The position numbers and the translations under genes are program-made. From the NCBI RefSeq assembly GCF_003337735.1, contig NZ_QPJY01000007.1:62001-126000 (forward strand): a stretch of DNA of 64,000 bases, written 5' to 3'. Source of the stretch: Thioalbus denitrificans. GTDB lineage: Bacteria; Pseudomonadota; Gammaproteobacteria; DSM-26407. The notes below the pieces were generated by a model. The model did no database searches. It worked only from the letters and a program-made list of their open reading frames with translations, and was not told where the DNA came from. Numbering within the stretch: the first letter of the stretch is position 1; every line of letters starts with the position of its first letter. This document shows positions 1-64,000 of this stretch, in pieces.

Positions 1-161
1 CGCACCGTTCTCTCTTCGACGGCTCCCTGCAGGGCATTCACCGTACGGATTGCCCGGCCTTCAGCTTCCAGGGCCATCCCGAGGCGAGCCCCGGGCCCCA
101 TGACGCAGCCCCCCTGTTCGACCATTTCGTCGAACTGATCCGGGACTACCGGCAGGCCTGA
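1..161 (+). CDS. carA: Carbamoyl-phosphate synthase small subunit, C-terminal end only
   Basis: The first 53 visible codons (reading frame begins at base 3) are the end of the class I glutamine amidotransferase domain that hydrolyses glutamine and feeds ammonia to CarB for arginine and pyrimidine synthesis. The diagnostic stretch [13 protein letters not shown] carries the catalytic His and Glu of the Cys-His-Glu triad; the nucleophile Cys lies upstream of the window. The stop is TGA at 159-161, followed by 78 bases before carB, consistent with a carAB operon. Only the 5' truncation by the window edge limits the call. Confidence 0.96.
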
Positions 162-239
162 GTCTCACGCATCACAACCCGCGGCGGCACCGGCGCCGCG
201 GGCGACCCGAGCAGTCACAGACGCGTTACGCGGTGAAAC

Positions 240-3446
<3,207 letters not shown>

Positions 3447-3459
3447 AGGAAGGCCACCC

Positions 3460-3936
3460 ATGACGAGAGTACCGATGACGAAGGCCGGTGCGGAAAAGCT
3501 CCGCTCCGAACTCGAACACCTCAAGACGGTGGCGCGGCGCAAGGTGGTGAACGCCATTGCCGAGGCCCGTGCCCACGGCGATCTCAAGGAGAACGCCGAA
3601 TACCATGCCGCCAAGGAGCAGCAGGGCTTCATCGAGGGTCGCATCGCCGAGATCGAGCACAAGCTCGGCAACGCCCACATCGTCGATATCCACAGCCTCG
3701 ACGTGGGCGACAAGGTGGTGTTCGGCGCCACGGTGGACCTGTTCAACACCGAGACCGAGGACGAGGTCACCTATCAGATCGTCGGCGACGACGAGGCGGA
3801 TCTGAAGGAGGGCAAGATTTCCGTCTCCTCGCCCCTGGCCCGGGCCATCATCGGCAAGTCCGTGGGTGACGAGGTGGTCGCCAAGACTCCCGGCGGAGAG
3901 GTGATCTACGAGATCATCGAGGTTCGCTATCTCTGA
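3460..3936 (+). CDS. greA: Transcription elongation factor GreA
   Basis: This 158-residue protein is standard GreA, which enters the RNA polymerase secondary channel and stimulates cleavage of backtracked RNA. The N-terminal coiled coil (about residues 8-75) has the tip motif GDLKENAEY with Asp41 and Glu44, the acidic residues that coordinate the catalytic metal in the polymerase. The C-terminal part is the FKBP-like globular domain ([18 protein letters not shown]). The start at 3460 is supported by an AGGAAGG site seven bases upstream. It lies 13 bases after carB, an arrangement common in Gammaproteobacteria. No anomalies seen. Confidence 0.98.
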
Positions 3937-4146
3937 ACCGGGGGGCATATTTCCACCGGGATCGCGTAGCATTAAGGCAAGGGGCGGGGATCCCGCCGCC
4001 CCGACGCGGATATCCGCACACCGCCGTCCGTGGCGGATGCACCATCATTCGCAGTTCGAGACCATGGTCGCGGCGTGCGGCGCGGCTCCCACACACCACC
4101 GTTGCCCATCCCGGGCATAAACGGCAACCCGAGCAGAGGTAAAGAC

Positions 4147-4947
4147 GTGAGGAAGATTACCCGATATGCGCTGCAGGGCCTGGCCCTGGCCGCCGCCCTC
4201 GCGGGCGCCCATGTTCCCACCATCGCTGCCGCGGAGACACTGGCCACAGTCAACGGCCAGGCCATCACCCCGGTACTGGTGGAGGCCTACGCCAAGCGCC
4301 GTCCCAAGGAGGGCGGTGAGGTGTCCCAGGAGGTCCTGGTGGGCGAGCTCGTGGCGCAGGAGCTGCTGGTGCAGGAGGCCCTGAAGCAGGGGCTGGAGAA
4401 GGATGAGAAGCTGCAGGCGGAGCTGGAAGTGATGCGCCGCGGCCTCCTCGCCGGCCGTGCCGTGCAGTCCTACCTCGCCGCGCACCCCATCAGCGACGAG
4501 GCGCTGCAGAAGGAGTACGAGGTCCTGGCCCCGCGCATGAGCACCACCGAGTTCAAGGCCCGCCATATCCTGGTGAAGACCGAGGACGAGGCCAAGGCGG
4601 TCATCAAGGAGCTGGACGGCGGTGCCGACTTCGCGGAGCTGGCCAAGAGCAAGTCGACCGGCCCCTCCGGCAAGTCCGGTGGCGATCTGGGCTGGTTCGC
4701 CGCCAACCAGATGGTGAAACCCTTCGCCGACGCCGTCGCCGTGATGGAGAAGGGCAAGTACAGCGCCCAGCCGGTGCAGACCCAGTTCGGCTGGCACGTG
4801 ATCCTGCTCGAGGACAGCCGCACCACGCCCGCTCCGGCCCTGGACGACATCCGCGATCAGCTGATCGAGTTCCTGCAGCAGCGCGCCACCCAGGAGTGGC
4901 TCGGCGAGCTGCGCGCCAAGGCCAAGATTGATCTGGGCGGCTCCTGA
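4147..4947 (+). CDS. Exported parvulin-type peptidyl-prolyl cis-trans isomerase (PpiC family)
   Basis: The predicted 266-residue protein begins at GTG 4147, chosen because AGAGG sits seven bases upstream and the product then starts with a clean signal peptide (MRKITRYALQ, hydrophobic core, cleavage near AAA/ET). An earlier in-frame ATG at 4030 would bury that signal. Residues ~20-125 are a SurA/PrsA-like helical N-domain and ~128-230 the parvulin domain (FKARHILVKTEDEA, GGDLGWF, TQFGWHVILL). It should catalyse prolyl isomerisation as a periplasmic chaperone for envelope proteins. Substrates are unknown, and it could also be called PrsA-like foldase. The 210 bases upstream hold GC-rich hairpins but no clear promoter. 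Confidence 0.9.
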   Translation: MRKITRYALQGLALAAALAGAHVPTIAAAETLATVNGQAITPVLVEAYAKRRPKEGGEVSQEVLVGELVAQELLVQEALKQGLEKDEKLQAELEVMRRGLLAGRAVQSYLAAHPISDEALQKEYEVLAPRMSTTEFKARHILVKTEDEAKAVIKELDGGADFAELAKSKSTGPSGKSGGDLGWFAANQMVKPFADAVAVMEKGKYSAQPVQTQFGWHVILLEDSRTTPAPALDDIRDQLIEFLQQRATQEWLGELRAKAKIDLGGS

Positions 4948-4951
4948 TTCC

Positions 4952-5443
4952 GTGACCGATTCCAGTCCGGTCCTGCCCGCCAACGCCGGTGAGCGCATCC
5001 TGCTCACCCTGTGGGCGGGCGGGCTCTGGATTGCCGGCTACCTGGTGGCGCCGCTGCTGTTCGCCACCCTGGAGGAACGCCAGCTGGCGGGCATGGTCGC
5101 CGGGCGGGTGTTCACCGCCACCAGCTACCTGGGACTGGCCTGCGGCGCACTGCTGCTGGCCGGTGCGCTCTACCGCGAGGGTCGCCGCATCATGGGCGAC
5201 TGGCGTGCGGCGGTGGTGGGCGTGATGCTGGTCCTTACCGCGGCGGGCGAGTTCCTGTTGCAGCCGCGCATGGCCGCCCTGAAGGCGGAGGGCCTGCTGG
5301 AGGGCAGCGCGGCGGCGGCCCGGTTCGGCCTCCTGCACGGCATCTCCAGCAGCCTGTGGCTGGTGAACAGCGTACTGGCCCTGGCGCTGGTGATGGCGGC
5401 CGGGACAGTCCTGTCCGGCCGTCCGATCAGGGCAGGCGGATGA
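4952..5443 (+). CDS. Small inner-membrane protein, DUF4149/TMEM205-like
   Basis: About 163 residues with four hydrophobic segments (LLTLWAGGLWIAGYLVAPLLF; the region around LGLACGALLLAG; AAVVGVMLVLTA; and LWLVNSVLALALVMAAG). The pattern resembles DUF4149 membrane proteins found near greA or yhbY in Gammaproteobacteria, whose function is not established. GTG 4952 was chosen because it lies just after the upstream stop and keeps GGGCGG within reach; ATG 4928, overlapping the isomerase gene, is possible. Its last 17 bases overlap the 3' end of yhbY on the opposite strand, a tail-to-tail arrangement. Confidence 0.75.
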   Translation: MTDSSPVLPANAGERILLTLWAGGLWIAGYLVAPLLFATLEERQLAGMVAGRVFTATSYLGLACGALLLAGALYREGRRIMGDWRAAVVGVMLVLTAAGEFLLQPRMAALKAEGLLEGSAAAARFGLLHGISSSLWLVNSVLALALVMAAGTVLSGRPIRAGG

Positions 5444-5717
5444 CCGGCGGGTCGCCGGGAAGATAGATGACGGCCACGTGGCCGATGATCTGCACCAGCT
5501 CGGCCCCGGTGGCCGCGCACAGCGAGTCGGCAAGCCCGCGCCGATCCTCGCGGTCCTCGCCGACCAGGCGGACCTTGATCAGCTCGTGGTCCCGTAGCGC
5601 CCGCGCGGTCTCGTCGATGAGCGCCTGGGTGAGGCCGGCGCTGCCCATCAGGATCACCGGGCGCAGGGAGTGAGCACGGCTGCGGAGAAAACGGTTCTGC
5701 TTGCCCGTCAGTTGCAT
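5427..5717 (-). CDS. yhbY: CRM-domain RNA-binding protein YhbY
   Basis: This 96-residue protein is a single CRS1/YhbY (CRM) domain, near the length of E. coli YhbY. The conserved blocks are LTGKQNRFLRSRAH, the LMGSAGLT loop (GxxG-like RNA-contact motif) and HELIKVRLVGEDRE. Family members bind pre-50S ribosomal particles and assist assembly. It is transcribed divergently from the rlmE-ftsH unit, a widely conserved arrangement that links two ribosome-maturation genes. Its 3' end overlaps the convergent membrane-protein gene by 17 bases. Confidence 0.94.
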   Translation of the reverse strand: MQLTGKQNRFLRSRAHSLRPVILMGSAGLTQALIDETARALRDHELIKVRLVGEDREDRRGLADSLCAATGAELVQIIGHVAVIYLPGDPPVIRLP

Positions 5718-5786
5718 GAGTGGTCGAGGGTTTTCAGGTTGAAAGAAAGGGGGCGTAGTTTACCGCGTGCGGGCAGGGGAATGACA

Positions 5787-6011
5787 GTGGCCCCGAGCCC
5801 CTTCAACGGCGTGAAGGTGGAGCTGGGCATCGCCCTGCTGCTCGGCCTGCTGCTGTGGCTGGTCCACGAGCGGCTGGTGAGCGGCACGCCGGGCCAGCTC
5901 CTGCTCCTGCTCGGCTACGGCTGGCTCGCCGCGGGGTGGCTGTTCTGGCGCACCCGCGGGGTGTTGCGCCGCCAGCGCGCCGCGGCGGCCGAACCCGACC
6001 GGGAGGCATGA
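5787..6011 (+). CDS. Small two-helix membrane protein of unknown function
   Basis: A 74-residue product with two predicted membrane helices (VELGIALLLGLLLWLVHE and LLLLLGYGWLAAGWLFW) followed by a basic, Arg/Ala-rich tail. I do not recognise a named family. GTG 5787 is preferred because AGGGGA lies six bases upstream; ATG 5781 directly abuts that site. The stop is three bases from the start of rlmE, and the GGGAGG that serves rlmE lies inside this gene, so the two are probably translationally coupled. It could act with FtsH or the envelope, but only position suggests this. Confidence 0.6.
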   Translation: MAPSPFNGVKVELGIALLLGLLLWLVHERLVSGTPGQLLLLLGYGWLAAGWLFWRTRGVLRRQRAAAAEPDREA

Positions 6012-6014
6012 GCC

Positions 6015-6635
6015 GTGGCCCGCTCGAAGAGCAGCAACCGCTGGCTGCAGGAACACTTCAACGATGCCTACGTGAAGCGCGCCCAGCAGGAGGGGTACCG
6101 TTCCCGGGCCGTGTTCAAGCTGCTGGAGATCCAGGACAGGGACAGCCTGCTGCGCCCGGGGATGACGGTGGTGGATCTCGGCGCCGCCCCCGGCGGCTGG
6201 TCGGAGGTGGCGGTGCGCCTGGTGGGCGACCGGGGCCGGGTGGTGGCGCTGGACATCCTGCCCATGGACGCCATCGCCGGGGTGGAGTTCATCCAGGGCG
6301 ATTTCCGCGAGGACGAGGTGCTGGAACGGCTGATCGAGTGCGTGGGGAATCGGCCCGTGGACCTTGTGATGTCCGACATGGCCCCCAATATTAGTGGGAC
6401 GAAGGCGGTGGACCAGCCCCGCGCGATGTACCTGGCCGAGCTGGCGCTGGATCTGGCGCGGCGGGTGCTGGCGCCGGGCGGGGATTTCCTGGTCAAGGTG
6501 TTCCAGGGCGAGGACTTCGACGCCTACCTGCGGGAGGTCCGCGGGAGCTTCGGCAAGGTCATGATTCGCAAGCCGAAAGCGTCGCGTCCGCGGTCGCGGG
6601 AAGTGTACCTGCTGGCGAGGAACTATCTCGTATAG
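6015..6635 (+). CDS. rlmE: 23S rRNA 2'-O-methyltransferase RlmE (FtsJ/RrmJ)
   Basis: This 206-residue SAM-dependent methyltransferase modifies U2552 in the A-loop of 23S rRNA late in 50S assembly. The Rossmann fold shows [14 protein letters not shown] (SAM motif I), [10 protein letters not shown] (catalytic Asp) and [12 protein letters not shown] (catalytic Lys), with the N-terminal catalytic Lys in VFKLLEIQ (Lys35), completing the K-D-K-type set. The start is GTG at 6015 with GGGAGG eight bases upstream. It precedes ftsH, the conserved rlmE-ftsH order of Gammaproteobacteria. Confidence 0.97.
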
Positions 6636-6724
6636 TAACGTACTAACCAGTTGATGCCGGCGCGGCCGGCCTGTTTCCGCCCCTGTGGCCCATGCCCCCA
6701 GTTGGAACCGAGAGGGCTCTCAGA

Positions 6725-8653
<1,929 letters not shown>

Positions 8654-8674
8654 GCCGGCGAAAGCCGCCACCCA

Positions 8675-8710
8675 CGCCCCCGCGCGGTTCGCGCGGGGGC
8701 GTTTGTTTTT
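8675..8710 (+). terminator. Intrinsic terminator after ftsH
   Basis: A perfect GC-rich stem (CGCCCCCGCGC paired with GCGCGGGGGCG) with a short GGTTC loop is followed by a T-rich run. It lies 22 bases after the ftsH stop and should end the rlmE-ftsH transcript, separating it from folP. Confidence 0.93.
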
Positions 8711-8831
8711 CTGCTGACCGGTGATGGGTTGAGAGACTGGCGCTGGATGTTGCGTATCATCCGCCGCTGCTCGAACGGCCGTGATGGCTCGTGAACATCA
8801 CTGTTCGGCACTGAGCACAGCGAAGGGAACC

Positions 8832-9671
8832 ATGCAGCAACCCGATGTGATCGACTGCGGCGGACGGCCGCTGGACCTGACCCGAATCCAGGTGATGGGC
8901 ATTCTCAACATCACGCCGGATTCCTTCTCCGACGGCGGCGTCTTCCTGGAGCCTGAGCGGGCGGTGGCCCATGGGCGGGCCATGGTCGCCGCCGGTGCGG
9001 GCATCATCGATGTGGGCGGAGAGTCGACCCGGCCGGGGGCCACGGCGGTCAGCGAGGACGAGGAGCTCGACCGCGTGATCCCGGTGGTGGAGGCGCTTTC
9101 CGCCGCGCTGGAGGTGCCCGTATCGGTGGATACCAGCAAGCCGGGGGTGATGCGTGCCGCGGTGGCCGCCGGGGCCGGTCTCATCAACGATGTCTACGCC
9201 CTGCGCGAGCCCGGCGCGGTGGAGGCGGCGGCGGAACTCGAGGTGCCGGTGTGCCTCATGCACATGCGCGGCGAGCCCCGGACCATGCAGGTGAACCCCG
9301 AGTACGAGGACGTGGTGGGCGAGGTGCGGGCCTTCCTGAAGGAGCGCATCGCCGTGTGCGAGGCCGCGGGGATTCACCGCCAGCGCCTGCTGGCGGACCC
9401 CGGTTTCGGCTTCGGCAAGTCGCCGGAGCACAACCTGGCCCTGCTGCGCCGGCTGGAAGCCTTCACCGCCCTGGGCGTTCCGGTGCTGGCGGGCCTGTCG
9501 CGCAAGTCGCTCATCGGCCACGTGCTCGGCCGCCCGGTGGACGAGCGCCTCGCCGGCAGCATCGCCCTGGCGGTTCTCGCCGCCACCCGCGGGGCGCGCA
9601 TCCTGCGGGTCCACGACGTCGCCGAGACCGTCGACGCGGTGCGCATGGTCGAGGCGGTTCTCGGCAGCTGA
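8832..9671 (+). CDS. folP: Dihydropteroate synthase
   Basis: This 279-residue TIM-barrel enzyme condenses p-aminobenzoate with hydroxymethyl-dihydropterin diphosphate in folate synthesis and is the sulfonamide target. Signature blocks are GILNITPDSFSDGG, IIDVGGESTRPGA, SVDTSKP, ADPGFGFGKSPEHN and GLSRKS. ATG 8832 has GAAGGGA about six bases upstream; an upstream in-frame start at 8781 has no such support. folP between ftsH and glmM is a conserved order. The gene is followed by no classical terminator, but inverted-repeat element A starts 37 bases after the stop. Confidence 0.97.
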   Translation: MQQPDVIDCGGRPLDLTRIQVMGILNITPDSFSDGGVFLEPERAVAHGRAMVAAGAGIIDVGGESTRPGATAVSEDEELDRVIPVVEALSAALEVPVSVDTSKPGVMRAAVAAGAGLINDVYALREPGAVEAAAELEVPVCLMHMRGEPRTMQVNPEYEDVVGEVRAFLKERIAVCEAAGIHRQRLLADPGFGFGKSPEHNLALLRRLEAFTALGVPVLAGLSRKSLIGHVLGRPVDERLAGSIALAVLAATRGARILRVHDVAETVDAVRMVEAVLGS

Positions 9672-9707
9672 GCCGGCGGGTCCTCCACCGACAGGATGAA
9701 CCGTTAT

Positions 9708-9901
9708 ATCCGCAGATTGCGCAGATTACGCCGATTCATTTTAGCGGAGTTTGCCTCTGCTCCCGGTGGAAACCCGGGTACGGTGCCCGTGTCCGGACTT
9801 GCGCGCTGCGGGTGCCGCCGTAGTCGCCAGGAGGTCCAGTGGACGATCCGTGAGGGATCGTCCCCTCTGTGTAATCCGCGTAATCCGCGTAATCTGCGGA
9901 T
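9708..9901. repeat. Inverted nonamer element A (GCAGATTAC flavour), folP-glmM gap
   Basis: The left arm at 9708-9736 is three degenerate copies of a 9-bp unit close to GCAGATTAC. The right arm at 9871-9901 has three copies of the reverse complement (GTAATCCGC, GTAATCTGC). The arms could form one long, register-tolerant hairpin around a 134-bp GC-rich core without a convincing ORF. This element occupies most of the 310-bp gap between folP and glmM. Confidence 0.85.
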
Positions 9902-9981
9902 AGAACGATATTTTGTGACTTTCACCCCTTCATGGTGAAATTCACTTTCCAATGACACGACCACCTCAGGGAGAGGGCAGG

Positions 9982-11328
9982 GTGAGCAACGGGAAACGCT
10001 ATTTCGGGACCGACGGGGTGCGCGGACACGTGGGCGTGCCGCCCATTACGCCGGACTTCGTGCTCAAGCTGGGCTGGGCCGCCGGGCGGGTGCTGGCCCG
10101 CGGCGGCCAGAGCCGGGTGCTGGTGGGCAAGGACACGCGCATCTCCGGCTACATGTTCGAGTCGGCCCTGGAGGCGGGGCTGTCGGCGGCGGGTGTCGAC
10201 ATCCTCCTGCTCGGGCCGATGCCCACGCCCGCCATCGCCTATCTGACCCGGACCCTGCGTGCCGATGCCGGCATCGTCATCAGCGCCTCCCACAATCCCC
10301 ATCACGACAACGGCATCAAGTTCTTCTCCAGCTCAGGGCAGAAGCTTTCCGATGAGTTGGAGCTGGCCATCGAGCAGCAGCTGGACGAGCCCATGACCAC
10401 GGTGGAGTCCTCGCGGCTGGGCAAGGCCGAGCGGGTGGTGGATGCGCCGGGACGCTACATCGAGTTCTGCAAGAGCACCGTGCCCATGCGCATGAGCCTG
10501 CGCGGGCTGAAGCTGGTCATCGACTGCGCCCACGGCGCGACCTATCATGTCGCGCCGAGCGTGTTCCGCGAACTGGGCGCCCAGGTCCGTGCCATCGGCG
10601 TGGAGCCTGACGGCCTCAACATCAATGCCGGTTTCGGCTCCACCCAGCCGGAAGCGCTGCGCCGCGGCGTGCGGGAGTGGGGCGCGGATCTCGGCATCGC
10701 CTTCGACGGGGACGGCGACCGGGTGATCATGGCGGACCGTAACGGTGAGCTGGTGGACGGCGACGAGCTGCTCTACATCATCGCCTGCGCGCGCCAGCGC
10801 AGCGGCGAGCTGGAGGGCGCCGTGGTGGGGACCGTGATGAGCAACCTGGGCCTCGAGGTGGCGCTGCGCGAGCGCGGCATCGAACTCACCCGGACGGCGG
10901 TCGGCGACCGCTACGTACTCGAGCAGCTGGAGCTTAACGACTGGACCCTGGGCGGGGAGTCCTCCGGCCACATTATCTGCCGCGACCGCACCAGCACCGG
11001 TGACGGCATCGTCTCCGCGCTGCAGGTGCTGGCCGAAATGGTGGCCACCGGCCGCCCCCTCGACGAGCTCCGGGCCGGAATGCGCAAGTTCCCCCAGCGA
11101 CTCCTGAATGTGCGGGTGGCGGAGCGTGGCGACCCGTGCGCCATCCCCGCGGTGACCGCGGCGGTGCAGTCGGCCGAGGTGCAGCTCGGCGCCCGCGGGC
11201 GGGTGCTGCTGCGCCCCTCGGGGACGGAACCGGTGATCCGGGTCATGGTGGAGGGCGAGGACGCCGCCGAGGTGGACGCCCTGGCCCGGACCATCGCCAA
11301 GGCCGTGGAGTCCGCCATGGCGGCCTGA
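9982..11328 (+). CDS. glmM: Phosphoglucosamine mutase
   Basis: GlmM converts glucosamine-6-phosphate to glucosamine-1-phosphate for UDP-GlcNAc, peptidoglycan and LPS. The 448-residue protein has the family's four domains: phosphoserine loop [12 protein letters not shown] (Ser103 is the phosphorylated residue), metal loop [10 protein letters not shown], sugar-binding GGESSGH and phosphate-binding [14 protein letters not shown] 9982 is chosen because GAGAGGGCAGG lies just upstream and the product begins [14 protein letters not shown] as in relatives; the earlier ATG 9952 lacks a site. It stands alone between repeat elements A and B. Confidence 0.97.
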
Positions 11329-11356
11329 AGACGCAGGGAAGGCCCGAAGGGCAAAT

Positions 11357-11582
11357 AGACAGGAGTTACAGGATTGACGGGATTATCTGGTCCCGGCTTC
11401 GCTGGGTTGCCGGAGAGCCTGGAGTGTGGGCCGGCAGCCCAGGCAGGTTCAGTGTGACAACCGGCAGCCTGTCAATTGCTTGTTCGCCGTCGGCACCCTC
11501 CGGGGATACCGGTTTCCGCATCAATCCTGTTCATCCTGTCAATCCTGTCTATTTTTTATCTTCTTCGTGCCTTCGTGGTGAA
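11357..11582. repeat. Inverted nonamer element B (ACAGGATTA inner, CACGAAGG outer), glmM-tpiA gap
   Basis: The left arm at 11357-11385 has units like ACAGGATTG and ACGGGATTA. The right arm at 11521-11551 contains three copies of the reverse complement (AATCCTGTT, CATCCTGTC), then an AT-rich spacer and CTTCGTGCCTTCGTGGTGAA at 11563-11582. That last module is the outer end found in elements C, E and G; on the left only a decayed version is visible near 11339-11351. The rest of the 362-bp gap shows no gene. Confidence 0.8.
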
Positions 11583-11690
11583 TGAACGACATGCCGGGGA
11601 GCCGCGCTGCGGAGGTCCGGGTCTTGTCAGTGGCGCGTTTCCACGGTAACATCCGCAGCCTTTCTGATGTAAGCGACGATGGAGTCAACG

Positions 11691-12449
11691 ATGCGCAAGC
11701 CCCTGGTGGCCGGCAACTGGAAGATGAACGGTACGCGTGAGAGCGCCCGTACGCTTCTCGACGGCATCAAGGCGGGCGCCATGGCGGTGAACGGTGCCGA
11801 TCTGGCGGTGTGCGTGCCCTACGTGTTCCTGCAGCAGGTCCAGGAAGCGCTCGATGGCAGCCCGATTGCCTGGGGCGGCCAGGATCTGAGCAAGGAGCCC
11901 AAGGGCGCCTTCACGGGCGACATTTCGGCCGCCATGCTGCTCGAGTTCGGCTGCCGCTTCGTCATCGTCGGCCACTCCGAGCGCCGGACCCTGCACGGGG
12001 AGAGCGACACGGAGGTGGCCGAGAAGACCGCCGCCGCCCTCGAGGCGGGACTGACCCCCATCGTCTGCGTGGGGGAGACCCTCGAGGAGCGCGAGCAGGA
12101 CGTCACCAACGACGTCGTCGGGCGGCAGCTGGACGCGGTCCTCGCCCGGGTCGGCTCCGCGGGCCTGGGACGCTGCGTGGTGGCCTACGAGCCGGTCTGG
12201 GCCATCGGCACCGGCCGCACGGCCACGCCGGAACAGGCCCAGGAGGTCCATGCCTTCATCCGCGCCCGGGTGGCGGCCGAGGATGCCGAGGTGGCCGGGG
12301 CTCTGAAGATTCTCTACGGCGGCAGCATGAAGCCGGACAATGCGGCCGAACTGTGCGCCAAGCCCGATATCGACGGCGGCCTCATCGGTGGCGCCTCGCT
12401 GGTGGCGGAAGACTTCCTGGCCATCGGCCGGGCCGCGGGCGGCAGCTGA
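11691..12449 (+). CDS. tpiA: Triosephosphate isomerase
   Basis: This 252-residue TIM barrel interconverts dihydroxyacetone phosphate and glyceraldehyde-3-phosphate. Active-site residues are visible: Asn9 and Lys11 in AGNWKMNGT, the His of IVGHSERR and the Glu of [11 protein letters not shown], plus the phosphate loop [12 protein letters not shown] 11691 has GGAG six bases upstream, whereas the in-frame ATG 11679 has no ribosome site. secG starts one base after the stop, so the pair forms an operon as in many Proteobacteria. Confidence 0.97.
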
Positions 12450-12450
12450 C

Positions 12451-12870
12451 ATGAATGCACTGCTGACCGTTCTGCACGTTTTCGTGGCCGTGGGGCTGAT
12501 CGCCCTGGTCCTGATCCAGCACGGCAAGGGCGCCGATGCCGGCGCGGCCTTCGGCAGCGGTGCCTCGGCGACCGTGTTCGGCAGCCAGGGGTCGGCCACC
12601 TTCCTGTCGCGGGTGACCGCCGGGCTGGCGGCGCTGTTCTTCATCACCAGCCTGACCCTCGCCTACATGGCCGGGAGCCGGGAGGCGCCCACCAGCGTGA
12701 CCGAGCGGGTGGCTCCCGTGGAGCAGGAAGCTCCGGTGAGCGCGCCGGTCCAGGGTGGCAGCGACGTGCCCAGTCTTCCGGCGGGAGCCGGGGAGACCGC
12801 CGGCGGCGATGCGCCTCCGGTATCCGCGCCGCCCGCACAGCCCGCGGAGGCTCCGGCCGGACAGAACTGA
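12451..12870 (+). CDS. secG: Preprotein translocase subunit SecG
   Basis: SecG is the small SecYEG subunit that aids protein translocation. Two membrane helices (residues ~3-22 and ~54-74) flank the conserved [20 protein letters not shown] loop. At 139 residues it is longer than the ~110 of E. coli because of a Pro/Ala/Glu-rich tail, a common variable region. It begins one base after the tpiA stop, and tRNA-Leu follows 14 bases after its own stop, so the tRNA is probably processed from the tpiA-secG transcript. Confidence 0.94.
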
Positions 12871-12880
12871 CAGACGACGA

Positions 12881-12969
<89 letters not shown>

Positions 12970-12978
12970 ATACGAGAG

Positions 12979-13015
12979 ACGGCATTCTCCATGGTTCGGA
13001 GAATGCCGTTTTTTT
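12979..13015 (+). terminator. Intrinsic terminator after tRNA-Leu
   Basis: The stem ACGGCATTCTCC pairs with GGAGAATGCCGT around a 7-nt loop and runs into seven T residues. It ends the tpiA-secG-tRNA-Leu transcript before the nuo promoter. Confidence 0.95.
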
Positions 13016-13101
13016 ATGCCCTAAAAATAACTTAGGGTCCATAAAATAACCTTATTTCATATAAGGTACTGAATTATAAAGCCTATTCCTGCTGGTAAAA
13101 T

Positions 13102-13130
13102 TTGACACAACTCACGCCTCATCGTAGACT
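13102..13130 (+). promoter_or_regulatory. sigma70-like promoter of the nuo operon
   Basis: A consensus -35 TTGACA (13102-13107), 17-bp spacer and -10 TAGACT (13125-13130) lie 80 bases before nuoA. The region just upstream (13016-13100) is strikingly AT-rich compared with the surroundings and could bind an UP-element reader or regulator. The call rests on the sequence match only. Confidence 0.75.
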
Positions 13131-13210
13131 GCCGACCGCGACATGAAATGACCACCCGGCTGGTGCGGGTAACCCGCCGAACTCTGACCGCTGGTGGCGG
13201 AGGACAACGG

Positions 13211-13567
13211 ATGCTTGAGAACTACCTGCCCATCCTGGTGTTCCTGGGGGTCGGGATATTGTTCGGAGTCGGCCCCATGGTGGCGGGAGCGCTGCTCGGC
13301 CCGCGCCGGCCTGATGCCGAGAAGCTCTCGCCCTACGAGTGCGGCTTTGAAGCGTTCGAGGATGCGCGCATGAAGTTCGACGTGCGCTACTACCTCGTCG
13401 CCATCCTGTTCATCATCTTCGATCTCGAAATCGCCTTCCTGTTCCCCTGGGCCGTCGTGCTGGACCGCATCGGCGTGTTCGGCATCCTCGCCATGGGCCT
13501 GTTCCTGGGGATCCTGGTCATCGGATTCATCTACGAATGGAAAAAGGGAGCCCTGGAATGGGAGTAG
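13211..13567 (+). CDS. nuoA: NADH-quinone oxidoreductase subunit A
   Basis: This 118-residue membrane subunit of complex I has three helices (residues ~7-29, ~64-84 and ~89-110) and the conserved loop [23 protein letters not shown]. It begins the nuo operon. ATG 13211 has CGGAGG seven bases upstream; longer reading from 13148 adds an unrelated N-terminus. Its stop codon overlaps the first base of a 114-bp tandem repeat that separates it from nuoB by more than 300 bases, unusual for this pair. Confidence 0.96.
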
Positions 13568-13864
13568 CCGCGCGAGCAGGGAGCAGGGGCCCCGCGCAGC
13601 GGGGATGCGAGCGTCCGCGAGTCGCGGCCCGCCGGCCGCAAGGCACGGAGCTGGACGTTATTCCCGGGTTGGCGCGGTCGGCCGCGCGAGCAGGGAGCAG
13701 GGGCCCCGCGCAGCGGGGATGCGAGCGTCCGCGAGTCGCGGCCCGCCGGCCGCGGGGCACGGAGCTGGACGGTATTCCCGGGTTGGCGCGGTCGGCCGCG
13801 CGAGCAGGGAGCAGGGGCCCCGCGCAGCGGGGATGCGAGCGTCCGCGAGTCGCGGCCCGCCGGC
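13567..13864. repeat. 114-bp direct tandem repeat between nuoA and nuoB (2.6 copies)
   Basis: Copies start at 13567, 13681 and 13795 with a period of exactly 114 bp; the first two are full and the third stops after about 70 bases. Copies differ by a few substitutions (for example CCGCAAGGC versus CCGCGGGGC). The unit is very GC-rich and contains self-complementary pieces such as GGGGCCCC and CGGCCCGCCGGCCG. Because 114 is a multiple of three, several frames stay open through it on both strands, but none has a ribosome site or homology I recognise. It fills the 327-bp nuoA-nuoB gap. Confidence 0.95.
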
Positions 13865-13894
13865 TGCCGGCAATGTCTCTGGGAGATGTCTGCA

Positions 13895-14371
13895 ATGGGC
13901 ATTGAGGGTGTCCTCGAAAAGGGCGTGGTCACCACGACCGCCGACAAGCTCATCAACTGGGCGCGCACGGGCTCCATGTGGCCCATGACCTTCGGTCTGG
14001 CCTGCTGCGCGGTGGAGATGATGCACGCGGGAGCCTCCCGCTACGATCTCGATCGTTTCGGCATCATGTTCCGGCCCAGCCCGCGCCAGTCCGACGTGAT
14101 GATCGTGGCCGGCACCCTGTGCAACAAGATGGCGCCGGCGCTGCGCAAGGTCTACGACCAGATGCCGGAACCGCGCTGGGTCATCTCCATGGGCTCCTGC
14201 GCGAACGGCGGCGGCTACTACCACTACTCCTACTCGGTGGTGCGCGGTTGCGACCGCATCGTGCCCGTGGACATCTACGTGCCGGGCTGTCCGCCCACGG
14301 CGGAAGCGCTTCTGTACGGAATACTCCAGTTGCAGAACAAGATCCGTCGAACCAATACCATTGCCCGTTGA
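13895..14371 (+). CDS. nuoB: NADH-quinone oxidoreductase subunit B
   Basis: NuoB carries terminal iron-sulfur cluster N2, which passes electrons to quinone. The ligand cysteines are Cys37-Cys38 (ACCAVEMM), Cys102 (MGSCANGG) and Cys132 (VPGCPPTAE) in this 158-residue form. ATG 13895 is preferred because GGGAG ends nine bases before it; an in-frame ATG at 13886 sits directly on that site. The protein is short and lacks the long C-terminal tail of E. coli NuoB, as is usual outside Enterobacteria. Confidence 0.97.
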
Positions 14372-14383
14372 GAGACTCCTCTG

Positions 14384-15073
14384 ATGGCTGACGTGCAGAC
14401 ACTGGCAGCCCGGGTCCGGGAGCGCCTGGGCGAGCGGGTAACAATCAGCGACCATGTCACGGACATGGTCACCGCGGAGGTCCGGCCCGAACACCTGCTG
14501 GAGGTCTGCCAGGCGCTCCGCGACGAGGCGGCCTTCGGCTTCGAGCAGCTGACCGATCTCTGTGGCGTCGACTACCTCACCTACGGACAGGCCGAGTGGG
14601 CCACCGAGAGCGTGAGCGGCACCGGGTTCAGCCGCGGCGTGGCCGGCCAGCCGGCTGCCGGGGAGCGCGAGGGGCCGCGTTTCGCCGTGGTCTACCACCT
14701 CATCTCCTACCGCAACAATCATCGCCTGCGCCTGCGGGTCTTCGCCGCCGGCGAGCCGCCCCTGGTGGACTCGGTGGTGGAGATCTGGGCGGCGGCCAAC
14801 TGGTTCGAGCGCGAGGCCTTCGATCTCTACGGCATCCTGTTCAACGGCCATCCGGACCTGCGCCGCATCCTCACCGACTACGGTTTCATCGGCCATCCGT
14901 TCCGCAAGGATTTCCCCCTCTCCGGCAACGTCGAGATGCGCTACGACCCGGAGCAGGCGCGGGTCGTCTACGAGCCGGTGGATATCGAGCCGCGCGTGCT
15001 GGTGCCGCGGGTCATCCGTCACGATCACCGCTACCGCCAGGAACCGGCCAAGCCGGAGGGATCCGATGCCTGA
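14384..15073 (+). CDS. nuoC: NADH-quinone oxidoreductase subunit C
   Basis: This 229-residue peripheral-arm subunit (30-kDa family) shows the family signature in [22 protein letters not shown] and [16 protein letters not shown]. It is separate from NuoD, unlike the fused NuoCD of E. coli. Residues ~70-95 carry an insert ([20 protein letters not shown]) that looks lineage specific. Its last eight bases overlap nuoD, implying coupled translation. Confidence 0.96.
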
Positions 15074-16319
15074 GATCCGCAACTACACCCTGAACTTCGG
15101 TCCCCAGCATCCCGCGGCCCACGGCGTGCTGCGCCTGGTGCTGGAGATGGACGGCGAGGTGATCTCGCGCGCCGATCCCCATATCGGCCTGCTCCATCGC
15201 GCCACCGAAAAGCTGGCCGAGAGCAAGCCCTACAACCAGAGCATCGGCTACATGGACCGGCTCGACTACGTCTCCATGATGTGCAACGAGCACGGCTACG
15301 TCCTGGCCATGGAGAAGCTGCTCGGCGTGCAGGTGCCAATCCGCGCCCAGTACATCCGGGTGATGTTCGACGAGATCACCCGCATCCTGAACCACCTGCT
15401 CTGGCTCGGCACCCACGCCCTGGACGTGGGCGCCATGGCGATGTTCCTCTACTGCTTCCGCGAGCGCGAGGACCTCTTCGACTGCTACGAGGCGGTGAGC
15501 GGCGCGCGCATGCACGCCACCTACTACCGCCCGGGCGGGGTCTACCGCGATCTGCCCGAGAGCATGCCCCACTACCAGCCCTCCAAGTGGCACGACGCCA
15601 AGGATGTGGCCCGGCTCAACGAGAACCGCCAGGGCTCGCTGCTGGACTTCATCTGGGACTTCACCGAGCGCTTCCCGGGCCGGGTGGACGAGTACGAGAC
15701 CCTGCTCACCGACAACCGCATCTGGAAGCAGCGGACGGTGAACATCGGTGTGGTCACCGCCGAGCGCGCCCTGCAGCTCGGGCTCACGGGGCCGATGCTG
15801 CGCGGTTCCGGGGTGGAGTGGGACCTGCGCAAGAAGCAGCCCTACGAGGTCTACGATCGCCTCGACTTCGACATTCCCGTGGGGGTCAACGGCGACTCCT
15901 ACGATCGCTACCTGGTCCGCATCGAGGAGATGCGCCAGAGCAACCGCATCATCCGCCAGTGCGTGGAGTGGCTGCGCAAGAACCCGGGGCCGGTGATGGT
16001 GGACGATCACAAGGTCGCGCCGCCGCCGCGCGAAGAGATGAAGGCGGACATGGAGGCCCTCATCCACCACTTCAAGCTCTTCACCGAGGGTTTCTGCCTG
16101 CCCGAGGGGGAGGTCTATGCCGGCATCGAGCACCCCAAGGGGGAGTTCGGCGTCTACCTGGTCTCCGACGGCGCCAACAAGCCCTACCGGCTCAAGATCC
16201 GCGCGCCGGGCTTCGCCCACCTCGCGGCGATGGACGAGATGGTGCGCGGCCACATGCTGGCGGACGTGGTCACCGTGATCGGGACCCAGGATATCGTGTT
16301 CGGGGAGATTGACCGCTGA
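15066..16319 (+). CDS. nuoD: NADH-quinone oxidoreductase subunit D
   Basis: NuoD (417 residues, 49-kDa family, related to the NiFe hydrogenase large subunit) forms the quinone site with NuoB. Typical blocks include [27 protein letters not shown] and [21 protein letters not shown] 15066 overlaps the end of nuoC; the stop overlaps the nuoE start by one base (TGATG). Length and motifs are normal. Confidence 0.98.
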
Positions 16320-16813
16320 TGAGTGAGAACCCGACTCCGCAGCTCTCCGCCGCGGCCCGCGCCGAGATCGATCGCTGGGTGGCGAAGTATCCCGCGGATC
16401 GCAAGTCATCCGCTGTGATGGCGGCCCTCAGCGTGGTGCAGGAGGAGAACGGCGGCTGGATCAGCCGCGAGTACATGGACGCCATCGCCGCGTACCTGGA
16501 GATGCCGCCCATCGCCGTGTACGAGGTGGCCACCTTCTATTCCATGTACGAGCTGGAGCCGGTGGGTCGGCACAAGATCTGCCTGTGCACCAACATCTCC
16601 TGCATGCTGTGCGGTTCCGAGTCGCTGCAGTCCCACCTGGAGCAGCGTCTCGGCATCCGGATGGGGGAGACCACCCCCGACGGCCGTTTCACCCTCAAGG
16701 AGGTCGAGTGCCTCGGGGCCTGCGCCCACGCGCCGGTGGCGCAGCTGGGGCACGACTACCACGAGAAGCTCACCCCGGAACGGCTGGACGAGATCCTGGA
16801 CGGGCTGGAGTGA
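16319..16813 (+). CDS. nuoE: NADH-quinone oxidoreductase subunit E
   Basis: NuoE (164 residues) is the thioredoxin-fold subunit carrying 2Fe-2S cluster N1a. The four ligands are Cys90 and Cys95 ([11 protein letters not shown]) and Cys131 and Cys135 ([10 protein letters not shown]). The N-terminal helical bundle contains the usual [14 protein letters not shown]. It starts inside the nuoD stop codon, and nuoF follows after 64 bases. Confidence 0.97.
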
Positions 16814-16877
16814 GCGCCGTTGCAGCCGTCCAGCGTACCTGACCGGTTCGGTTCCGATACCCAGTAACGAGAGACCC

Positions 16878-18152
<1,275 letters not shown>

Positions 18153-18186
18153 CGCCGGCACGGACAGGACAGCGACGAGCCAACGC

Positions 18187-20565
18187 ATGAGCAAGGTCAA
18201 GATCGAGATCAACGGCATCCCCCTGGAAGTCGAGCAGGGGATGATGGTCATCGAGGCCGCGGACCAGGTCGGCATCACCATTCCGCGCTTCTGCTACCAC
18301 AAGAAGCTGTCGGTGGCCGCCAACTGCCGCATGTGCCTGGTGGAGGTGGAGCGGGCGCCGAAGCCACTGCCCGCCTGCGCCACGCCGGTGAGCGAGGGCA
18401 TGAAGGTCTTCACCGACTCGCCCCGCGCCATCGCCGCGCAGAAGGCGGTCATGGAGTTCCTGCTCATCAACCATCCGCTGGACTGCCCCATCTGCGACCA
18501 GGGCGGCGAGTGCGAGCTGCAGGACGTGGCCGTGGGCTACGGCGGCGACGTCTCCCGCTTCAGCGAGGGCAAGCGGGTGGTGAAGGACAAGGACATCGGT
18601 CCGCTCATCGCCACCGACATGACCCGCTGCATCCACTGCACCCGCTGCGTGCGTTTCGGCGCCGAGATCGCCGGCGTGCGCGAGCTGGGCGCCACCGGTC
18701 GCGGCGAGCACACCGAGATCGGCACCTACGTCGCCCGGACGGTGGCCTCCGAGCTCTCGGGCAACGTCATCGACCTGTGCCCGGTGGGCGCCCTGACCTC
18801 CCGGCCGTTCCGCTACCAGGCCCGCGCCTGGGAGCTGCGCCAGCACCCCAGCGTGGCGCCCCATGACTGTGTCGGTTCCAACCTCTGGGTCCATACCCGC
18901 CGCGGCGAGGTGCTGCGCGCGGTGCCGCGGGAGAACGAGGCGGTCAACGAGGTGTGGCTCTCCGACCGCGACCGCTTCGGCTACGAGGGGCTCAACCATC
19001 CCGAACGCCTGCGCCGGCCCCTGCAGCGCGGCGCCGACGGCCAGTGGCGCGAGGTGGACTGGGACACGGCGCTGACCGCCGCGGCCACCGGCCTCAAGCA
19101 GGTGCTGGAGCAGCACGGCGCCGGACGCCTGGGCGCGCTGGTCTCGCCCTCGTCGACGGTTGAGGAACTCTACCTGGCCCAGGCGGTGATCCGCGGACTG
19201 GGGGGGCGCAATATCGACCACCGGCTGCGCCAGTCCAGCTTCGAGGACCAGGACCGCGCGCCGCTCTTCCCCTGGCTCGGCCAGGCCATCGCGGATCTTG
19301 AGGCGGTCGATGCGGCGCTGGTGGTGGGCGCGAACCTGCGCAAGGAGCAGCCGCTCATCGCCCATCGCCTGCGCAAGGCGGCGCTGCGGGGCGCGGACAT
19401 CACCTTCCTCTCCGGGGTGGACCACGAGCAGACCTTCCCGGCCACAACCCTGGCCGCGGCCCCGGACACCTGGACCCATACCCTGGCCGGCATCGCCCGG
19501 GCGGCGCTGGAGGCGGGCACCGCGCCGCGCCCCGAGGGGTTGCCGCAGCTGGTCTCCGAGACCGCCGCGGACGATATGCACCGTGAGCTTGCCGCCCGGC
19601 TGGCGCAGGCCGGTTCGGCCACCGTGCTGCTGGGGGTACAGGCCATGGCTCACCCGGACCTGCACCTGCTGCGCTGCCTGGCGAGTGTCATCAGCGAGCT
19701 GACCGGCGCCCGGCTGGGCTACCTCACCGAGGGGGCCAACGGCGCCGGCGCCTGGCTCGCCGGCGCGGTGCCGCACCGGGAACCCGGTGGCAAGGCGCTG
19801 AGCGAGCCGGGTCTCGATGCCGGCGCCATGCGCGAGGCCGGCCTGCGGGGCTGGCTGCTGCTGGGGGTGGAACCCGGCCGCGACTGCGCCGACCCGGCGG
19901 CCACCGCCGCGGCGGTGGCCGGGGCGGAGTTCGTGCTGGCCCTGTCGGCCTATGCCGGCGCGGACCTGCTGCAGCACGCCCACCTGATCCTGCCGGTGAC
20001 GCCCTTCACCGAGACCGCCGGCACCTTCGTCAACGCCGAGGGCCGCTGGCAGAGCTTCGGCGGCGTCGCCCCGCCGCTGGGCGAGGCGCGCCCGGGCTGG
20101 AAGGTGCTGCGGGTGCTGGGCAACCTGCTCGGGCTGCAGGGCTTCGACTACGACAGCGCCGAGGAGGTGCTGGCGGCGGTGCGGGCGGCCGTCGGCGAGC
20201 CGCAGCCGAGCAACCAGCTCGCCTGGCGCTGCCCGCCGGGCCTGCCGGCGCCCGGCGCCGAACCGGTGCGGCTGGGCGAGGTTCCGCTCTACGCGGTGGA
20301 CGCCATCGTGCGCCGGGCCGCGGCCCTGCAGCGGACCGCCGATGCCCGCGCCGCGGCCTGCGTGCGCATCGCGCCGGCACTGGCCGAGCGCCTGGGCCTG
20401 ACCGGTGCCGAGCGGGTGACCGTGCGCCAGGGCGAGGGCAGCGCCACGCTGCCGCTGGTAGTCGACCCGCGGGTCGCCGACCGGGTGGTGGTGGTCCCGG
20501 CGGGACTGGCCGAGACGGCGGCGCTGGGGGCCTCCTACGGGCCCGTGACGCTGGAGCGGGGTTGA
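18187..20565 (+). CDS. nuoG: NADH-quinone oxidoreductase subunit G
   Basis: NuoG (792 residues) carries the iron-sulfur chain of the N-module. Ligands visible are Cys36, 47, 50 and 64 for the 2Fe-2S cluster; His96, Cys100, 103 and 109 for the His-ligated 4Fe-4S cluster; and Cys148, 151, 154 and 198 for the next 4Fe-4S cluster. The extra cluster N7 motif of E. coli and Thermus is missing: only one Cys remains in APHDCVGSNL. The rest is a molybdopterin-oxidoreductase-like domain without cofactor function. ATG 18187 is chosen over an earlier frame start at 18055 that overlaps nuoF. Confidence 0.97.
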   Translation: MSKVKIEINGIPLEVEQGMMVIEAADQVGITIPRFCYHKKLSVAANCRMCLVEVERAPKPLPACATPVSEGMKVFTDSPRAIAAQKAVMEFLLINHPLDCPICDQGGECELQDVAVGYGGDVSRFSEGKRVVKDKDIGPLIATDMTRCIHCTRCVRFGAEIAGVRELGATGRGEHTEIGTYVARTVASELSGNVIDLCPVGALTSRPFRYQARAWELRQHPSVAPHDCVGSNLWVHTRRGEVLRAVPRENEAVNEVWLSDRDRFGYEGLNHPERLRRPLQRGADGQWREVDWDTALTAAATGLKQVLEQHGAGRLGALVSPSSTVEELYLAQAVIRGLGGRNIDHRLRQSSFEDQDRAPLFPWLGQAIADLEAVDAALVVGANLRKEQPLIAHRLRKAALRGADITFLSGVDHEQTFPATTLAAAPDTWTHTLAGIARAALEAGTAPRPEGLPQLVSETAADDMHRELAARLAQAGSATVLLGVQAMAHPDLHLLRCLASVISELTGARLGYLTEGANGAGAWLAGAVPHREPGGKALSEPGLDAGAMREAGLRGWLLLGVEPGRDCADPAATAAAVAGAEFVLALSAYAGADLLQHAHLILPVTPFTETAGTFVNAEGRWQSFGGVAPPLGEARPGWKVLRVLGNLLGLQGFDYDSAEEVLAAVRAAVGEPQPSNQLAWRCPPGLPAPGAEPVRLGEVPLYAVDAIVRRAAALQRTADARAAACVRIAPALAERLGLTGAERVTVRQGEGSATLPLVVDPRVADRVVVVPAGLAETAALGASYGPVTLERG

Positions 20566-20569
20566 GACG

Positions 20570-20613
20570 ATGGCTGATTCCAACGGGTATCTGCTGAGGG
20601 ACGGGCGCGGGTG
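20570..20613 (+). CDS. Possible 14-codon leader ORF overlapping the nuoH start
   Basis: ATG 20570 opens a 14-residue frame ([14 protein letters not shown]) that stops at TGA 20611-20613, overlapping the nuoH start codons (GTGATG). The frame lies in the nuoG-nuoH gap and could couple nuoH translation to ribosomes leaving nuoG. Its own ribosome site is weak. Chance is a serious alternative. Confidence 0.25.
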
Positions 20614-21657
20614 ATGTTCGACTGGTTCATGAATCCGGAAGGGCCGATGGTCCTGGTGGTGATCCTCATCAAGATCATCGCGCTGGTGATGCCGCTGATG
20701 CTGGGCGTGGCCTACCTGACCTTCGCCGAGCGCAAGGTCATCGCCTACCTCCATGTGCGGGTGGGGCCCAACCGGGTCGGGCCGCGCGGCTGGCTGCAGC
20801 CCATCGCCGATGCGCTCAAGCTGGTGATGAAGGAGCTGCTGGTGCCCAGCGCGGCCAACCGCTACCTGTTCATGCTCGGCCCCGTCATGGCCATCGCGCC
20901 GGCGCTGACCGCCTGGGCGGTGGTGCCGGTGGGCGAGGGGATGGTCATCGCCGACATCAATGCCGGCCTGCTGTTCCTGCTCGCCATGACCTCCATGGGC
21001 GTGTACGGCATCATCGTCGCCGGCTGGGCCTCCAACTCCAAGTACGCCTTCCTCAGCGCCATGCGCGCCGGGGCCCAGATGATCTCCTACGAGATCGCCA
21101 TGGGCTTCGCGCTGGTGGGTGTGCTGATGGCCGCCGGGAGCCTCAACCTGAGCCAGATCGTGGCGGCCCAGCAGGGCAGTCTCCTGCACTGGTTCTGGCT
21201 GCCGCTGCTGCCGCTGTTCCTGGTCTACTTCATCTCCGGCGTGGCCGAGACCAACCGCTCGCCCTTCGACGTGGCCGAGGGCGAGTCGGAAATCGTGGCC
21301 GGCTTCCACGTGGAGTACTCGGGCATGGCCTTCGCCGTGTTCTTCCTGGCCGAGTACGCCAACATGATCCTCATCGCCACCCTGACCGCGATCCTGTTCA
21401 CCGGCGGCTGGCTGTCGCCGTTCCAGGGCATCCCGGTGCTGGAGGGGCTGTTCGCCTGGGTGCCGGGGACGATCTGGCTGCTGCTGAAGGTGTGCGTGTT
21501 CCTGTTCTTCTTCCTCTGGTTCCGCGCCACCTTCCCCCGCTACCGCTACGACCAGATCATGCGCCTGGGCTGGAAGGTGTTCATCCCGGTGACCATCGTC
21601 TGGATCTTTGCCGAAGGCGCCGCAGTCCTGGCCGGCCTCGGGCCGTGGTTCGACTGA
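20611..21657 (+). CDS. nuoH: NADH-quinone oxidoreductase subunit H
   Basis: NuoH (about 348 residues, eight predicted helices) links the peripheral arm to the membrane arm and lines the quinone cavity. Typical sequence includes [36 protein letters not shown] and [19 protein letters not shown]. The start is either GTG 20611 or ATG 20614; GAGGGA lies 10-12 bases upstream of both. nuoI follows ten bases after the stop. Confidence 0.97.
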
Positions 21658-21667
21658 GGAGGAGAAC

Positions 21668-22156
21668 GTGAGCGCTCTGCAACGCTACATCAAGAGCTTC
21701 CTGCTGTGGGAGCTGGCCATGGGGCTCAAGCTCACGGGCCGGTACCTGTTCGCACGGAAGATCACGGTCCAGTACCCGGATGAGAAGACGCCGCTGTCGC
21801 CGCGCTTCCGCGGCCTGCACGCCCTGCGCCGCTACCCCAACGGCGAGGAGCGCTGCATCGCCTGCAAGCTGTGCGAGGCGGTGTGCCCGGCGCTGGCCAT
21901 CACCATCGAGGCCGAGCCCCGCGAGGACGGCTCGCGCCGGACCACGCGTTACGACATCGATCTGTTCAAGTGCATCTTCTGCGGCTTCTGCGAGGAGTCC
22001 TGCCCCGTGGATTCCATCGTCGAGACCCGGATCTTCGAGTACCACTTCGAAAAGCGCGGCGAGCAGATCATGACCAAGGACAAACTGCTGGCCATCGGTG
22101 ACCGGTTCGAGGCGCAGATCGCGGCCGACCGTGCCGCCGATGCGCCCTATCGTTGA
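21668..22156 (+). CDS. nuoI: NADH-quinone oxidoreductase subunit I
   Basis: NuoI (162 residues) carries two 4Fe-4S clusters, N6a and N6b, with ferredoxin motifs [12 protein letters not shown] and [12 protein letters not shown]. The amphipathic N-terminal helix ([16 protein letters not shown]) lies on the membrane surface. GTG 21668 is preceded by AGGAGGA, four bases away, making this the clear start although earlier in-frame codons exist within nuoH. Confidence 0.97.
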
Positions 22157-22186
22157 CGGGCTGCCGAGTAACGAGAGCGAGAGATT

Positions 22187-22789
22187 ATGGAGCAGGCGAT
22201 CTTCTACTTCTTCTCCGCGGTGCTCATCTTCGCCGCCGGGATGGTAATCACGGCCCGCAACCCGGTGCACGCGGTGCTGTTCCTGGTGCTGGCCTTCTTC
22301 ACCAGCGCGGCGCTGTGGCTGCTGCTGGAGGCGGAGTTCCTGGCCATCGTGCTGGTGCTGGTCTACGTGGGCGCGGTGATGGTGCTGTTCCTGTTCGTGG
22401 TGATGATGCTGGACATCAACCTGGCGCCGCTGCGGGAGGGCTTCGCCCGCTACCTGCCCATCGGGGTCCTGGTGCTGGCGCTGGTGGTGCTGGAGATGGT
22501 GCTGGTGGTGGGGCCGCGCCTGTTCGGTCCGGAGGCGGTGGCCGCCCCGGCCCGCCAGGCGGCGGAGCACAGCAATACCGAGACCCTCGGCGAGCTGCTC
22601 TACACCGTCTACGTCTATCCCTTCGAGGTGGCGTCGGTGATTCTGCTGGTGGCCATCGTGGCGGCCATCGCGCTGACCCTGCGCCGCCGCCCCGACACCC
22701 GGAAGCAGGAGGTGGGCCGACAGGTGGCGGTGAATCGCAGCGAGCGGGTGCGGCTGGTGCGCATGGCCGCGGAACGACCGAAGCGCTGA
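22187..22789 (+). CDS. nuoJ: NADH-quinone oxidoreductase subunit J
   Basis: NuoJ (200 residues) is a membrane-arm subunit with five predicted helices. The conserved region FLAIVLVLVYVGAVMVLFLF includes the Tyr that lies at the pi-bulge of TM3. The C-terminal part after residue ~170 is basic and variable. GAGCGAGAG upstream provides the ribosome site. Confidence 0.96.
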   Translation: MEQAIFYFFSAVLIFAAGMVITARNPVHAVLFLVLAFFTSAALWLLLEAEFLAIVLVLVYVGAVMVLFLFVVMMLDINLAPLREGFARYLPIGVLVLALVVLEMVLVVGPRLFGPEAVAAPARQAAEHSNTETLGELLYTVYVYPFEVASVILLVAIVAAIALTLRRRPDTRKQEVGRQVAVNRSERVRLVRMAAERPKR

Positions 22790-22849
22790 GGGCGCGGAAG
22801 ATCAACGGGGGCGAGTCCCCGCCGACAGGACAACGAGAACAGGCGAACC

Positions 22850-23155
22850 ATGATTCCGCTTTCCAATTACCTCGTCGTGGGGGCCGTGCTCTTCGGTCTG
22901 AGCATGGCGGGCATCGTGCTCAACCGCAAGAACATCATCGTGCTGCTGATGTGCGTGGAGCTGATGCTGCTGGCGGTGAACACCAACTTCATTGCCTTCT
23001 CCCACTACCTGGGGGATACGGCGGGCCAGGTGTTCGTGTTCTTCATCCTCACCGTGGCGGCGGCCGAGGCGGCCATCGGCCTGGCCATCCTGGTGGTGCT
23101 GTTCCGCAACCGGCGCACCATCAACGTCGAGGATCTGGACGAGCTTAAGGGGTAG
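22850..23155 (+). CDS. nuoK: NADH-quinone oxidoreductase subunit K
   Basis: NuoK (101 residues, three helices) is MrpC-like and participates in proton pumping. The conserved acidic residues lie in [13 protein letters not shown] (TM2 Glu) and [13 protein letters not shown] (TM3 Glu). It is preceded by a 60-bp gap and followed by nuoL after nine bases. Confidence 0.97.
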
Positions 23156-23164
23156 GGGCAGGCC

Positions 23165-25153
23165 ATGGAGAACATCTATCTGACCATCGTCCTGGCGCCC
23201 CTGGCGGGCGCCATCATCGCCGGGCTGTTCGGCCGCTACATCGGCCGCGCCGGCGCCCATGGCGTGACCATCCTCGGCGTGGCGGTCTCCACCGCGCTGT
23301 CGTTCCTGGTGTTCAAGCACATCGTCATCGACGGCGCCGCGGCCGAGAACCTCAGCGTCTATACCTGGGCGGTCAGCGACGGGGTGCAGTTCGAAGTGGG
23401 CTTCCTGGTGGATTCCCTCACGGCGGTGATGATCTCGGTGGTCACCTTCGTGTCGCTGATGGTGCACATCTACACCATCGGCTACATGGCCGACGACGAG
23501 CACAACTGGAAGGACGGCAGCCTGTCCGGCAACAACAGCTACCAGCGCTTCTTCAGCTACATCTCGCTGTTCACCTTCTCCATGCTCATGCTGGTGATGT
23601 CCAACAACTTCCTCCAGCTGTTCTTCGGCTGGGAGGCGGTGGGCCTGGTCTCCTACCTGCTCATCGGTTTCTGGTTCCAGCGCGACACGGCCATCTACGC
23701 CAACCTGAAGGCGTTCCTGGTGAACCGCGTGGGCGACTTCGGCTTCCTGCTCGGCATCGCCGCGGTGCTCATGTACTTCAACAGCCTCGACTATGCCGAC
23801 GTGTTCGCCGCCGCGCCGCTGCTGAAGGAGATGACCATCCAGGTCCTGCCCGGCAGCGACTGGTCGCTGCTCTCCGTCATCGGCATCCTGCTGTTCATCG
23901 GCGCCATGGGCAAGTCGGCCCAGGTGCCCCTGCACGTGTGGCTGCCCGACTCCATGGAGGGCCCCACGCCCATCTCCGCGCTCATCCATGCCGCCACCAT
24001 GGTGACCGCCGGCGTGTTCATGGTGGCGCGCATGTCGCCCCTGTACGAGCTCTCGGAGACGGCGCTGGGCTTCATCCTCGTCATCGGCGCCACCACCGCC
24101 CTGTTCATGGGTCTGGTGGGCCTGGTGCAGAACGACATCAAGCGGGTGGTGGCCTACTCCACCCTGTCCCAGCTCGGCTACATGATGGTGGGCCTGGGCG
24201 CCTCGGCCTACGCCGCCGGCATCTTCCATCTCGCCACCCACGCCTTCTTCAAGGCGCTGCTGTTCCTGGCCGCGGGCTCGGTCATCATCGCCATGCACCA
24301 CGAGCAGGACATCCGCAAGATGGGCGGCCTGAAGAAGTACATGCCCATCACCTACTGGACCTCCCTGGTGGGATCGCTGGCGCTCATCGGCTTCCCGGGC
24401 TTCTCCGGCTTCTACTCCAAGGACGCCGTCATCGAGGCGGTGCACCTGTCCCAGGTGCCGGGCTCCGGCTACGCCTACTTCTGCGTGCTGATCGGGGTGT
24501 TCGTCACCGCGCTCTATTCCTTCCGCATGTTCTTCCTGGTGTTCCACACCGAGGAGCGGATGGACGAGCACACCCGCTCCCATCTGCACGAGTCGCCCTG
24601 GGTGGTGACCCTGCCGCTGGTGCTGCTGGCGATCCCGTCGGTCATCGCCGGGTTCCTGTTCGTGGGGCCGATGCTGTTCCAGGGCCTGCTGGGCGAGGCG
24701 ATCAGCGTGCTGCCCGGCCACGACGTGCTCGCGGAGCTGGGCGCCGAGTACCACGGCCCGCTGGCGATGCTGCTGCACGGTCTGCTGGCGCCGCCCTTCT
24801 GGCTGGCCGCGGCCGGCGTGGCCAGCGCCTGGTACGTCTACACCCGGCGGCCGGACATCGCCGAGAACATCCGCGCCCGGGTGCAGGGCCTGTACACGCT
24901 GCTGGACCACAAGTACTACTTCGATGAATTCAACGATCGCGTGTTCGCCAGCGGCGGGCGCGGCCTCGGCCGCCTGCTCTGGCGGGCCGGTGACGCGACG
25001 CTCATCGACGGCTGGCTGGTGAACGGCACCGCCAACACCGTCGGACGCCTGGCCGGGGTGTTGCGCCGGGTGCAGTCGGGCTACCTCTACCACTACGCCT
25101 TCGCCATGATCATCGGTCTGGTGGGGATGCTCAGCTGGATGCTGTTCGGTTGA
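23165..25153 (+). CDS. nuoL: NADH-quinone oxidoreductase subunit L
   Basis: NuoL (662 residues) is the distal antiporter-like subunit of complex I. Conserved elements are FFGWEAVGLVSYLLIGFW (TM5 Glu), LLFIGAMGKSAQVPLHVWLPDSMEGPTP in two halves (TM7 Lys), and the long C-terminal lateral helix that ends in a final membrane anchor (YAFAMIIGLVGMLSWMLF). The length is slightly above that of E. coli NuoL (613). Confidence 0.97.
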   Translation: MENIYLTIVLAPLAGAIIAGLFGRYIGRAGAHGVTILGVAVSTALSFLVFKHIVIDGAAAENLSVYTWAVSDGVQFEVGFLVDSLTAVMISVVTFVSLMVHIYTIGYMADDEHNWKDGSLSGNNSYQRFFSYISLFTFSMLMLVMSNNFLQLFFGWEAVGLVSYLLIGFWFQRDTAIYANLKAFLVNRVGDFGFLLGIAAVLMYFNSLDYADVFAAAPLLKEMTIQVLPGSDWSLLSVIGILLFIGAMGKSAQVPLHVWLPDSMEGPTPISALIHAATMVTAGVFMVARMSPLYELSETALGFILVIGATTALFMGLVGLVQNDIKRVVAYSTLSQLGYMMVGLGASAYAAGIFHLATHAFFKALLFLAAGSVIIAMHHEQDIRKMGGLKKYMPITYWTSLVGSLALIGFPGFSGFYSKDAVIEAVHLSQVPGSGYAYFCVLIGVFVTALYSFRMFFLVFHTEERMDEHTRSHLHESPWVVTLPLVLLAIPSVIAGFLFVGPMLFQGLLGEAISVLPGHDVLAELGAEYHGPLAMLLHGLLAPPFWLAAAGVASAWYVYTRRPDIAENIRARVQGLYTLLDHKYYFDEFNDRVFASGGRGLGRLLWRAGDATLIDGWLVNGTANTVGRLAGVLRRVQSGYLYHYAFAMIIGLVGMLSWMLFG

Positions 25154-25224
25154 GCGGGGTTCGCCGCGCGGCTCGTGTCCGCGCCGTGCACAGAACAAGA
25201 GACAAGGGCTAAAGGACCCATTCC

Positions 25225-26742
25225 ATGACGGATCTACCGCTTCTGAGTCTGCTCGTCTGGGCGCCCGTGGTGGGCGGCGCACTGGTGCTCGCCACCGGTG
25301 GCGACCGCAACGCGCTGGCGGCGCGAACCGTGGCCCTGCTGGCCGCGGTCGGCGTGCTGCTGCTGTGCGTACCCCTGTGGACCGGCTTCTCCACCGGCAC
25401 GGCCGAGATGCAGTTCGTGGAACGGCACGCCTGGATCCCCGCCTTCAACGTGGAGTACTACCTGGGCGTGGACGGCATCTCCATGCCTCTCATCGTGCTC
25501 ACCAGCTTCACCACCGTACTGGTGGTCATCGCCGGCTGGGAGGTGATCCAGGAGCGGGTGGCCCAGTACCTCGCGGCCTTCCTGATCATGGAAGGGCTGA
25601 TGAACGGCGTGTTCGCCGCCCTCGACGGCATCCTCTTCTACGTCTTCTGGGAGGCGATGCTGATCCCGATGTTCCTCATCATCGGCATCTGGGGCGGCCC
25701 GCGGCGCATCTACGCCACCATCAAGTTCTTCCTCTACACCTTCCTCGGGTCGGTGTTCATGCTGGTGGCGCTGATCTACCTCTACCTGCAGTCCGGCAGC
25801 TTCTCCATCCTCGATTTCCACACGCTGCCGCTCGGCATGACCGCCCAGGTGCTCATCTTCCTGGCGTTCCTGCTCGCCTTCGCGGTCAAGGTGCCCATGT
25901 GGCCGGTGCACACCTGGCTGCCGGACGCCCACGTGGAGGCGCCCACCGGCGGCTCGGTGGTGCTGGCGGCCATCATGCTGAAGATGGGCACCTACGGCTT
26001 CGTGCGCTTCAGCCTGCCCATCACCCCCGATGCCAGCGCCTCGCTCGACGGCCTGATGATCGCCCTGTCCCTGGTGGCGGTGGTCTACATCGGCTTCGTG
26101 GCGCTGGTGCAGGAGGACATGAAGAAGCTCATCGCCTATTCCTCCATCGCCCACATGGGCTTCGTGACCCTCGGCTTCTTCATTCCCTTCACCATCCTGG
26201 CGGCCACCGGCAGCAGCAGCGGCGCGGCCATGGGCATCGAGGGCGCGCTGGTGCAGATGATCTCCCACGGCTTCGTCTCCGGCGCGCTGTTCCTGTGCGT
26301 GGGCGTGATGTACGACCGGCTGCACTCGCGCCAGATCCGCGACTACGGCGGCGTGGCCAACACCATGCCGTCCTTCGCCGCCTTCATGATGCTGTTCGCC
26401 ATGGCCAATGCCGGACTGCCCGGCACCTCGGGCTTCGTGGGCGAGTTCATGGTCATCCTGGCCAGCTTCAAGGCCAATTTCTGGATCGCCTTCCTGGCGG
26501 CGATGACCCTGATCCTGGGCGCCGCCTACACCCTGTGGATGTACAAGCGGGTGCTGTTCGGCGCCGTGGTGCACGAGGGGGTGGCGGCGCTGAAGGACAT
26601 CAACCTGCGCGAGCGCCTGGTGCTGGTGCTGCTGGCCGCGACCGTCCTGGTGGTCGGGTTGTGGCCGGCGCCGCTGCTGGACGTGATGCATGCCTCGGTG
26701 GACAACCTCGTGGTCCACATGATGCAGAGCAAGTTACCCTGA
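25225..26742 (+). CDS. nuoM: NADH-quinone oxidoreductase subunit M
   Basis: NuoM (505 residues) is the second antiporter-like proton channel. Family features include FYVFWEAMLIPMFLIIGIWG (TM5 Glu), FAVKVPMWPVHTWLPDAH (TM7 Lys) and IAYSSIAHMGFVTLG. Its start at 25225 follows a 71-bp gap after nuoL, larger than the other gaps here but without a terminator. Confidence 0.97.
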   Translation: MTDLPLLSLLVWAPVVGGALVLATGGDRNALAARTVALLAAVGVLLLCVPLWTGFSTGTAEMQFVERHAWIPAFNVEYYLGVDGISMPLIVLTSFTTVLVVIAGWEVIQERVAQYLAAFLIMEGLMNGVFAALDGILFYVFWEAMLIPMFLIIGIWGGPRRIYATIKFFLYTFLGSVFMLVALIYLYLQSGSFSILDFHTLPLGMTAQVLIFLAFLLAFAVKVPMWPVHTWLPDAHVEAPTGGSVVLAAIMLKMGTYGFVRFSLPITPDASASLDGLMIALSLVAVVYIGFVALVQEDMKKLIAYSSIAHMGFVTLGFFIPFTILAATGSSSGAAMGIEGALVQMISHGFVSGALFLCVGVMYDRLHSRQIRDYGGVANTMPSFAAFMMLFAMANAGLPGTSGFVGEFMVILASFKANFWIAFLAAMTLILGAAYTLWMYKRVLFGAVVHEGVAALKDINLRERLVLVLLAATVLVVGLWPAPLLDVMHASVDNLVVHMMQSKLP

Positions 26743-26804
26743 GGAACCTGGACGGGGCGCGCATCCCGCGCCCCGTCGCTGGCGTGATGTAACCCGGAGG
26801 TTGC

Positions 26805-28241
26805 ATGAGCTTCGAAGTGCCCCAGTTCAGCCCGGCCCTGCCGGAGATGTTCGTGCTGGCCATGGCCTGCCTGGTCCTGGTGCTGGATCTGTTTCTCAAC
26901 GATCGCACCCGGGTGGTCACCTACCTGCTCTCCCAGGCCACCCTGGTCGGTGCGGCGGTGCTCAGCCTCGGCCAGTACGGCGCCGGGACGGCCGTCACCT
27001 TCAGCGGCATGTTCGTGGCCGACGACGTGGGTCACGTGCTCAAGGCCTTCATCTACCTGACCGTGTTCCTGGCCTTCCTCTACTCCCGCGACTACCTGCG
27101 GGTGCGGGAGCTGCTGCGCGGGGAGTTCTTCGTGCTCGGCCTGTTCGCCGTGCTCGGCATGATGGTGATGATCTCCGCCCGCAACCTGCTGCTGGTGTAC
27201 CTGGGCCTGGAGCTGCTGTCGCTGTCCCTCTACGCGCTGGTGGCCTTCAACCGCGACTCGTCGCGGGCCTCCGAGGCGGCCATGAAGTACTTCGTCACCG
27301 GCGCGCTGGCCTCGGGCATGCTGCTGTACGGCATGTCCATGCTCTACGGCGCCACCGGCAGCCTGGACCTGGCCCAGGTGGCGGAGCGGACCGTGGCCGG
27401 CGAGGGCGGGCTGGTGTTCCAGTTCGGCCTGGTGTTCCTGGTGGTGGGCATCGGTTTCAAGTTCGGGGCGGTGCCGTTCCACATGTGGGTGCCCGATGTC
27501 TACGAGGGCGCGCCCACGCCGGTCACCCTGTTCGTGGGCAGCGCGCCCAAGGTGGCCGCCTTCGCCATGGTGATCCGCCTGCTGGCCGAGGGGCTGGGCG
27601 GGCTGCAGCCCCACTGGGAGGGCCTGCTGGCCGTGCTGGTCATCCTCTCGCTGGCGGTGGGCAACGTGATCGCCATCGCCCAGACCAACCTGAAGCGGAT
27701 GCTGGCCTACTCCACCATCTCCCACATGGGCTTCCTGCTGCTCGGCGTGCTCTCCGGGACCGCGATGGGGTACTCGGCGGCCATGTTCTACGCGGTCACC
27801 TACGCGCTGACGGCGGCCGGCGGGTTCGGCATGATCATCCTGCTCTCCCGCAACGGCTTCGAAGCCGAGCGCCTGGAGGACTTCCGGGGACTGGGGACGC
27901 GCAGTCCCTGGTTCGCCTTCATCATGCTGGTGCTGATGTTCTCCATGGCCGGGGTGCCCCCCACGGTGGGTTTCTACGCCAAGCTGGCGGTGCTGCAGGC
28001 GGCGGTGGGCGTGGACCTGGTCTGGCTGGCCGTCGTGGCGGTGGTGTTCTCCGTCATCGGCGCGTTCTACTACCTGCGGGTGGTGCGGCTGATGTACTTC
28101 GAACCGGCCCAGGACGCCGCGCCGCTGGAGGCCGGCGGCGACCTGCGGCTGGTGATCAGCGCCAACGGGCTGGCGCTGCTGGCGCTGGGTATCTTTCCGG
28201 GCGCCCTGTTCGCCGTCTGCAACAGCGCATTCGGGCTGTGA
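26805..28241 (+). CDS. nuoN: NADH-quinone oxidoreductase subunit N
   Basis: NuoN (478 residues), the last operon gene, is the antiporter-like subunit nearest NuoK. Motifs are [20 protein letters not shown] (TM5 Glu), [19 protein letters not shown] (TM7 Lys) and [23 protein letters not shown] lies six bases before ATG 26805. There is no intrinsic terminator between the stop and the initiator tRNA promoter, so some nuo transcripts may read into the tRNA. Confidence 0.97.
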
Positions 28242-28277
28242 AAAGGGAAATATCTGCCTCCGGGAGGGTCGGAGGGG

Positions 28278-28306
28278 TTGCGCTCCGGCAGGCGTACCAC
28301 TAGAAT
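28278..28306 (+). promoter_or_regulatory. Promoter of initiator tRNA and the rimP-nusA-infB operon
   Basis: A -35 TTGCGC (28278-28283), 17-bp spacer and -10 TAGAAT (28301-28306) lie 13 bases before the mature tRNA 5' end, with a GC-rich discriminator. Spacing and placement are those of a stable-RNA promoter. Confidence 0.75.
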
Positions 28307-28319
28307 ACCAGTCCTCTGA

Positions 28320-28396
28320 TGCGGGGTGGAGCAGTCTGGCAGCTCGTCGGGCTCATAACCCGAAGGTCGCAGGTTCAAATCCTGCCCCCGCTACCA
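28320..28396 (+). tRNA. Initiator tRNA-fMet(CAT)
   Basis: A 77-nt tRNA with anticodon CAT and encoded CCA. The three consecutive G:C pairs in the anticodon stem (TCGGGCTCATAACCCGA) mark it as the initiator. Position 1 is T and position 72 is T, so the top acceptor pair is mismatched (U1:U72), as initiators require for formylation, although the common bacterial pair is C1:A72. The tRNA-fMet-rimP-nusA-infB order is conserved in Gammaproteobacteria (metY in E. coli). Confidence 0.95.
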
Positions 28397-28405
28397 AGGT
28401 TTTGA

Positions 28406-28435
28406 CAAAAAGCCCCTTCAGAGGGGCTTTTTGTT
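28406..28435 (+). terminator. Intrinsic terminator after tRNA-fMet
   Basis: The stem AAAAAGCCCCT pairs with AGGGGCTTTTT around TCAG. It lies ten bases after the tRNA and should terminate much of the transcription, leaving read-through to supply rimP-nusA-infB. Confidence 0.9.
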
Positions 28436-28577
28436 AGGGGTTCCGGAGCCGCCGTCTGGGCGGGCCGGGGCTCCTCAGAATGGCTCCGGCTGGCGGCGGC
28501 GCGCGGGTGACGGTAACCGGCGCAACCCGGCCGCCGGCGGTCAAGCGCCGCTCCCGACGGGGCGGTCTGAACTCAAA

Positions 28578-28602
28578 GTGGGCCTTGTGCCCATTTTTTT
28601 TT
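28578..28602 (+). terminator. Second terminator or attenuator immediately before rimP
   Basis: A short stem TGGGC/GCCCA with loop CTTGT is followed by nine T residues (28594-28602). It ends only 14 bases before the rimP start codon. NusA, encoded downstream, modulates termination, so this may be an attenuator for autoregulation as described for the E. coli metY-nusA leader; here that role is inferred from position. Confidence 0.75.
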
Positions 28603-28616
28603 CCTGGGTGACTGGG

Positions 28617-29075
28617 TTGAGCCGGAAGGCATCCGAACTACAGCGAATCATCGAGCCGACCGTGACCGCCATGGGTTACGAGCTGCTGGGTATCGAGCAC
28701 CTGTCGCAGGGCAGGCGGTCGCTCGTGCGGATCTACATCGACTCCGAGCAGGGGATTACGCTGGACGACTGCGAGGCGGTCAGCCACCAGGTCAGCGGCA
28801 TGCTCGACGTGGAGGATCCCATCCGCGGCCAGTACGCCCTCGAGATCTCCTCCCCGGGGCTCGATCGTCCGCTGTTCAAGCGCGAGCACTACGAGCAGTA
28901 CGTCGGAAACCGGGTGCGCATCCGCATGGCGCTGCCCATCGAGGGGCGGCGGAAGTTCGCCGGCATGCTGGCCGGTGTTCGCGAGGACAAGGTTATCGTC
29001 ATCGACGACGAAGTCGAGTACGAGCTTCCGTTAGCGGGTATCGACAAGGCCAACCTGGTACCCGAGACGACCTGA
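28617..29075 (+). CDS. rimP: Ribosome maturation factor RimP
   Basis: RimP (152 residues from TTG 28617) assists 30S subunit maturation. Conserved blocks are LGYELLGIE-like MGYELLGIEHL, RIYIDSEQGITLDDCEAVS and EISSPGLDRPLFK. The open frame extends upstream to 28431, but that extension crosses the terminator and does not resemble RimP. TTG 28617 gives the usual N-terminus; GTG 28608 is possible. No clear ribosome site precedes either, which may allow feedback control. Confidence 0.92.
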   Translation: MSRKASELQRIIEPTVTAMGYELLGIEHLSQGRRSLVRIYIDSEQGITLDDCEAVSHQVSGMLDVEDPIRGQYALEISSPGLDRPLFKREHYEQYVGNRVRIRMALPIEGRRKFAGMLAGVREDKVIVIDDEVEYELPLAGIDKANLVPETT

Positions 29076-29110
29076 TTTGAGGCCTGCTGAGGCAGATTGA
29101 GGCGGTAGCT

Positions 29111-30616
29111 ATGAGCAAAGAGGTTTTGTTGGTTGTTGAGGCGGTCTCCAACGAGAAGGGCGTCGACAAGGACGTCATCTTCGCGGCGTTGGAGGCGGCG
29201 CTCGCCACGGCCACCAAGAAGCGCCATGGTGGTGACATCGATGTGCGGGTCGCCATCGACCGCAAGACCGGGGACTATCAGACCTTCCGTCGCTGGGAGG
29301 TGGCTGATCCCGCGGTCGAGGCCGAGGAGGGCATCGAGAATCCCGAGGCCCAGCTGTCGCTCGAAGAGGCCCGCCAGCGCGTCCCCGGCATCGAGCCGGG
29401 AGAGTCGGTGGAAGAGCCGATGGAATCCATCGCCTTCGGGCGCATCGCGGCCCAGACCGCCAAGCAGGTCATCGTGCAGAAGGTGCGCGAGGCCGAACGG
29501 GCGCGGGTGGTGGATGCCTTCCAGGACCGCGTGGGCACCCTGGTGATGGGAGTGGTCAAGAAGGCCGAGCGCGGCACCGTGGTGCTGGACCTGGGCAACA
29601 ATGCCGAGGGCTTCATCTCCCGTGAGGACATGATCCCGCGCGAGGCGGTGCGGCCCGGCGATCGCCTGCGCGGTTACCTGTACGACGTCCGCTCCGAACC
29701 CCGGGGGCCGCAGCTGTTCGTCAGCCGCACCCGGCCGGAGATGCTGGTGGAGCTGTTCAAGATCGAGGTGCCCGAGATCGGCGAGGAGCTCATCGAGATC
29801 CGCGGCGCCGCCCGTGATCCCGGCTCCCGGGCCAAGATCGCGGTGAAATCCAACGATCCCCGCATCGATCCGGTGGGCGCCTGCGTGGGCATGCGCGGTT
29901 CGCGGGTGCAGGCCGTTTCCGGCGAGCTGTCCGGCGAGCGGGTGGACATCGTGCTCTGGGACGAGAACCCGGCCCAGTTCGTCATCAACGCCATGTCCCC
30001 GGCGGAAGTGGTGTCCATCGTCGTGGACGAGGACTCCCACGCCATGGATGTGGCGGTGGCCGAAGAGCAGCTGTCCCAGGCCATCGGCCGCAGCGGGCAG
30101 AATGTCCGCCTGGCGAGCGAACTCACCGGCTGGGTCCTGAACGTCATGAGCGTCGAGCAGGCCGAGGCCAAGAGCGAAAGCGAGGCCGCGGCGCTGGTCA
30201 GGAATTTCATGGACCAGCTTGATGTGGATGAGGAAGTGGCTACCATCCTCGCCCAGGAGGGATTCTCCACGCTCGAGGAAGTGGCCTATGTACCCATCAA
30301 CGAGATGATGGAGATCGAGGAATTCAACGAGGATATCGTCAACGAACTGCGCAACCGTGCCCGTGACGTCCTGCTCACCCAGGCCATCGTCTCCGAGGAG
30401 CAGCTGGAGTCCACCGAGCCGGCCGAGGACCTGCTGGCGATGGAGGGCATGGATCGTCATCTCGCCTATCTGCTGGCCAGTCGCGGCATTGTCACCATGG
30501 ACGACCTGGCGGAGCAGTCGGTGGACGAGTTGCTCGACATCGAGGGCATGGATGCAGAGCGCGCCGCCAGCCTCATCATGACCGCGCGCGCCCCCTGGTT
30601 TGCCGACGAGCAGTAA
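29111..30616 (+). CDS. nusA: Transcription termination/antitermination factor NusA
   Basis: NusA (501 residues) binds RNA polymerase and RNA to control pausing, termination and antitermination. Order: N-terminal polymerase-binding domain (1-~130), S1 domain (~135-200, [19 protein letters not shown]), KH1 and KH2 (~230-345, with [15 protein letters not shown] and [15 protein letters not shown]) and two acidic repeats (~360-500, [12 protein letters not shown] and [19 protein letters not shown]). Full length as in Gammaproteobacteria. It lies between rimP and infB, the conserved operon. Confidence 0.98.
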
Positions 30617-30659
30617 CGTCGAAGATGCGCACCTGTCTTGGGCGCGGGAGAAGTTGAAT

Positions 30660-33296
30660 ATGTCAGAAGTCACCGTCAAGCAGTTGGCTGAGGTCGTGGG
30701 CGTTCCTGTCGACCGGCTGCTCACGCAGCTGGACGAAGCGGGCGTCCAGGTCGCTGGGCCCGAAGCATCCGTCAGCGACGAGGAAAAGCAAAAGCTGCTC
30801 ACCTACCTGAAGCGCAACCACGGTGAAGCCGCGGCAGAACCCAGGAAAATCACCCTCAAGCGCCGCGAGGTGAGCGAGCTCAAGATCGCCAGCGGGCAGG
30901 GCCGTGAACGCACGACCAAGACCGTGGCGGTGGAGGTGCGCAAGAAGCGCACCTACGTGAAGCGCAGCGTGGTCCAGGCCATGGAGGCCGAGCAGCTGGC
31001 CGAGGTGACCGCAGAGCGCGAGCGCCGCGAATCCGAGGAGCGGGCGGTATTCGAAGGCGCCCAGCGCCGCCGCGAGGATGAGGCGGCCCGTCTGCAGGCC
31101 GAGGAGGAGGCCCGTCTCAAGGCCGAGGAGGAGGCCCGCCAGAAAGCCGAGGAGGAGGCCCGCCTCAAGGCCGAGGAGGAGGCCCGCCAGAAAGCCGAGG
31201 AGGAGGCCCGCCAGAAAGCCGAGGAGGAGGCCCGCCTCAAGGCCGAGGAAGCCGCCCGGCTGAAGACCGGCGCGGCCGCGCCGGCGCCGGCGCCGGCGGA
31301 AAAGCCGGTACGCAAGGGCGAGGAGGAGAAGCCCCGGCGCAAGGCCGAGGCGGAGAAGCCCGCGCGCAAGGCGGAAGAGGGTCGCGGCGCACGGCGCGGC
31401 CGCGCCGGCAAGGCGACCGGCGGCTGGGACGAGCTGCATGTCGCGCCGGGCAAGACCGGACGGCGTGGCCGGGGCAAGCCGAGCCGGGGCCGTCCCTCAA
31501 CCCTGGAGACCCGGGGCGGCTTCTCCATGCCCACCCAGCCGGTGGTGCGCGAGGTGACCATCCCCGAGACCATCACCGTGGCCGAACTGGCCCAGAAGAT
31601 GTCGGTGAAGGCCGCTGACCTGATCAAGACCCTGATGAAGATGGGGGCCATGGCCACCATCAACCAGGTGATCGACCAGGAGACCGCCGTGCTCGTGGTG
31701 GAGGAGATGGGCCATACCGCCAAGCTGCTCCGGGAGAATGCCCTGGAGCAGGAGGTGGTGGCCGCCGCCGAGGCCAAGGGCGAGGAGTCCCCGCGCGCCC
31801 CGGTGGTGACCATCATGGGTCACGTGGACCATGGCAAGACATCCCTGCTGGACTACATCCGCCGCACCCGTGTTGCGGCGGGCGAGGCCGGCGGCATCAC
31901 CCAGCACATCGGCGCCTACCACGTGGAGACCGAGAAGGGCGTCATCACCTTCCTGGACACCCCGGGCCACGAGGCCTTCACGGCCATGCGCGCCCGCGGC
32001 GCCAAGGCCACCGACATCGTCATCCTGGTGGTGGCGGCGGATGACGGCGTGATGCCGCAGACCGTCGAGGCCGTCCAGCACGCCAAGGCCGGCGGTGTGC
32101 CGCTGGTGGTGGCGGTGAACAAGATCGACAAGCCGGAAGCGGACCCCGACCGGGTCAAGAACGAACTGACCGCCAAGGACGTGATTCCCGAGGAGTGGGG
32201 CGGCGACACCATGTTCGTGGAGGTCTCGGCCAAGACCGGTGACGGTGTTGACGCACTGCTGGACGCCATTCTGCTGCAGGCCGAGGTGCTGGAGCTGACC
32301 GCCGTGGCGGACGGTCCGGCCAAGGGCGTGGTGATCGAGTCGCGCCTGGACAAGGGGCGCGGTCCGGTGGCCAGCATCCTGGTGCAGAGCGGCACCCTGC
32401 GCAAGGGTGACGTGCTGCTCTCGGGACAGGAGTACGGACGTGTCCGCGCCATGCTCGACGAGGCCGGCAACATGGTCAACGAAGTGGGACCGTCCATGCC
32501 GGTCGAGGTCCTCGGCCTGTCCGGCGCGCCCAATGCCGGTGACGAGGCGGTGGTGGTGGCCGACGAGCGCAAGGCGCGCGAGGTGGCCCTGTTCCGCCAG
32601 GGCAAATTCCGCGAGGTGAAGCTCGCCCGCCAGCAGGCGGCCAAGCTCGAGAACGTCTTCGAGCAGATGGAGGAGGGCCGGATCGCCAGCCTCAACATCG
32701 TGCTCAAGGCCGACGTGCAGGGTTCGGTGGAGGCGCTCAACGATGCGCTCACCAAGCTCTCCACCGGCGAGGTGAAGGTCACCATCGTGGCCAGCGGCGT
32801 GGGCGGCATCACCGAGTCCGACGTCAACCTGGCGGTGGCCTCCGAGGCCATCCTCGTGGGCTTCAATGTGCGCGCCAACGCCCAGGCCAAGCGCCTGGTG
32901 GAAGAGCAGGGTGTGGATCTCCACTACTACAGCGTCATCTACGACGTGGTGGACGAGGTCAAGAAGGCCCTGACCGGCATGCTGGCGCCCGAGTTCAAGG
33001 AGCAGATCATCGGCCTGGCCGAGGTGCGCGACGTGTTCCGCTCGCCGAAGTTCGGCGCCATCGCCGGCTGCATGGTGGTTGAGGGTGTGGTGAAGCGCAA
33101 CAACCCCATCCGCGTGCTGCGCGACAACGTGGTGATCTACGAGGGCGAGCTGGAGTCGCTGCGCCGCTTCAAGGATGACGTCGGCGAGGTGCGCAACGGC
33201 ATGGAGTGCGGCATCGGCGTGAAGAACTACAACGATGTGCGCGCGGGCGATCACATCGAGGTCTACGAACGCGTCAAGGTTGAGCGTACGCTCTGA
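30660..33296 (+). CDS. infB: Translation initiation factor IF-2
   Basis: IF-2 (878 residues) is the GTPase that places fMet-tRNA on the 30S subunit. Residues 1-55 are the first IF2N domain and ~60-300 a charged linker with a coiled-coil repeat array; a second IF2N ([17 protein letters not shown]) comes before the GTPase domain near residue 380, with G1 [10 protein letters not shown]3 DTPGHEAF and G4 NKID. Domains II-IV follow, ending in [23 protein letters not shown] 30660 is used; the frame opens earlier at 30600, inside nusA, without a better start. See the 24-bp repeat entry. Confidence 0.97.
31101..31268 (+). repeat. 24-bp tandem repeat array inside infB
   Basis: Six almost identical 24-bp units (31101-31244) and a diverged seventh encode the octapeptides EEEARLKA or EEEARQKA, in order L-Q-L-Q-Q-L, at residues 148-203. 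They form a charged helical linker. The repeats are close to identical at DNA level, so copy number may vary by slippage; the in-frame unit length keeps IF-2 intact. Confidence 0.95.
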
Positions 33297-33322
33297 CGCC
33301 GCTGCGCGGATACTGCAACGAC

Positions 33323-33703
33323 ATGCCGAGAGATTTCAGTCGTACGCGCCGGGTCGCGGACGTGATCCAGCGGGAGCTCGCGCAGATCATTCCGCGCGAG
33401 CTGGAGGACCCCCACCTGGGCATGGTCACCATCACCGCCGTCGAGGTGAGCCGTGATCTTTCCCACGCCAAGGTCTTCGTCACCTTCATGGATGCGGCGG
33501 AGAAGGTCCAGGAACACCTGCGCGCGCTCAACCGCGCCGGTGGCTACCTGCGCCACCTGCTGGCGCGCGAGGTGAAATTCCGCACCACGCCGGAGCTGCA
33601 TTTCGTCCACGATGTTTCAGTCGAGCGGGGCGTGCGGCTGAGCGCGCTCATCGATGCCGCCGTGGCGGCCGACCGGCGCTCGAGCGGAGATGAGGAAGAG
33701 TGA
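33323..33703 (+). CDS. rbfA: Ribosome-binding factor A
   Basis: RbfA (126 residues) is a KH-fold protein needed for 16S 5'-end maturation and cold growth. Typical stretches are RVADVIQRELAQIIPRELEDP, VTITAVEVSRDLSHAKVFVTF and LLAREVKFRTTPELHFVHD. It overlaps truB by four bases, so the two are translationally coupled, downstream of infB in the classic order. Confidence 0.97.
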   Translation: MPRDFSRTRRVADVIQRELAQIIPRELEDPHLGMVTITAVEVSRDLSHAKVFVTFMDAAEKVQEHLRALNRAGGYLRHLLAREVKFRTTPELHFVHDVSVERGVRLSALIDAAVAADRRSSGDEEE

Positions 33704-34620
33704 GTCGACGTCACAAGCGCGGACGGGATGTGAACGGCATCCTGCTGCTGGACAAGTCCACGGGCATGACCTCCAACGCCGCACTGCAGGAGGTCAAGCG
33801 ACTGTACGGGGCCCGCAAGGCGGGTCACACGGGCAGCCTCGATCCCCTGGCCTCGGGCCTGCTGCCCGTGTGCTTCGGTGAGGCAACCAAGTTTTCCCGC
33901 TTCCTGCTGGAGGCGGACAAGTACTACCGGGTCACCGGCAAGCTCGGGGTGCGAACCGCGAGCGGCGATGCCGAGGGCGAGGTGGTTGAGACCCGGCCGG
34001 TGCCGGAGTTGGCCGAGACGGCCCTGCGCGAGGTTCTGGAGCGATTCACCGGTTCCATCGAACAGGTTCCGTCCATGTATTCGGCCATCAAGCACCAGGG
34101 CCAGCCGCTGTACAAGCTGGCCCACAAGGGTCTGGAAGTGGAGCGCCAGCCACGGAGCGTGATCATTCACGAGCTGGAGCTGCTGCGCTTCGAGGGTGAC
34201 GAGCTGGAGCTCGAAATCCGTTGTACCAAGGGCACCTATGTCCGCACCCTGGTGGAGGACATCGGCGAGGCGCTCGGTTGCGGGGCTCATGTCATCGTCC
34301 TGCGCCGGCTCGGGGCCGGTCCCTACGAGGGCCAGCCCATGTACACCCTGGAACAGCTGCGCGAGATGGCGCTCGATGGCGGGACGGAGGCGCTCGACGG
34401 GCTCCTGCTGCCCCTGGAGAGCTCCACCAGCCACTGGCCCGAGGTGCGCCTTTCCGAGGCGGCGGCCTTCTACCTGCGTCAGGGACAGCCGGTCATCGTG
34501 CCCCGCGCGCCTACCCATGGCTGGGTGAGGCTCTACGGGGCGGACAGCGGCTTTCTCGGTGTCGGGGAGATTCTCGACGACGGCCGGGTGGCGCCGCGGC
34601 GCCTGATCCAGGAGGGCTAG
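33700..34620 (+). CDS. truB: tRNA pseudouridine-55 synthase TruB
   Basis: TruB (306 residues) makes pseudouridine 55 in the T loop of tRNAs. The catalytic Asp48 is in GHTGSLDPLASGLL, and the further motifs YYRVTGKLGVRTASGD and RCTKGTYVRTLVEDIG are present. The C-terminal ~80 residues are the TruB-specific extension. It starts with GTG inside the rbfA stop (GTGA overlap). Confidence 0.97.
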   Translation: MSRRHKRGRDVNGILLLDKSTGMTSNAALQEVKRLYGARKAGHTGSLDPLASGLLPVCFGEATKFSRFLLEADKYYRVTGKLGVRTASGDAEGEVVETRPVPELAETALREVLERFTGSIEQVPSMYSAIKHQGQPLYKLAHKGLEVERQPRSVIIHELELLRFEGDELELEIRCTKGTYVRTLVEDIGEALGCGAHVIVLRRLGAGPYEGQPMYTLEQLREMALDGGTEALDGLLLPLESSTSHWPEVRLSEAAAFYLRQGQPVIVPRAPTHGWVRLYGADSGFLGVGEILDDGRVAPRRLIQEG

Positions 34621-34691
34621 CGGCCGAACGGAACCCGGGACCGAAGGTCCGGTACCGGGAGGCGGCCATGCCCCGGGTTATGGTATTGATC

Positions 34692-34721
34692 TTGTTACGT
34701 TCAACGGGGGCCGGTTAGAAT
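34692..34721 (+). promoter_or_regulatory. Probable promoter of rpsO-pnp
   Basis: A -35 TTGTTA (34692-34697), 18-bp spacer and -10 TAGAAT (34716-34721) lie 48 bases before rpsO. The -10 hexamer equals that of the tRNA-fMet promoter upstream. rpsO commonly has its own promoter. Confidence 0.65.
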
Positions 34722-34769
34722 ACCCGGCTCTGATTGCTTTACTGAATCGCATGTTAGGAGTGAACACCC

Positions 34770-35039
34770 ATGTCTCTGAGCAGCCCGAACAAGGCGCAGG
34801 TCGTCGAGAAGTATCAGCGCGCGCCTGGTGATACCGGTTCTCCCGAGGTCCAGGTGGCCCTGCTGTCGGCCCAGATCGACCACCTTACCGGCCATTTCAA
34901 GACCCACATCCACGACTTCCACTCCCGCCAGGGCCTGCTGCGCATGGTCAGCCGCCGCCGCAAGCTGCTGGACTATCTGAAGCGGAAGGATGTCGAACGC
35001 TACCGTGAGCTCATCTCCAGCCTCGGCCTGCGCCGCTGA
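34770..35039 (+). CDS. rpsO: 30S ribosomal protein S15
   Basis: S15 (89 residues) binds the 16S three-way junction and forms bridge B4. The family sequence is clear: [19 protein letters not shown] and [19 protein letters not shown]. Its start has TTAGGAGT about eight bases upstream. pnp follows after 43 bases, the conserved rpsO-pnp pair. Confidence 0.98.
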
Positions 35040-35082
35040 GTCAGAAGAAACACGGCCTTCACGCAGCTTAAAGGAATTTCCT

Positions 35083-37173
<2,091 letters not shown>

Positions 37174-37195
37174 CGCCGTTCCGCAACGGACCCGG

Positions 37196-37222
37196 AAGGG
37201 GGGCGCAAGCCCCCCTTTTTTG
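37196..37222 (+). terminator. Intrinsic terminator after pnp
   Basis: The stem GGGGGGC/GCCCCCC with loop GCAA is followed by six T residues, 22 bases after the pnp stop. It ends the rpsO-pnp transcript. Confidence 0.95.
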
Positions 37223-37262
37223 TGCCCGCGTGAAAGCCTGTGCTCCGGGTAGAAAGAAAAAG

Positions 37263-37553
37263 ATCACCACGAAGGCACGAAGGGCACGAAGAAAAGAAAA
37301 AGACAAAAACGATCTAACCGCAGATTACGCAGATTACGCAGATTAACGCAGATTTTTTCATGCCAACTGAACCGACTTCAGGCTGGCGGCGGGCACTGTT
37401 TATTCCAAGCCTCGGCAAGCCCGGTATTGAGAAGCGCGCCGATCTGCTTGCCGGACACTCGCTGTGAACACATTCCCATCTGCGTAATCTGCGTAATCTG
37501 CGGATAAACGTCTTTTCGCTTTTCTTCGTGCCCTTCGTGCCTTCGTGGTGAAC
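37263..37553. repeat. Inverted nonamer element C (CACGAAGG outer, GCAGATTAC inner), pnp-phaE gap
   Basis: The left arm (37263-37358) has three CACGAAGG-type units starting at TCACCACGAAGG, an A-rich linker, then four GCAGATTAC-type units. The right arm (37479-37553) mirrors it: GCGTAATCT units, T-rich linker, CTTCGTGCC units and CGTGGTGAAC. The core (about 120 bp) is similar to that of element E. Apart from the pnp terminator nothing else is visible in the 476-bp gap. Confidence 0.92.
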
Positions 37554-37649
37554 ACAGGTTTCGCAGCGTCACGCGAAGCGGTGTCTGGCCCTGGCGGGCG
37601 CGGCGGCGGTAACATCGACGGAAAGCGGCGATCCAGCGGGGGATGCACC

Positions 37650-38765
37650 ATGGCGGATGGCAACGAGCGGGACAAGGGTCCGGGCCGGGACTGGGCCGAG
37701 GCGCAGCGCAAGTACTGGGACGCCTGGCTGGAGCTGAGCCGCCAGGCGCCCGAGGGCAGCCAGCCCTGGCAGCAGGCGCTGGAGGGCATGCTCAAATTCA
37801 TGGGCCCACCGGCCGGTGCGGGCACCACGGGGAGCGAGGTCAGCGATCGGCTGCTGGAGCAGGGCCGCGCGTTCTTCCAGTTCGGCGACGAGATGATGGG
37901 CCTGTTGCGCCGGATGCAGTCGGCGGCCCAGGCCGGCGAGGCCTGGCAGGCCCGGTTCGGCCAGGGGCTCGAGACACTGCGCGAGGGTTTCGGCAAGGCC
38001 GGGGAGCAGGCCGCCGGGGCGGCCCAGGGCGCCCTGGCCTTCTGGGGCCTGCCGCTGGATACCTGGAGACGGGTCTCCTCCGCCTTCTCCACCCTGCCGG
38101 GTGATTTCCTGGGTGGCCTGAAGAACGAGGGTGTCAGCCACCTCCACGCCGGTGTGGAACGCTCCCTGTCGGCCCCGGCGCTCGGCTATACCCGCGAATG
38201 GCAGGAACAGGCCCAGCATGGCGCCCGCCTGTGGCTGGATTACCAGAAGGCGCAGCAGGACTATGCCGAGCTGCTCGGGCACGTCAACAGCGCCGCCCTG
38301 GAGCGCCTCATGGCCCGCCTGGAGAAGATGGCGGAGGCGGGCGAGCAGGTGGACAACCTGCGCGGGGTCTACGATCTGTGGGTGGACGCCAGCGAGGAGG
38401 CCTACGCCGAGGTGGTGGCCACCACCGGGTACGCCGAACGCCACGGACGCATGGTCAACGCCCTGATGGCCTGGAAACACCACGCCCAGCTCATGAGCGA
38501 GGAGTTCACCACCGCGGCCAACCTGCCGGGCAAGCGCGAAATGGACACCGCCCACCGGCGCATCCAGGCCCTGCGCCGGGAGGTGAACGAACTGCGCGAG
38601 ACGGTGGCCATGCTGCAGGCGCGGCCCGGGGCGGGGGGCGCACCCGCGGAGCAACCGGCGGTGAAGAGTACCCGGACGCGCCCGGCGGAGAAAAAGGCCG
38701 CTCCACGCCGGAAGGGTGCCGCTGCAGCCGCCCGTTCCACCGCTTCCCGCAAGACCGACAAGTGA
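37650..38765 (+). CDS. phaE: Class III poly(3-hydroxyalkanoate) synthase subunit PhaE
   Basis: This 371-residue protein matches PhaE, the non-catalytic subunit of class III PHA synthases of purple sulfur bacteria such as Allochromatium. The N-terminus (WAEAQRKYWDAWLELSRQ) and the long alpha-helical body with VDNLRGVYDLWVDASEEAYAE are characteristic. A coiled coil (HRRIQALRREVNELRETVAML) precedes a Lys/Ala/Arg-rich tail of ~55 residues, which could bind DNA or granule surface. ATG 37650 has GCGGGGGA seven bases upstream. phaC follows 11 bases after the stop. Confidence 0.93.
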   Translation: MADGNERDKGPGRDWAEAQRKYWDAWLELSRQAPEGSQPWQQALEGMLKFMGPPAGAGTTGSEVSDRLLEQGRAFFQFGDEMMGLLRRMQSAAQAGEAWQARFGQGLETLREGFGKAGEQAAGAAQGALAFWGLPLDTWRRVSSAFSTLPGDFLGGLKNEGVSHLHAGVERSLSAPALGYTREWQEQAQHGARLWLDYQKAQQDYAELLGHVNSAALERLMARLEKMAEAGEQVDNLRGVYDLWVDASEEAYAEVVATTGYAERHGRMVNALMAWKHHAQLMSEEFTTAANLPGKREMDTAHRRIQALRREVNELRETVAMLQARPGAGGAPAEQPAVKSTRTRPAEKKAAPRRKGAAAAARSTASRKTDK

Positions 38766-38776
38766 GGAGCCGCGCC

Positions 38777-39844
38777 ATGTTTCCCATCACCCTGCGTCCC
38801 GACCAGATGGCAAAGGAACTGGCCGAGTTCGGCGAGAAGCTCACCCACGGCTCCCGCACCCTCGCCGGAATCGGCGACATCGAGGTGGGCGCCTGCGCGA
38901 AGGAAGTGGTCTACCAGGAGGACAAGCTCACCCTGTACCGCTACCAGCCGCGGGTGAAACAGCCGCACCCGGTGCCGCTGCTCATCGTCTACGCCCTGGT
39001 GAACCGCCCCTACATGACCGACCTGCAGGAGGACCGCTCGCTGGTACGCGGCCTGCTGGACGCGGGCCTGGATGTCTATCTCATCGACTGGGGCTATCCC
39101 GATGCGGCCGACCGGTTCCTGAATCTCGACGACTACATCAACGGCTACATCCGCCGCTGCGTGGACCGGATCCGCGCGCGCAGCGCGCAGGAGCGCATCA
39201 ACCTGCTCGGAATCTGCCAGGGCGGGGCGTTCAGCCTCTGCTTCAGCGCCCTGCACCCGGAACGGGTCCGCAACCTGGTGACCATGGTCACGCCGGTGGA
39301 TTTCCACACCCCCGACAACCTGCTCAGCCACTGGGTGCGGCAGATCGATGTGGACCTGCTGGTGGACACCCTGGGGAACGTTCCCGGAGAGCTGCTGAAC
39401 TGGACCTTCCTCACCCTCAAGCCGTTCCGGCTCACCGGCCAGAAGTACGTGGATCTCGTCAACATCCTCGAGAAGGAGGAGGCGGCACGGAACTTCCTGC
39501 GCATGGAAAAGTGGATCTTCGACAGTCCGGACCAGGCCGGGGAGGCCTTCCGCGAGTTCGTCAAGCAGTTCTTCCAGGACAACGGCCTGGTGAAGGGGAC
39601 GGTGGAAATCGGCGGCCGGCGGGTCGATCTGAAGGACCTGTCGATGCCGGTGTTCAACGTCTACGCCACCCAGGACCACCTCGTCCCCCCGGCCAGCTCC
39701 CTGGCCATGAAGTCGCTGGTGGGGACCCGCGACTACAGCGAGTTCGCCTTCCGCGGCGGCCACATCGGCATCTACGTCAGCGGCCGCGCCCAGAAGGAGA
39801 TCCCCGCCGCGGTGGCCGAATGGCTCAACGCCCGCAGCGGGTGA
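38777..39844 (+). CDS. phaC: Class III poly(3-hydroxyalkanoate) synthase subunit PhaC
   Basis: PhaC (355 residues) polymerises (R)-3-hydroxyacyl-CoA into storage polyester. The alpha/beta-hydrolase fold has the modified lipase box GICQGG with nucleophile Cys147, the catalytic Asp in VYATQDHLVPP and the His in FRGGHIGIY. The length of 355 residues is that of class III enzymes, which need PhaE encoded just upstream. No phaA, phaB or phasin gene is in the window. Element D begins ten bases after the stop. Confidence 0.96.
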   Translation: MFPITLRPDQMAKELAEFGEKLTHGSRTLAGIGDIEVGACAKEVVYQEDKLTLYRYQPRVKQPHPVPLLIVYALVNRPYMTDLQEDRSLVRGLLDAGLDVYLIDWGYPDAADRFLNLDDYINGYIRRCVDRIRARSAQERINLLGICQGGAFSLCFSALHPERVRNLVTMVTPVDFHTPDNLLSHWVRQIDVDLLVDTLGNVPGELLNWTFLTLKPFRLTGQKYVDLVNILEKEEAARNFLRMEKWIFDSPDQAGEAFREFVKQFFQDNGLVKGTVEIGGRRVDLKDLSMPVFNVYATQDHLVPPASSLAMKSLVGTRDYSEFAFRGGHIGIYVSGRAQKEIPAAVAEWLNARSG

Positions 39845-39853
39845 GGCTCCATT

Positions 39854-40041
39854 ATCCGCAGATTACGCAGATTACGCAGATTACGCAGATTAGGCTGGCA
39901 ACCAGTGGGCGGCAGGTGCTGGAACAGGATACACGGAGTTCCGGTCGGATGTGTTCGCAAGCACTTGTGTCTGGCAATCTGTCTGGATTCAACTCCGATA
40001 CAGGTAACGGCGTAATCTGTGTAATCTGCGTAATCTGTGGA
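39854..40041. repeat. Inverted nonamer element D (GCAGATTAC only), phaC-gcvH-like gap
   Basis: The left arm (39854-39892) has four near-perfect GCAGATTAC units; the right arm (40011-40041) has three reverse-complement units (CGTAATCTG, TGTAATCTG). There is no outer CACGAAGG module. Part of the core (39944-39976) resembles the reverse complement of the core of elements C and E (shared ATGTGTTC, GTGTC and GGCAA pieces). The right arm ends 13 bases before the next start codon. Confidence 0.9.
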
Positions 40042-40054
40042 AAACGATCAACAA

Positions 40055-40492
40055 ATGGCGACGGTACGTGGCTGCGACATTCCCGAGGCGCTCTTCTATG
40101 ACGTGGAGAGCAATATCTGGGCGCGTCCGGAGGCGGACGGCACGGTGACGGTGGGCATGACCAGCTACGGCTGCTGCCTGGCCGGTCCGCTGGTGGCCTT
40201 CACCCCGCGCCGGGTGGGCAAGGAGATCCGGCGCGGACGATCCTGCGCCACGGTGGAGTCGGGCAAGTGGGTCGGCCCCATCAACGCGCCGGTGGGCGGC
40301 GAGATCGTCGCGGTGAACGAACGGTTGCTGGACTCCCCGGGGACCATCAACCGGGATCCCTACGCCACCGGCTGGCTGCTGCGCCTGCGCCCCGCGGACT
40401 GGGCGGTCGAGTCCGCCGCGCTGCTGACCGGCGCGGCGGCACTCACGGAGTTCGAGCAGCGGATGGAGGAGGACGGCTTCGACGGCTGCTGA
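40055..40492 (+). CDS. GcvH-like lipoyl-carrier protein
   Basis: A 145-residue protein of the glycine-cleavage H family. The predicted lipoylated residue is Lys71 in ATVESGKWVGPINAPVGGE, set in the hammerhead beta fold with the Gly-rich return (GEIVAVNERLLDSPG). It is longer than typical H proteins at the C-terminus and has Cys pairs (YGCCLAG). ATG 40055 has no good ribosome site; GTG 40037 lies inside the repeat arm. No gcvT or gcvP is nearby, so it could serve glycine cleavage in trans or be a lipoate-binding protein of the sHdr sulfur-oxidation type. Confidence 0.8.
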   Translation: MATVRGCDIPEALFYDVESNIWARPEADGTVTVGMTSYGCCLAGPLVAFTPRRVGKEIRRGRSCATVESGKWVGPINAPVGGEIVAVNERLLDSPGTINRDPYATGWLLRLRPADWAVESAALLTGAAALTEFEQRMEEDGFDGC

Positions 40493-40503
40493 CGGGGCAA
40501 GCT

Positions 40504-40782
40504 TCACCACGAAGGCACGAAGCACACGAAGAAAAGAAAAAGCCAAAAGCGATCTAACCGCAGATTACGCTGATTAACGCAGATTTTTTCGTGCCAACTG
40601 AACCGTCTGAGGCTGGCGGCGTGTGCTGCTCATTCCCAGTCTTGGCAAGCCCGGTATCGGAAACGCGCCGGCCTGCTTGCCGGACACTCGCTGTGAACAC
40701 ATTCCCATCTGCGTAATCTGTGTAATCTGCGGATAAATCGTCTTTCCGCCTTTCTTCGTGCCCTTCGTGTCTCCGTGGTGAA
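40504..40782. repeat. Inverted nonamer element E (copy of element C architecture)
   Basis: The left arm begins TTCACCACGAAGG and has three CACGAAG units, an A-rich linker and three GCAGATTAC units (40504-40590). The right arm (about 40708-40782) mirrors it and ends CTCCGTGGTGAA. The core from GTGCCAACTGAACC to GTGAACACATTCCC is close to that of element C in sequence and length. This element fills most of the 364-bp convergent gap; the rest (40783-40856) shows nothing. Confidence 0.92.
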
Positions 40783-40856
40783 TCCCGCGCGTTGCCCAGG
40801 AGGGGCGAGGCGCCGGCCGCCCCGGAACCCGCCCCTCGAAACCCGGAACCATCCCT

Positions 40857-42113
40857 TCAGAATGTCCAGTTCAGGCTGCCGCCGAACAGGTGGGCGTCCG
40901 ATTCGTAGTCGCCGTTGTAGGTGACGTTCGTGGCCCCGTCCACCGTCCGATCCTCGAAGCGCACATACATGTAGGCGAGATCCAGGCTCAAGGTGTCGGT
41001 GAGCTGGCGGCCGTAGCCGATGCTGAAGAGGTGGCGATCCGCGTCGGGCACCCGGGCCGAGAAGTAGAGCTCGGGCTGCGGCGTCTGGTCGTAGGTGTAG
41101 CCGAAGCGCCAGGTGTTGAGGCTGTCCGGCCGGTAGCGGAGGCCGAACCGGTAGGCGTTGCTGTCGTCCCAGTTGTTCACGTCGCTGGCCACCGGGACCC
41201 AGCCCGCAACAGGGTGCTTCGCGGAGATATCGAGCCGGTCGAAGGAGCTCCAGTAGGTACGCTCGAAGTCGAACTCCACCGACCACTGTTCGTTGACGGC
41301 ATGGTGGACGCCCAGCTGCAGCATGGCCGGAAACTCGATACCGGTCTTCGCCGGCAGCACGGTCCCGGGCGGCAACTGGAGCGCCTGGCTGCCGAAGGGC
41401 AGTCCGAAGGTCCCGGTCACATCCATCTCCACGCTGGAGCGGTAGGTACCGCCGATGGTCCAGTCGCCGGCGCGGTGGATGAAGGCCACGTTCCAGCCCC
41501 ACTCGGCCCCGTCGCCCTCCAGGGAGGAAACGGCGGTGTCGAAGACGGTTTCCCGCAGGTAGTAGTAGTCGGCGCCCACGGCGATGCTGGTGTCGGGACC
41601 GAGACGGTAGACGAGGTTCGGATTGAAGTTGATGAGTTCAACCTTGGTGTGGGTGGGGTCGGTCGGGCTGCCGGAGAAGTTGCCCATCGGCCATTTTGTT
41701 TCGAGGCCGAAGGGGGCCGTGACGTTGAAGTTGACCGCCAGCGGCGAGTCCGGCACGTGCCAGGCGGCGGAGAGGTTGGGCACCGGGACCGGCGACTCGC
41801 CGTTGCTTTCCACCAGCCCGAAAGGGGTCGCGGCGGCATCCGACTTGAGGTGGGGATCGATGAGAATCAACCCGGCATAAAGCGAGTTTTCTTCATGCAG
41901 ACCCGCGGCGGCGGGGTTGTAGGGATAGGTGCCGCGCTCGTCGGGGTCGGCCACCACGGCATTGGACAGGGCCATGCCGGGCAGCGTCAGCTCCGGCAGC
42001 CGGAACCCGGAACCATGGGCGAGCGGGCTGCTGGCCAGCAGGATGCCGAGAGTCGCCAGGGAACGGCGGAGACCCGCGGCGTGGCTATGGTTGGAAATCG
42101 TATTACGTCGCAT
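40857..42113 (-). CDS. FadL/OmpP1-family outer-membrane transport protein
   Basis: The 418-residue product has a signal peptide (RRSLATLGILLASSPLAHG) and a mature N-terminus SGFRLPELTLPGMALSNAV with NPAAAGL, the hatch-domain start of FadL porins. The remainder is beta-strand rich with alternating aromatics and ends in LNWTF, a C-terminal Phe for BAM recognition. FadL proteins import long-chain fatty acids or hydrophobic compounds. It is divergent from a second FadL-type gene across a 363-bp AT-rich gap. The substrate is unknown. Confidence 0.9.
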   Translation of the reverse strand: MRRNTISNHSHAAGLRRSLATLGILLASSPLAHGSGFRLPELTLPGMALSNAVVADPDERGTYPYNPAAAGLHEENSLYAGLILIDPHLKSDAAATPFGLVESNGESPVPVPNLSAAWHVPDSPLAVNFNVTAPFGLETKWPMGNFSGSPTDPTHTKVELINFNPNLVYRLGPDTSIAVGADYYYLRETVFDTAVSSLEGDGAEWGWNVAFIHRAGDWTIGGTYRSSVEMDVTGTFGLPFGSQALQLPPGTVLPAKTGIEFPAMLQLGVHHAVNEQWSVEFDFERTYWSSFDRLDISAKHPVAGWVPVASDVNNWDDSNAYRFGLRYRPDSLNTWRFGYTYDQTPQPELYFSARVPDADRHLFSIGYGRQLTDTLSLDLAYMYVRFEDRTVDGATNVTYNGDYESDAHLFGGSLNWTF

Positions 42114-42338
42114 CCTCCCCTCCAGAAATGCGCAAAATGACCTTGGGTATTGTAAGTGAAATGTGCCTCAGTCTGCTGCAAGAATTGCCGGAAACCGCGA
42201 AGAATCCAATTGTGTCAGACGGTGTCCGTATCCGGGCGCCGGAAAGAATACCAGAAGTCGACGCCGAACCATGGTAGTCCATGAAATATATAAGAACATT
42301 CACAAATAATAATATGTGCTTTTTCTATGCCGAATCAA

Positions 42339-42367
42339 TTGACATTGCCCGGGGTGGGGGACATTAT
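42339..42367 (+). promoter_or_regulatory. Probable promoter of the plus-strand FadL-type gene
   Basis: A perfect -35 TTGACA (42339-42344), 17-bp spacer and -10 CATTAT (42362-42367) lie 109 bases upstream of ATG 42477. The whole 42114-42476 gap is AT-rich compared with neighbours and presumably holds control sites for both divergent porin genes; I see no other gene in it. Confidence 0.6.
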
Positions 42368-42476
42368 TTCGGGGCGTTTGGTGCCAACACCTCTTTTTTA
42401 TTGGCACAGAAAACAACAACATAAAAATAATTAATACAATCATTATCAGAAAATCGTCCCTGGAGAGGAGACTGCA

Positions 42477-43739
42477 ATGATATTCAAGAAAAAGCTGCTG
42501 GGTGTGGGGATTCTCGTCGCGATTGGCGCTACCTCCGCCGCATGGGCAACCACCGGCTATGCACCCCATGGTATCGGGTTGAAGGCCAAGGGCATGGGTG
42601 GTGTGGGCATCGCGCTGCCCCAGGATGCCATCGCCGGCGGCGTGAATCCTGCCGGCATGGTCTGGGTCGGCAATCGCGTCGATTTCGGTGTCGACCTGTT
42701 CCGCCCCATTCGCGATGCGGAAATCGACAACATGGGTGGGCCCGGTGTTCCCGGCAAGTATGACGGTAGCGAAACCAAGCTGTTCCTGATTCCCGAGTTC
42801 GGCTACAACCAGATGGTCAGCGACACCATGTCGCTGGGCGTCTCCGTGTTCGGCAACGGCGGCATGAACACCGATTATAAAACCGCCATCCCCCTGTTCG
42901 GCTCCACCGAGGCCGGTATCGACCTCATGCAGCTGTTCGTTGTGCCGACCCTGTCCATGAAGCTGAACGAGAACCACAGCATCGGCATCGGCGTCAACCT
43001 GGCCGCCCAGGCCTTCGAGGCCAACGGCCTGGAGAATTTCGACGGGACCACCCCGCCCACCAGCAGTCCCGGCAACGTGACCAACAATGGCCACGACTTC
43101 TCCTACGGAGCCGGCGTGCGCATCGGCTGGACCGGCAAGGTCGCCCCGGGCGTCACCCTGGGTGCCACCTACCAGACCCGCACCTGGATGACTGAATTCG
43201 ATGACTACAAGGGTCTGTTCGCCGAGAACGGAGATTTCGACGTCCCCTCCAACTGGGGCCTTGGCATCGCCGTTGAGGCGACGCCCAAGCTGACCGTCGC
43301 CTTCGACTACCAGCGCATCAACTACAGCGAAGTGGCCTCGGTGGGCAATTCCATCGACAACTTCCTGACCTGCGCGGCGCCGGACTGTATCCTCGGTGCC
43401 GACAACGGCCCCGGTTTCGGCTGGGATGATCAGAACGTCTACAAGCTGGGTCTCGCCTACCAGGCCAAGGACAACCTCGTGCTGCGTGCCGGTTACACCT
43501 ATGGTACCGACGTGATTCCCAGTGGCGAGGTGACTTTCAACGTCCTGGCGCCGGCCACGGTGCAGAAGCACATCTCTCTCGGCGGCACCTATACCCTGCA
43601 GAATGGCTCCGAGCTGACCTTCGCCTACATGCACGCCTTCGAGGAGGAGGTCACCGGGCCGACCAAGTTCGCTCCGGGCAACACCTCCATCAAGATGCAC
43701 CAGGATTCCATCGGCGTCGCCTACGGCTGGAAATTCTGA
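42477..43739 (+). CDS. FadL/OmpP1-family outer-membrane transport protein
   Basis: This 420-residue porin starts with a signal peptide (KKKLLGVGILVAIGATSAAWA) and the hatch region TTGYAPHGIGLKAKGMGG plus NPAGM, typical of OmpP1/FadL/TodX proteins. The C-terminus YGWKF ends in Phe. A Cys pair (LTCAAPDCIL) sits in a probable surface loop. GAGAGGAG is located seven bases before ATG 42477. A terminator follows. It probably imports hydrophobic compounds and may cooperate with the exported SCP2-like protein encoded next. Confidence 0.92.
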   Translation: MIFKKKLLGVGILVAIGATSAAWATTGYAPHGIGLKAKGMGGVGIALPQDAIAGGVNPAGMVWVGNRVDFGVDLFRPIRDAEIDNMGGPGVPGKYDGSETKLFLIPEFGYNQMVSDTMSLGVSVFGNGGMNTDYKTAIPLFGSTEAGIDLMQLFVVPTLSMKLNENHSIGIGVNLAAQAFEANGLENFDGTTPPTSSPGNVTNNGHDFSYGAGVRIGWTGKVAPGVTLGATYQTRTWMTEFDDYKGLFAENGDFDVPSNWGLGIAVEATPKLTVAFDYQRINYSEVASVGNSIDNFLTCAAPDCILGADNGPGFGWDDQNVYKLGLAYQAKDNLVLRAGYTYGTDVIPSGEVTFNVLAPATVQKHISLGGTYTLQNGSELTFAYMHAFEEEVTGPTKFAPGNTSIKMHQDSIGVAYGWKF

Positions 43740-43769
43740 ATCGCAGGAATGGGCTGACAGGGAATACAG

Positions 43770-43799
43770 GAGGGCCATGTTCTCATGGCCCTCTTTTTT
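43770..43799 (+). terminator. Intrinsic terminator after the plus-strand FadL-type gene
   Basis: A perfect 10-bp stem GAGGGCCATG/CATGGCCCTC with loop TTCT is followed by six T residues, 30 bases after the stop codon. Confidence 0.95.
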
Positions 43800-43940
43800 C
43801 CGGTTCCATGGATGGAGCAGCGGCAAGGCCGTCTCGCCCCGCCGCTATTGGCAGCCCTGCTGTACAGGCGGCCGCAGAAATCCGATTGGCTGCCCAATCT
43901 ATAAAAATAGACATATAGAACTGTCACTTAGGAGGAGATT

Positions 43941-44453
43941 ATGAAAAAAGCACTGATGCTGGCCGCCGGCCTGCTGGCGGCTCCCGCTTCGGCCTGGTCC
44001 GCGGTCTACATGGATGCGGAGTGGGCCAAGGAGATGTGTTCGTCCTGGAACACCTCGCCGGAGCTGACCACCGAGCTGGCGGGCGACAACTGGATGGGCA
44101 ACAACGGCGAGCGTGGCTACAAGATCATCCGCCTCTATCGGGACAAGTGCGGAGCCGAGACCGCGGTCCAGCTGACCATCTCGGCCCAGGACGGCAAGTC
44201 CATGTGCACCTACGGCGGCGCGCCCACGGCCGAGGAGATGGATCCCTCCATGGACTACCTCATGTACGCCACCGACGAGGACTGGATGTGCATGGGCCAG
44301 GCCAAGTTCGGCTGCGGCGCCATGGGCGCCATGATGACCGGCAAGCTGAAGTTCAAGGGGCCCAAGATGGAGGCCATGGGCGTGATGGGACCCTTCAACG
44401 CCTTCCTGCAGATGGCGGATGAGGTTCCGGGCGACCAGAGCCAGTGCCCCTGA
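43941..44453 (+). CDS. Exported SCP2-like (sterol-carrier-fold) protein
   Basis: The 170-residue product has a signal peptide (KKALMLAAGLLAAPASAWS). The mature part has a C-terminal pattern GAMMTGKLKFKGPKMEAMG that resembles SCP2 lipid-transfer domains, and several Cys that could form periplasmic disulfides. It probably binds a hydrophobic ligand in the periplasm. AGGAGGAG before ATG 43941 is a strong ribosome site, and the AT-rich stretch at 43896-43925 (TATAAA) is promoter-like without a clear -35. Next to a FadL porin, a role in lipid or hydrocarbon handling is a reasonable inference; family assignment is by recall of the motif. Confidence 0.65.
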   Translation: MKKALMLAAGLLAAPASAWSAVYMDAEWAKEMCSSWNTSPELTTELAGDNWMGNNGERGYKIIRLYRDKCGAETAVQLTISAQDGKSMCTYGGAPTAEEMDPSMDYLMYATDEDWMCMGQAKFGCGAMGAMMTGKLKFKGPKMEAMGVMGPFNAFLQMADEVPGDQSQCP

Positions 44454-44485
44454 CCCCGCAACAGCCACGCTGCATGGTCGTTCCG

Positions 44486-44513
44486 GAAGCCCGCCTCGGC
44501 GGGCTTCTTTTTT
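44486..44513 (+). terminator. Intrinsic terminator after the SCP2-like gene
   Basis: The stem GAAGCCCGC/GCGGGCTTC with loop CTCG runs into six T residues, 32 bases after the stop. Confidence 0.95.
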
Positions 44514-44644
44514 GCCTCATCCGCAGAATCCGTGGGTGGATGTTTAGCTTGTAACGGGCGCCAGGTGCCTGATGCACATGGGCGATAGTGGCGGAGAGGC
44601 GCATTTCCCGGGTTGTGTCATTCCGGGACGGAATTGTTTTTTGC

Positions 44645-44776
44645 TCTCGCCAAGACGCCAAGAACGCCAAGGGAATGGGGGAATACAGGAATACAGAATG
44701 ACCAGGGAATCACTCGCATCGTTAATCGGCTGGAAGAGCGTTGTTGATTCCTTGGCGACCCTGGCGTCTTGGCGAG
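44645..44776. repeat. Inverted nonamer element H (CGCCAAGA flavour)
   Basis: The left arm (44645-44671) is CTCGCCAAGA, CGCCAAGAA and CGCCAAGGG; the right arm (44750-44776) is the reverse complement (CCTTGGCGA, CCTGGCGTC, TTGGCGAG). The 78-bp core has no ORF. The flanks 44514-44644 and 44777-44970 of this 592-bp gap show no gene. Confidence 0.9.
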
Positions 44777-44971
44777 AGGAAACTTCTTCTCTCTCCACCC
44801 ACGAATTCTGCTGACGAGCCCTTTTTACCTGTGTCCCGGTTGGTTCCCGGGCACTGGGGCTGGGGCATCCCGCCTGCTGTCATGGCGGACGGTCCTCTCA
44901 CCCTGCCGCTGCGATATCGTCCATACTTTCCCGGTTGAGGGCGTCCCTGGGGGGCGCCGTGATGTGCGGGG

Positions 44972-44999
44972 TTGCAGCATTAGAATTATCTAATATACA
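44972..44999 (+). promoter_or_regulatory. Probable promoter of the RND pump operon
   Basis: A -35 TTGCAG (44972-44977), 16-bp spacer and -10 TATACA (44994-44999) lie 46 bases before the adaptor gene, in a locally AT-rich segment containing ATTAGAATTATCTAAT, an imperfect palindrome that could be an operator. Confidence 0.55.
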
Positions 45000-45045
45000 A
45001 TTTCGCATCCATTTGATAAAGAATTCTGATTCCCGGCAGACGACC

Positions 45046-46107
45046 ATGTTGAAATCGAATCCCTTCCCTCTCATCGCTCTCGCACTGCTCGGGCTGCTGC
45101 CGGCCGCGGCCCAGTCACAGGAGCTGCCCTTTCCGGTCGGTGAGGCAAGCACGAGCATCGTTCCCCTTGAGCGCACCGTGGATGCTGTCATCGAGGCGGT
45201 GAACCAGTCCACCGTTTCCGCCCAGACCTCGGGCCGGATCGTGGAGATCAACTTCGATGTGGACGACCTCGTGCCCAAGGACAGCATCATCCTGCGGCTG
45301 CGTGACACCGAGCAGCGGGCCGCCCTGGAGCAGGCCAAGGCCGCGCTGAAGGAGGCCCAGGCCCGGCTGCGGGAGGCCGGGGAGGAGTACACCCGCATCA
45401 AGGGTGTCTACGAGAAGAAGCTGGTGGCCAAGGCGGAGATGGATCGCGCCAGCGCCAACCTGGAGGCGGCACGGGCCAAGCTGGCATCCGCCGAGGCGGC
45501 CGTGCGCGGCGCCGAGGAGCAGCTGGGCTATACCGTCGTGCGGGCACCCTACGCGGGGGTGGTGCTGGAGCGCCACGTGGAGCTGGGCGAGATGGCCAGC
45601 CCCGGCCAGCCGCTGATGACCGGATTCTCCTTCGAGCAGCTGCGGGCCATCGCCAACGTGCCCCAGGTGCTGGTGGAACAGGTGCGCAGGTTCGGCCAGG
45701 CCCGGGTGCTGCTGTCCGGCCCGGAAGGGCGCAGCCTGGCGGCGGAGCGCATCAACGTGCTCCCCTATGCCGACAGCCTGTCGCACACCTTCAAGACCCG
45801 GGTCCTCCTGCCCCGGGAGGTGGAAGGCATCTATCCGGGCATGTTCGTGAAAGTGGCGTTCCGCGTCGGTGAACAGCAGCGCCTGCTGGTGCCCGCCAAG
45901 GCAGTGGTCCACCGCAGCGAGGTTCAGGGTGTCTACGTGATCGGGCAGGACGGCCGGGTGGTCCTGCGCCAGGTTCGCCTCGGCCGCACTCTCGATGATG
46001 GCCAGGTGGAGATCCTGGCCGGGCTCGAGGACGGCGAGCGTATCGCGCTCGATCCCATCCGGGCCGGTCTGTACCTGAAGGAGCAGCAGGTGGGCGCTCG
46101 GTCATGA
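45046..46107 (+). CDS. RND efflux periplasmic adaptor (HlyD/AcrA family)
   Basis: The 353-residue adaptor has a signal peptide (FPLIALALLGLLPAAAQS) and no lipobox. A split lipoyl domain (VSAQTSGRIVEINFDVDDLV, and TVVRAPYAGVVLERHVELGE) encloses an alpha hairpin (residues ~87-160), followed by beta-barrel and membrane-proximal domains. Such proteins connect the inner-membrane pump to an outer-membrane channel. ATG 45046 was chosen for the signal peptide. It overlaps the pump gene by four bases. No TolC-like gene is in the window. Confidence 0.92.
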   Translation: MLKSNPFPLIALALLGLLPAAAQSQELPFPVGEASTSIVPLERTVDAVIEAVNQSTVSAQTSGRIVEINFDVDDLVPKDSIILRLRDTEQRAALEQAKAALKEAQARLREAGEEYTRIKGVYEKKLVAKAEMDRASANLEAARAKLASAEAAVRGAEEQLGYTVVRAPYAGVVLERHVELGEMASPGQPLMTGFSFEQLRAIANVPQVLVEQVRRFGQARVLLSGPEGRSLAAERINVLPYADSLSHTFKTRVLLPREVEGIYPGMFVKVAFRVGEQQRLLVPAKAVVHRSEVQGVYVIGQDGRVVLRQVRLGRTLDDGQVEILAGLEDGERIALDPIRAGLYLKEQQVGARS

Positions 46108-49100
46108 AGGAGAAGCTCGGCATCTCCGGCGTCACCGCCAGGGCCTTCCTGACCTCGGAGATAACACCGCTGCTGGCCCTGGCCGGCCTGTTGCTGGGGT
46201 TGTTCGCGGTGCTGGTCACGCCCCGTGAGGAGGAGCCCCAGATCAACGTGACCTTCGCCAACGTCTTCATCCCCTTCCCCGGCGCCTCGGTGGAGGAGGT
46301 GGAGAACCTGGTGAGCCAGCCGGCCGCGCAGGTGCTCTCGGAGATCACCGGGGTCAAGCACGTCTATACCGTTTCCCAGCCGGGGATGGCGGTGCTCACC
46401 GTGCGCTACAAGGTGGGCGAGGATCGCATCGGCGCCATCGTCCGGCTCTACAACCAGCTCATGTCCAAGCGTGACTGGCTGCCCCAGAACCTGGGGGTGC
46501 TGGAACCCATCGTGAAGCCCAAGGGGATCGATGATGTGCCCATCGTGACCCTGACGCTGTGGACCGACGACGAGCACCGCGGCGGCTATGAGCTGCAGAA
46601 GGTGGCCCATGCCATCGAGACGGAGCTCAAGCGGGTCAAGGGCACGCGCGACATCTACACCATCGGCGGTCCCGACTCGGTGGTGCATGTGCAGATCGAT
46701 CCCGTGAAGATGGCCGGCTACGGCCTGGCGGTGGACGATTTGCGCATGGCCCTGCAGGCCAGCAACAGCTCCCTGCCCGCCGGCGCGCTGGTGGCCGACA
46801 ACCACGAGGTGCTGGTCCAGGCCGGGCGCTTCCTGAGCAACGCCGAGGATATCCGCAACCTGGTGGTGGGCGTGCACGGCGGGGCCCCCGTCTACCTGGG
46901 CGACGTGGCCGCGGTGAGCACCGGTCCCGATCAGCCCGAGCAGTATGTGTGGCTGGGCACCGGTCCGGCCGCTGGGGAGCGGGGAATAGGGCGCCAGGGC
47001 GAGTATCCGGCGGTGACCATCGCCATCGCCAAGCAGCCGGGCACCAACGCGGTGGACATCGCCAACCAGGTGATCCAGCGCTTCGAGGGACTCAAGGGCA
47101 CCTTCGTTCCCGAGGGCGTCAACGCCTATGTCACCCGCAACTATGGCCAGACCGCCGACGACAAGGCCAAGACGCTGATCAAGAAGCTCGTCTTCGCCAC
47201 CCTGTCGGTGGTGGCCCTGGTGCTCTTCACCCTGGGCCGCCGCGAGGCCATCATCGTCGGCGCGGCGGTGGTGGTGACGCTGGCCATCACCCTGTTCGCC
47301 TCCTGGGCCTACGGCTTCACTCTCAACCGGGTGTCGCTGTTCGCACTGATCTTCTCCATCGGCATCCTGGTGGATGACGCCATCGTGGTGGTGGAGAACA
47401 TCCACCGTCACATGCAGCTGGGCGGGAAAAGCCTCCTCGAGGCGATCCCGGTGGCGGTGGACGAGGTGGGCGGCCCCACCATCCTGGCCACCTTCACGGT
47501 CATCGCCGCACTGCTGCCGATGGCCTTCGTCACCGGGCTCATGGGGCCCTACATGGCCCCCATCCCCATCAACGCCAGCATGGGCATGCTCATCTCCCTG
47601 GCGGTGGCGTTCATCTTCACGCCCTGGCTGAGCAACAGGCTGCTGGGCGGAAAGGGGCATGCGCACGGCGAGTCCGGCGGGACGCAGGACGAGGGCGGGC
47701 TCTACGGCGTGTTCAAGCGTTTCGTGGGGCCGTTCCTGCAGCGCGAACAGGGCCGCGGCAAGCGCCGCCTGCTCGGCGCGGGCATCCTGGCGCTCATCCT
47801 GGTCTCGGTCAGCCTGGCGGCAGTGAAGGTGGTCGTCCTCAAGATGCTGCCCTTCGACAACAAGTCGGAGTTCCAGGTGGTGGTGGACATGCCCGAGGGC
47901 ACCAGCGTGGAGCAGACCGCGCGGGTGCTGGCCGAACTGGGCCGCTATCTCGCCACCGTGCCGGAGGTGACCGACTACCAGGCCTATGCCGGGGCCGCCT
48001 CGCCCATCAATTTCAACGGCCTGGTGCGCCAGTACTACCTGCGCAGCGGCCCCAACGTGGGCGACATCCAGGTGAACCTGGTGGACAAGAAGCACCGGGA
48101 CCGGCGCAGCCACGACATCGCCCTGTCCATGCGCGAACCGTTGCAGGCCATCGGCAGCCGCTACGATGCCAACGTCAAGATCGTCGAGGTGCCGCCCGGG
48201 CCGCCGGTCCAGGCGCCGCTGGTGGCCGAGATCTACGGCCTCGACTACGACGGGCAGGTCCGGGTCGCCAAGCAGGTGCGCAAGGTGCTGGAGAATACCG
48301 CCGACATCGTGGACGTGGACGATTCGGTGGAGTCGCCGCAGCCGAAGCTGATCCTCGACGTGGACCAGGAGAAGGCGGCCCTGCTGGGCGTCTCCCAGCA
48401 GGCGGTGGTCTCGGCCGTGCGCACGGCCCTGGAGGGGGAGGACATGAGCTATCTCCATGGCGGCCGGGTGAAGTACCCCACGCCCATCCGGGTGGAGCTG
48501 CCGGTATCCATGAAGGACGAGGCGCGCTCGCTGCTGGATCTGCGCGTGCGCGCCCAGGACGGTGGGCTGGTGCCCCTGTCGGATCTGGTGCGGGTGGAGG
48601 AGAGCCGGCGCGAGCTGTCCATCTACTCCAAGGACCTGCTCCCGGTGGTCTATGTCACCGCCGACATGGCCGGCGAGACCGACAGCCCCCTGTACGGCAT
48701 GTTCGATGCCTACTTCCAGCTGGGCGAGGAGCGCGTGGAGGGGGGACGGCCGCTCAACCAGCACCTGCTGAGCCAGCCCGACGATCCCTACTTCTACGGC
48801 CTGAAGTGGGACGGGGAGTGGCAGATCACCTACGAGACCTTCCGCGACATGGGCATCGCCTACTCGGTGGGCCTCATCCTGATCTACCTGCTGGTGGTGG
48901 CCCAGTTCCGCTCCTACATGGTGCCGCTGATCATCATGACCCCCATCCCGCTGACCATTATCGGCGTGATGCCGGGCCACGCCCTGCTGGGGGCCCAGTT
49001 CACCGCCACCTCCATGATCGGCATGATCGCCCTGGCGGGCATCATCGTGCGCAACTCGATCCTGCTGGTGGACTTCATCAACCAGCAGGTGACGGAGGGG

Positions 49101-49328
49101 CTGCCGTTCCAGGAGGCGGTGATCCGGGCCGGCGCCGTGCGCGCCAAGCCCATCATGCTCACCGGCCTCGCGGCCATGCTGGGCGCGCTGTTCATTCTCG
49201 ATGACCCCATCTTCAGCGGGCTGGCGGTGTCGCTGCTGTTCGGCATCTTCGTCTCCACCCTGCTGACCCTGGTGGTGATCCCGGTGATGTACTACGCCTT
49301 CAACTGGCGCCGTCTCGAGCGGGCCTGA
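46104..49328 (+). CDS. RND-family efflux permease (AcrB-type)
   Basis: This 1074-residue inner-membrane proton antiporter has the twelve-helix RND architecture with two large periplasmic loops. The TM4 proton-relay pair is present as Asp424-Asp425 in GILVDDAIVVVENI. The TM10 Lys of AcrB (Lys940) is replaced by Arg983 in GIIVRNSILLVDF. Substrates cannot be read from sequence. The permease overlaps the adaptor (ATGA), so the two are co-translated. A long antisense open frame covering the gene is a composition shadow. Confidence 0.93.
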   Translation: MKEKLGISGVTARAFLTSEITPLLALAGLLLGLFAVLVTPREEEPQINVTFANVFIPFPGASVEEVENLVSQPAAQVLSEITGVKHVYTVSQPGMAVLTVRYKVGEDRIGAIVRLYNQLMSKRDWLPQNLGVLEPIVKPKGIDDVPIVTLTLWTDDEHRGGYELQKVAHAIETELKRVKGTRDIYTIGGPDSVVHVQIDPVKMAGYGLAVDDLRMALQASNSSLPAGALVADNHEVLVQAGRFLSNAEDIRNLVVGVHGGAPVYLGDVAAVSTGPDQPEQYVWLGTGPAAGERGIGRQGEYPAVTIAIAKQPGTNAVDIANQVIQRFEGLKGTFVPEGVNAYVTRNYGQTADDKAKTLIKKLVFATLSVVALVLFTLGRREAIIVGAAVVVTLAITLFASWAYGFTLNRVSLFALIFSIGILVDDAIVVVENIHRHMQLGGKSLLEAIPVAVDEVGGPTILATFTVIAALLPMAFVTGLMGPYMAPIPINASMGMLISLAVAFIFTPWLSNRLLGGKGHAHGESGGTQDEGGLYGVFKRFVGPFLQREQGRGKRRLLGAGILALILVSVSLAAVKVVVLKMLPFDNKSEFQVVVDMPEGTSVEQTARVLAELGRYLATVPEVTDYQAYAGAASPINFNGLVRQYYLRSGPNVGDIQVNLVDKKHRDRRSHDIALSMREPLQAIGSRYDANVKIVEVPPGPPVQAPLVAEIYGLDYDGQVRVAKQVRKVLENTADIVDVDDSVESPQPKLILDVDQEKAALLGVSQQAVVSAVRTALEGEDMSYLHGGRVKYPTPIRVELPVSMKDEARSLLDLRVRAQDGGLVPLSDLVRVEESRRELSIYSKDLLPVVYVTADMAGETDSPLYGMFDAYFQLGEERVEGGRPLNQHLLSQPDDPYFYGLKWDGEWQITYETFRDMGIAYSVGLILIYLLVVAQFRSYMVPLIIMTPIPLTIIGVMPGHALLGAQFTATSMIGMIALAGIIVRNSILLVDFINQQVTEGLPFQEAVIRAGAVRAKPIMLTGLAAMLGALFILDDPIFSGLAVSLLFGIFVSTLLTLVVIPVMYYAFNWRRLERA

Positions 49329-49347
49329 GCGGTTGCTGTGAGGGTGC

Positions 49348-49552
49348 GCCACGAAGGCGCATAGGGGGATGTAAAGACGTCAATCGACAGGATTAACAGG
49401 ATAGACAGGATGGAAAGTCGGCCGGAGAGGTACCAGCGGATTGACTGCCACATCGACCGGGTGACCTGAGCCTCGTTCTGCATATGCCTATCCAGAAATC
49501 CTGTTAATCCTGTCTATTCAATAGTTTTTCTTTGTGCCTTCGTGCTGATGAA
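49348..49552. repeat. Inverted nonamer element F (ACAGGATTA inner, CACGAAGG outer)
   Basis: The left side has CGCCACGAAGGCGC (49348-49361) then GACAGGATTA, ACAGGATAG, ACAGGAT (49386-49411). The right side has AATCCTGTTAATCCTGTCT (49498-49516), a T-rich linker and GTGCCTTCGTGCTGATGAAC (to 49552). It has the same module order as element B and begins 20 bases after the RND stop. The rest of the 351-bp gap up to the LysR gene is AT-rich near 49610-49650, promoter-like but without a clear hexamer pair. Confidence 0.85.
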
Positions 49553-49679
49553 CAGGTACCTCCGCCTCTCCCATCCGGTCAGGTGCCAGAAGGCCGAAAG
49601 CCTGCTAACATGCCTTGATAAATTGATTTAATATCAGACTCTGCGAATAAAGAGAGAGCGGGGGGGAGAGGCAGCAGAC

Positions 49680-50612
49680 ATGGCCGATCGCAGACTACAG
49701 GTCTTCCACACCGTGGCGCGGCTCCTGAGCTTCACCAAGGCCGCCGAGGCGCTGCACATGACTCAACCGGCGGTCACCTTCCAGGTGCGCCAGCTGGAGG
49801 AGTATTTCAACACGCGGCTGTTCGACCGCACCCACAACCGCATCAGTCTCACCGAGGCCGGCAAGCGGGCCTACGAGTACGCCGACCGCATCTTCAGCCT
49901 CTACGGCGAGATGGAGAACGCGGTACGGGAGCTCACCGGCGAGATCAGCGGCGTGCTCATGATCGGCGCCAGCACCACCATCGCCGAGTACATGCTTCCG
50001 GCCCTGCTGGGGGACTTCAAGGAGAAGTACCCCGACGTCCACGTGCGCCTCAAGGTTTCCAACACCGATGGCATCGTCTCCATGGTGGAGAACAACGTCA
50101 TCGACCTGGGAGTGGTCGAGGCGCCGGTGAGCAACAAGAATCTCGTGGTTGAAGTGTGCCAGATGGACGAGATGGTGATGGTGGTCCAGCCGGGCCACTC
50201 GCTGGCCAGGAAGGCCAGGCTCCAGGTGAAGGACATCGGTCAGAATCCCTGGATCTGCCGCGAAGAGGGCTCCGGTACCCGCGAGGTCATTCTGGAATAC
50301 ATCAGCCAGAACGGGGTCAACAGCAACGACCTCAACGTGGTGATGGAACTGGGCAGCCCCGAGTCCATCAAGGGGGCCATCGAGACCGGGATGGGAATCT
50401 CCATCCTCTCGCGCGCCACCATCCAGAAGGAGCTGCAGCTGGGCATGCTCGCGGCGGTCCCCCTGGAGCCGCCCCTCCTGCGCCCGTTCTCGTTCGTGCA
50501 CCAGAAGCAGAAGTTCCGTCTGCGGGCAATGGACGAGCTGCTGACCTTCGCCCGCCACTACTGCAGCGAGCTGCGCAGCAACGCCGAGGCGGCCCTGGCG
50601 TCGCAGAAGTAG
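49680..50612 (+). CDS. LysR-family transcriptional regulator
   Basis: The 310-residue protein has an N-terminal winged helix (residues ~5-65, SFTKAAEALHMTQPAVTFQVRQ in which the recognition helix lies) and a substrate-binding effector domain (~90-300). The closest type by eye is the CysL/CbbR-like group, including regulators linked to sulfur or selenium metabolism. A run GGGGGGAGAGG lies eight bases before ATG 49680. The target genes are unclear: it is co-oriented with the 119-residue and AI-2E genes, and no divergent gene is present. Confidence 0.88.
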   Translation: MADRRLQVFHTVARLLSFTKAAEALHMTQPAVTFQVRQLEEYFNTRLFDRTHNRISLTEAGKRAYEYADRIFSLYGEMENAVRELTGEISGVLMIGASTTIAEYMLPALLGDFKEKYPDVHVRLKVSNTDGIVSMVENNVIDLGVVEAPVSNKNLVVEVCQMDEMVMVVQPGHSLARKARLQVKDIGQNPWICREEGSGTREVILEYISQNGVNSNDLNVVMELGSPESIKGAIETGMGISILSRATIQKELQLGMLAAVPLEPPLLRPFSFVHQKQKFRLRAMDELLTFARHYCSELRSNAEAALASQK

Positions 50613-50715
50613 CCACCGGGCGCCGGACGGCGCCCGGTATGGCATCCATCCGGCGGTCGCGGTTACCCTTGATCCTGGTGCGTCACTGATTGCCGAGCCG
50701 TACACTACCGCCCTC

Positions 50716-51075
50716 ATGACACCCGAGCAGAAGAAGCTGCTGCGTTACTTCTCCGAGCTGCAGTCCGGCGATCGGGAGACCCTGCTGGCATTCGCCGAAT
50801 TCCTGGCCGGGCGCGGCGGCGTGAAGGCCGAGCAGCCCCCCGCCGAACCGAAAATCATTCCCCGCCCCGAGCATGAGAGCGTGGTGGCGGCCATCCGCCG
50901 TCTGTCGGCCTCCTATGCCATGCTGGACAAGGCCAAGGTGCTCAACGACGCCTCGGCGCTGATGGCGCAGCACGTGCTGCACGGGCGCGAGGCGGTGTCG
51001 GTCATCGACGAGCTCGAGGTGCTGTTCGAGCGCCACTACCGGCGCATGCTCGAGCAGCGGGAGCAGGCCAGGTGA
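50716..51075 (+). CDS. Conserved-looking 119-residue protein of unknown function
   Basis: I do not recognise a family. The product is soluble, helical and charged: an N-terminal segment (KLLRYFSELQSGDRETLLAFAEFLAGR), a Pro-rich linker near residues 38-52, then helices (VVAAIRRLSASYAMLDKAKVL and VIDELEVLFERHYRRML). It overlaps the AI-2E permease gene by four bases (GTGA), so the two are translationally coupled and probably function together. Confidence 0.75.
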   Translation: MTPEQKKLLRYFSELQSGDRETLLAFAEFLAGRGGVKAEQPPAEPKIIPRPEHESVVAAIRRLSASYAMLDKAKVLNDASALMAQHVLHGREAVSVIDELEVLFERHYRRMLEQREQAR

Positions 51076-52157
51076 TCCGGATCTTCTCCGGCTGGTTCCG
51101 GCGCTATTTCTCCGACCCCCAGGCGGTCATCCTGGTGGTCCTGCTGGTGGTGGGCTTCTCGGTGGTGCTCACCCTCGGCTATACCATCGCGCCGGTCCTC
51201 GCCGCCATCGTCATCGCCTACCTGCTCGAAGGGGCGGTGGAGATGCTGCTGCGCTGGCATGTGCCGCGCATGCCGGCAGCGTTCCTGGTGTTCGTGGCCT
51301 TCCTGGGGCTGCTGCTGTTCATCTTCTTCGGGCTGATGCCGCTGCTGTGGCAGCAGGTCACCACTTTCGTCAATGAACTGCCGAGCATGCTCACCCTCGG
51401 GCAGAAGGCCCTGTTGCGGCTGCCGCAGATGTACCCCGATTTCGTCACCGGGGAGCAGATTCTCGAGTTCATCGCCACCATCCGCGCCCAGCTGGGCGAG
51501 TGGGGCTCCAGCATCCTCTCCTACTCGCTGTCCTCGATCCCCGATCTCATCTCGCTGGTGGTCTACCTGATCCTGGTGCCGCTGCTGGTGTTCTTCTTCC
51601 TCAAGGATCGGGATCTGATCCTGGACTGGATTACCAGCCGCCTGCCCCGTGATCGCGCGCTGGCCAATCAGGTATGGCGGGAGATGGACAGCCAGATCGG
51701 CAACTACGTGCGCGGCAAGATCCTGGAGATCATCATCGTGGGCGTGACCACCTACGTGGTGTTCCTGCTCCTCGGGCTGCGCTACGCCATGCTGCTGGGG
51801 CTGATCACCGGCCTGTCGGTGGTGATTCCCTACATCGGCGCGGCGGTGGTGACCATCCCCGTGGTCATGGCCGGCTTCTTCCAGTGGGGGTGGGGGGCGG
51901 ACTTCGCCTGGCTGGTGGCCGCCTACCTGGTGATCCAGGCCCTGGACGGCAATGTGCTGGTGCCGCTGCTGTTCTCGGAGGCGGTCAAGCTCCACCCGGT
52001 GGCCATCATCGTGGCGGTGCTGGTGTTCGGCGGCATCTGGGGCTTCTGGGGCGTGTTCTTCGCCATCCCGCTGGCCACCCTCGTCAAGGCCGTCCTCAAC
52101 GCCTGGCCCCGCACCGAGGAGGAGCCGGCCCCGCGGCCCCCCGCCGAGACCGCCTGA
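51072..52157 (+). CDS. AI-2E/PerM family membrane transporter
   Basis: This 361-residue protein has the AI-2E family plan: hydrophobic N-terminal pairs (ILVVLLVVGFSVVLTLGYTI), a cytoplasmic or periplasmic helical middle, and the conserved C-terminal helices with GLSVVIPYIGAAVVTIPV and GNVLVPLLFSEAVKLHPV. Members export or exchange autoinducer-2, ions or other solutes; the substrate here is unknown. GTG 51072 overlaps the upstream stop. Element G begins 28 bases after the end. Confidence 0.9.
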   Translation: MIRIFSGWFRRYFSDPQAVILVVLLVVGFSVVLTLGYTIAPVLAAIVIAYLLEGAVEMLLRWHVPRMPAAFLVFVAFLGLLLFIFFGLMPLLWQQVTTFVNELPSMLTLGQKALLRLPQMYPDFVTGEQILEFIATIRAQLGEWGSSILSYSLSSIPDLISLVVYLILVPLLVFFFLKDRDLILDWITSRLPRDRALANQVWREMDSQIGNYVRGKILEIIIVGVTTYVVFLLLGLRYAMLLGLITGLSVVIPYIGAAVVTIPVVMAGFFQWGWGADFAWLVAAYLVIQALDGNVLVPLLFSEAVKLHPVAIIVAVLVFGGIWGFWGVFFAIPLATLVKAVLNAWPRTEEEPAPRPPAETA

Positions 52158-52184
52158 GCCTTCCCGCCACCCACGAGGGTTCTT

Positions 52185-52447
52185 TTCACCACGAAGGCAC
52201 GAAGGACACGAAGAAAAGCGAAAAGACGTTTTTATCCGCAGATTACGCAGATTACGCAGATTTCCTGTTTGGGGCGTGAGTGCTTCTGTTCATGGCCCGG
52301 GCAGATTCCTGTCCGCTGCGTCAGCGGAACAGCTGGAGTGGCCGGGATTGTCAACGGGACATCCCGGCATCAAAGAACCTAATCTGTGTAATCGGCGTAA
52401 TCTGCGGATAGTTCCTTTCTTCGTGTCCTTCGTGCCTTCGTGGTGAA
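52185..52447. repeat. Inverted nonamer element G (CACGAAGG outer, GCAGATTAC inner) between convergent genes
   Basis: The left arm (52185-52262) has TTCACCACGAAGG, two more CACGAAG units, an A-rich linker and three GCAGATTAC units. The right arm (52379-52447) mirrors it and ends CGTGGTGAAC. The core differs from that of C and E and has its own hairpin (TCCGCTGCGTCAGCGGA). The element lies 28 bases after the permease stop and 25 bases from the stop of the convergent PhoH-type gene, and fills most of the 314-bp gap. Confidence 0.92.
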
Positions 52448-52471
52448 CAGGCGGTTTCAGCACACGAGACC

Positions 52472-53881
52472 TCACAATACCTCGGTGGCGTAGTCGGCCA
52501 GGCGCGAGCGCTCGCCGCGGCGCAGGGTGACGTGGCCGCTGTGCTCCCAGCGCTTGAAGCGGTCCACCACGAAGGTGAGGCCGGAGCTGGTCTCGGTGAG
52601 GTAGGGGGTGTCGATCTGGCTCACGTTGCCGAGGCAGACGATCTTGGAGCCCGGCCCGGCCCGGGTGACCAGGGTCCGCATCTGCTTGGCGGTGAGGTTC
52701 TGGGCCTCGTCGATGATGATGAACTTGTTGAGGAAGGTGCGCCCGCGCATGAAGTTGAGCGAGCGGACCTTGATCCGGCTCTGGAGCAGGTCGTTGGTGG
52801 CGGCGCGGCCCCAGTCGCCGCCCTCCTGGGGCTGGGTCAGCACCTCCAGGTTGTCCATCAGCGCGCCCATCCAGGGCGTCATCTTCTCCTCCTCGGTGCC
52901 CGGCAGGAAGCCGATGTCCTCGCCCAGCGGCACGGTGGCGCGGGTCATGATGATCTCCCGGTAGCGGCGCTCGTCCAGGGTCTGGGTCAGGGCCGCGGCC
53001 AGGGTCAGCAGGGTCTTGCCGGTGCCGGCCACGCCGAGCAGGCTGACGAAGTCGATCTCCGGGTCCATCAGCAGGTTCAGGGCGAAGTTCTGCTCCCGGT
53101 TGCGGGCGCTGATGCCCCAGACCTTGCGGCTCTGGGCGCGGTAGTCGGTCACCAGCTCGATGATGGCGGCGCCCGACTCCAGCCGGCGAACCACGCTCTC
53201 GAAGCCCTGCTCATCCGGTGTGAACAGAAACTGGTTAGGGTACCAGTCGGTCACATCCGGCCCCGTGACGCGGTAGTAGGTGCGTCCGCTCTCCTGCCAT
53301 GACTCCAGGTCCCGCCCGTGGCTGTCCCAGAAGTCGCCCGGGAGCTCCAGCGCGCCGGTGAACAGCAGGTTGACGTCATCCAGGACCTGGTCGTTGTAGT
53401 AGTCCTCCGCATGGATGCCCACCACGGAGGCCTTGATGCGCAGGTTGATATCCTTGGAAACCAGGGTGACGCGATTTCCGCCGCGCTCCTCCTGCAGCTT
53501 CAGCGCGGTGGCCAGGATGCTGTTGTCCGGGGTGTTGCCCGGGAGCGTGTTGGGCAGGTTGGAGGGCAGGTTCTCGGTCTGGAAGAACAGGCGCCCGCGG
53601 CCGTTGTTCTCGCCCAGCTTGAGATTGGTCTCCAGCTGCAGTCCGGCATGGATCTCATCCATGGACACGCGCGTGAGCAGCTCATCCAGGAACCGGGTGG
53701 CCTGGCGCACGTTGCGGGAGACCTCGGACACCCCCTTCTTGGCCCGGTCGAGCTCCTCGAGCACCACCATGGGCAGGTAGATGTCATGTTCCTTGAAGCG
53801 GAAGATGGCGGTGGGATCGTGCATCAGCACGTTGGTGTCGAGGACGAACAGGCGCTTGCCTTCGATACTCGCTTTGCTCAT
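52472..53881 (-). CDS. PhoH-family ATPase with N-terminal PIN domain
   Basis: The 469-residue protein (ATG 53881) combines a PIN ribonuclease-like domain (residues ~8-150; LFVLDTNVLMHDPTAIF, acidic DNSILATALKLQEE, VTLVSKDINLRIKA) with a C-terminal PhoH ATPase (Walker A GVAGTGKTLL, Walker B FIIIDEAQNLT, RTLVTRAG). PIN-PhoH proteins are thought to be RNA helicase-nucleases. The open frame extends 49 codons upstream, but the Pro/Ala-rich extension does not look coding. It lies last in a gcvR-bcp-phoH run. Confidence 0.92.
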   Translation of the reverse strand: MSKASIEGKRLFVLDTNVLMHDPTAIFRFKEHDIYLPMVVLEELDRAKKGVSEVSRNVRQATRFLDELLTRVSMDEIHAGLQLETNLKLGENNGRGRLFFQTENLPSNLPNTLPGNTPDNSILATALKLQEERGGNRVTLVSKDINLRIKASVVGIHAEDYYNDQVLDDVNLLFTGALELPGDFWDSHGRDLESWQESGRTYYRVTGPDVTDWYPNQFLFTPDEQGFESVVRRLESGAAIIELVTDYRAQSRKVWGISARNREQNFALNLLMDPEIDFVSLLGVAGTGKTLLTLAAALTQTLDERRYREIIMTRATVPLGEDIGFLPGTEEEKMTPWMGALMDNLEVLTQPQEGGDWGRAATNDLLQSRIKVRSLNFMRGRTFLNKFIIIDEAQNLTAKQMRTLVTRAGPGSKIVCLGNVSQIDTPYLTETSSGLTFVVDRFKRWEHSGHVTLRRGERSRLADYATEVL

Positions 53882-53964
53882 GGGCGTCGGGCTCTCGGGG
53901 CGCACGGGGCGCCCGGCTGGTTCCTGGTCAGGGGGGAGTTCGACAACGGTCGCGGCGGGACGGG

Positions 53965-54432
53965 CTACAGGCTCTGCAGCGCCTGCAGCACTTCGTCCAC
54001 GTGGCCTTTCACCTTCACCTTGCGCCATTCCCGGCGCAGCACGCCGTCGGCGTCGACGAGAAAGGTGCTGCGCTCGATGCCGCGCACCTGCTTGCCGTAC
54101 ATGTTCTTGAGCCTGATCACGTCGTAGAGGGCGCAGACCTGCTCTTCGGTGTCGGCGAGGAGGGGGAAGGGGAAGCCGTGCTTGGCGGAGAAGTTCTCGT
54201 GGGTCCTGGCGCTGTCCCGGGAAATGCCCAGCACTTCCGCATCCAGCGCCTGCAGCTCCGCGTAGTGATCGCGGAAGTCCTGTCCTTCCTGGGTGCAGCC
54301 CGGCGTGTTGTCCTTGGGGTAGAAGTAGATCACCACGTTGCGTCCCCGCAGTGCGGAGAGGCGGACGCTGCCGCCGCCGGTCGCCGGCAGCTCGAAATCG
54401 GGGGCAGGCCGATCGATGACAGGCTGGTTCAT
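53965..54432 (-). CDS. bcp: Thioredoxin-dependent peroxiredoxin of the BCP/PrxQ family
   Basis: This 155-residue peroxiredoxin reduces peroxides. The peroxidatic Cys46 lies in DNTPGCTQEG with the usual PxxxTxxC environment. The resolving Cys found five residues later in most BCPs is Gly50, and the only other Cys is Cys100 (EEQVCALYD), so resolution may be by Cys100, by another thiol or intermolecular. It follows gcvR by 40 bases, the common gcvR-bcp pair. Confidence 0.95.
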   Translation of the reverse strand: MNQPVIDRPAPDFELPATGGGSVRLSALRGRNVVIYFYPKDNTPGCTQEGQDFRDHYAELQALDAEVLGISRDSARTHENFSAKHGFPFPLLADTEEQVCALYDVIRLKNMYGKQVRGIERSTFLVDADGVLRREWRKVKVKGHVDEVLQALQSL

Positions 54433-54472
54433 GCCTCGGAATTCTCCTTGTGGGTCAGCGTCGCGGAATCCT

Positions 54473-55033
54473 TCATGCCTTGGCCGGTTCGAGGACCCCG
54501 TCCAGGTTGAGCTCGTCGCAGAAGATCAGGAACTGTTCGCGCAGGGTGGCGATGTGGATGTTGGCGGGCACGTCCACGGTCATGCTCAGGGAGAACATGG
54601 GGGTTCCGGTGTGCGGCGCGAAGTAGGTGTCGGTGTAGAGGTCGCGGATGTTGATGTTCTGCACCGAGAAGAAATTGGCGATCTGATGCACGATGCCCGG
54701 ATGGTCCAGGGCCACCACGTTGACCGAGTAGGGCAGCAGTCGCAGATCATGGCTTCCGGAACCGGTGCGGCGGCTGATGATGGTCAGCTCGAGCTGTTTT
54801 TCCAGCGCCTGGATGGAGCTCTCCATCTTGGCGATGGCGTTCCAGTTGCCGGACAGCAGCATCAGGATGGCGAACTCGCCGCCGAGCACCGTCATGCGGC
54901 TGTCGACGATATTGCATTCGTTGTCCAGGACGGCCTTGCTCAGGCGGTCCACGATGCCGGGCCGGTCATGGCCCAGGGCGGAGAGGACAAGGAGGTTCTG
55001 CGCGGGTTGCTTGGGGCTGGAGTCAGTACGCAC
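54473..55033 (-). CDS. gcvR: Glycine cleavage system transcriptional repressor-like ACT protein (GcvR)
   Basis: A 186-residue protein of two ACT domains (residues ~11-80, NLLVLSALGHDRPGIVD; ~98-180, VNVVALDHPGIVHQIANFFS), matching GcvR. In E. coli GcvR binds GcvA and mediates glycine control of gcvTHP. Here it sits next to bcp, the usual order, but no glycine cleavage genes are near. GTG 55033 is preferred by fit; ATG 55063 is also open. No ribosome site is convincing. Confidence 0.88.
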   Translation of the reverse strand: MRTDSSPKQPAQNLLVLSALGHDRPGIVDRLSKAVLDNECNIVDSRMTVLGGEFAILMLLSGNWNAIAKMESSIQALEKQLELTIISRRTGSGSHDLRLLPYSVNVVALDHPGIVHQIANFFSVQNINIRDLYTDTYFAPHTGTPMFSLSMTVDVPANIHIATLREQFLIFCDELNLDGVLEPAKA

Positions 55034-55194
55034 GTTGGCTGGTCGGGCTTGGCGCGGCCGCACCCCGCCGCCGGGTCGTTCCGGGAGGGTCCGCGTCGGT
55101 CCGCCGGACTTGCCCCCCTGTCCGGCAGTTTATCACGCCTGCCGACGCCTGCCGCAAGCGTGCGGGCCAGTCCGGTCCGTATCCTTGCTTCATT

Positions 55195-55380
55195 CACCGC
55201 CAGGACGCCAAGTGCGCCAGGGTTCCATCGATGCCGGGTGATGTGGAACCGTGACCTGCGGTGCTCCGTGGCAGGCGCAGGCTCACCTGCCTGGCGGCGG
55301 TTGCGCCGCTACCGGATCGGGCCGGATGAATCCGGCCCTGCATCTTGTCGGATTTGGCGTCCTTGGCGTCTTGGCGGTGA
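55195..55380. repeat. Inverted nonamer element I (CGCCAAGA flavour) in the gcvR-galT-like gap
   Basis: The left arm (55195-55223) reads TTCACCGCC, AGGACGCCA, AGTGCGCCA; the right arm (55353-55380) is TTTGGCGTCC, TTGGCGTCT, TGGCGGTGA. The arms match element H in type. The core includes a small palindrome GGCCGGATGAATCCGGCC. Its right end is 33 bases from the stop of the galT-like gene. The remainder of the 379-bp gap shows no gene. Confidence 0.85.
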
Positions 55381-55412
55381 TTGCCCGCGGTCAGGCGTTG
55401 AAGACGGGAAGC

Positions 55413-56492
55413 TCAGAGCTTGACGGCGCGGAGCTGCTCGGCGGCTATCTCGGGGCTGATGGTGCTCACGAACAGGCCCGAACCCAGCTCGAAGCCGGTC
55501 GGAATGCTGGTGCGCGGGCAGATCTCCAGGTGCCAGTGGTAGCTGGGGGCGCAGTCCGCATACTCCGGCCCGTGGGGCTGGGTGTGGAGGAAGTAGTTGA
55601 ACTGGGCGCCGCCGATGACCGCGTCCAGCCGCGCCATGGTGCGCCGGAGCACCCGGGCGAAGTCGGCCAGGTCGGCCTCGTCGAGCCGGGTGTAGTCGCT
55701 CTGGTGCTCCAGGGGCAGGATGTGCACCTCCCACTCGAAGCGGCTCGCGAAGGGCTTGATGGCGATGAACCGCTCCCCCCGTTCCACCACGTACTGGCCC
55801 ACGTTGATGCGCCGGCGGATGCTGCCGGAGCTGCGGTCGTAGATGGTGGCCTCGAAGGTCAGCGCCTCGTCGATGAGCGTGCAGAAGATGCACTGCTGGT
55901 GCTTGCGGTAGTGGGCCCGGCTGTTCTCCACCTCGTCGTGGACGTTCTGCGGCACCACCGGCGTGGCGATGATCTGGCTGTGGGTATGGGGGATGCTGGC
56001 CCCCGCCGCGGGGCCGAAGTTCTTGAACGCCAGGACATAGCGCAGCCGCTCGTCGGAGGCGTACAGCTCGCGCATGCGGTCGCGGAAGACGCGGAACATC
56101 AGCGCGATGTGGGGCTCGGTCATCTCGTGCAGCGCAATCCCGTGCGCGTGGTGGTCGATGACCACCTCGTGGCGGCCGTAGCCGTCGATGGCCTGCTGCA
56201 GGCCGAACATCAGCGTGGAACGGCTGCGGTCGTCCCCGAGCACGGGGTAGAGGTTTTCCACGATGCGCACTTCCCAGCTGTCCTCGTCGGGATAGGCGGC
56301 GATGGTGGGAGGGGTTTTGTCCTCGTTGCCACGGCAGAAGGGGCAGGTATCCACGTGCTTGCGGGTATCGCGCGGGGCGAGTTCCTCCGCCTTGCGCGGG
56401 CGCATCCCGCGGGCGGTGGCCACCAGGACCGACTCGGCCGGAACGATGGGGTTGATGCGGATTTCGCGGATGCTTTCCTGCGATTCTGTCAT
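55413..56492 (-). CDS. Galactose-1-phosphate uridylyltransferase-like nucleotidyltransferase
   Basis: The 359-residue protein belongs to the GalT branch of the HIT superfamily. The N-terminal CPFCRGNEDKTPP and middle CIFCTLIDEA are zinc-type CxxC sites. The active-site motif is IPHTHSQIIA rather than the HPHGQ of E. coli GalT, and the C-terminal YHWHLEICPR fits GalT-like or ADP-glucose phosphorylase-type enzymes. It may transfer nucleotidyl groups to sugar phosphates; substrate is unsure. ATG 56492 has GGGAGGAAA upstream. No Leloir genes are near. Confidence 0.82.
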   Translation of the reverse strand: MTESQESIREIRINPIVPAESVLVATARGMRPRKAEELAPRDTRKHVDTCPFCRGNEDKTPPTIAAYPDEDSWEVRIVENLYPVLGDDRSRSTLMFGLQQAIDGYGRHEVVIDHHAHGIALHEMTEPHIALMFRVFRDRMRELYASDERLRYVLAFKNFGPAAGASIPHTHSQIIATPVVPQNVHDEVENSRAHYRKHQQCIFCTLIDEALTFEATIYDRSSGSIRRRINVGQYVVERGERFIAIKPFASRFEWEVHILPLEHQSDYTRLDEADLADFARVLRRTMARLDAVIGGAQFNYFLHTQPHGPEYADCAPSYHWHLEICPRTSIPTGFELGSGLFVSTISPEIAAEQLRAVKL

Positions 56493-56691
56493 GGGTTTCC
56501 TCCCCGAGGCTGTTGCGGGCCCGGGTGAGCATACCCCAGCCGCCGCCGGGGCGGGGCATAAAGTATCAATACGGGCATAGTCCGACCTTATTGAAATCAA
56601 TCGGTTCCGGCTCCCGGGCCGAACCCTCCTTGTCACGGGGTTGGCGCCCCATTAACATCTTCAGTTTATCCAACCTCGCTGGAGACCTTCC

Positions 56692-57567
56692 ATGTTTCAA
56701 GGCAGTATGGTGGCGCTGGTCACGCCCATGCGCGCGGATGGCGCCGTGGACGAGGATTCGCTGCGCAAGCTGGTCGATTTCCACGTGGAGAACGGCACCG
56801 ACGCCATCGTCGCGGTCGGAACCACGGGCGAGTCCTCGACCCTGGATGAGCGGGAGCACTGCGAGGTCATCCGCATGGTGGTGGAGCAGGTCGCCGGGAA
56901 GCTGCCGGTCATCGCCGGGACCGGGGCCAACTGCACCCGCGAGGCCATCGCGCTGACACGCTGCGCCATGGAGGCGGGGGCCGATGCCTGCCTGCTGGTC
57001 ACGCCCTACTACAACAAGCCCACCCAGGAAGGTCTCTATCTCCACTACAAGGCCATCGCCGAGGCCGTGCCGATCCCGCAGATTCTCTACAACGTGCCCG
57101 GGCGCACCGCCTGCGACATGCTGCCGGAGACGGTGGAGCGGCTGTCCCACATCTCCAACATCGTGGGCATCAAGGAAGCCACCGGCAACCTGGACCGGGG
57201 CCGGCGCATCCTCGAGCTCTGCGGCGAGCGGCTCGATCTCTACAGCGGTGACGATGCCACGGCGATGGAGCTCATTCTGCTGGGCGCCAAGGGCAACGTC
57301 TCGGTCACCGCCAACGTGGCCCCGAAGCAGATGCATGAGCTCTGCGCCGCGGCCACTGCCGGCGACCGGGAGACGGCGACCGCCATCAACGACCGGCTCA
57401 TGCCTCTGCACAAGAAGCTGTTCGTGGAGGCGAACCCCATCCCGGTCAAGTGGGCCCTGTACGAGATGGGCCTGATTCCTCCCGGCATCCGCCTGCCGCT
57501 CACCTTCCTCTCCGAGCCGAACCGGCCGGTGGTGCGCGAGGCGATGCAGGCAGCTGGTATCCTTTAA
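56692..57567 (+). CDS. dapA: 4-hydroxy-tetrahydrodipicolinate synthase
   Basis: DapA (291 residues) condenses pyruvate and aspartate semialdehyde, the first committed step of lysine and diaminopimelate synthesis. Active-site residues are in family positions: Thr44-Thr45 (GTTGESS), Tyr133 and Arg138 (YNVPGRT) and Schiff-base Lys161 (GIKEATG). The dapA-bamC order is conserved in Gammaproteobacteria. The gap of 199 bases to the divergent galT-like gene should hold promoters for both. Confidence 0.98.
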
Positions 57568-57595
57568 GCGACTGAATGACAGGGAAGGGCGCAAG

Positions 57596-58798
57596 TTGAC
57601 TATGAATACGAGACTGAACAAGTGGGTGGGGCCGCTCGCGGCGGCTGCGCTCGCCCTGGCACTGAGCGGTTGCGGCAGTTCGTTCTCCGTCTTCGGGGAG
57701 AACGGCATCGTCAAGGACCGTGGGGCGGACTACAAGCAGGCCCGCACCGAATCCTCGCTGGAGATCCCGCCCGACCTCTCCAGCTCCAGCATCGACGATG
57801 CGATGGTGGTGCCGGACATCAATCCGCGCAGCACCGCCACCTACTCCCAGTACGCCGCCGAGCGCAGCGGGCCGCGCGCGGTCCAGGCCCAGACCGCCGT
57901 GCTGCCGGAGAATCCCAATATCCGCGTGGTGCGTGACGCCGACCGGCGCTGGCTGGTGGTGGATGCCGCACCGGAGGCCGTCTGGCCGCGCATCCGGGAG
58001 TTCTGGCTCCAGGCCGGGTTCCTGCTCAAGATCGACGATCCCCAGACCGGCATCCTGGAGACCGACTGGGCGGAGAATCGCGCCGATATCCCCAAGGGCT
58101 TCATCCGCGACATGCTGGGCAAGGTGTTCGAGCAACTCTACTCCTCGGCCACCCGGGACAAGTTCCGCGTGCGCCTGGAGCGGGGCCAGCGCGACGGCAC
58201 CACCGAGATCTACCTGACCCACTTCGGCGTCGAGGAGGTGGTCACCGGCGGCGCCACACCGGCCTCGGAAACCGGTACCGTCTGGAAACGGCGGCCCCGT
58301 GAGCCCGAGCTGGAAGCCGAGATGCTCAACCGCCTGATGGTCTACCTCGGCACCGAGGAGCGTCAGGCCCGGGCCCTGCTCGCCGCCGGCCAGGGCCAGG
58401 CGGACCGGGCCCAGCAGCCCCGCGCCGCACTGTCCCGCGGCGCTGACGGACTGGCCGTGCTGGCGATGGAGGACGATTTCTCCCGTGCCTGGCGCCGGGT
58501 GGGCATCGCCCTGGATCGCACCGGCTTCACGGTGGATGACCGTGACCGCTCCCGCGGCGTCTACTACGTGCGCTACAACGATCCGCTCGCCGACACCAAG
58601 AAGAAGGAGGGGCTGCTGTCCAAGCTCGCCTTCTGGCAGGACGACGAAACCGGCACCAAGGGCACCAGCTACCTGGTGCGGCTGGTCACCGGGGACGGGG
58701 CCGGCACCCGCGTCGTGGTCCTCGACGAGGCGGGTCAGCCGGAGCGCAGCGACACCGCCTATCGCATCCTGAGCCTGCTGGAAGAACAGCTCAAGTAG
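57596..58798 (+). CDS. bamC: Outer-membrane assembly lipoprotein BamC
   Basis: BamC (398-400 residues) is a lipoprotein of the BAM complex. The signal peptide ends in a lipobox LSGC, followed by the flexible N-terminal segment and two helix-grip domains (residues ~95-215 and ~275-395). TTG 57596 lies seven bases from AAGGG; ATG 57602 is the alternative. Its TAG stop overlaps the next GTG start by one base (TAGTG), so the metallo-hydrolase is translationally coupled, as in other genomes. Confidence 0.93.
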   Translation: MTMNTRLNKWVGPLAAAALALALSGCGSSFSVFGENGIVKDRGADYKQARTESSLEIPPDLSSSSIDDAMVVPDINPRSTATYSQYAAERSGPRAVQAQTAVLPENPNIRVVRDADRRWLVVDAAPEAVWPRIREFWLQAGFLLKIDDPQTGILETDWAENRADIPKGFIRDMLGKVFEQLYSSATRDKFRVRLERGQRDGTTEIYLTHFGVEEVVTGGATPASETGTVWKRRPREPELEAEMLNRLMVYLGTEERQARALLAAGQGQADRAQQPRAALSRGADGLAVLAMEDDFSRAWRRVGIALDRTGFTVDDRDRSRGVYYVRYNDPLADTKKKEGLLSKLAFWQDDETGTKGTSYLVRLVTGDGAGTRVVVLDEAGQPERSDTAYRILSLLEEQLK

Positions 58799-59559
58799 TG
58801 CGCTTCGCCTCGCTGGGCAGCGGCAGCCGCGGCAATGGAACCCTCGTGGAAGAGGGTTCCACCTGCCTGCTGATCGACTGCGGCTTCTCGGCGCGGGAAA
58901 CCGAACGGCGCCTGGCCCGCCTGGGCCGGGCGCCCGGGGAGCTGAGCGCAATCCTCGTCACCCACGAGCATGGCGATCACCTGCGGGGTGTCGGCGTGCT
59001 GGCCCGGCGCTACCGGCTCCCGGTCTGGATGACGCCCGGGACCCGCGCCGCCTGCGCCGGCGAGGAGATTCCAGGCCTCGAACTGTTCAATGCCCATGAG
59101 CCCTTCGCCCTCGGGGCGATCGAGGTCACCCCCTATCCCGTCCCCCACGATGCCCGCGAACCGGCCCAGTTCCGCTTCGGCAACGGCGCCGCCACCCTCG
59201 GCCTGCTGACGGACAGCGGCTGGATCACCCCCCACATCGTGGCGACGCTCGCCCGCTGCGACGCCCTGCTGCTGGAGTGCAACCACGACCCGGAACTGCT
59301 GGCCCGCGGCCCCTATCCCCGGTTCCTGAAGGAGCGGGTGGGCGGCCAACTCGGCCACCTGAGCAATCAACAGGCCGTGGAACTGCTCTCGGAGGTGGAC
59401 CGGGGACGGCTGCAGCACGTGGTCGCGGCGCACCTGAGCGAGAAGAACAACACCCCGGCCCATGTACGGGCCGGCCTCGCCGGCGTGCTGGGGTGCCGGC
59501 CGGAGGAGATCGACGTGGCCTGCCAGGAACAGGGTTTCGGCTGGCGCGAAGTCCGCTGA
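58798..59559 (+). CDS. Metallo-beta-lactamase-fold hydrolase, YycJ/WalJ-like
   Basis: This 253-residue protein has the metal motif THEHGDHL (about residues 56-63), with a further acidic ligand in LLTDSG and a final His in VAAHLSEKNN. YycJ/WalJ-type members are 5'-exonucleases or phosphodiesterases active on nucleic acids; the role here is not fixed by sequence. The dapA-bamC-MBL order is common in this class. Element J starts 12 bases after the stop. Confidence 0.9.
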   Translation: MRFASLGSGSRGNGTLVEEGSTCLLIDCGFSARETERRLARLGRAPGELSAILVTHEHGDHLRGVGVLARRYRLPVWMTPGTRAACAGEEIPGLELFNAHEPFALGAIEVTPYPVPHDAREPAQFRFGNGAATLGLLTDSGWITPHIVATLARCDALLLECNHDPELLARGPYPRFLKERVGGQLGHLSNQQAVELLSEVDRGRLQHVVAAHLSEKNNTPAHVRAGLAGVLGCRPEEIDVACQEQGFGWREVR

Positions 59560-59570
59560 GGGGGCGCTTG

Positions 59571-59706
59571 ATTCTCCGCCGATTACCCGGATTGCGCCGA
59601 TTTCATGGCTGGTTCAGTGCGTAGTGCGGGTCCTCCGGCCCGGTGCGGGATCGCAGGGACCTCCAGGGCCCTGTGCCGACGGGCAATCGCTGGATAATCT
59701 GCGAAT
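59571..59706. repeat. Degenerate inverted nonamer element J (GCAGATTAC-like)
   Basis: The left arm (59571-59603) is a decayed version of the GCAGATTAC array (CGCCGATTA, CCCGGATTG, CGCCGATTT). The right arm (59681-59706) has GCAATCGCT and ATAATCTGCG. It begins 12 bases after the metallo-hydrolase stop and ends before the tRNA-Ser promoter. Less convincing than A, C, D, E and G. Confidence 0.6.
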
Positions 59707-59747
59707 GGATTCTGTGGCAACCGCCGTGATTCCGGGCCCGTGGCAGG

Positions 59748-59776
59748 TTGTTGCGCCGGGCGCGACGGGGTATCCT
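59748..59776 (+). promoter_or_regulatory. Probable promoter of tRNA-Ser
   Basis: TTGTTG (59748-59753), 17-bp spacer and TATCCT (59771-59776) end 12 bases before the mature tRNA. A weak match, supported mainly by position. Confidence 0.5.
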
Positions 59777-59788
59777 TATGCGCCTTCA

Positions 59789-59878
59789 GGAGAGGTGCCG
59801 GAGCGGCCGAACGGGCTTGACTCGAAATCAAGTGACCCCTCACGGGGTCCGTGGGTTCAAATCCCACCCTCTCCGCCA
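59789..59878 (+). tRNA. tRNA-Ser(CGA)
   Basis: A 90-nt class II tRNA with acceptor stem GGAGAGG/CCTCTCC, discriminator G and encoded CCA. The anticodon stem CTTGA/TCAAG encloses CTCGAAA with anticodon CGA (reads UCG). The long variable arm includes ACCCCTCACGGGGT, and the T arm has GGTTCAAATCC. Confidence 0.97.
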
Positions 59879-59899
59879 AAGTGACAGAACCGGAATGGG

Positions 59900-59929
59900 A
59901 AAGGCCTGCGCGTTGCGCAGGCCTTTTTT
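59900..59929 (+). terminator. Intrinsic terminator after tRNA-Ser
   Basis: The stem AAAGGCCTGCGC/GCGCAGGCCTTT with loop GTT runs into a T tract, 21 bases after the tRNA. Confidence 0.95.
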
Positions 59930-60044
59930 GTGTGCAGGTCGAACGCGCAGGGTCCCCTGTCCGTGCGGCGGCCCCGCCACGGGAGGGTGCGCATGCAGAC
60001 CCCCCGGTTGCTGCCGCTGTTCCTCTGTCGGCGCCGGTCCCGCT

Positions 60045-60386
60045 TCAGGACATGTAGGACTTCGCCTCCTCGCCCGGGTAGGGCAGGCCGGCGATGCGCC
60101 AGATGGCCAGGCAGCTGCCGAACAGGCCGTAGATCTCGTCCTTCGAGAGCCGTGTCTCGCGGCACACCTGGCGCATGTTGGGTATGGCGCCGAGCCGCTC
60201 GAACTTGCCGCGCACCTGGCGCAGCACCCGCCAGTGTGCCTCCGTAAGACCCGTCAGCCCCTCCATCGCCGCGATGTCTGTGGCGATATCATCGGTCCAG
60301 AGATGGTGGTCGTGGAGAAAGCCCTCCTCGTCGAAGAGCGGCCTGGCGGCGGGCGGTATCCGGGTTTCCGGCGCGGTTGTCTGCAT
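60045..60386 (-). CDS. DsrC/TusE-family protein lacking the C-terminal redox cysteines
   Basis: The 113-residue protein (ATG 60386, GGAGG eight bases upstream) aligns with DsrC/TusE: LFDEEGFLHDHHLWTDDIA, LTEAHWRVLRQVRGKFE and the C-terminal RIAGLPYP that corresponds to KIAGLPKP. In DsrC the cysteines sit just before and after that block; here the first position is Trp and the sequence after LPYP is GEEAKSYMS, so both are missing. One Cys (GSCLAIW) lies a few residues upstream. Cys-less relatives have been called RspA-type and are thought to be regulatory. It is divergent from a CysB-type gene. Confidence 0.82.
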   Translation of the reverse strand: MQTTAPETRIPPAARPLFDEEGFLHDHHLWTDDIATDIAAMEGLTGLTEAHWRVLRQVRGKFERLGAIPNMRQVCRETRLSKDEIYGLFGSCLAIWRIAGLPYPGEEAKSYMS

Positions 60387-60522
60387 GGAACGGTCCTCCG
60401 TGTCCAACAACAGTGGCCTGTCCCGTGGCATTCCACCGGATTCAGGCCCATGGCGAAAATTGTCCTCTCTGAAAGAAATCATGTTAAATAATATTTAGAT
60501 TGGTTCTATTGCGAATAATGAT
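60387..60522. promoter_or_regulatory. Divergent control region between the DsrC-like and CysB-type genes
   Basis: The segment 60466-60520 is AT-rich in a GC-rich neighbourhood. On the minus strand TTCGCA and TATTAT with a 16-bp spacer could drive the DsrC-like gene. On the plus strand TTGTCC (60460-60465) and TTAAAT could drive the regulator. LysR-type regulators usually bind such intergenic regions; no site is proven. Confidence 0.5.
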
Positions 60523-61476
60523 ATGGAATTGCGGCAGCTCCGCTCCCTGATCGCCGTGGTGGAGGCGGACTTCAGCGTCAGTCGCGCCGCCGAGCGGCTG
60601 CACCTGGTCCAGCCCGCGGTCTCCCAGCATCTCAAGCGGCTGGAGGAGGAGCTGGGCACGCTGCTGTTCTCCCGCCAGGGCAAGCGTCTGGCGGGCCTCA
60701 CGGAGGCGGGCGAGCGGGTCCTGATGCATGCGCGGCAGGTGCTCTCGGGCACGGCCAGCATCCTGGCCGTGGGCCAGGACCATACCCGCCATGACAGCGG
60801 CGTGCTGCGTCTCGGCGCCACCCACACCCAGGCCCGCTACGTCCTGCCGCCGGTGATCCGCAGGTTCAGGGAGGAGTACCCCGGGGTCGAGTTGCAGATC
60901 CTCCAGGGCACGCCGCAGCAGCTCGCGATCATGGCCGTGCAGGACCAGGTGGATCTCGCCATCTGCACCGAGGCGCTCCACGACTACCCGGGCCTGGCGA
61001 CCATCCCCAGCTACCGCTGGAACCGTTGCCTGATCGCTCCCCTCGGCCACCCCCTGCTCGAAGCCAGCCCCGTCACCCTGGGCCGGCTCTGCGAGTATCC
61101 GATCATCACCTATGTGGCCGGCTTCACCGGGCGCAGGCAGTTCAGCGACACCTTCGCGCGGGTGGGCCTCAGACCCCGCGTGGTGCTGAGCGCCACCGAC
61201 ACGGACATCATCAAGACCTATGTGAGGGAGGGTATGGGGGTGGGCATCATCGCCGCGCCGGCGTTCGAACCGGTGTCCGATGGGGACCTGGGCATGCGTG
61301 ATCTGAGCCACCTGTTTCCCTGGGAAACCACCCGCATCGCCTATCTGCGCGATCGCTACCTGCGCCGGTTCCAGGAGCGGATCATCGAGATCTTCAAGGA
61401 GGAGGCCGACAGGATGGCGCTCGGCAGGCGGACGCCGCGCATCCCTCCCGGGCCGGCGGCCTCGGGGCCGGGCTGA
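60523..61476 (+). CDS. CysB-type LysR transcriptional regulator
   Basis: The 317-residue protein has an N-terminal winged helix (FSVSRAAERLHLVQPAVSQH) and a ligand-binding domain of CysB/Cbl type, with ATHTQARYVLPPVI, YRWNRCLIAPLGHP, YVAGFTGR and ATDTDIIKTYVREGMGVGIIA. CysB binds acetylserine or sulfate-related ligands and controls cysteine and sulfur assimilation. There is no ribosome site before ATG 60523. The Pro-rich tail (RRTPRIPPGP) is atypical. Function in sulfur control fits the divergent DsrC-like gene. Confidence 0.88.
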   Translation: MELRQLRSLIAVVEADFSVSRAAERLHLVQPAVSQHLKRLEEELGTLLFSRQGKRLAGLTEAGERVLMHARQVLSGTASILAVGQDHTRHDSGVLRLGATHTQARYVLPPVIRRFREEYPGVELQILQGTPQQLAIMAVQDQVDLAICTEALHDYPGLATIPSYRWNRCLIAPLGHPLLEASPVTLGRLCEYPIITYVAGFTGRRQFSDTFARVGLRPRVVLSATDTDIIKTYVREGMGVGIIAAPAFEPVSDGDLGMRDLSHLFPWETTRIAYLRDRYLRRFQERIIEIFKEEADRMALGRRTPRIPPGPAASGPG

Positions 61477-61663
61477 ACCGGGTGTCCGCCGGATGCGGGC
61501 GGGACCGGGATCCGCGTACACCCCGGGTCAACCGGTCGGTCCGGGGAGCGTGGCGGGAGGGTCCGTGTCCAGCAGGGATTCGAGCCCGGGACGCCGGGGT
61601 GTCATGGGGATCGAAGCCCGTCGGCCGGTAGACTTTATCCGTGGCATCGGCACATTTCCCGGG

Positions 61664-61864
61664 TCAGATCCCCCAGTCATCCCAGCGTTCCAGCCGACGC
61701 GCCTGCATGGCCGTGAGCTGGCTGCGGTAGTACTGCAGCTGGACATGGGCGGTACGGGTATCCACGTGCCCGCACACCGCGAGGGCCTGCTCGAGGCGCT
61801 GGATGGCGGTAATGATGTCGGTGCGCGAAGGACCCGACAGGGATGTCACGGTTTGCGCGCGCAT
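61664..61864 (-). CDS. Small hypothetical helical protein (66 residues)
   Basis: I do not recognise a family. ATG 61864 has GGAG about seven bases upstream. The product is largely helical (DIITAIQRLEQALAVCG; VQLQYYRSQLTAMQARRLERW) and ends DDWGI. It lies between the CysB-type gene (61476) and another small ORF; 61880-62133 holds nothing I can name. Confidence 0.45.
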   Translation of the reverse strand: MRAQTVTSLSGPSRTDIITAIQRLEQALAVCGHVDTRTAHVQLQYYRSQLTAMQARRLERWDDWGI

Positions 61865-62133
61865 GCGATCTCCAGGCACACGCCTTGATGGCTCTAGAGC
61901 ATTAGAGCCTGCAGCGGCTGATTCGTTGCATCACCAGCCGGTCGCATCGGAACTTCCGGTTCGCCCGGTCCCGGCGCAGGGGGTGTCGCGCCCGGCGGCC
62001 GCCTGCCGGGTGTACGGCGCGCATCAGGGCACGCCCGGCACTGTTTTCCGGCCTCTCTGCATCCGGTGATGATGCGACGCCGTGCCGGGATCCGGTCGGG
62101 ATGCGATCCTGGGCGCGCAGTGACCGTATCGCC

Positions 62134-62304
62134 TCAGACCTGGGCGGAAACCGCGAGGCTGTAGAGGGCGGTGACCACGGCGAACAGCAGCATTCCGGCG
62201 GGCCAGCGCCGGGTACGGCGCTCCGGGTGGCGGGGATCGAGCGCCATGATGGCGGAAACGCGGTTGCGGACCTGGTCCTGCATGAAAACGTGGTGACTGT
62301 GCAT
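62134..62304 (-). CDS. Small single-helix membrane protein (56 residues)
   Basis: ATG 62304 is preceded by GAGGAG nine bases upstream and by a promoter-like pair on the minus strand. The product has a basic N-terminal part (MHSHHVFMQDQVRNRV, PERRTRRW) and one membrane helix near the C-terminus (GMLLFAVVTALYSLAVSA). No named family is assigned. Longer reading to 62439 would cross the promoter and is not preferred. Confidence 0.5.
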   Translation of the reverse strand: MHSHHVFMQDQVRNRVSAIMALDPRHPERRTRRWPAGMLLFAVVTALYSLAVSAQV

Positions 62305-62372
62305 GGCATGGGACTCCTCTGATTGGGAGGGAGGGGCATCCTGCCGGGCCGCATCTTCAGCCGTACTCCATT

Positions 62373-62420
62373 CGTTCTCCCTTGGATCAGAGATTAGACG
62401 AGAACGAAAGGAGAACGCAA
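62373..62420 (-). promoter_or_regulatory. Promoter and GAGAACG operator candidate for the 56-residue gene
   Basis: On the minus strand TTGCGT (62415-62420), an 18-bp spacer and TAATCT (62391-62396) form a sigma70-like promoter about 87 bases before ATG 62304. The heptamer GAGAACG (plus-strand reading) occurs at 62400-62406 and 62411-62417, 11 bp apart and inside the spacer, and inverted (CGTTCTC) at 62373-62379. Repeated sites one helical turn apart suggest a regulator binding over the promoter. Confidence 0.55.
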
Positions 62421-62503
62421 GGGGCGGGTGCAGATTCATCCGTACATGGGTGCCGGGGTCAGGGCTCTACCTGGCCGGATGCACCCGGCACCACGCACTC
62501 GGA

Positions 62504-62531
62504 GTGATGGGTGATGGGTGATGGGTGATGG
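62504..62531. repeat. GTGATGG heptanucleotide tandem repeat (4 copies)
   Basis: Four exact head-to-tail copies of GTGATGG are followed by a partial copy. A reverse-complement CCCATCAC at 62559-62566 could pair with it. The repeat lies in the 373-bp gap 62305-62677, which otherwise holds the promoter above and no recognisable gene. Confidence 0.9.
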
Positions 62532-62677
62532 GGTGGTGATCAGGAGAACGCCACAATTCCCATCACTTCATGAAACAGCGCTCGTCATCGTGAGTGCGTG
62601 AGGTGATCGCTGTGCCCATTCCCGCACTCCCGCGCCCTTCAGCCTTGCTTCCCTTTCCCGCCCCGCAGGGGCCCTGC

Positions 62678-64000
62678 TCACAACAGCGGCGCCAGGGTGC
62701 GGGCGGTGGCGGCCAGCAGGCGGGTGCGGTAAGGACGGCGGCGCAGCTCGGGCAGGGTGACGGGGGTGGCCTCGGCCTGGATGGCCTGGAACGAGACTTC
62801 GAGCGCATTGGCCATGATGGGCCCGTAGAAGAAGGCGTTGGCCTCGAAGTTGAGGCGGAAGCTGCGCCGGTCCAGGTTGGCCGAGCCCACGGTGGAGAAG
62901 CAGCCGTCGACGGTGGCGGTCTTGGCGTGGAGCATATGCTGGGGTAACTCGAAGATGCGCACGCCCGCTTCCAGGAGTTCCGCGTAGAAGGAGCGTCCGG
63001 CGTGGAGCACCAGGGGATGGTCGGAGTTGCCGGGGAGCACGAGGCGGACGTCCACCCCGCGCAGGGCCGCGGTCTGGAGCGACATGAGCATCGCCTGATC
63101 GGGGACGAAGTAGGGCGTCTCGATCCAGATCCGCTCCCGGGCCAGGTTGAGCGCGGAGAAGAGCAAGGTATGGATCGAGCGCCAGCGCAGGTCCGCCGGG
63201 CCGCTGGCCAGGAACTGCACCCAGGCCTCACCCACAGGGGCGACCTGGGGGAAATACTCCGGCGTGGCCAGATCCTCGCCGGCGGCCTGGTACCAGTCCT
63301 GGGCGAATATCTCCTGCAGCTGGATCACGGCCGGACCGCCCACCTCCACGTGGGCGTCGCGCCACGGGGCTGCCAGTCCGGTGTATTCGTCGCCCACGTT
63401 CATGCCGCCCGTGAAGGCCTTGCTGCCGTCCACCACCACCACCTTGCGGTGGTTGCGGAAGTTCAGCGCCAGCTGGCGGCTGAAGAGGTTGACCGGCAGG
63501 AACCGTTCCACCCGTCCGCCCACCGCCAGCAGCGGGGCGAAGAAAGCCGGCCGGGTGGTGCGCGATCCCACGTCATCCACCAGCACCCTGACTTCCACGC
63601 CCCGGCGCACGGCCCGGATCAGCGCGTCGCGGAGCCGGGTGCCGGTCCGGTCCGGCTGCCAGATGTAGTAGAGCAGGTGGAGGTGGTGGCGGGCCGCCTC
63701 GATTGCCGCGATGATCGCATCGAAGCAGTGGTCGCCATCCCGGTAGAGGGTCACCCGGTTGCCGGCGAGCGGACCGCTGGCATCGAGGCGGCGGGCCAGG
63801 GCGAGCAGTTCCGGGCGCACCGGGGGGGTGTCCGCCCCCTGGCGGGCCGCGACGGTGATCTCGCTGGTCAGCGGATGCAGCTGGGGGGCGAGGCGGCTCT
63901 CCGAGCGGCGCCGGCGGCGCCGGCGCAACTTGAGCCGGGTGGTGCCCAGGATCCAGAAGGCCAGCAGACCGAGGAAGGGCAACAGCACAATGAGCAGGAT
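62678..64000 (-). CDS. Cardiolipin synthase / phospholipase D-family protein, 5' end beyond the window
   Basis: At least 440 residues of a two-domain PLD-type phosphatidyltransferase, probably a cardiolipin synthase. The first HKD motif is HRKVVVVDGSKAFTGG and the second is HAKTATVDGCFSTVGSANLD. The N-terminus (LLIVLLPFLGLLAFWILG, then an Arg-rich stretch) is a membrane anchor; the frame is still open at base 64000, so the true start probably lies outside. GTG 63988 is an internal candidate but would cut the anchor. It makes cardiolipin from two phosphatidylglycerols or from PG and PE. Confidence 0.88.
   Translation of the reverse strand: MLLIVLLPFLGLLAFWILGTTRLKLRRRRRRRSESRLAPQLHPLTSEITVAARQGADTPPVRPELLALARRLDASGPLAGNRVTLYRDGDHCFDAIIAAIEAARHHLHLLYYIWQPDRTGTRLRDALIRAVRRGVEVRVLVDDVGSRTTRPAFFAPLLAVGGRVERFLPVNLFSRQLALNFRNHRKVVVVDGSKAFTGGMNVGDEYTGLAAPWRDAHVEVGGPAVIQLQEIFAQDWYQAAGEDLATPEYFPQVAPVGEAWVQFLASGPADLRWRSIHTLLFSALNLARERIWIETPYFVPDQAMLMSLQTAALRGVDVRLVLPGNSDHPLVLHAGRSFYAELLEAGVRIFELPQHMLHAKTATVDGCFSTVGSANLDRRSFRLNFEANAFFYGPIMANALEVSFQAIQAEATPVTLPELRRRPYRTRLLAATARTLAPLL

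Follow-up and report, generated by a model that had tools for sequence, protein, structure and literature searches.

The window, by which we mean the whole 64,000-nt stretch of Thioalbus denitrificans DNA that was analyzed, contains an ORF for a lipoate-binding protein that follows a pair of PHA synthase genes, precedes a fadL-like gene, and has an intergenic repeat element on either side (Table 1). The ORF is real, and its product carries the ESGKW lipoylation motif with Lys71 that had been read from the sequence originally. An alternative GTG start is possible at position 40037, giving a 151-aa form. The ATG at 40055 is preferred because the extra residues would be encoded by element D, which is missing in the sister species (genome G001).

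Table 1. Coordinates in the window of lbpA2, its predicted key residues, and the neighboring features
Feature	Position	Strand	Description
phaE-like	37650..38765	+	Class III PHA synthase subunit E, upstream; PF09712, 268.6 bits
phaC	38777..39844	+	Class III PHA synthase subunit, upstream; TIGR01836, 547 bits; same order in L039 and also in G001
element D	39852..40044		Intergenic paired inverted repeat (pair 39858-40038); outside gene function
lbpA2	40055..40492	+	LbpA2-type lipoate-binding protein, 145 aa; GCV_H (Pfam), 111 bits; LbpA2 clade 95/90
codon of Cys7	40073..40075	+	N-terminal LbpA hallmark cysteine (PMC6067878)
codon of Lys71	40265..40267	+	Predicted lipoyl site, ESGKW
codon of Cys145	40487..40489	+	C-terminal LbpA hallmark cysteine
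element E	40503..40782		Intergenic nested inverted repeat (pair 40560-40730); outside gene function

The AlphaFold2 model of the protein (mean pLDDT 96.3) has the H-protein fold; in the PDB it is matched best by H proteins, the top one being the lipoylated E. coli H protein 3ab9 (TM 0.80/0.91). Fold and family are shared with GcvH, the glycine cleavage H protein. However, the protein falls below the cut-offs of both NCBIfam gcvH models (112.2 bits against 117, and 81.8 bits against 115.85), whereas the gcvT-linked GcvH of the same genome scores 181 and 169 bits. There are also weak matches to two families of GcvH-like proteins that are named apart from GcvH, not_gcvH (TIGR03077; 35 bits, cut-off 144) and GcvH_rel_desulf (NF045810; 51 bits, cut-off 150), and another protein of this kind, Streptococcus pyogenes GcvH-L (5a35), is at Foldseek rank 22 for the model. 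The original prediction distinguished the protein from H proteins by an extra C-terminal region of ~45 residues and a CC pair. There is no such region: GcvH models align up to residues 134–143 of the 151-aa form, and the protein is just 15 aa longer than the GcvH of its own genome (145 versus 130 aa). What distinguishes the C terminus is instead a tail whose last residue is Cys145. The CC pair (Cys40-Cys41) does exist, but it does not characterize the family; Cys41 is found in 2/27 LbpA2 proteins from genomes with no sHdrB1 found (hereafter sHdr-less) and in 0/82 sHdr-type LbpA2. The hallmarks are Cys7 and Cys145, neither of which the original prediction had pointed out.

According to passages of Cao et al. 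(2018; PMC6067878), LbpA proteins are marked by a lipoyl lysine and by a pair of conserved cysteines, one close to either terminus. All three marks, Cys7, Lys71, and Cys145, are intact in the window protein. Its placement agrees with the earlier assignment to LbpA. In a tree of 75 rows, GcvH is split from LbpA (100/99), and the window protein falls with its sister-species copy inside the LbpA2 clade (95/90), apart from the gcvT-linked GcvH of its own genome. LbpA1 shares the lipoyl lysine and adjoins LbpA2 in sHdr loci, but it forms a separate clade (99/96, with a related pair) and is 35–38% identical to the window protein. For this tree, the 82 sHdr-type LbpA2 were thinned to 21 rows and LbpA1 to 10. 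Rows dropped from the data set were L126 and L131 (duplicates of G046 and G178 contigs), L067 (identical with G001), and L097 and L107, whose type is ambiguous. Forcing the window protein together with its own-genome GcvH gives a tree that is 132 log units worse and is rejected by the AU test (p-AU 6.7e-8), and with it the reading of the gene as a GcvH paralogue. The AU test does not reject a tree in which the window pair sides with the 15 GcvH as a whole (p-AU 0.21), so the window protein could be the first LbpA branch. By sequence, it is an LbpA2 and not a stray GcvH. The LbpA assignment withstands both refuting conditions set for it originally, a tree position with the true GcvH and a lack of lipoylation machinery, as an sLplA-like ligase is present.

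The source genome (G000; 4.14 Mb in 21 draft contigs, 99.7% complete) contains three GcvH-type genes of full length, besides two matches that are short and weak. The full-length genes are a gcvT-linked gene on contig C16, a gene beside an lpd-like gene on C5, and the window lbpA2; there is no LbpA1 among the GcvH-type genes and no second lbpA2 in the genome. As had been noted, lbpA2 has no glycine cleavage partner nearby, in that no gcvT- or gcvP-like gene was recognized beside it; the gcvT-gcvH-gcvPA-like cluster of this genome is on C16. At locus L007 of the same genome, a third GcvH-like gene (10048-10422, minus strand) adjoins a dihydrolipoamide-dehydrogenase-like flavoprotein gene (10409-11851, minus strand), away from gcvT/gcvP. 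Could the window gene encode another GcvH, with a task in glycine cleavage or a lipoyl relay? Its fold and family would suit such a role, as would the rearrangements, not rejected, that place it first among LbpA. The role is nonetheless very improbable, given the rejected grouping with the own-genome GcvH, the two missed gcvH cut-offs, the presence in the genome of a full-scoring gcvT-linked GcvH, and the finding, in passages of PMC6067878, that published LbpA proteins were unable to replace B. subtilis GcvH.

The repeats that frame the gene were originally taken as a possible sign of a mobile or duplicated cassette. The frame itself is there, with repeat arms ~10–16 bp before the start codon and 10–12 bp after the stop codon, but it is incidental because the window has five paired elements, all intergenic (those of D and E, and others at 9712-9897, 37320-37501, and 52238-52405), and because D and E are missing at the G001 locus. 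The window contains the 17-nt repeat unit 19 times, where 0.00 occurrences would be expected by chance. In G001, the phaC-lbpA2-fadL order is identical with neither element D nor element E, and at the site of element E the sequence runs through uninterrupted. Thus, while elements 10–16 bp from each end of lbpA2 are what a cassette would predict, the sister-species comparison rejects this reading; together with the other intergenic elements and the lack of a second lbpA2 in the genome, it makes a cassette barely credible. Element D has replaced the sequence directly upstream of the start codon, so expression of lbpA2 is uncertain.

LbpA2 is known from the sHdr-LbpA system (PMC6067878; Tanabe et al. 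2023, PMC10332631), with which the window protein shares its clade, the lipoyl lysine, and the two terminal cysteines, and whose tusA/dsrE2 and lip neighbors are matched in relatives of the window protein. A reference sHdr locus, in genome G020, reads rhd-tusA-dsrE2-hdrC1B1A-hyp-hdrC2B2-lbpA1-dsrE3-lbpA2-lipS1-slplA-lipT-lipS2, with the window orthologue being the second lbpA. Single gene names in this locus follow the published gene order, and the Hdr, LipS1, LipS2, and ligase families match its proteins, mostly under curated cut-offs. The source genome differs from this system in three respects. First, a genome-wide search found no sHdrB1 at E ≤ 1e-3, nor was LbpA1 or LipS2 found, so the sHdr sulfur-carrier role originally proposed is not supported for this genome. 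Second, lbpA2 is outside any sulfur cluster: it is neither in nor beside an hdr-like cluster, its neighbors being phaC and fadL-like genes. Third, an sLplA-like ligase of the kind that the original prediction had asked after is present, but it is divergent and unlinked, on C3. Other sulfur genes are likewise dispersed. TusA and DsrE2 are on C6, near soxX and soxA, and the dsr cluster is on C2 (dsrA, 584 bits), so that lbpA2 (C7), tusA-dsrE2, the ligase, and the dsr cluster are on four separate contigs. SoxX, SoxA, DsrB, DsrE/TusD, DsrC, and DsrK were identified in the genome; the other dsr genes of the C2 cluster we take to be such from their order and length. A second tusA-dsrE2-like pair is found in the same genome (L059, 9557-10454).

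An sHdr that is present but was missed, through an assembly gap or because it is of a divergent type, would make the window gene an ordinary sHdr LbpA2. The draft assembly has 21 contigs, and HdrB1 was the sole hdr subunit searched genome-wide, both of which leave some room for this explanation. It is quite improbable all the same: the draft is 99.7% complete, no HdrB1 was found even at E ≤ 1e-3 when HdrB1 of other genomes shows 70–98% identity along most of the query, the genome likewise lacks LbpA1 and LipS2, and sHdrB1 is also missing in the LbpA2 genomes G310 and G211, which are single-contig or 100% complete.

How common is LbpA2 without sHdr? In a sample of 369 genomes of the same class, LbpA2 (called at E < 1e-45) is present in 35, with sHdrB1 present in 20 of these and not found in 15. 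Using a threshold of E ≤ 1e-60, dsrA was detected in 10/15 sHdr-less LbpA2 genomes, 4/20 LbpA2 genomes with sHdr, and 102/334 genomes without LbpA2. The first of these proportions exceeds the last (Fisher p 0.008, kinship ignored); three of the five sampled sHdr-less LbpA2 genomes without dsrA are only 72–81% complete. Conversely, LbpA2 was not found in 102/116 dsrA-positive sampled genomes. A scan of named genome contigs, from which the best 80 of 510 relatives were kept, gave 56 loci with hdr genes, 9 with only lbpA1 or dsrE3, and 15 with neither. In 13 of these 15, among the best 80 of 510, lbpA2 is together with tusA and lip genes, the usual order being (rhd)-tusA-(dsrE2)-lbpA2-lipS1-slplA-lipT-lipS2, and sox genes are often adjacent; the remaining pair comprises the phaC-lbpA2 locus of the sister species (L067) and a 3-kb contig (L137). 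No HdrB1 match (E ≤ 1e-20) was found in the genomes of the 14 hdr-free loci other than L067. The sHdr-type LbpA2 proteins number 82, i.e., 63 from the best-80 loci (56 with hdr genes and 7 for which lbpA1 or dsrE3 was the only cue), with another 19 from genomes that gave an HdrB1 match (G167 left out). Unique genomes with LbpA2 but no sHdrB1 number 27. A single clade for all sHdr-less LbpA2 is rejected (p-AU 1.2e-4), and sHdr state switches at least seven times across the LbpA2 portion of the tree. On this tree, LbpA2 without sHdr has arisen several times and persists. In the lineage of the window gene, LbpA2 was probably kept after sHdr had been lost.

Lys71, Cys7, and Cys145 are kept in 82/82 sHdr-type proteins, versus 22/27, 27/27, and 22/27, respectively, of sHdr-less ones; overall, Cys7 is kept in 111/111 LbpA2 compared. 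The lysine position is occupied by Val in G049, G187, and G291 and by Asp in G211 and G312, corresponding to two events on the tree. The best-80 locus set is biased towards lysine because one of the two search patterns contains ESGKW. In the 369-genome sample, which is pattern-free, the lysine is missing in 5/15 sHdr-less LbpA2 versus 0/19 of the sHdr ones read (Fisher p 0.009, computed with 0/20 and reflecting about two tree events). The lysine-less genes are at L045 9965-10402 (minus strand), L171 6020-6460, L172 3580-4017, L173 4340-4780 (minus strand), and L174 7712-8152, and in both lineages they still adjoin tusA. The two lysine-less pairs have dN/dS values of 0.15 and 0.10, unreliable because dS is >1, and lysine-less LbpA2 looks conserved by this measure.

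A profile of eight ligases found the ligase family in 22/22 lysine-keeping sHdr-less genomes (six of which contributed to the profile; the G186 match is cut by a contig end, and L128 has only a distant paralogue) and in 0/5 lysine-less ones. The same profile found it in 3/3 sHdr genomes and in 0/16 hand-picked dsrA-positive control genomes without LbpA2. The ligase of the source genome shares 60% identity with its G034 counterpart and 29–33% with the six linked sLplA; the sLplA-LbpA pairing in print concerns linked sLplA. According to passages of PMC10332631, LipS1/S2 are nearly always present in bacteria that possess sLpl(AB). If the divergent ligase counts as one, G000, G001, and G034 would be exceptions to this rule, as judged by LipS2.

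A relic, persisting without function after loss of sHdr and decaying, is an unlikely explanation for the window gene. Unlinking of lbpA2 from its usual partners, loss of the lip genes at the locus together with the missing LipS2, and loss of the lipoyl lysine in two other sHdr-less lineages would all be expected of a relic. However, dN/dS between the window lbpA2 and its sister-species copy is 0.19, indicating that the gene is under purifying selection, and the ligase is also kept (0.21). Moreover, all three marks are intact in this genome, dN/dS is low even for the lysine-less proteins, albeit at a dS of >1, and LbpA2 without sHdr has arisen repeatedly and persists.

What would LbpA2 do in such a genome? 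We favor, with a probability of roughly 55%, an LbpA2 that is kept in this lineage without sHdr, lipoylated by the C3 ligase, and used as a sulfane-sulfur carrier with TusA/DsrE2, with reverse Dsr (rDsr) as the likely end user. First, Lys71 would most likely be lipoylated by the unlinked sLplA-like ligase. Second, LbpA2 would act in the cytoplasm, exchanging sulfur with the TusA/DsrE2 relay encoded on C6; such an exchange is the simplest fit to the conservation of the key residues, the retention of the ligase alongside, and the repeated occurrence of the tusA-dsrE2-lbpA2 order. Third, the sulfur could be held by the lipoyl arm, by Cys7 and Cys145, or by both. Fourth, the sulfur would plausibly reach reverse Dsr via DsrEFH, DsrC, and DsrAB, where we infer the direction of flow as well as the route. 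Counting against this reading are the spread of the genes over four contigs, the divergence of the ligase from the linked sLplA for which the pairing with LbpA was published, and the uncertain expression of lbpA2. LbpA has been published as part of the sHdr system, where the role of its lipoyl group is a proposal: in the model put forward in passages of PMC6067878, sulfur is delivered by TusA, and the proposed task of LbpA is presenting this sulfur to the complex. A carrier that is kept without its complex suggests that LbpA2 also works with another partner.

Is rDsr that partner in general? Among the 27 sHdr-less genomes, dsrA is present in 18 and was not found in 9, including the cultured Ectothiorhodospira magna (L073). 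Since LbpA2 is also missing in most dsrA-positive sampled genomes, rDsr is not required as a partner of LbpA2 and does not suffice as one, and the 9/27 genomes without a dsrA match weaken the case for it as an obligatory one. Nor does LbpA2 behave as a component of rDsr: the window lbpA2 is outside the dsr cluster, and LbpA2 is not general in rDsr genomes. LbpA2 with neither sHdrB1 nor dsrA found occurs in L073, G370, G377, G381, G211, and G312. Tentatively, and at somewhat less than even odds, LbpA2 may be a general TusA-DsrE2 carrier that works without sHdr, with some lineages apparently having neither sHdr nor rDsr and two having no lipoyl group and presumably bearing the sulfur on cysteine.

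The split sulfur module has both its halves, tusA-dsrE2 (L058, 6363-10714) and lbpA2 (window 37650-40492), beside pha-like genes; those beside tusA-dsrE2 we take to be phaA/B/R/P-like. This arrangement is a hint that the module was once rearranged through a pha cluster. A role for lbpA2 in PHA metabolism is an improbable alternative: lbpA2 follows phaE-phaC, and both the phaC-lbpA2 order and the placement of tusA-dsrE2 beside pha-like genes are found in both genomes of the genus, but phaC is beside lbpA2 in none of the other 79 loci (best 80 of 510), and an earlier rearrangement involving the two halves would account for this layout equally well.

What are the implications of LbpA2 as a carrier without sHdr? 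First, sulfur oxidizers in which LbpA2 and its lipoylation genes are kept but sHdr was not detected would allow the job of the carrier itself to be separated from that of the complex. Second, lysine-less LbpA2 lineages are a natural test of the purpose of the lipoyl group. Third, genome surveys that infer sHdr from lbpA would have to be corrected. Text searches of open-access papers gave no description of LbpA2 without sHdr. Several of the sulfur oxidizers compared here also encode another ligase-like protein, more distantly related and in a longer open frame, for example, at G027:C7:15254-16288 (L207), and likewise at L208, L209, and L210.
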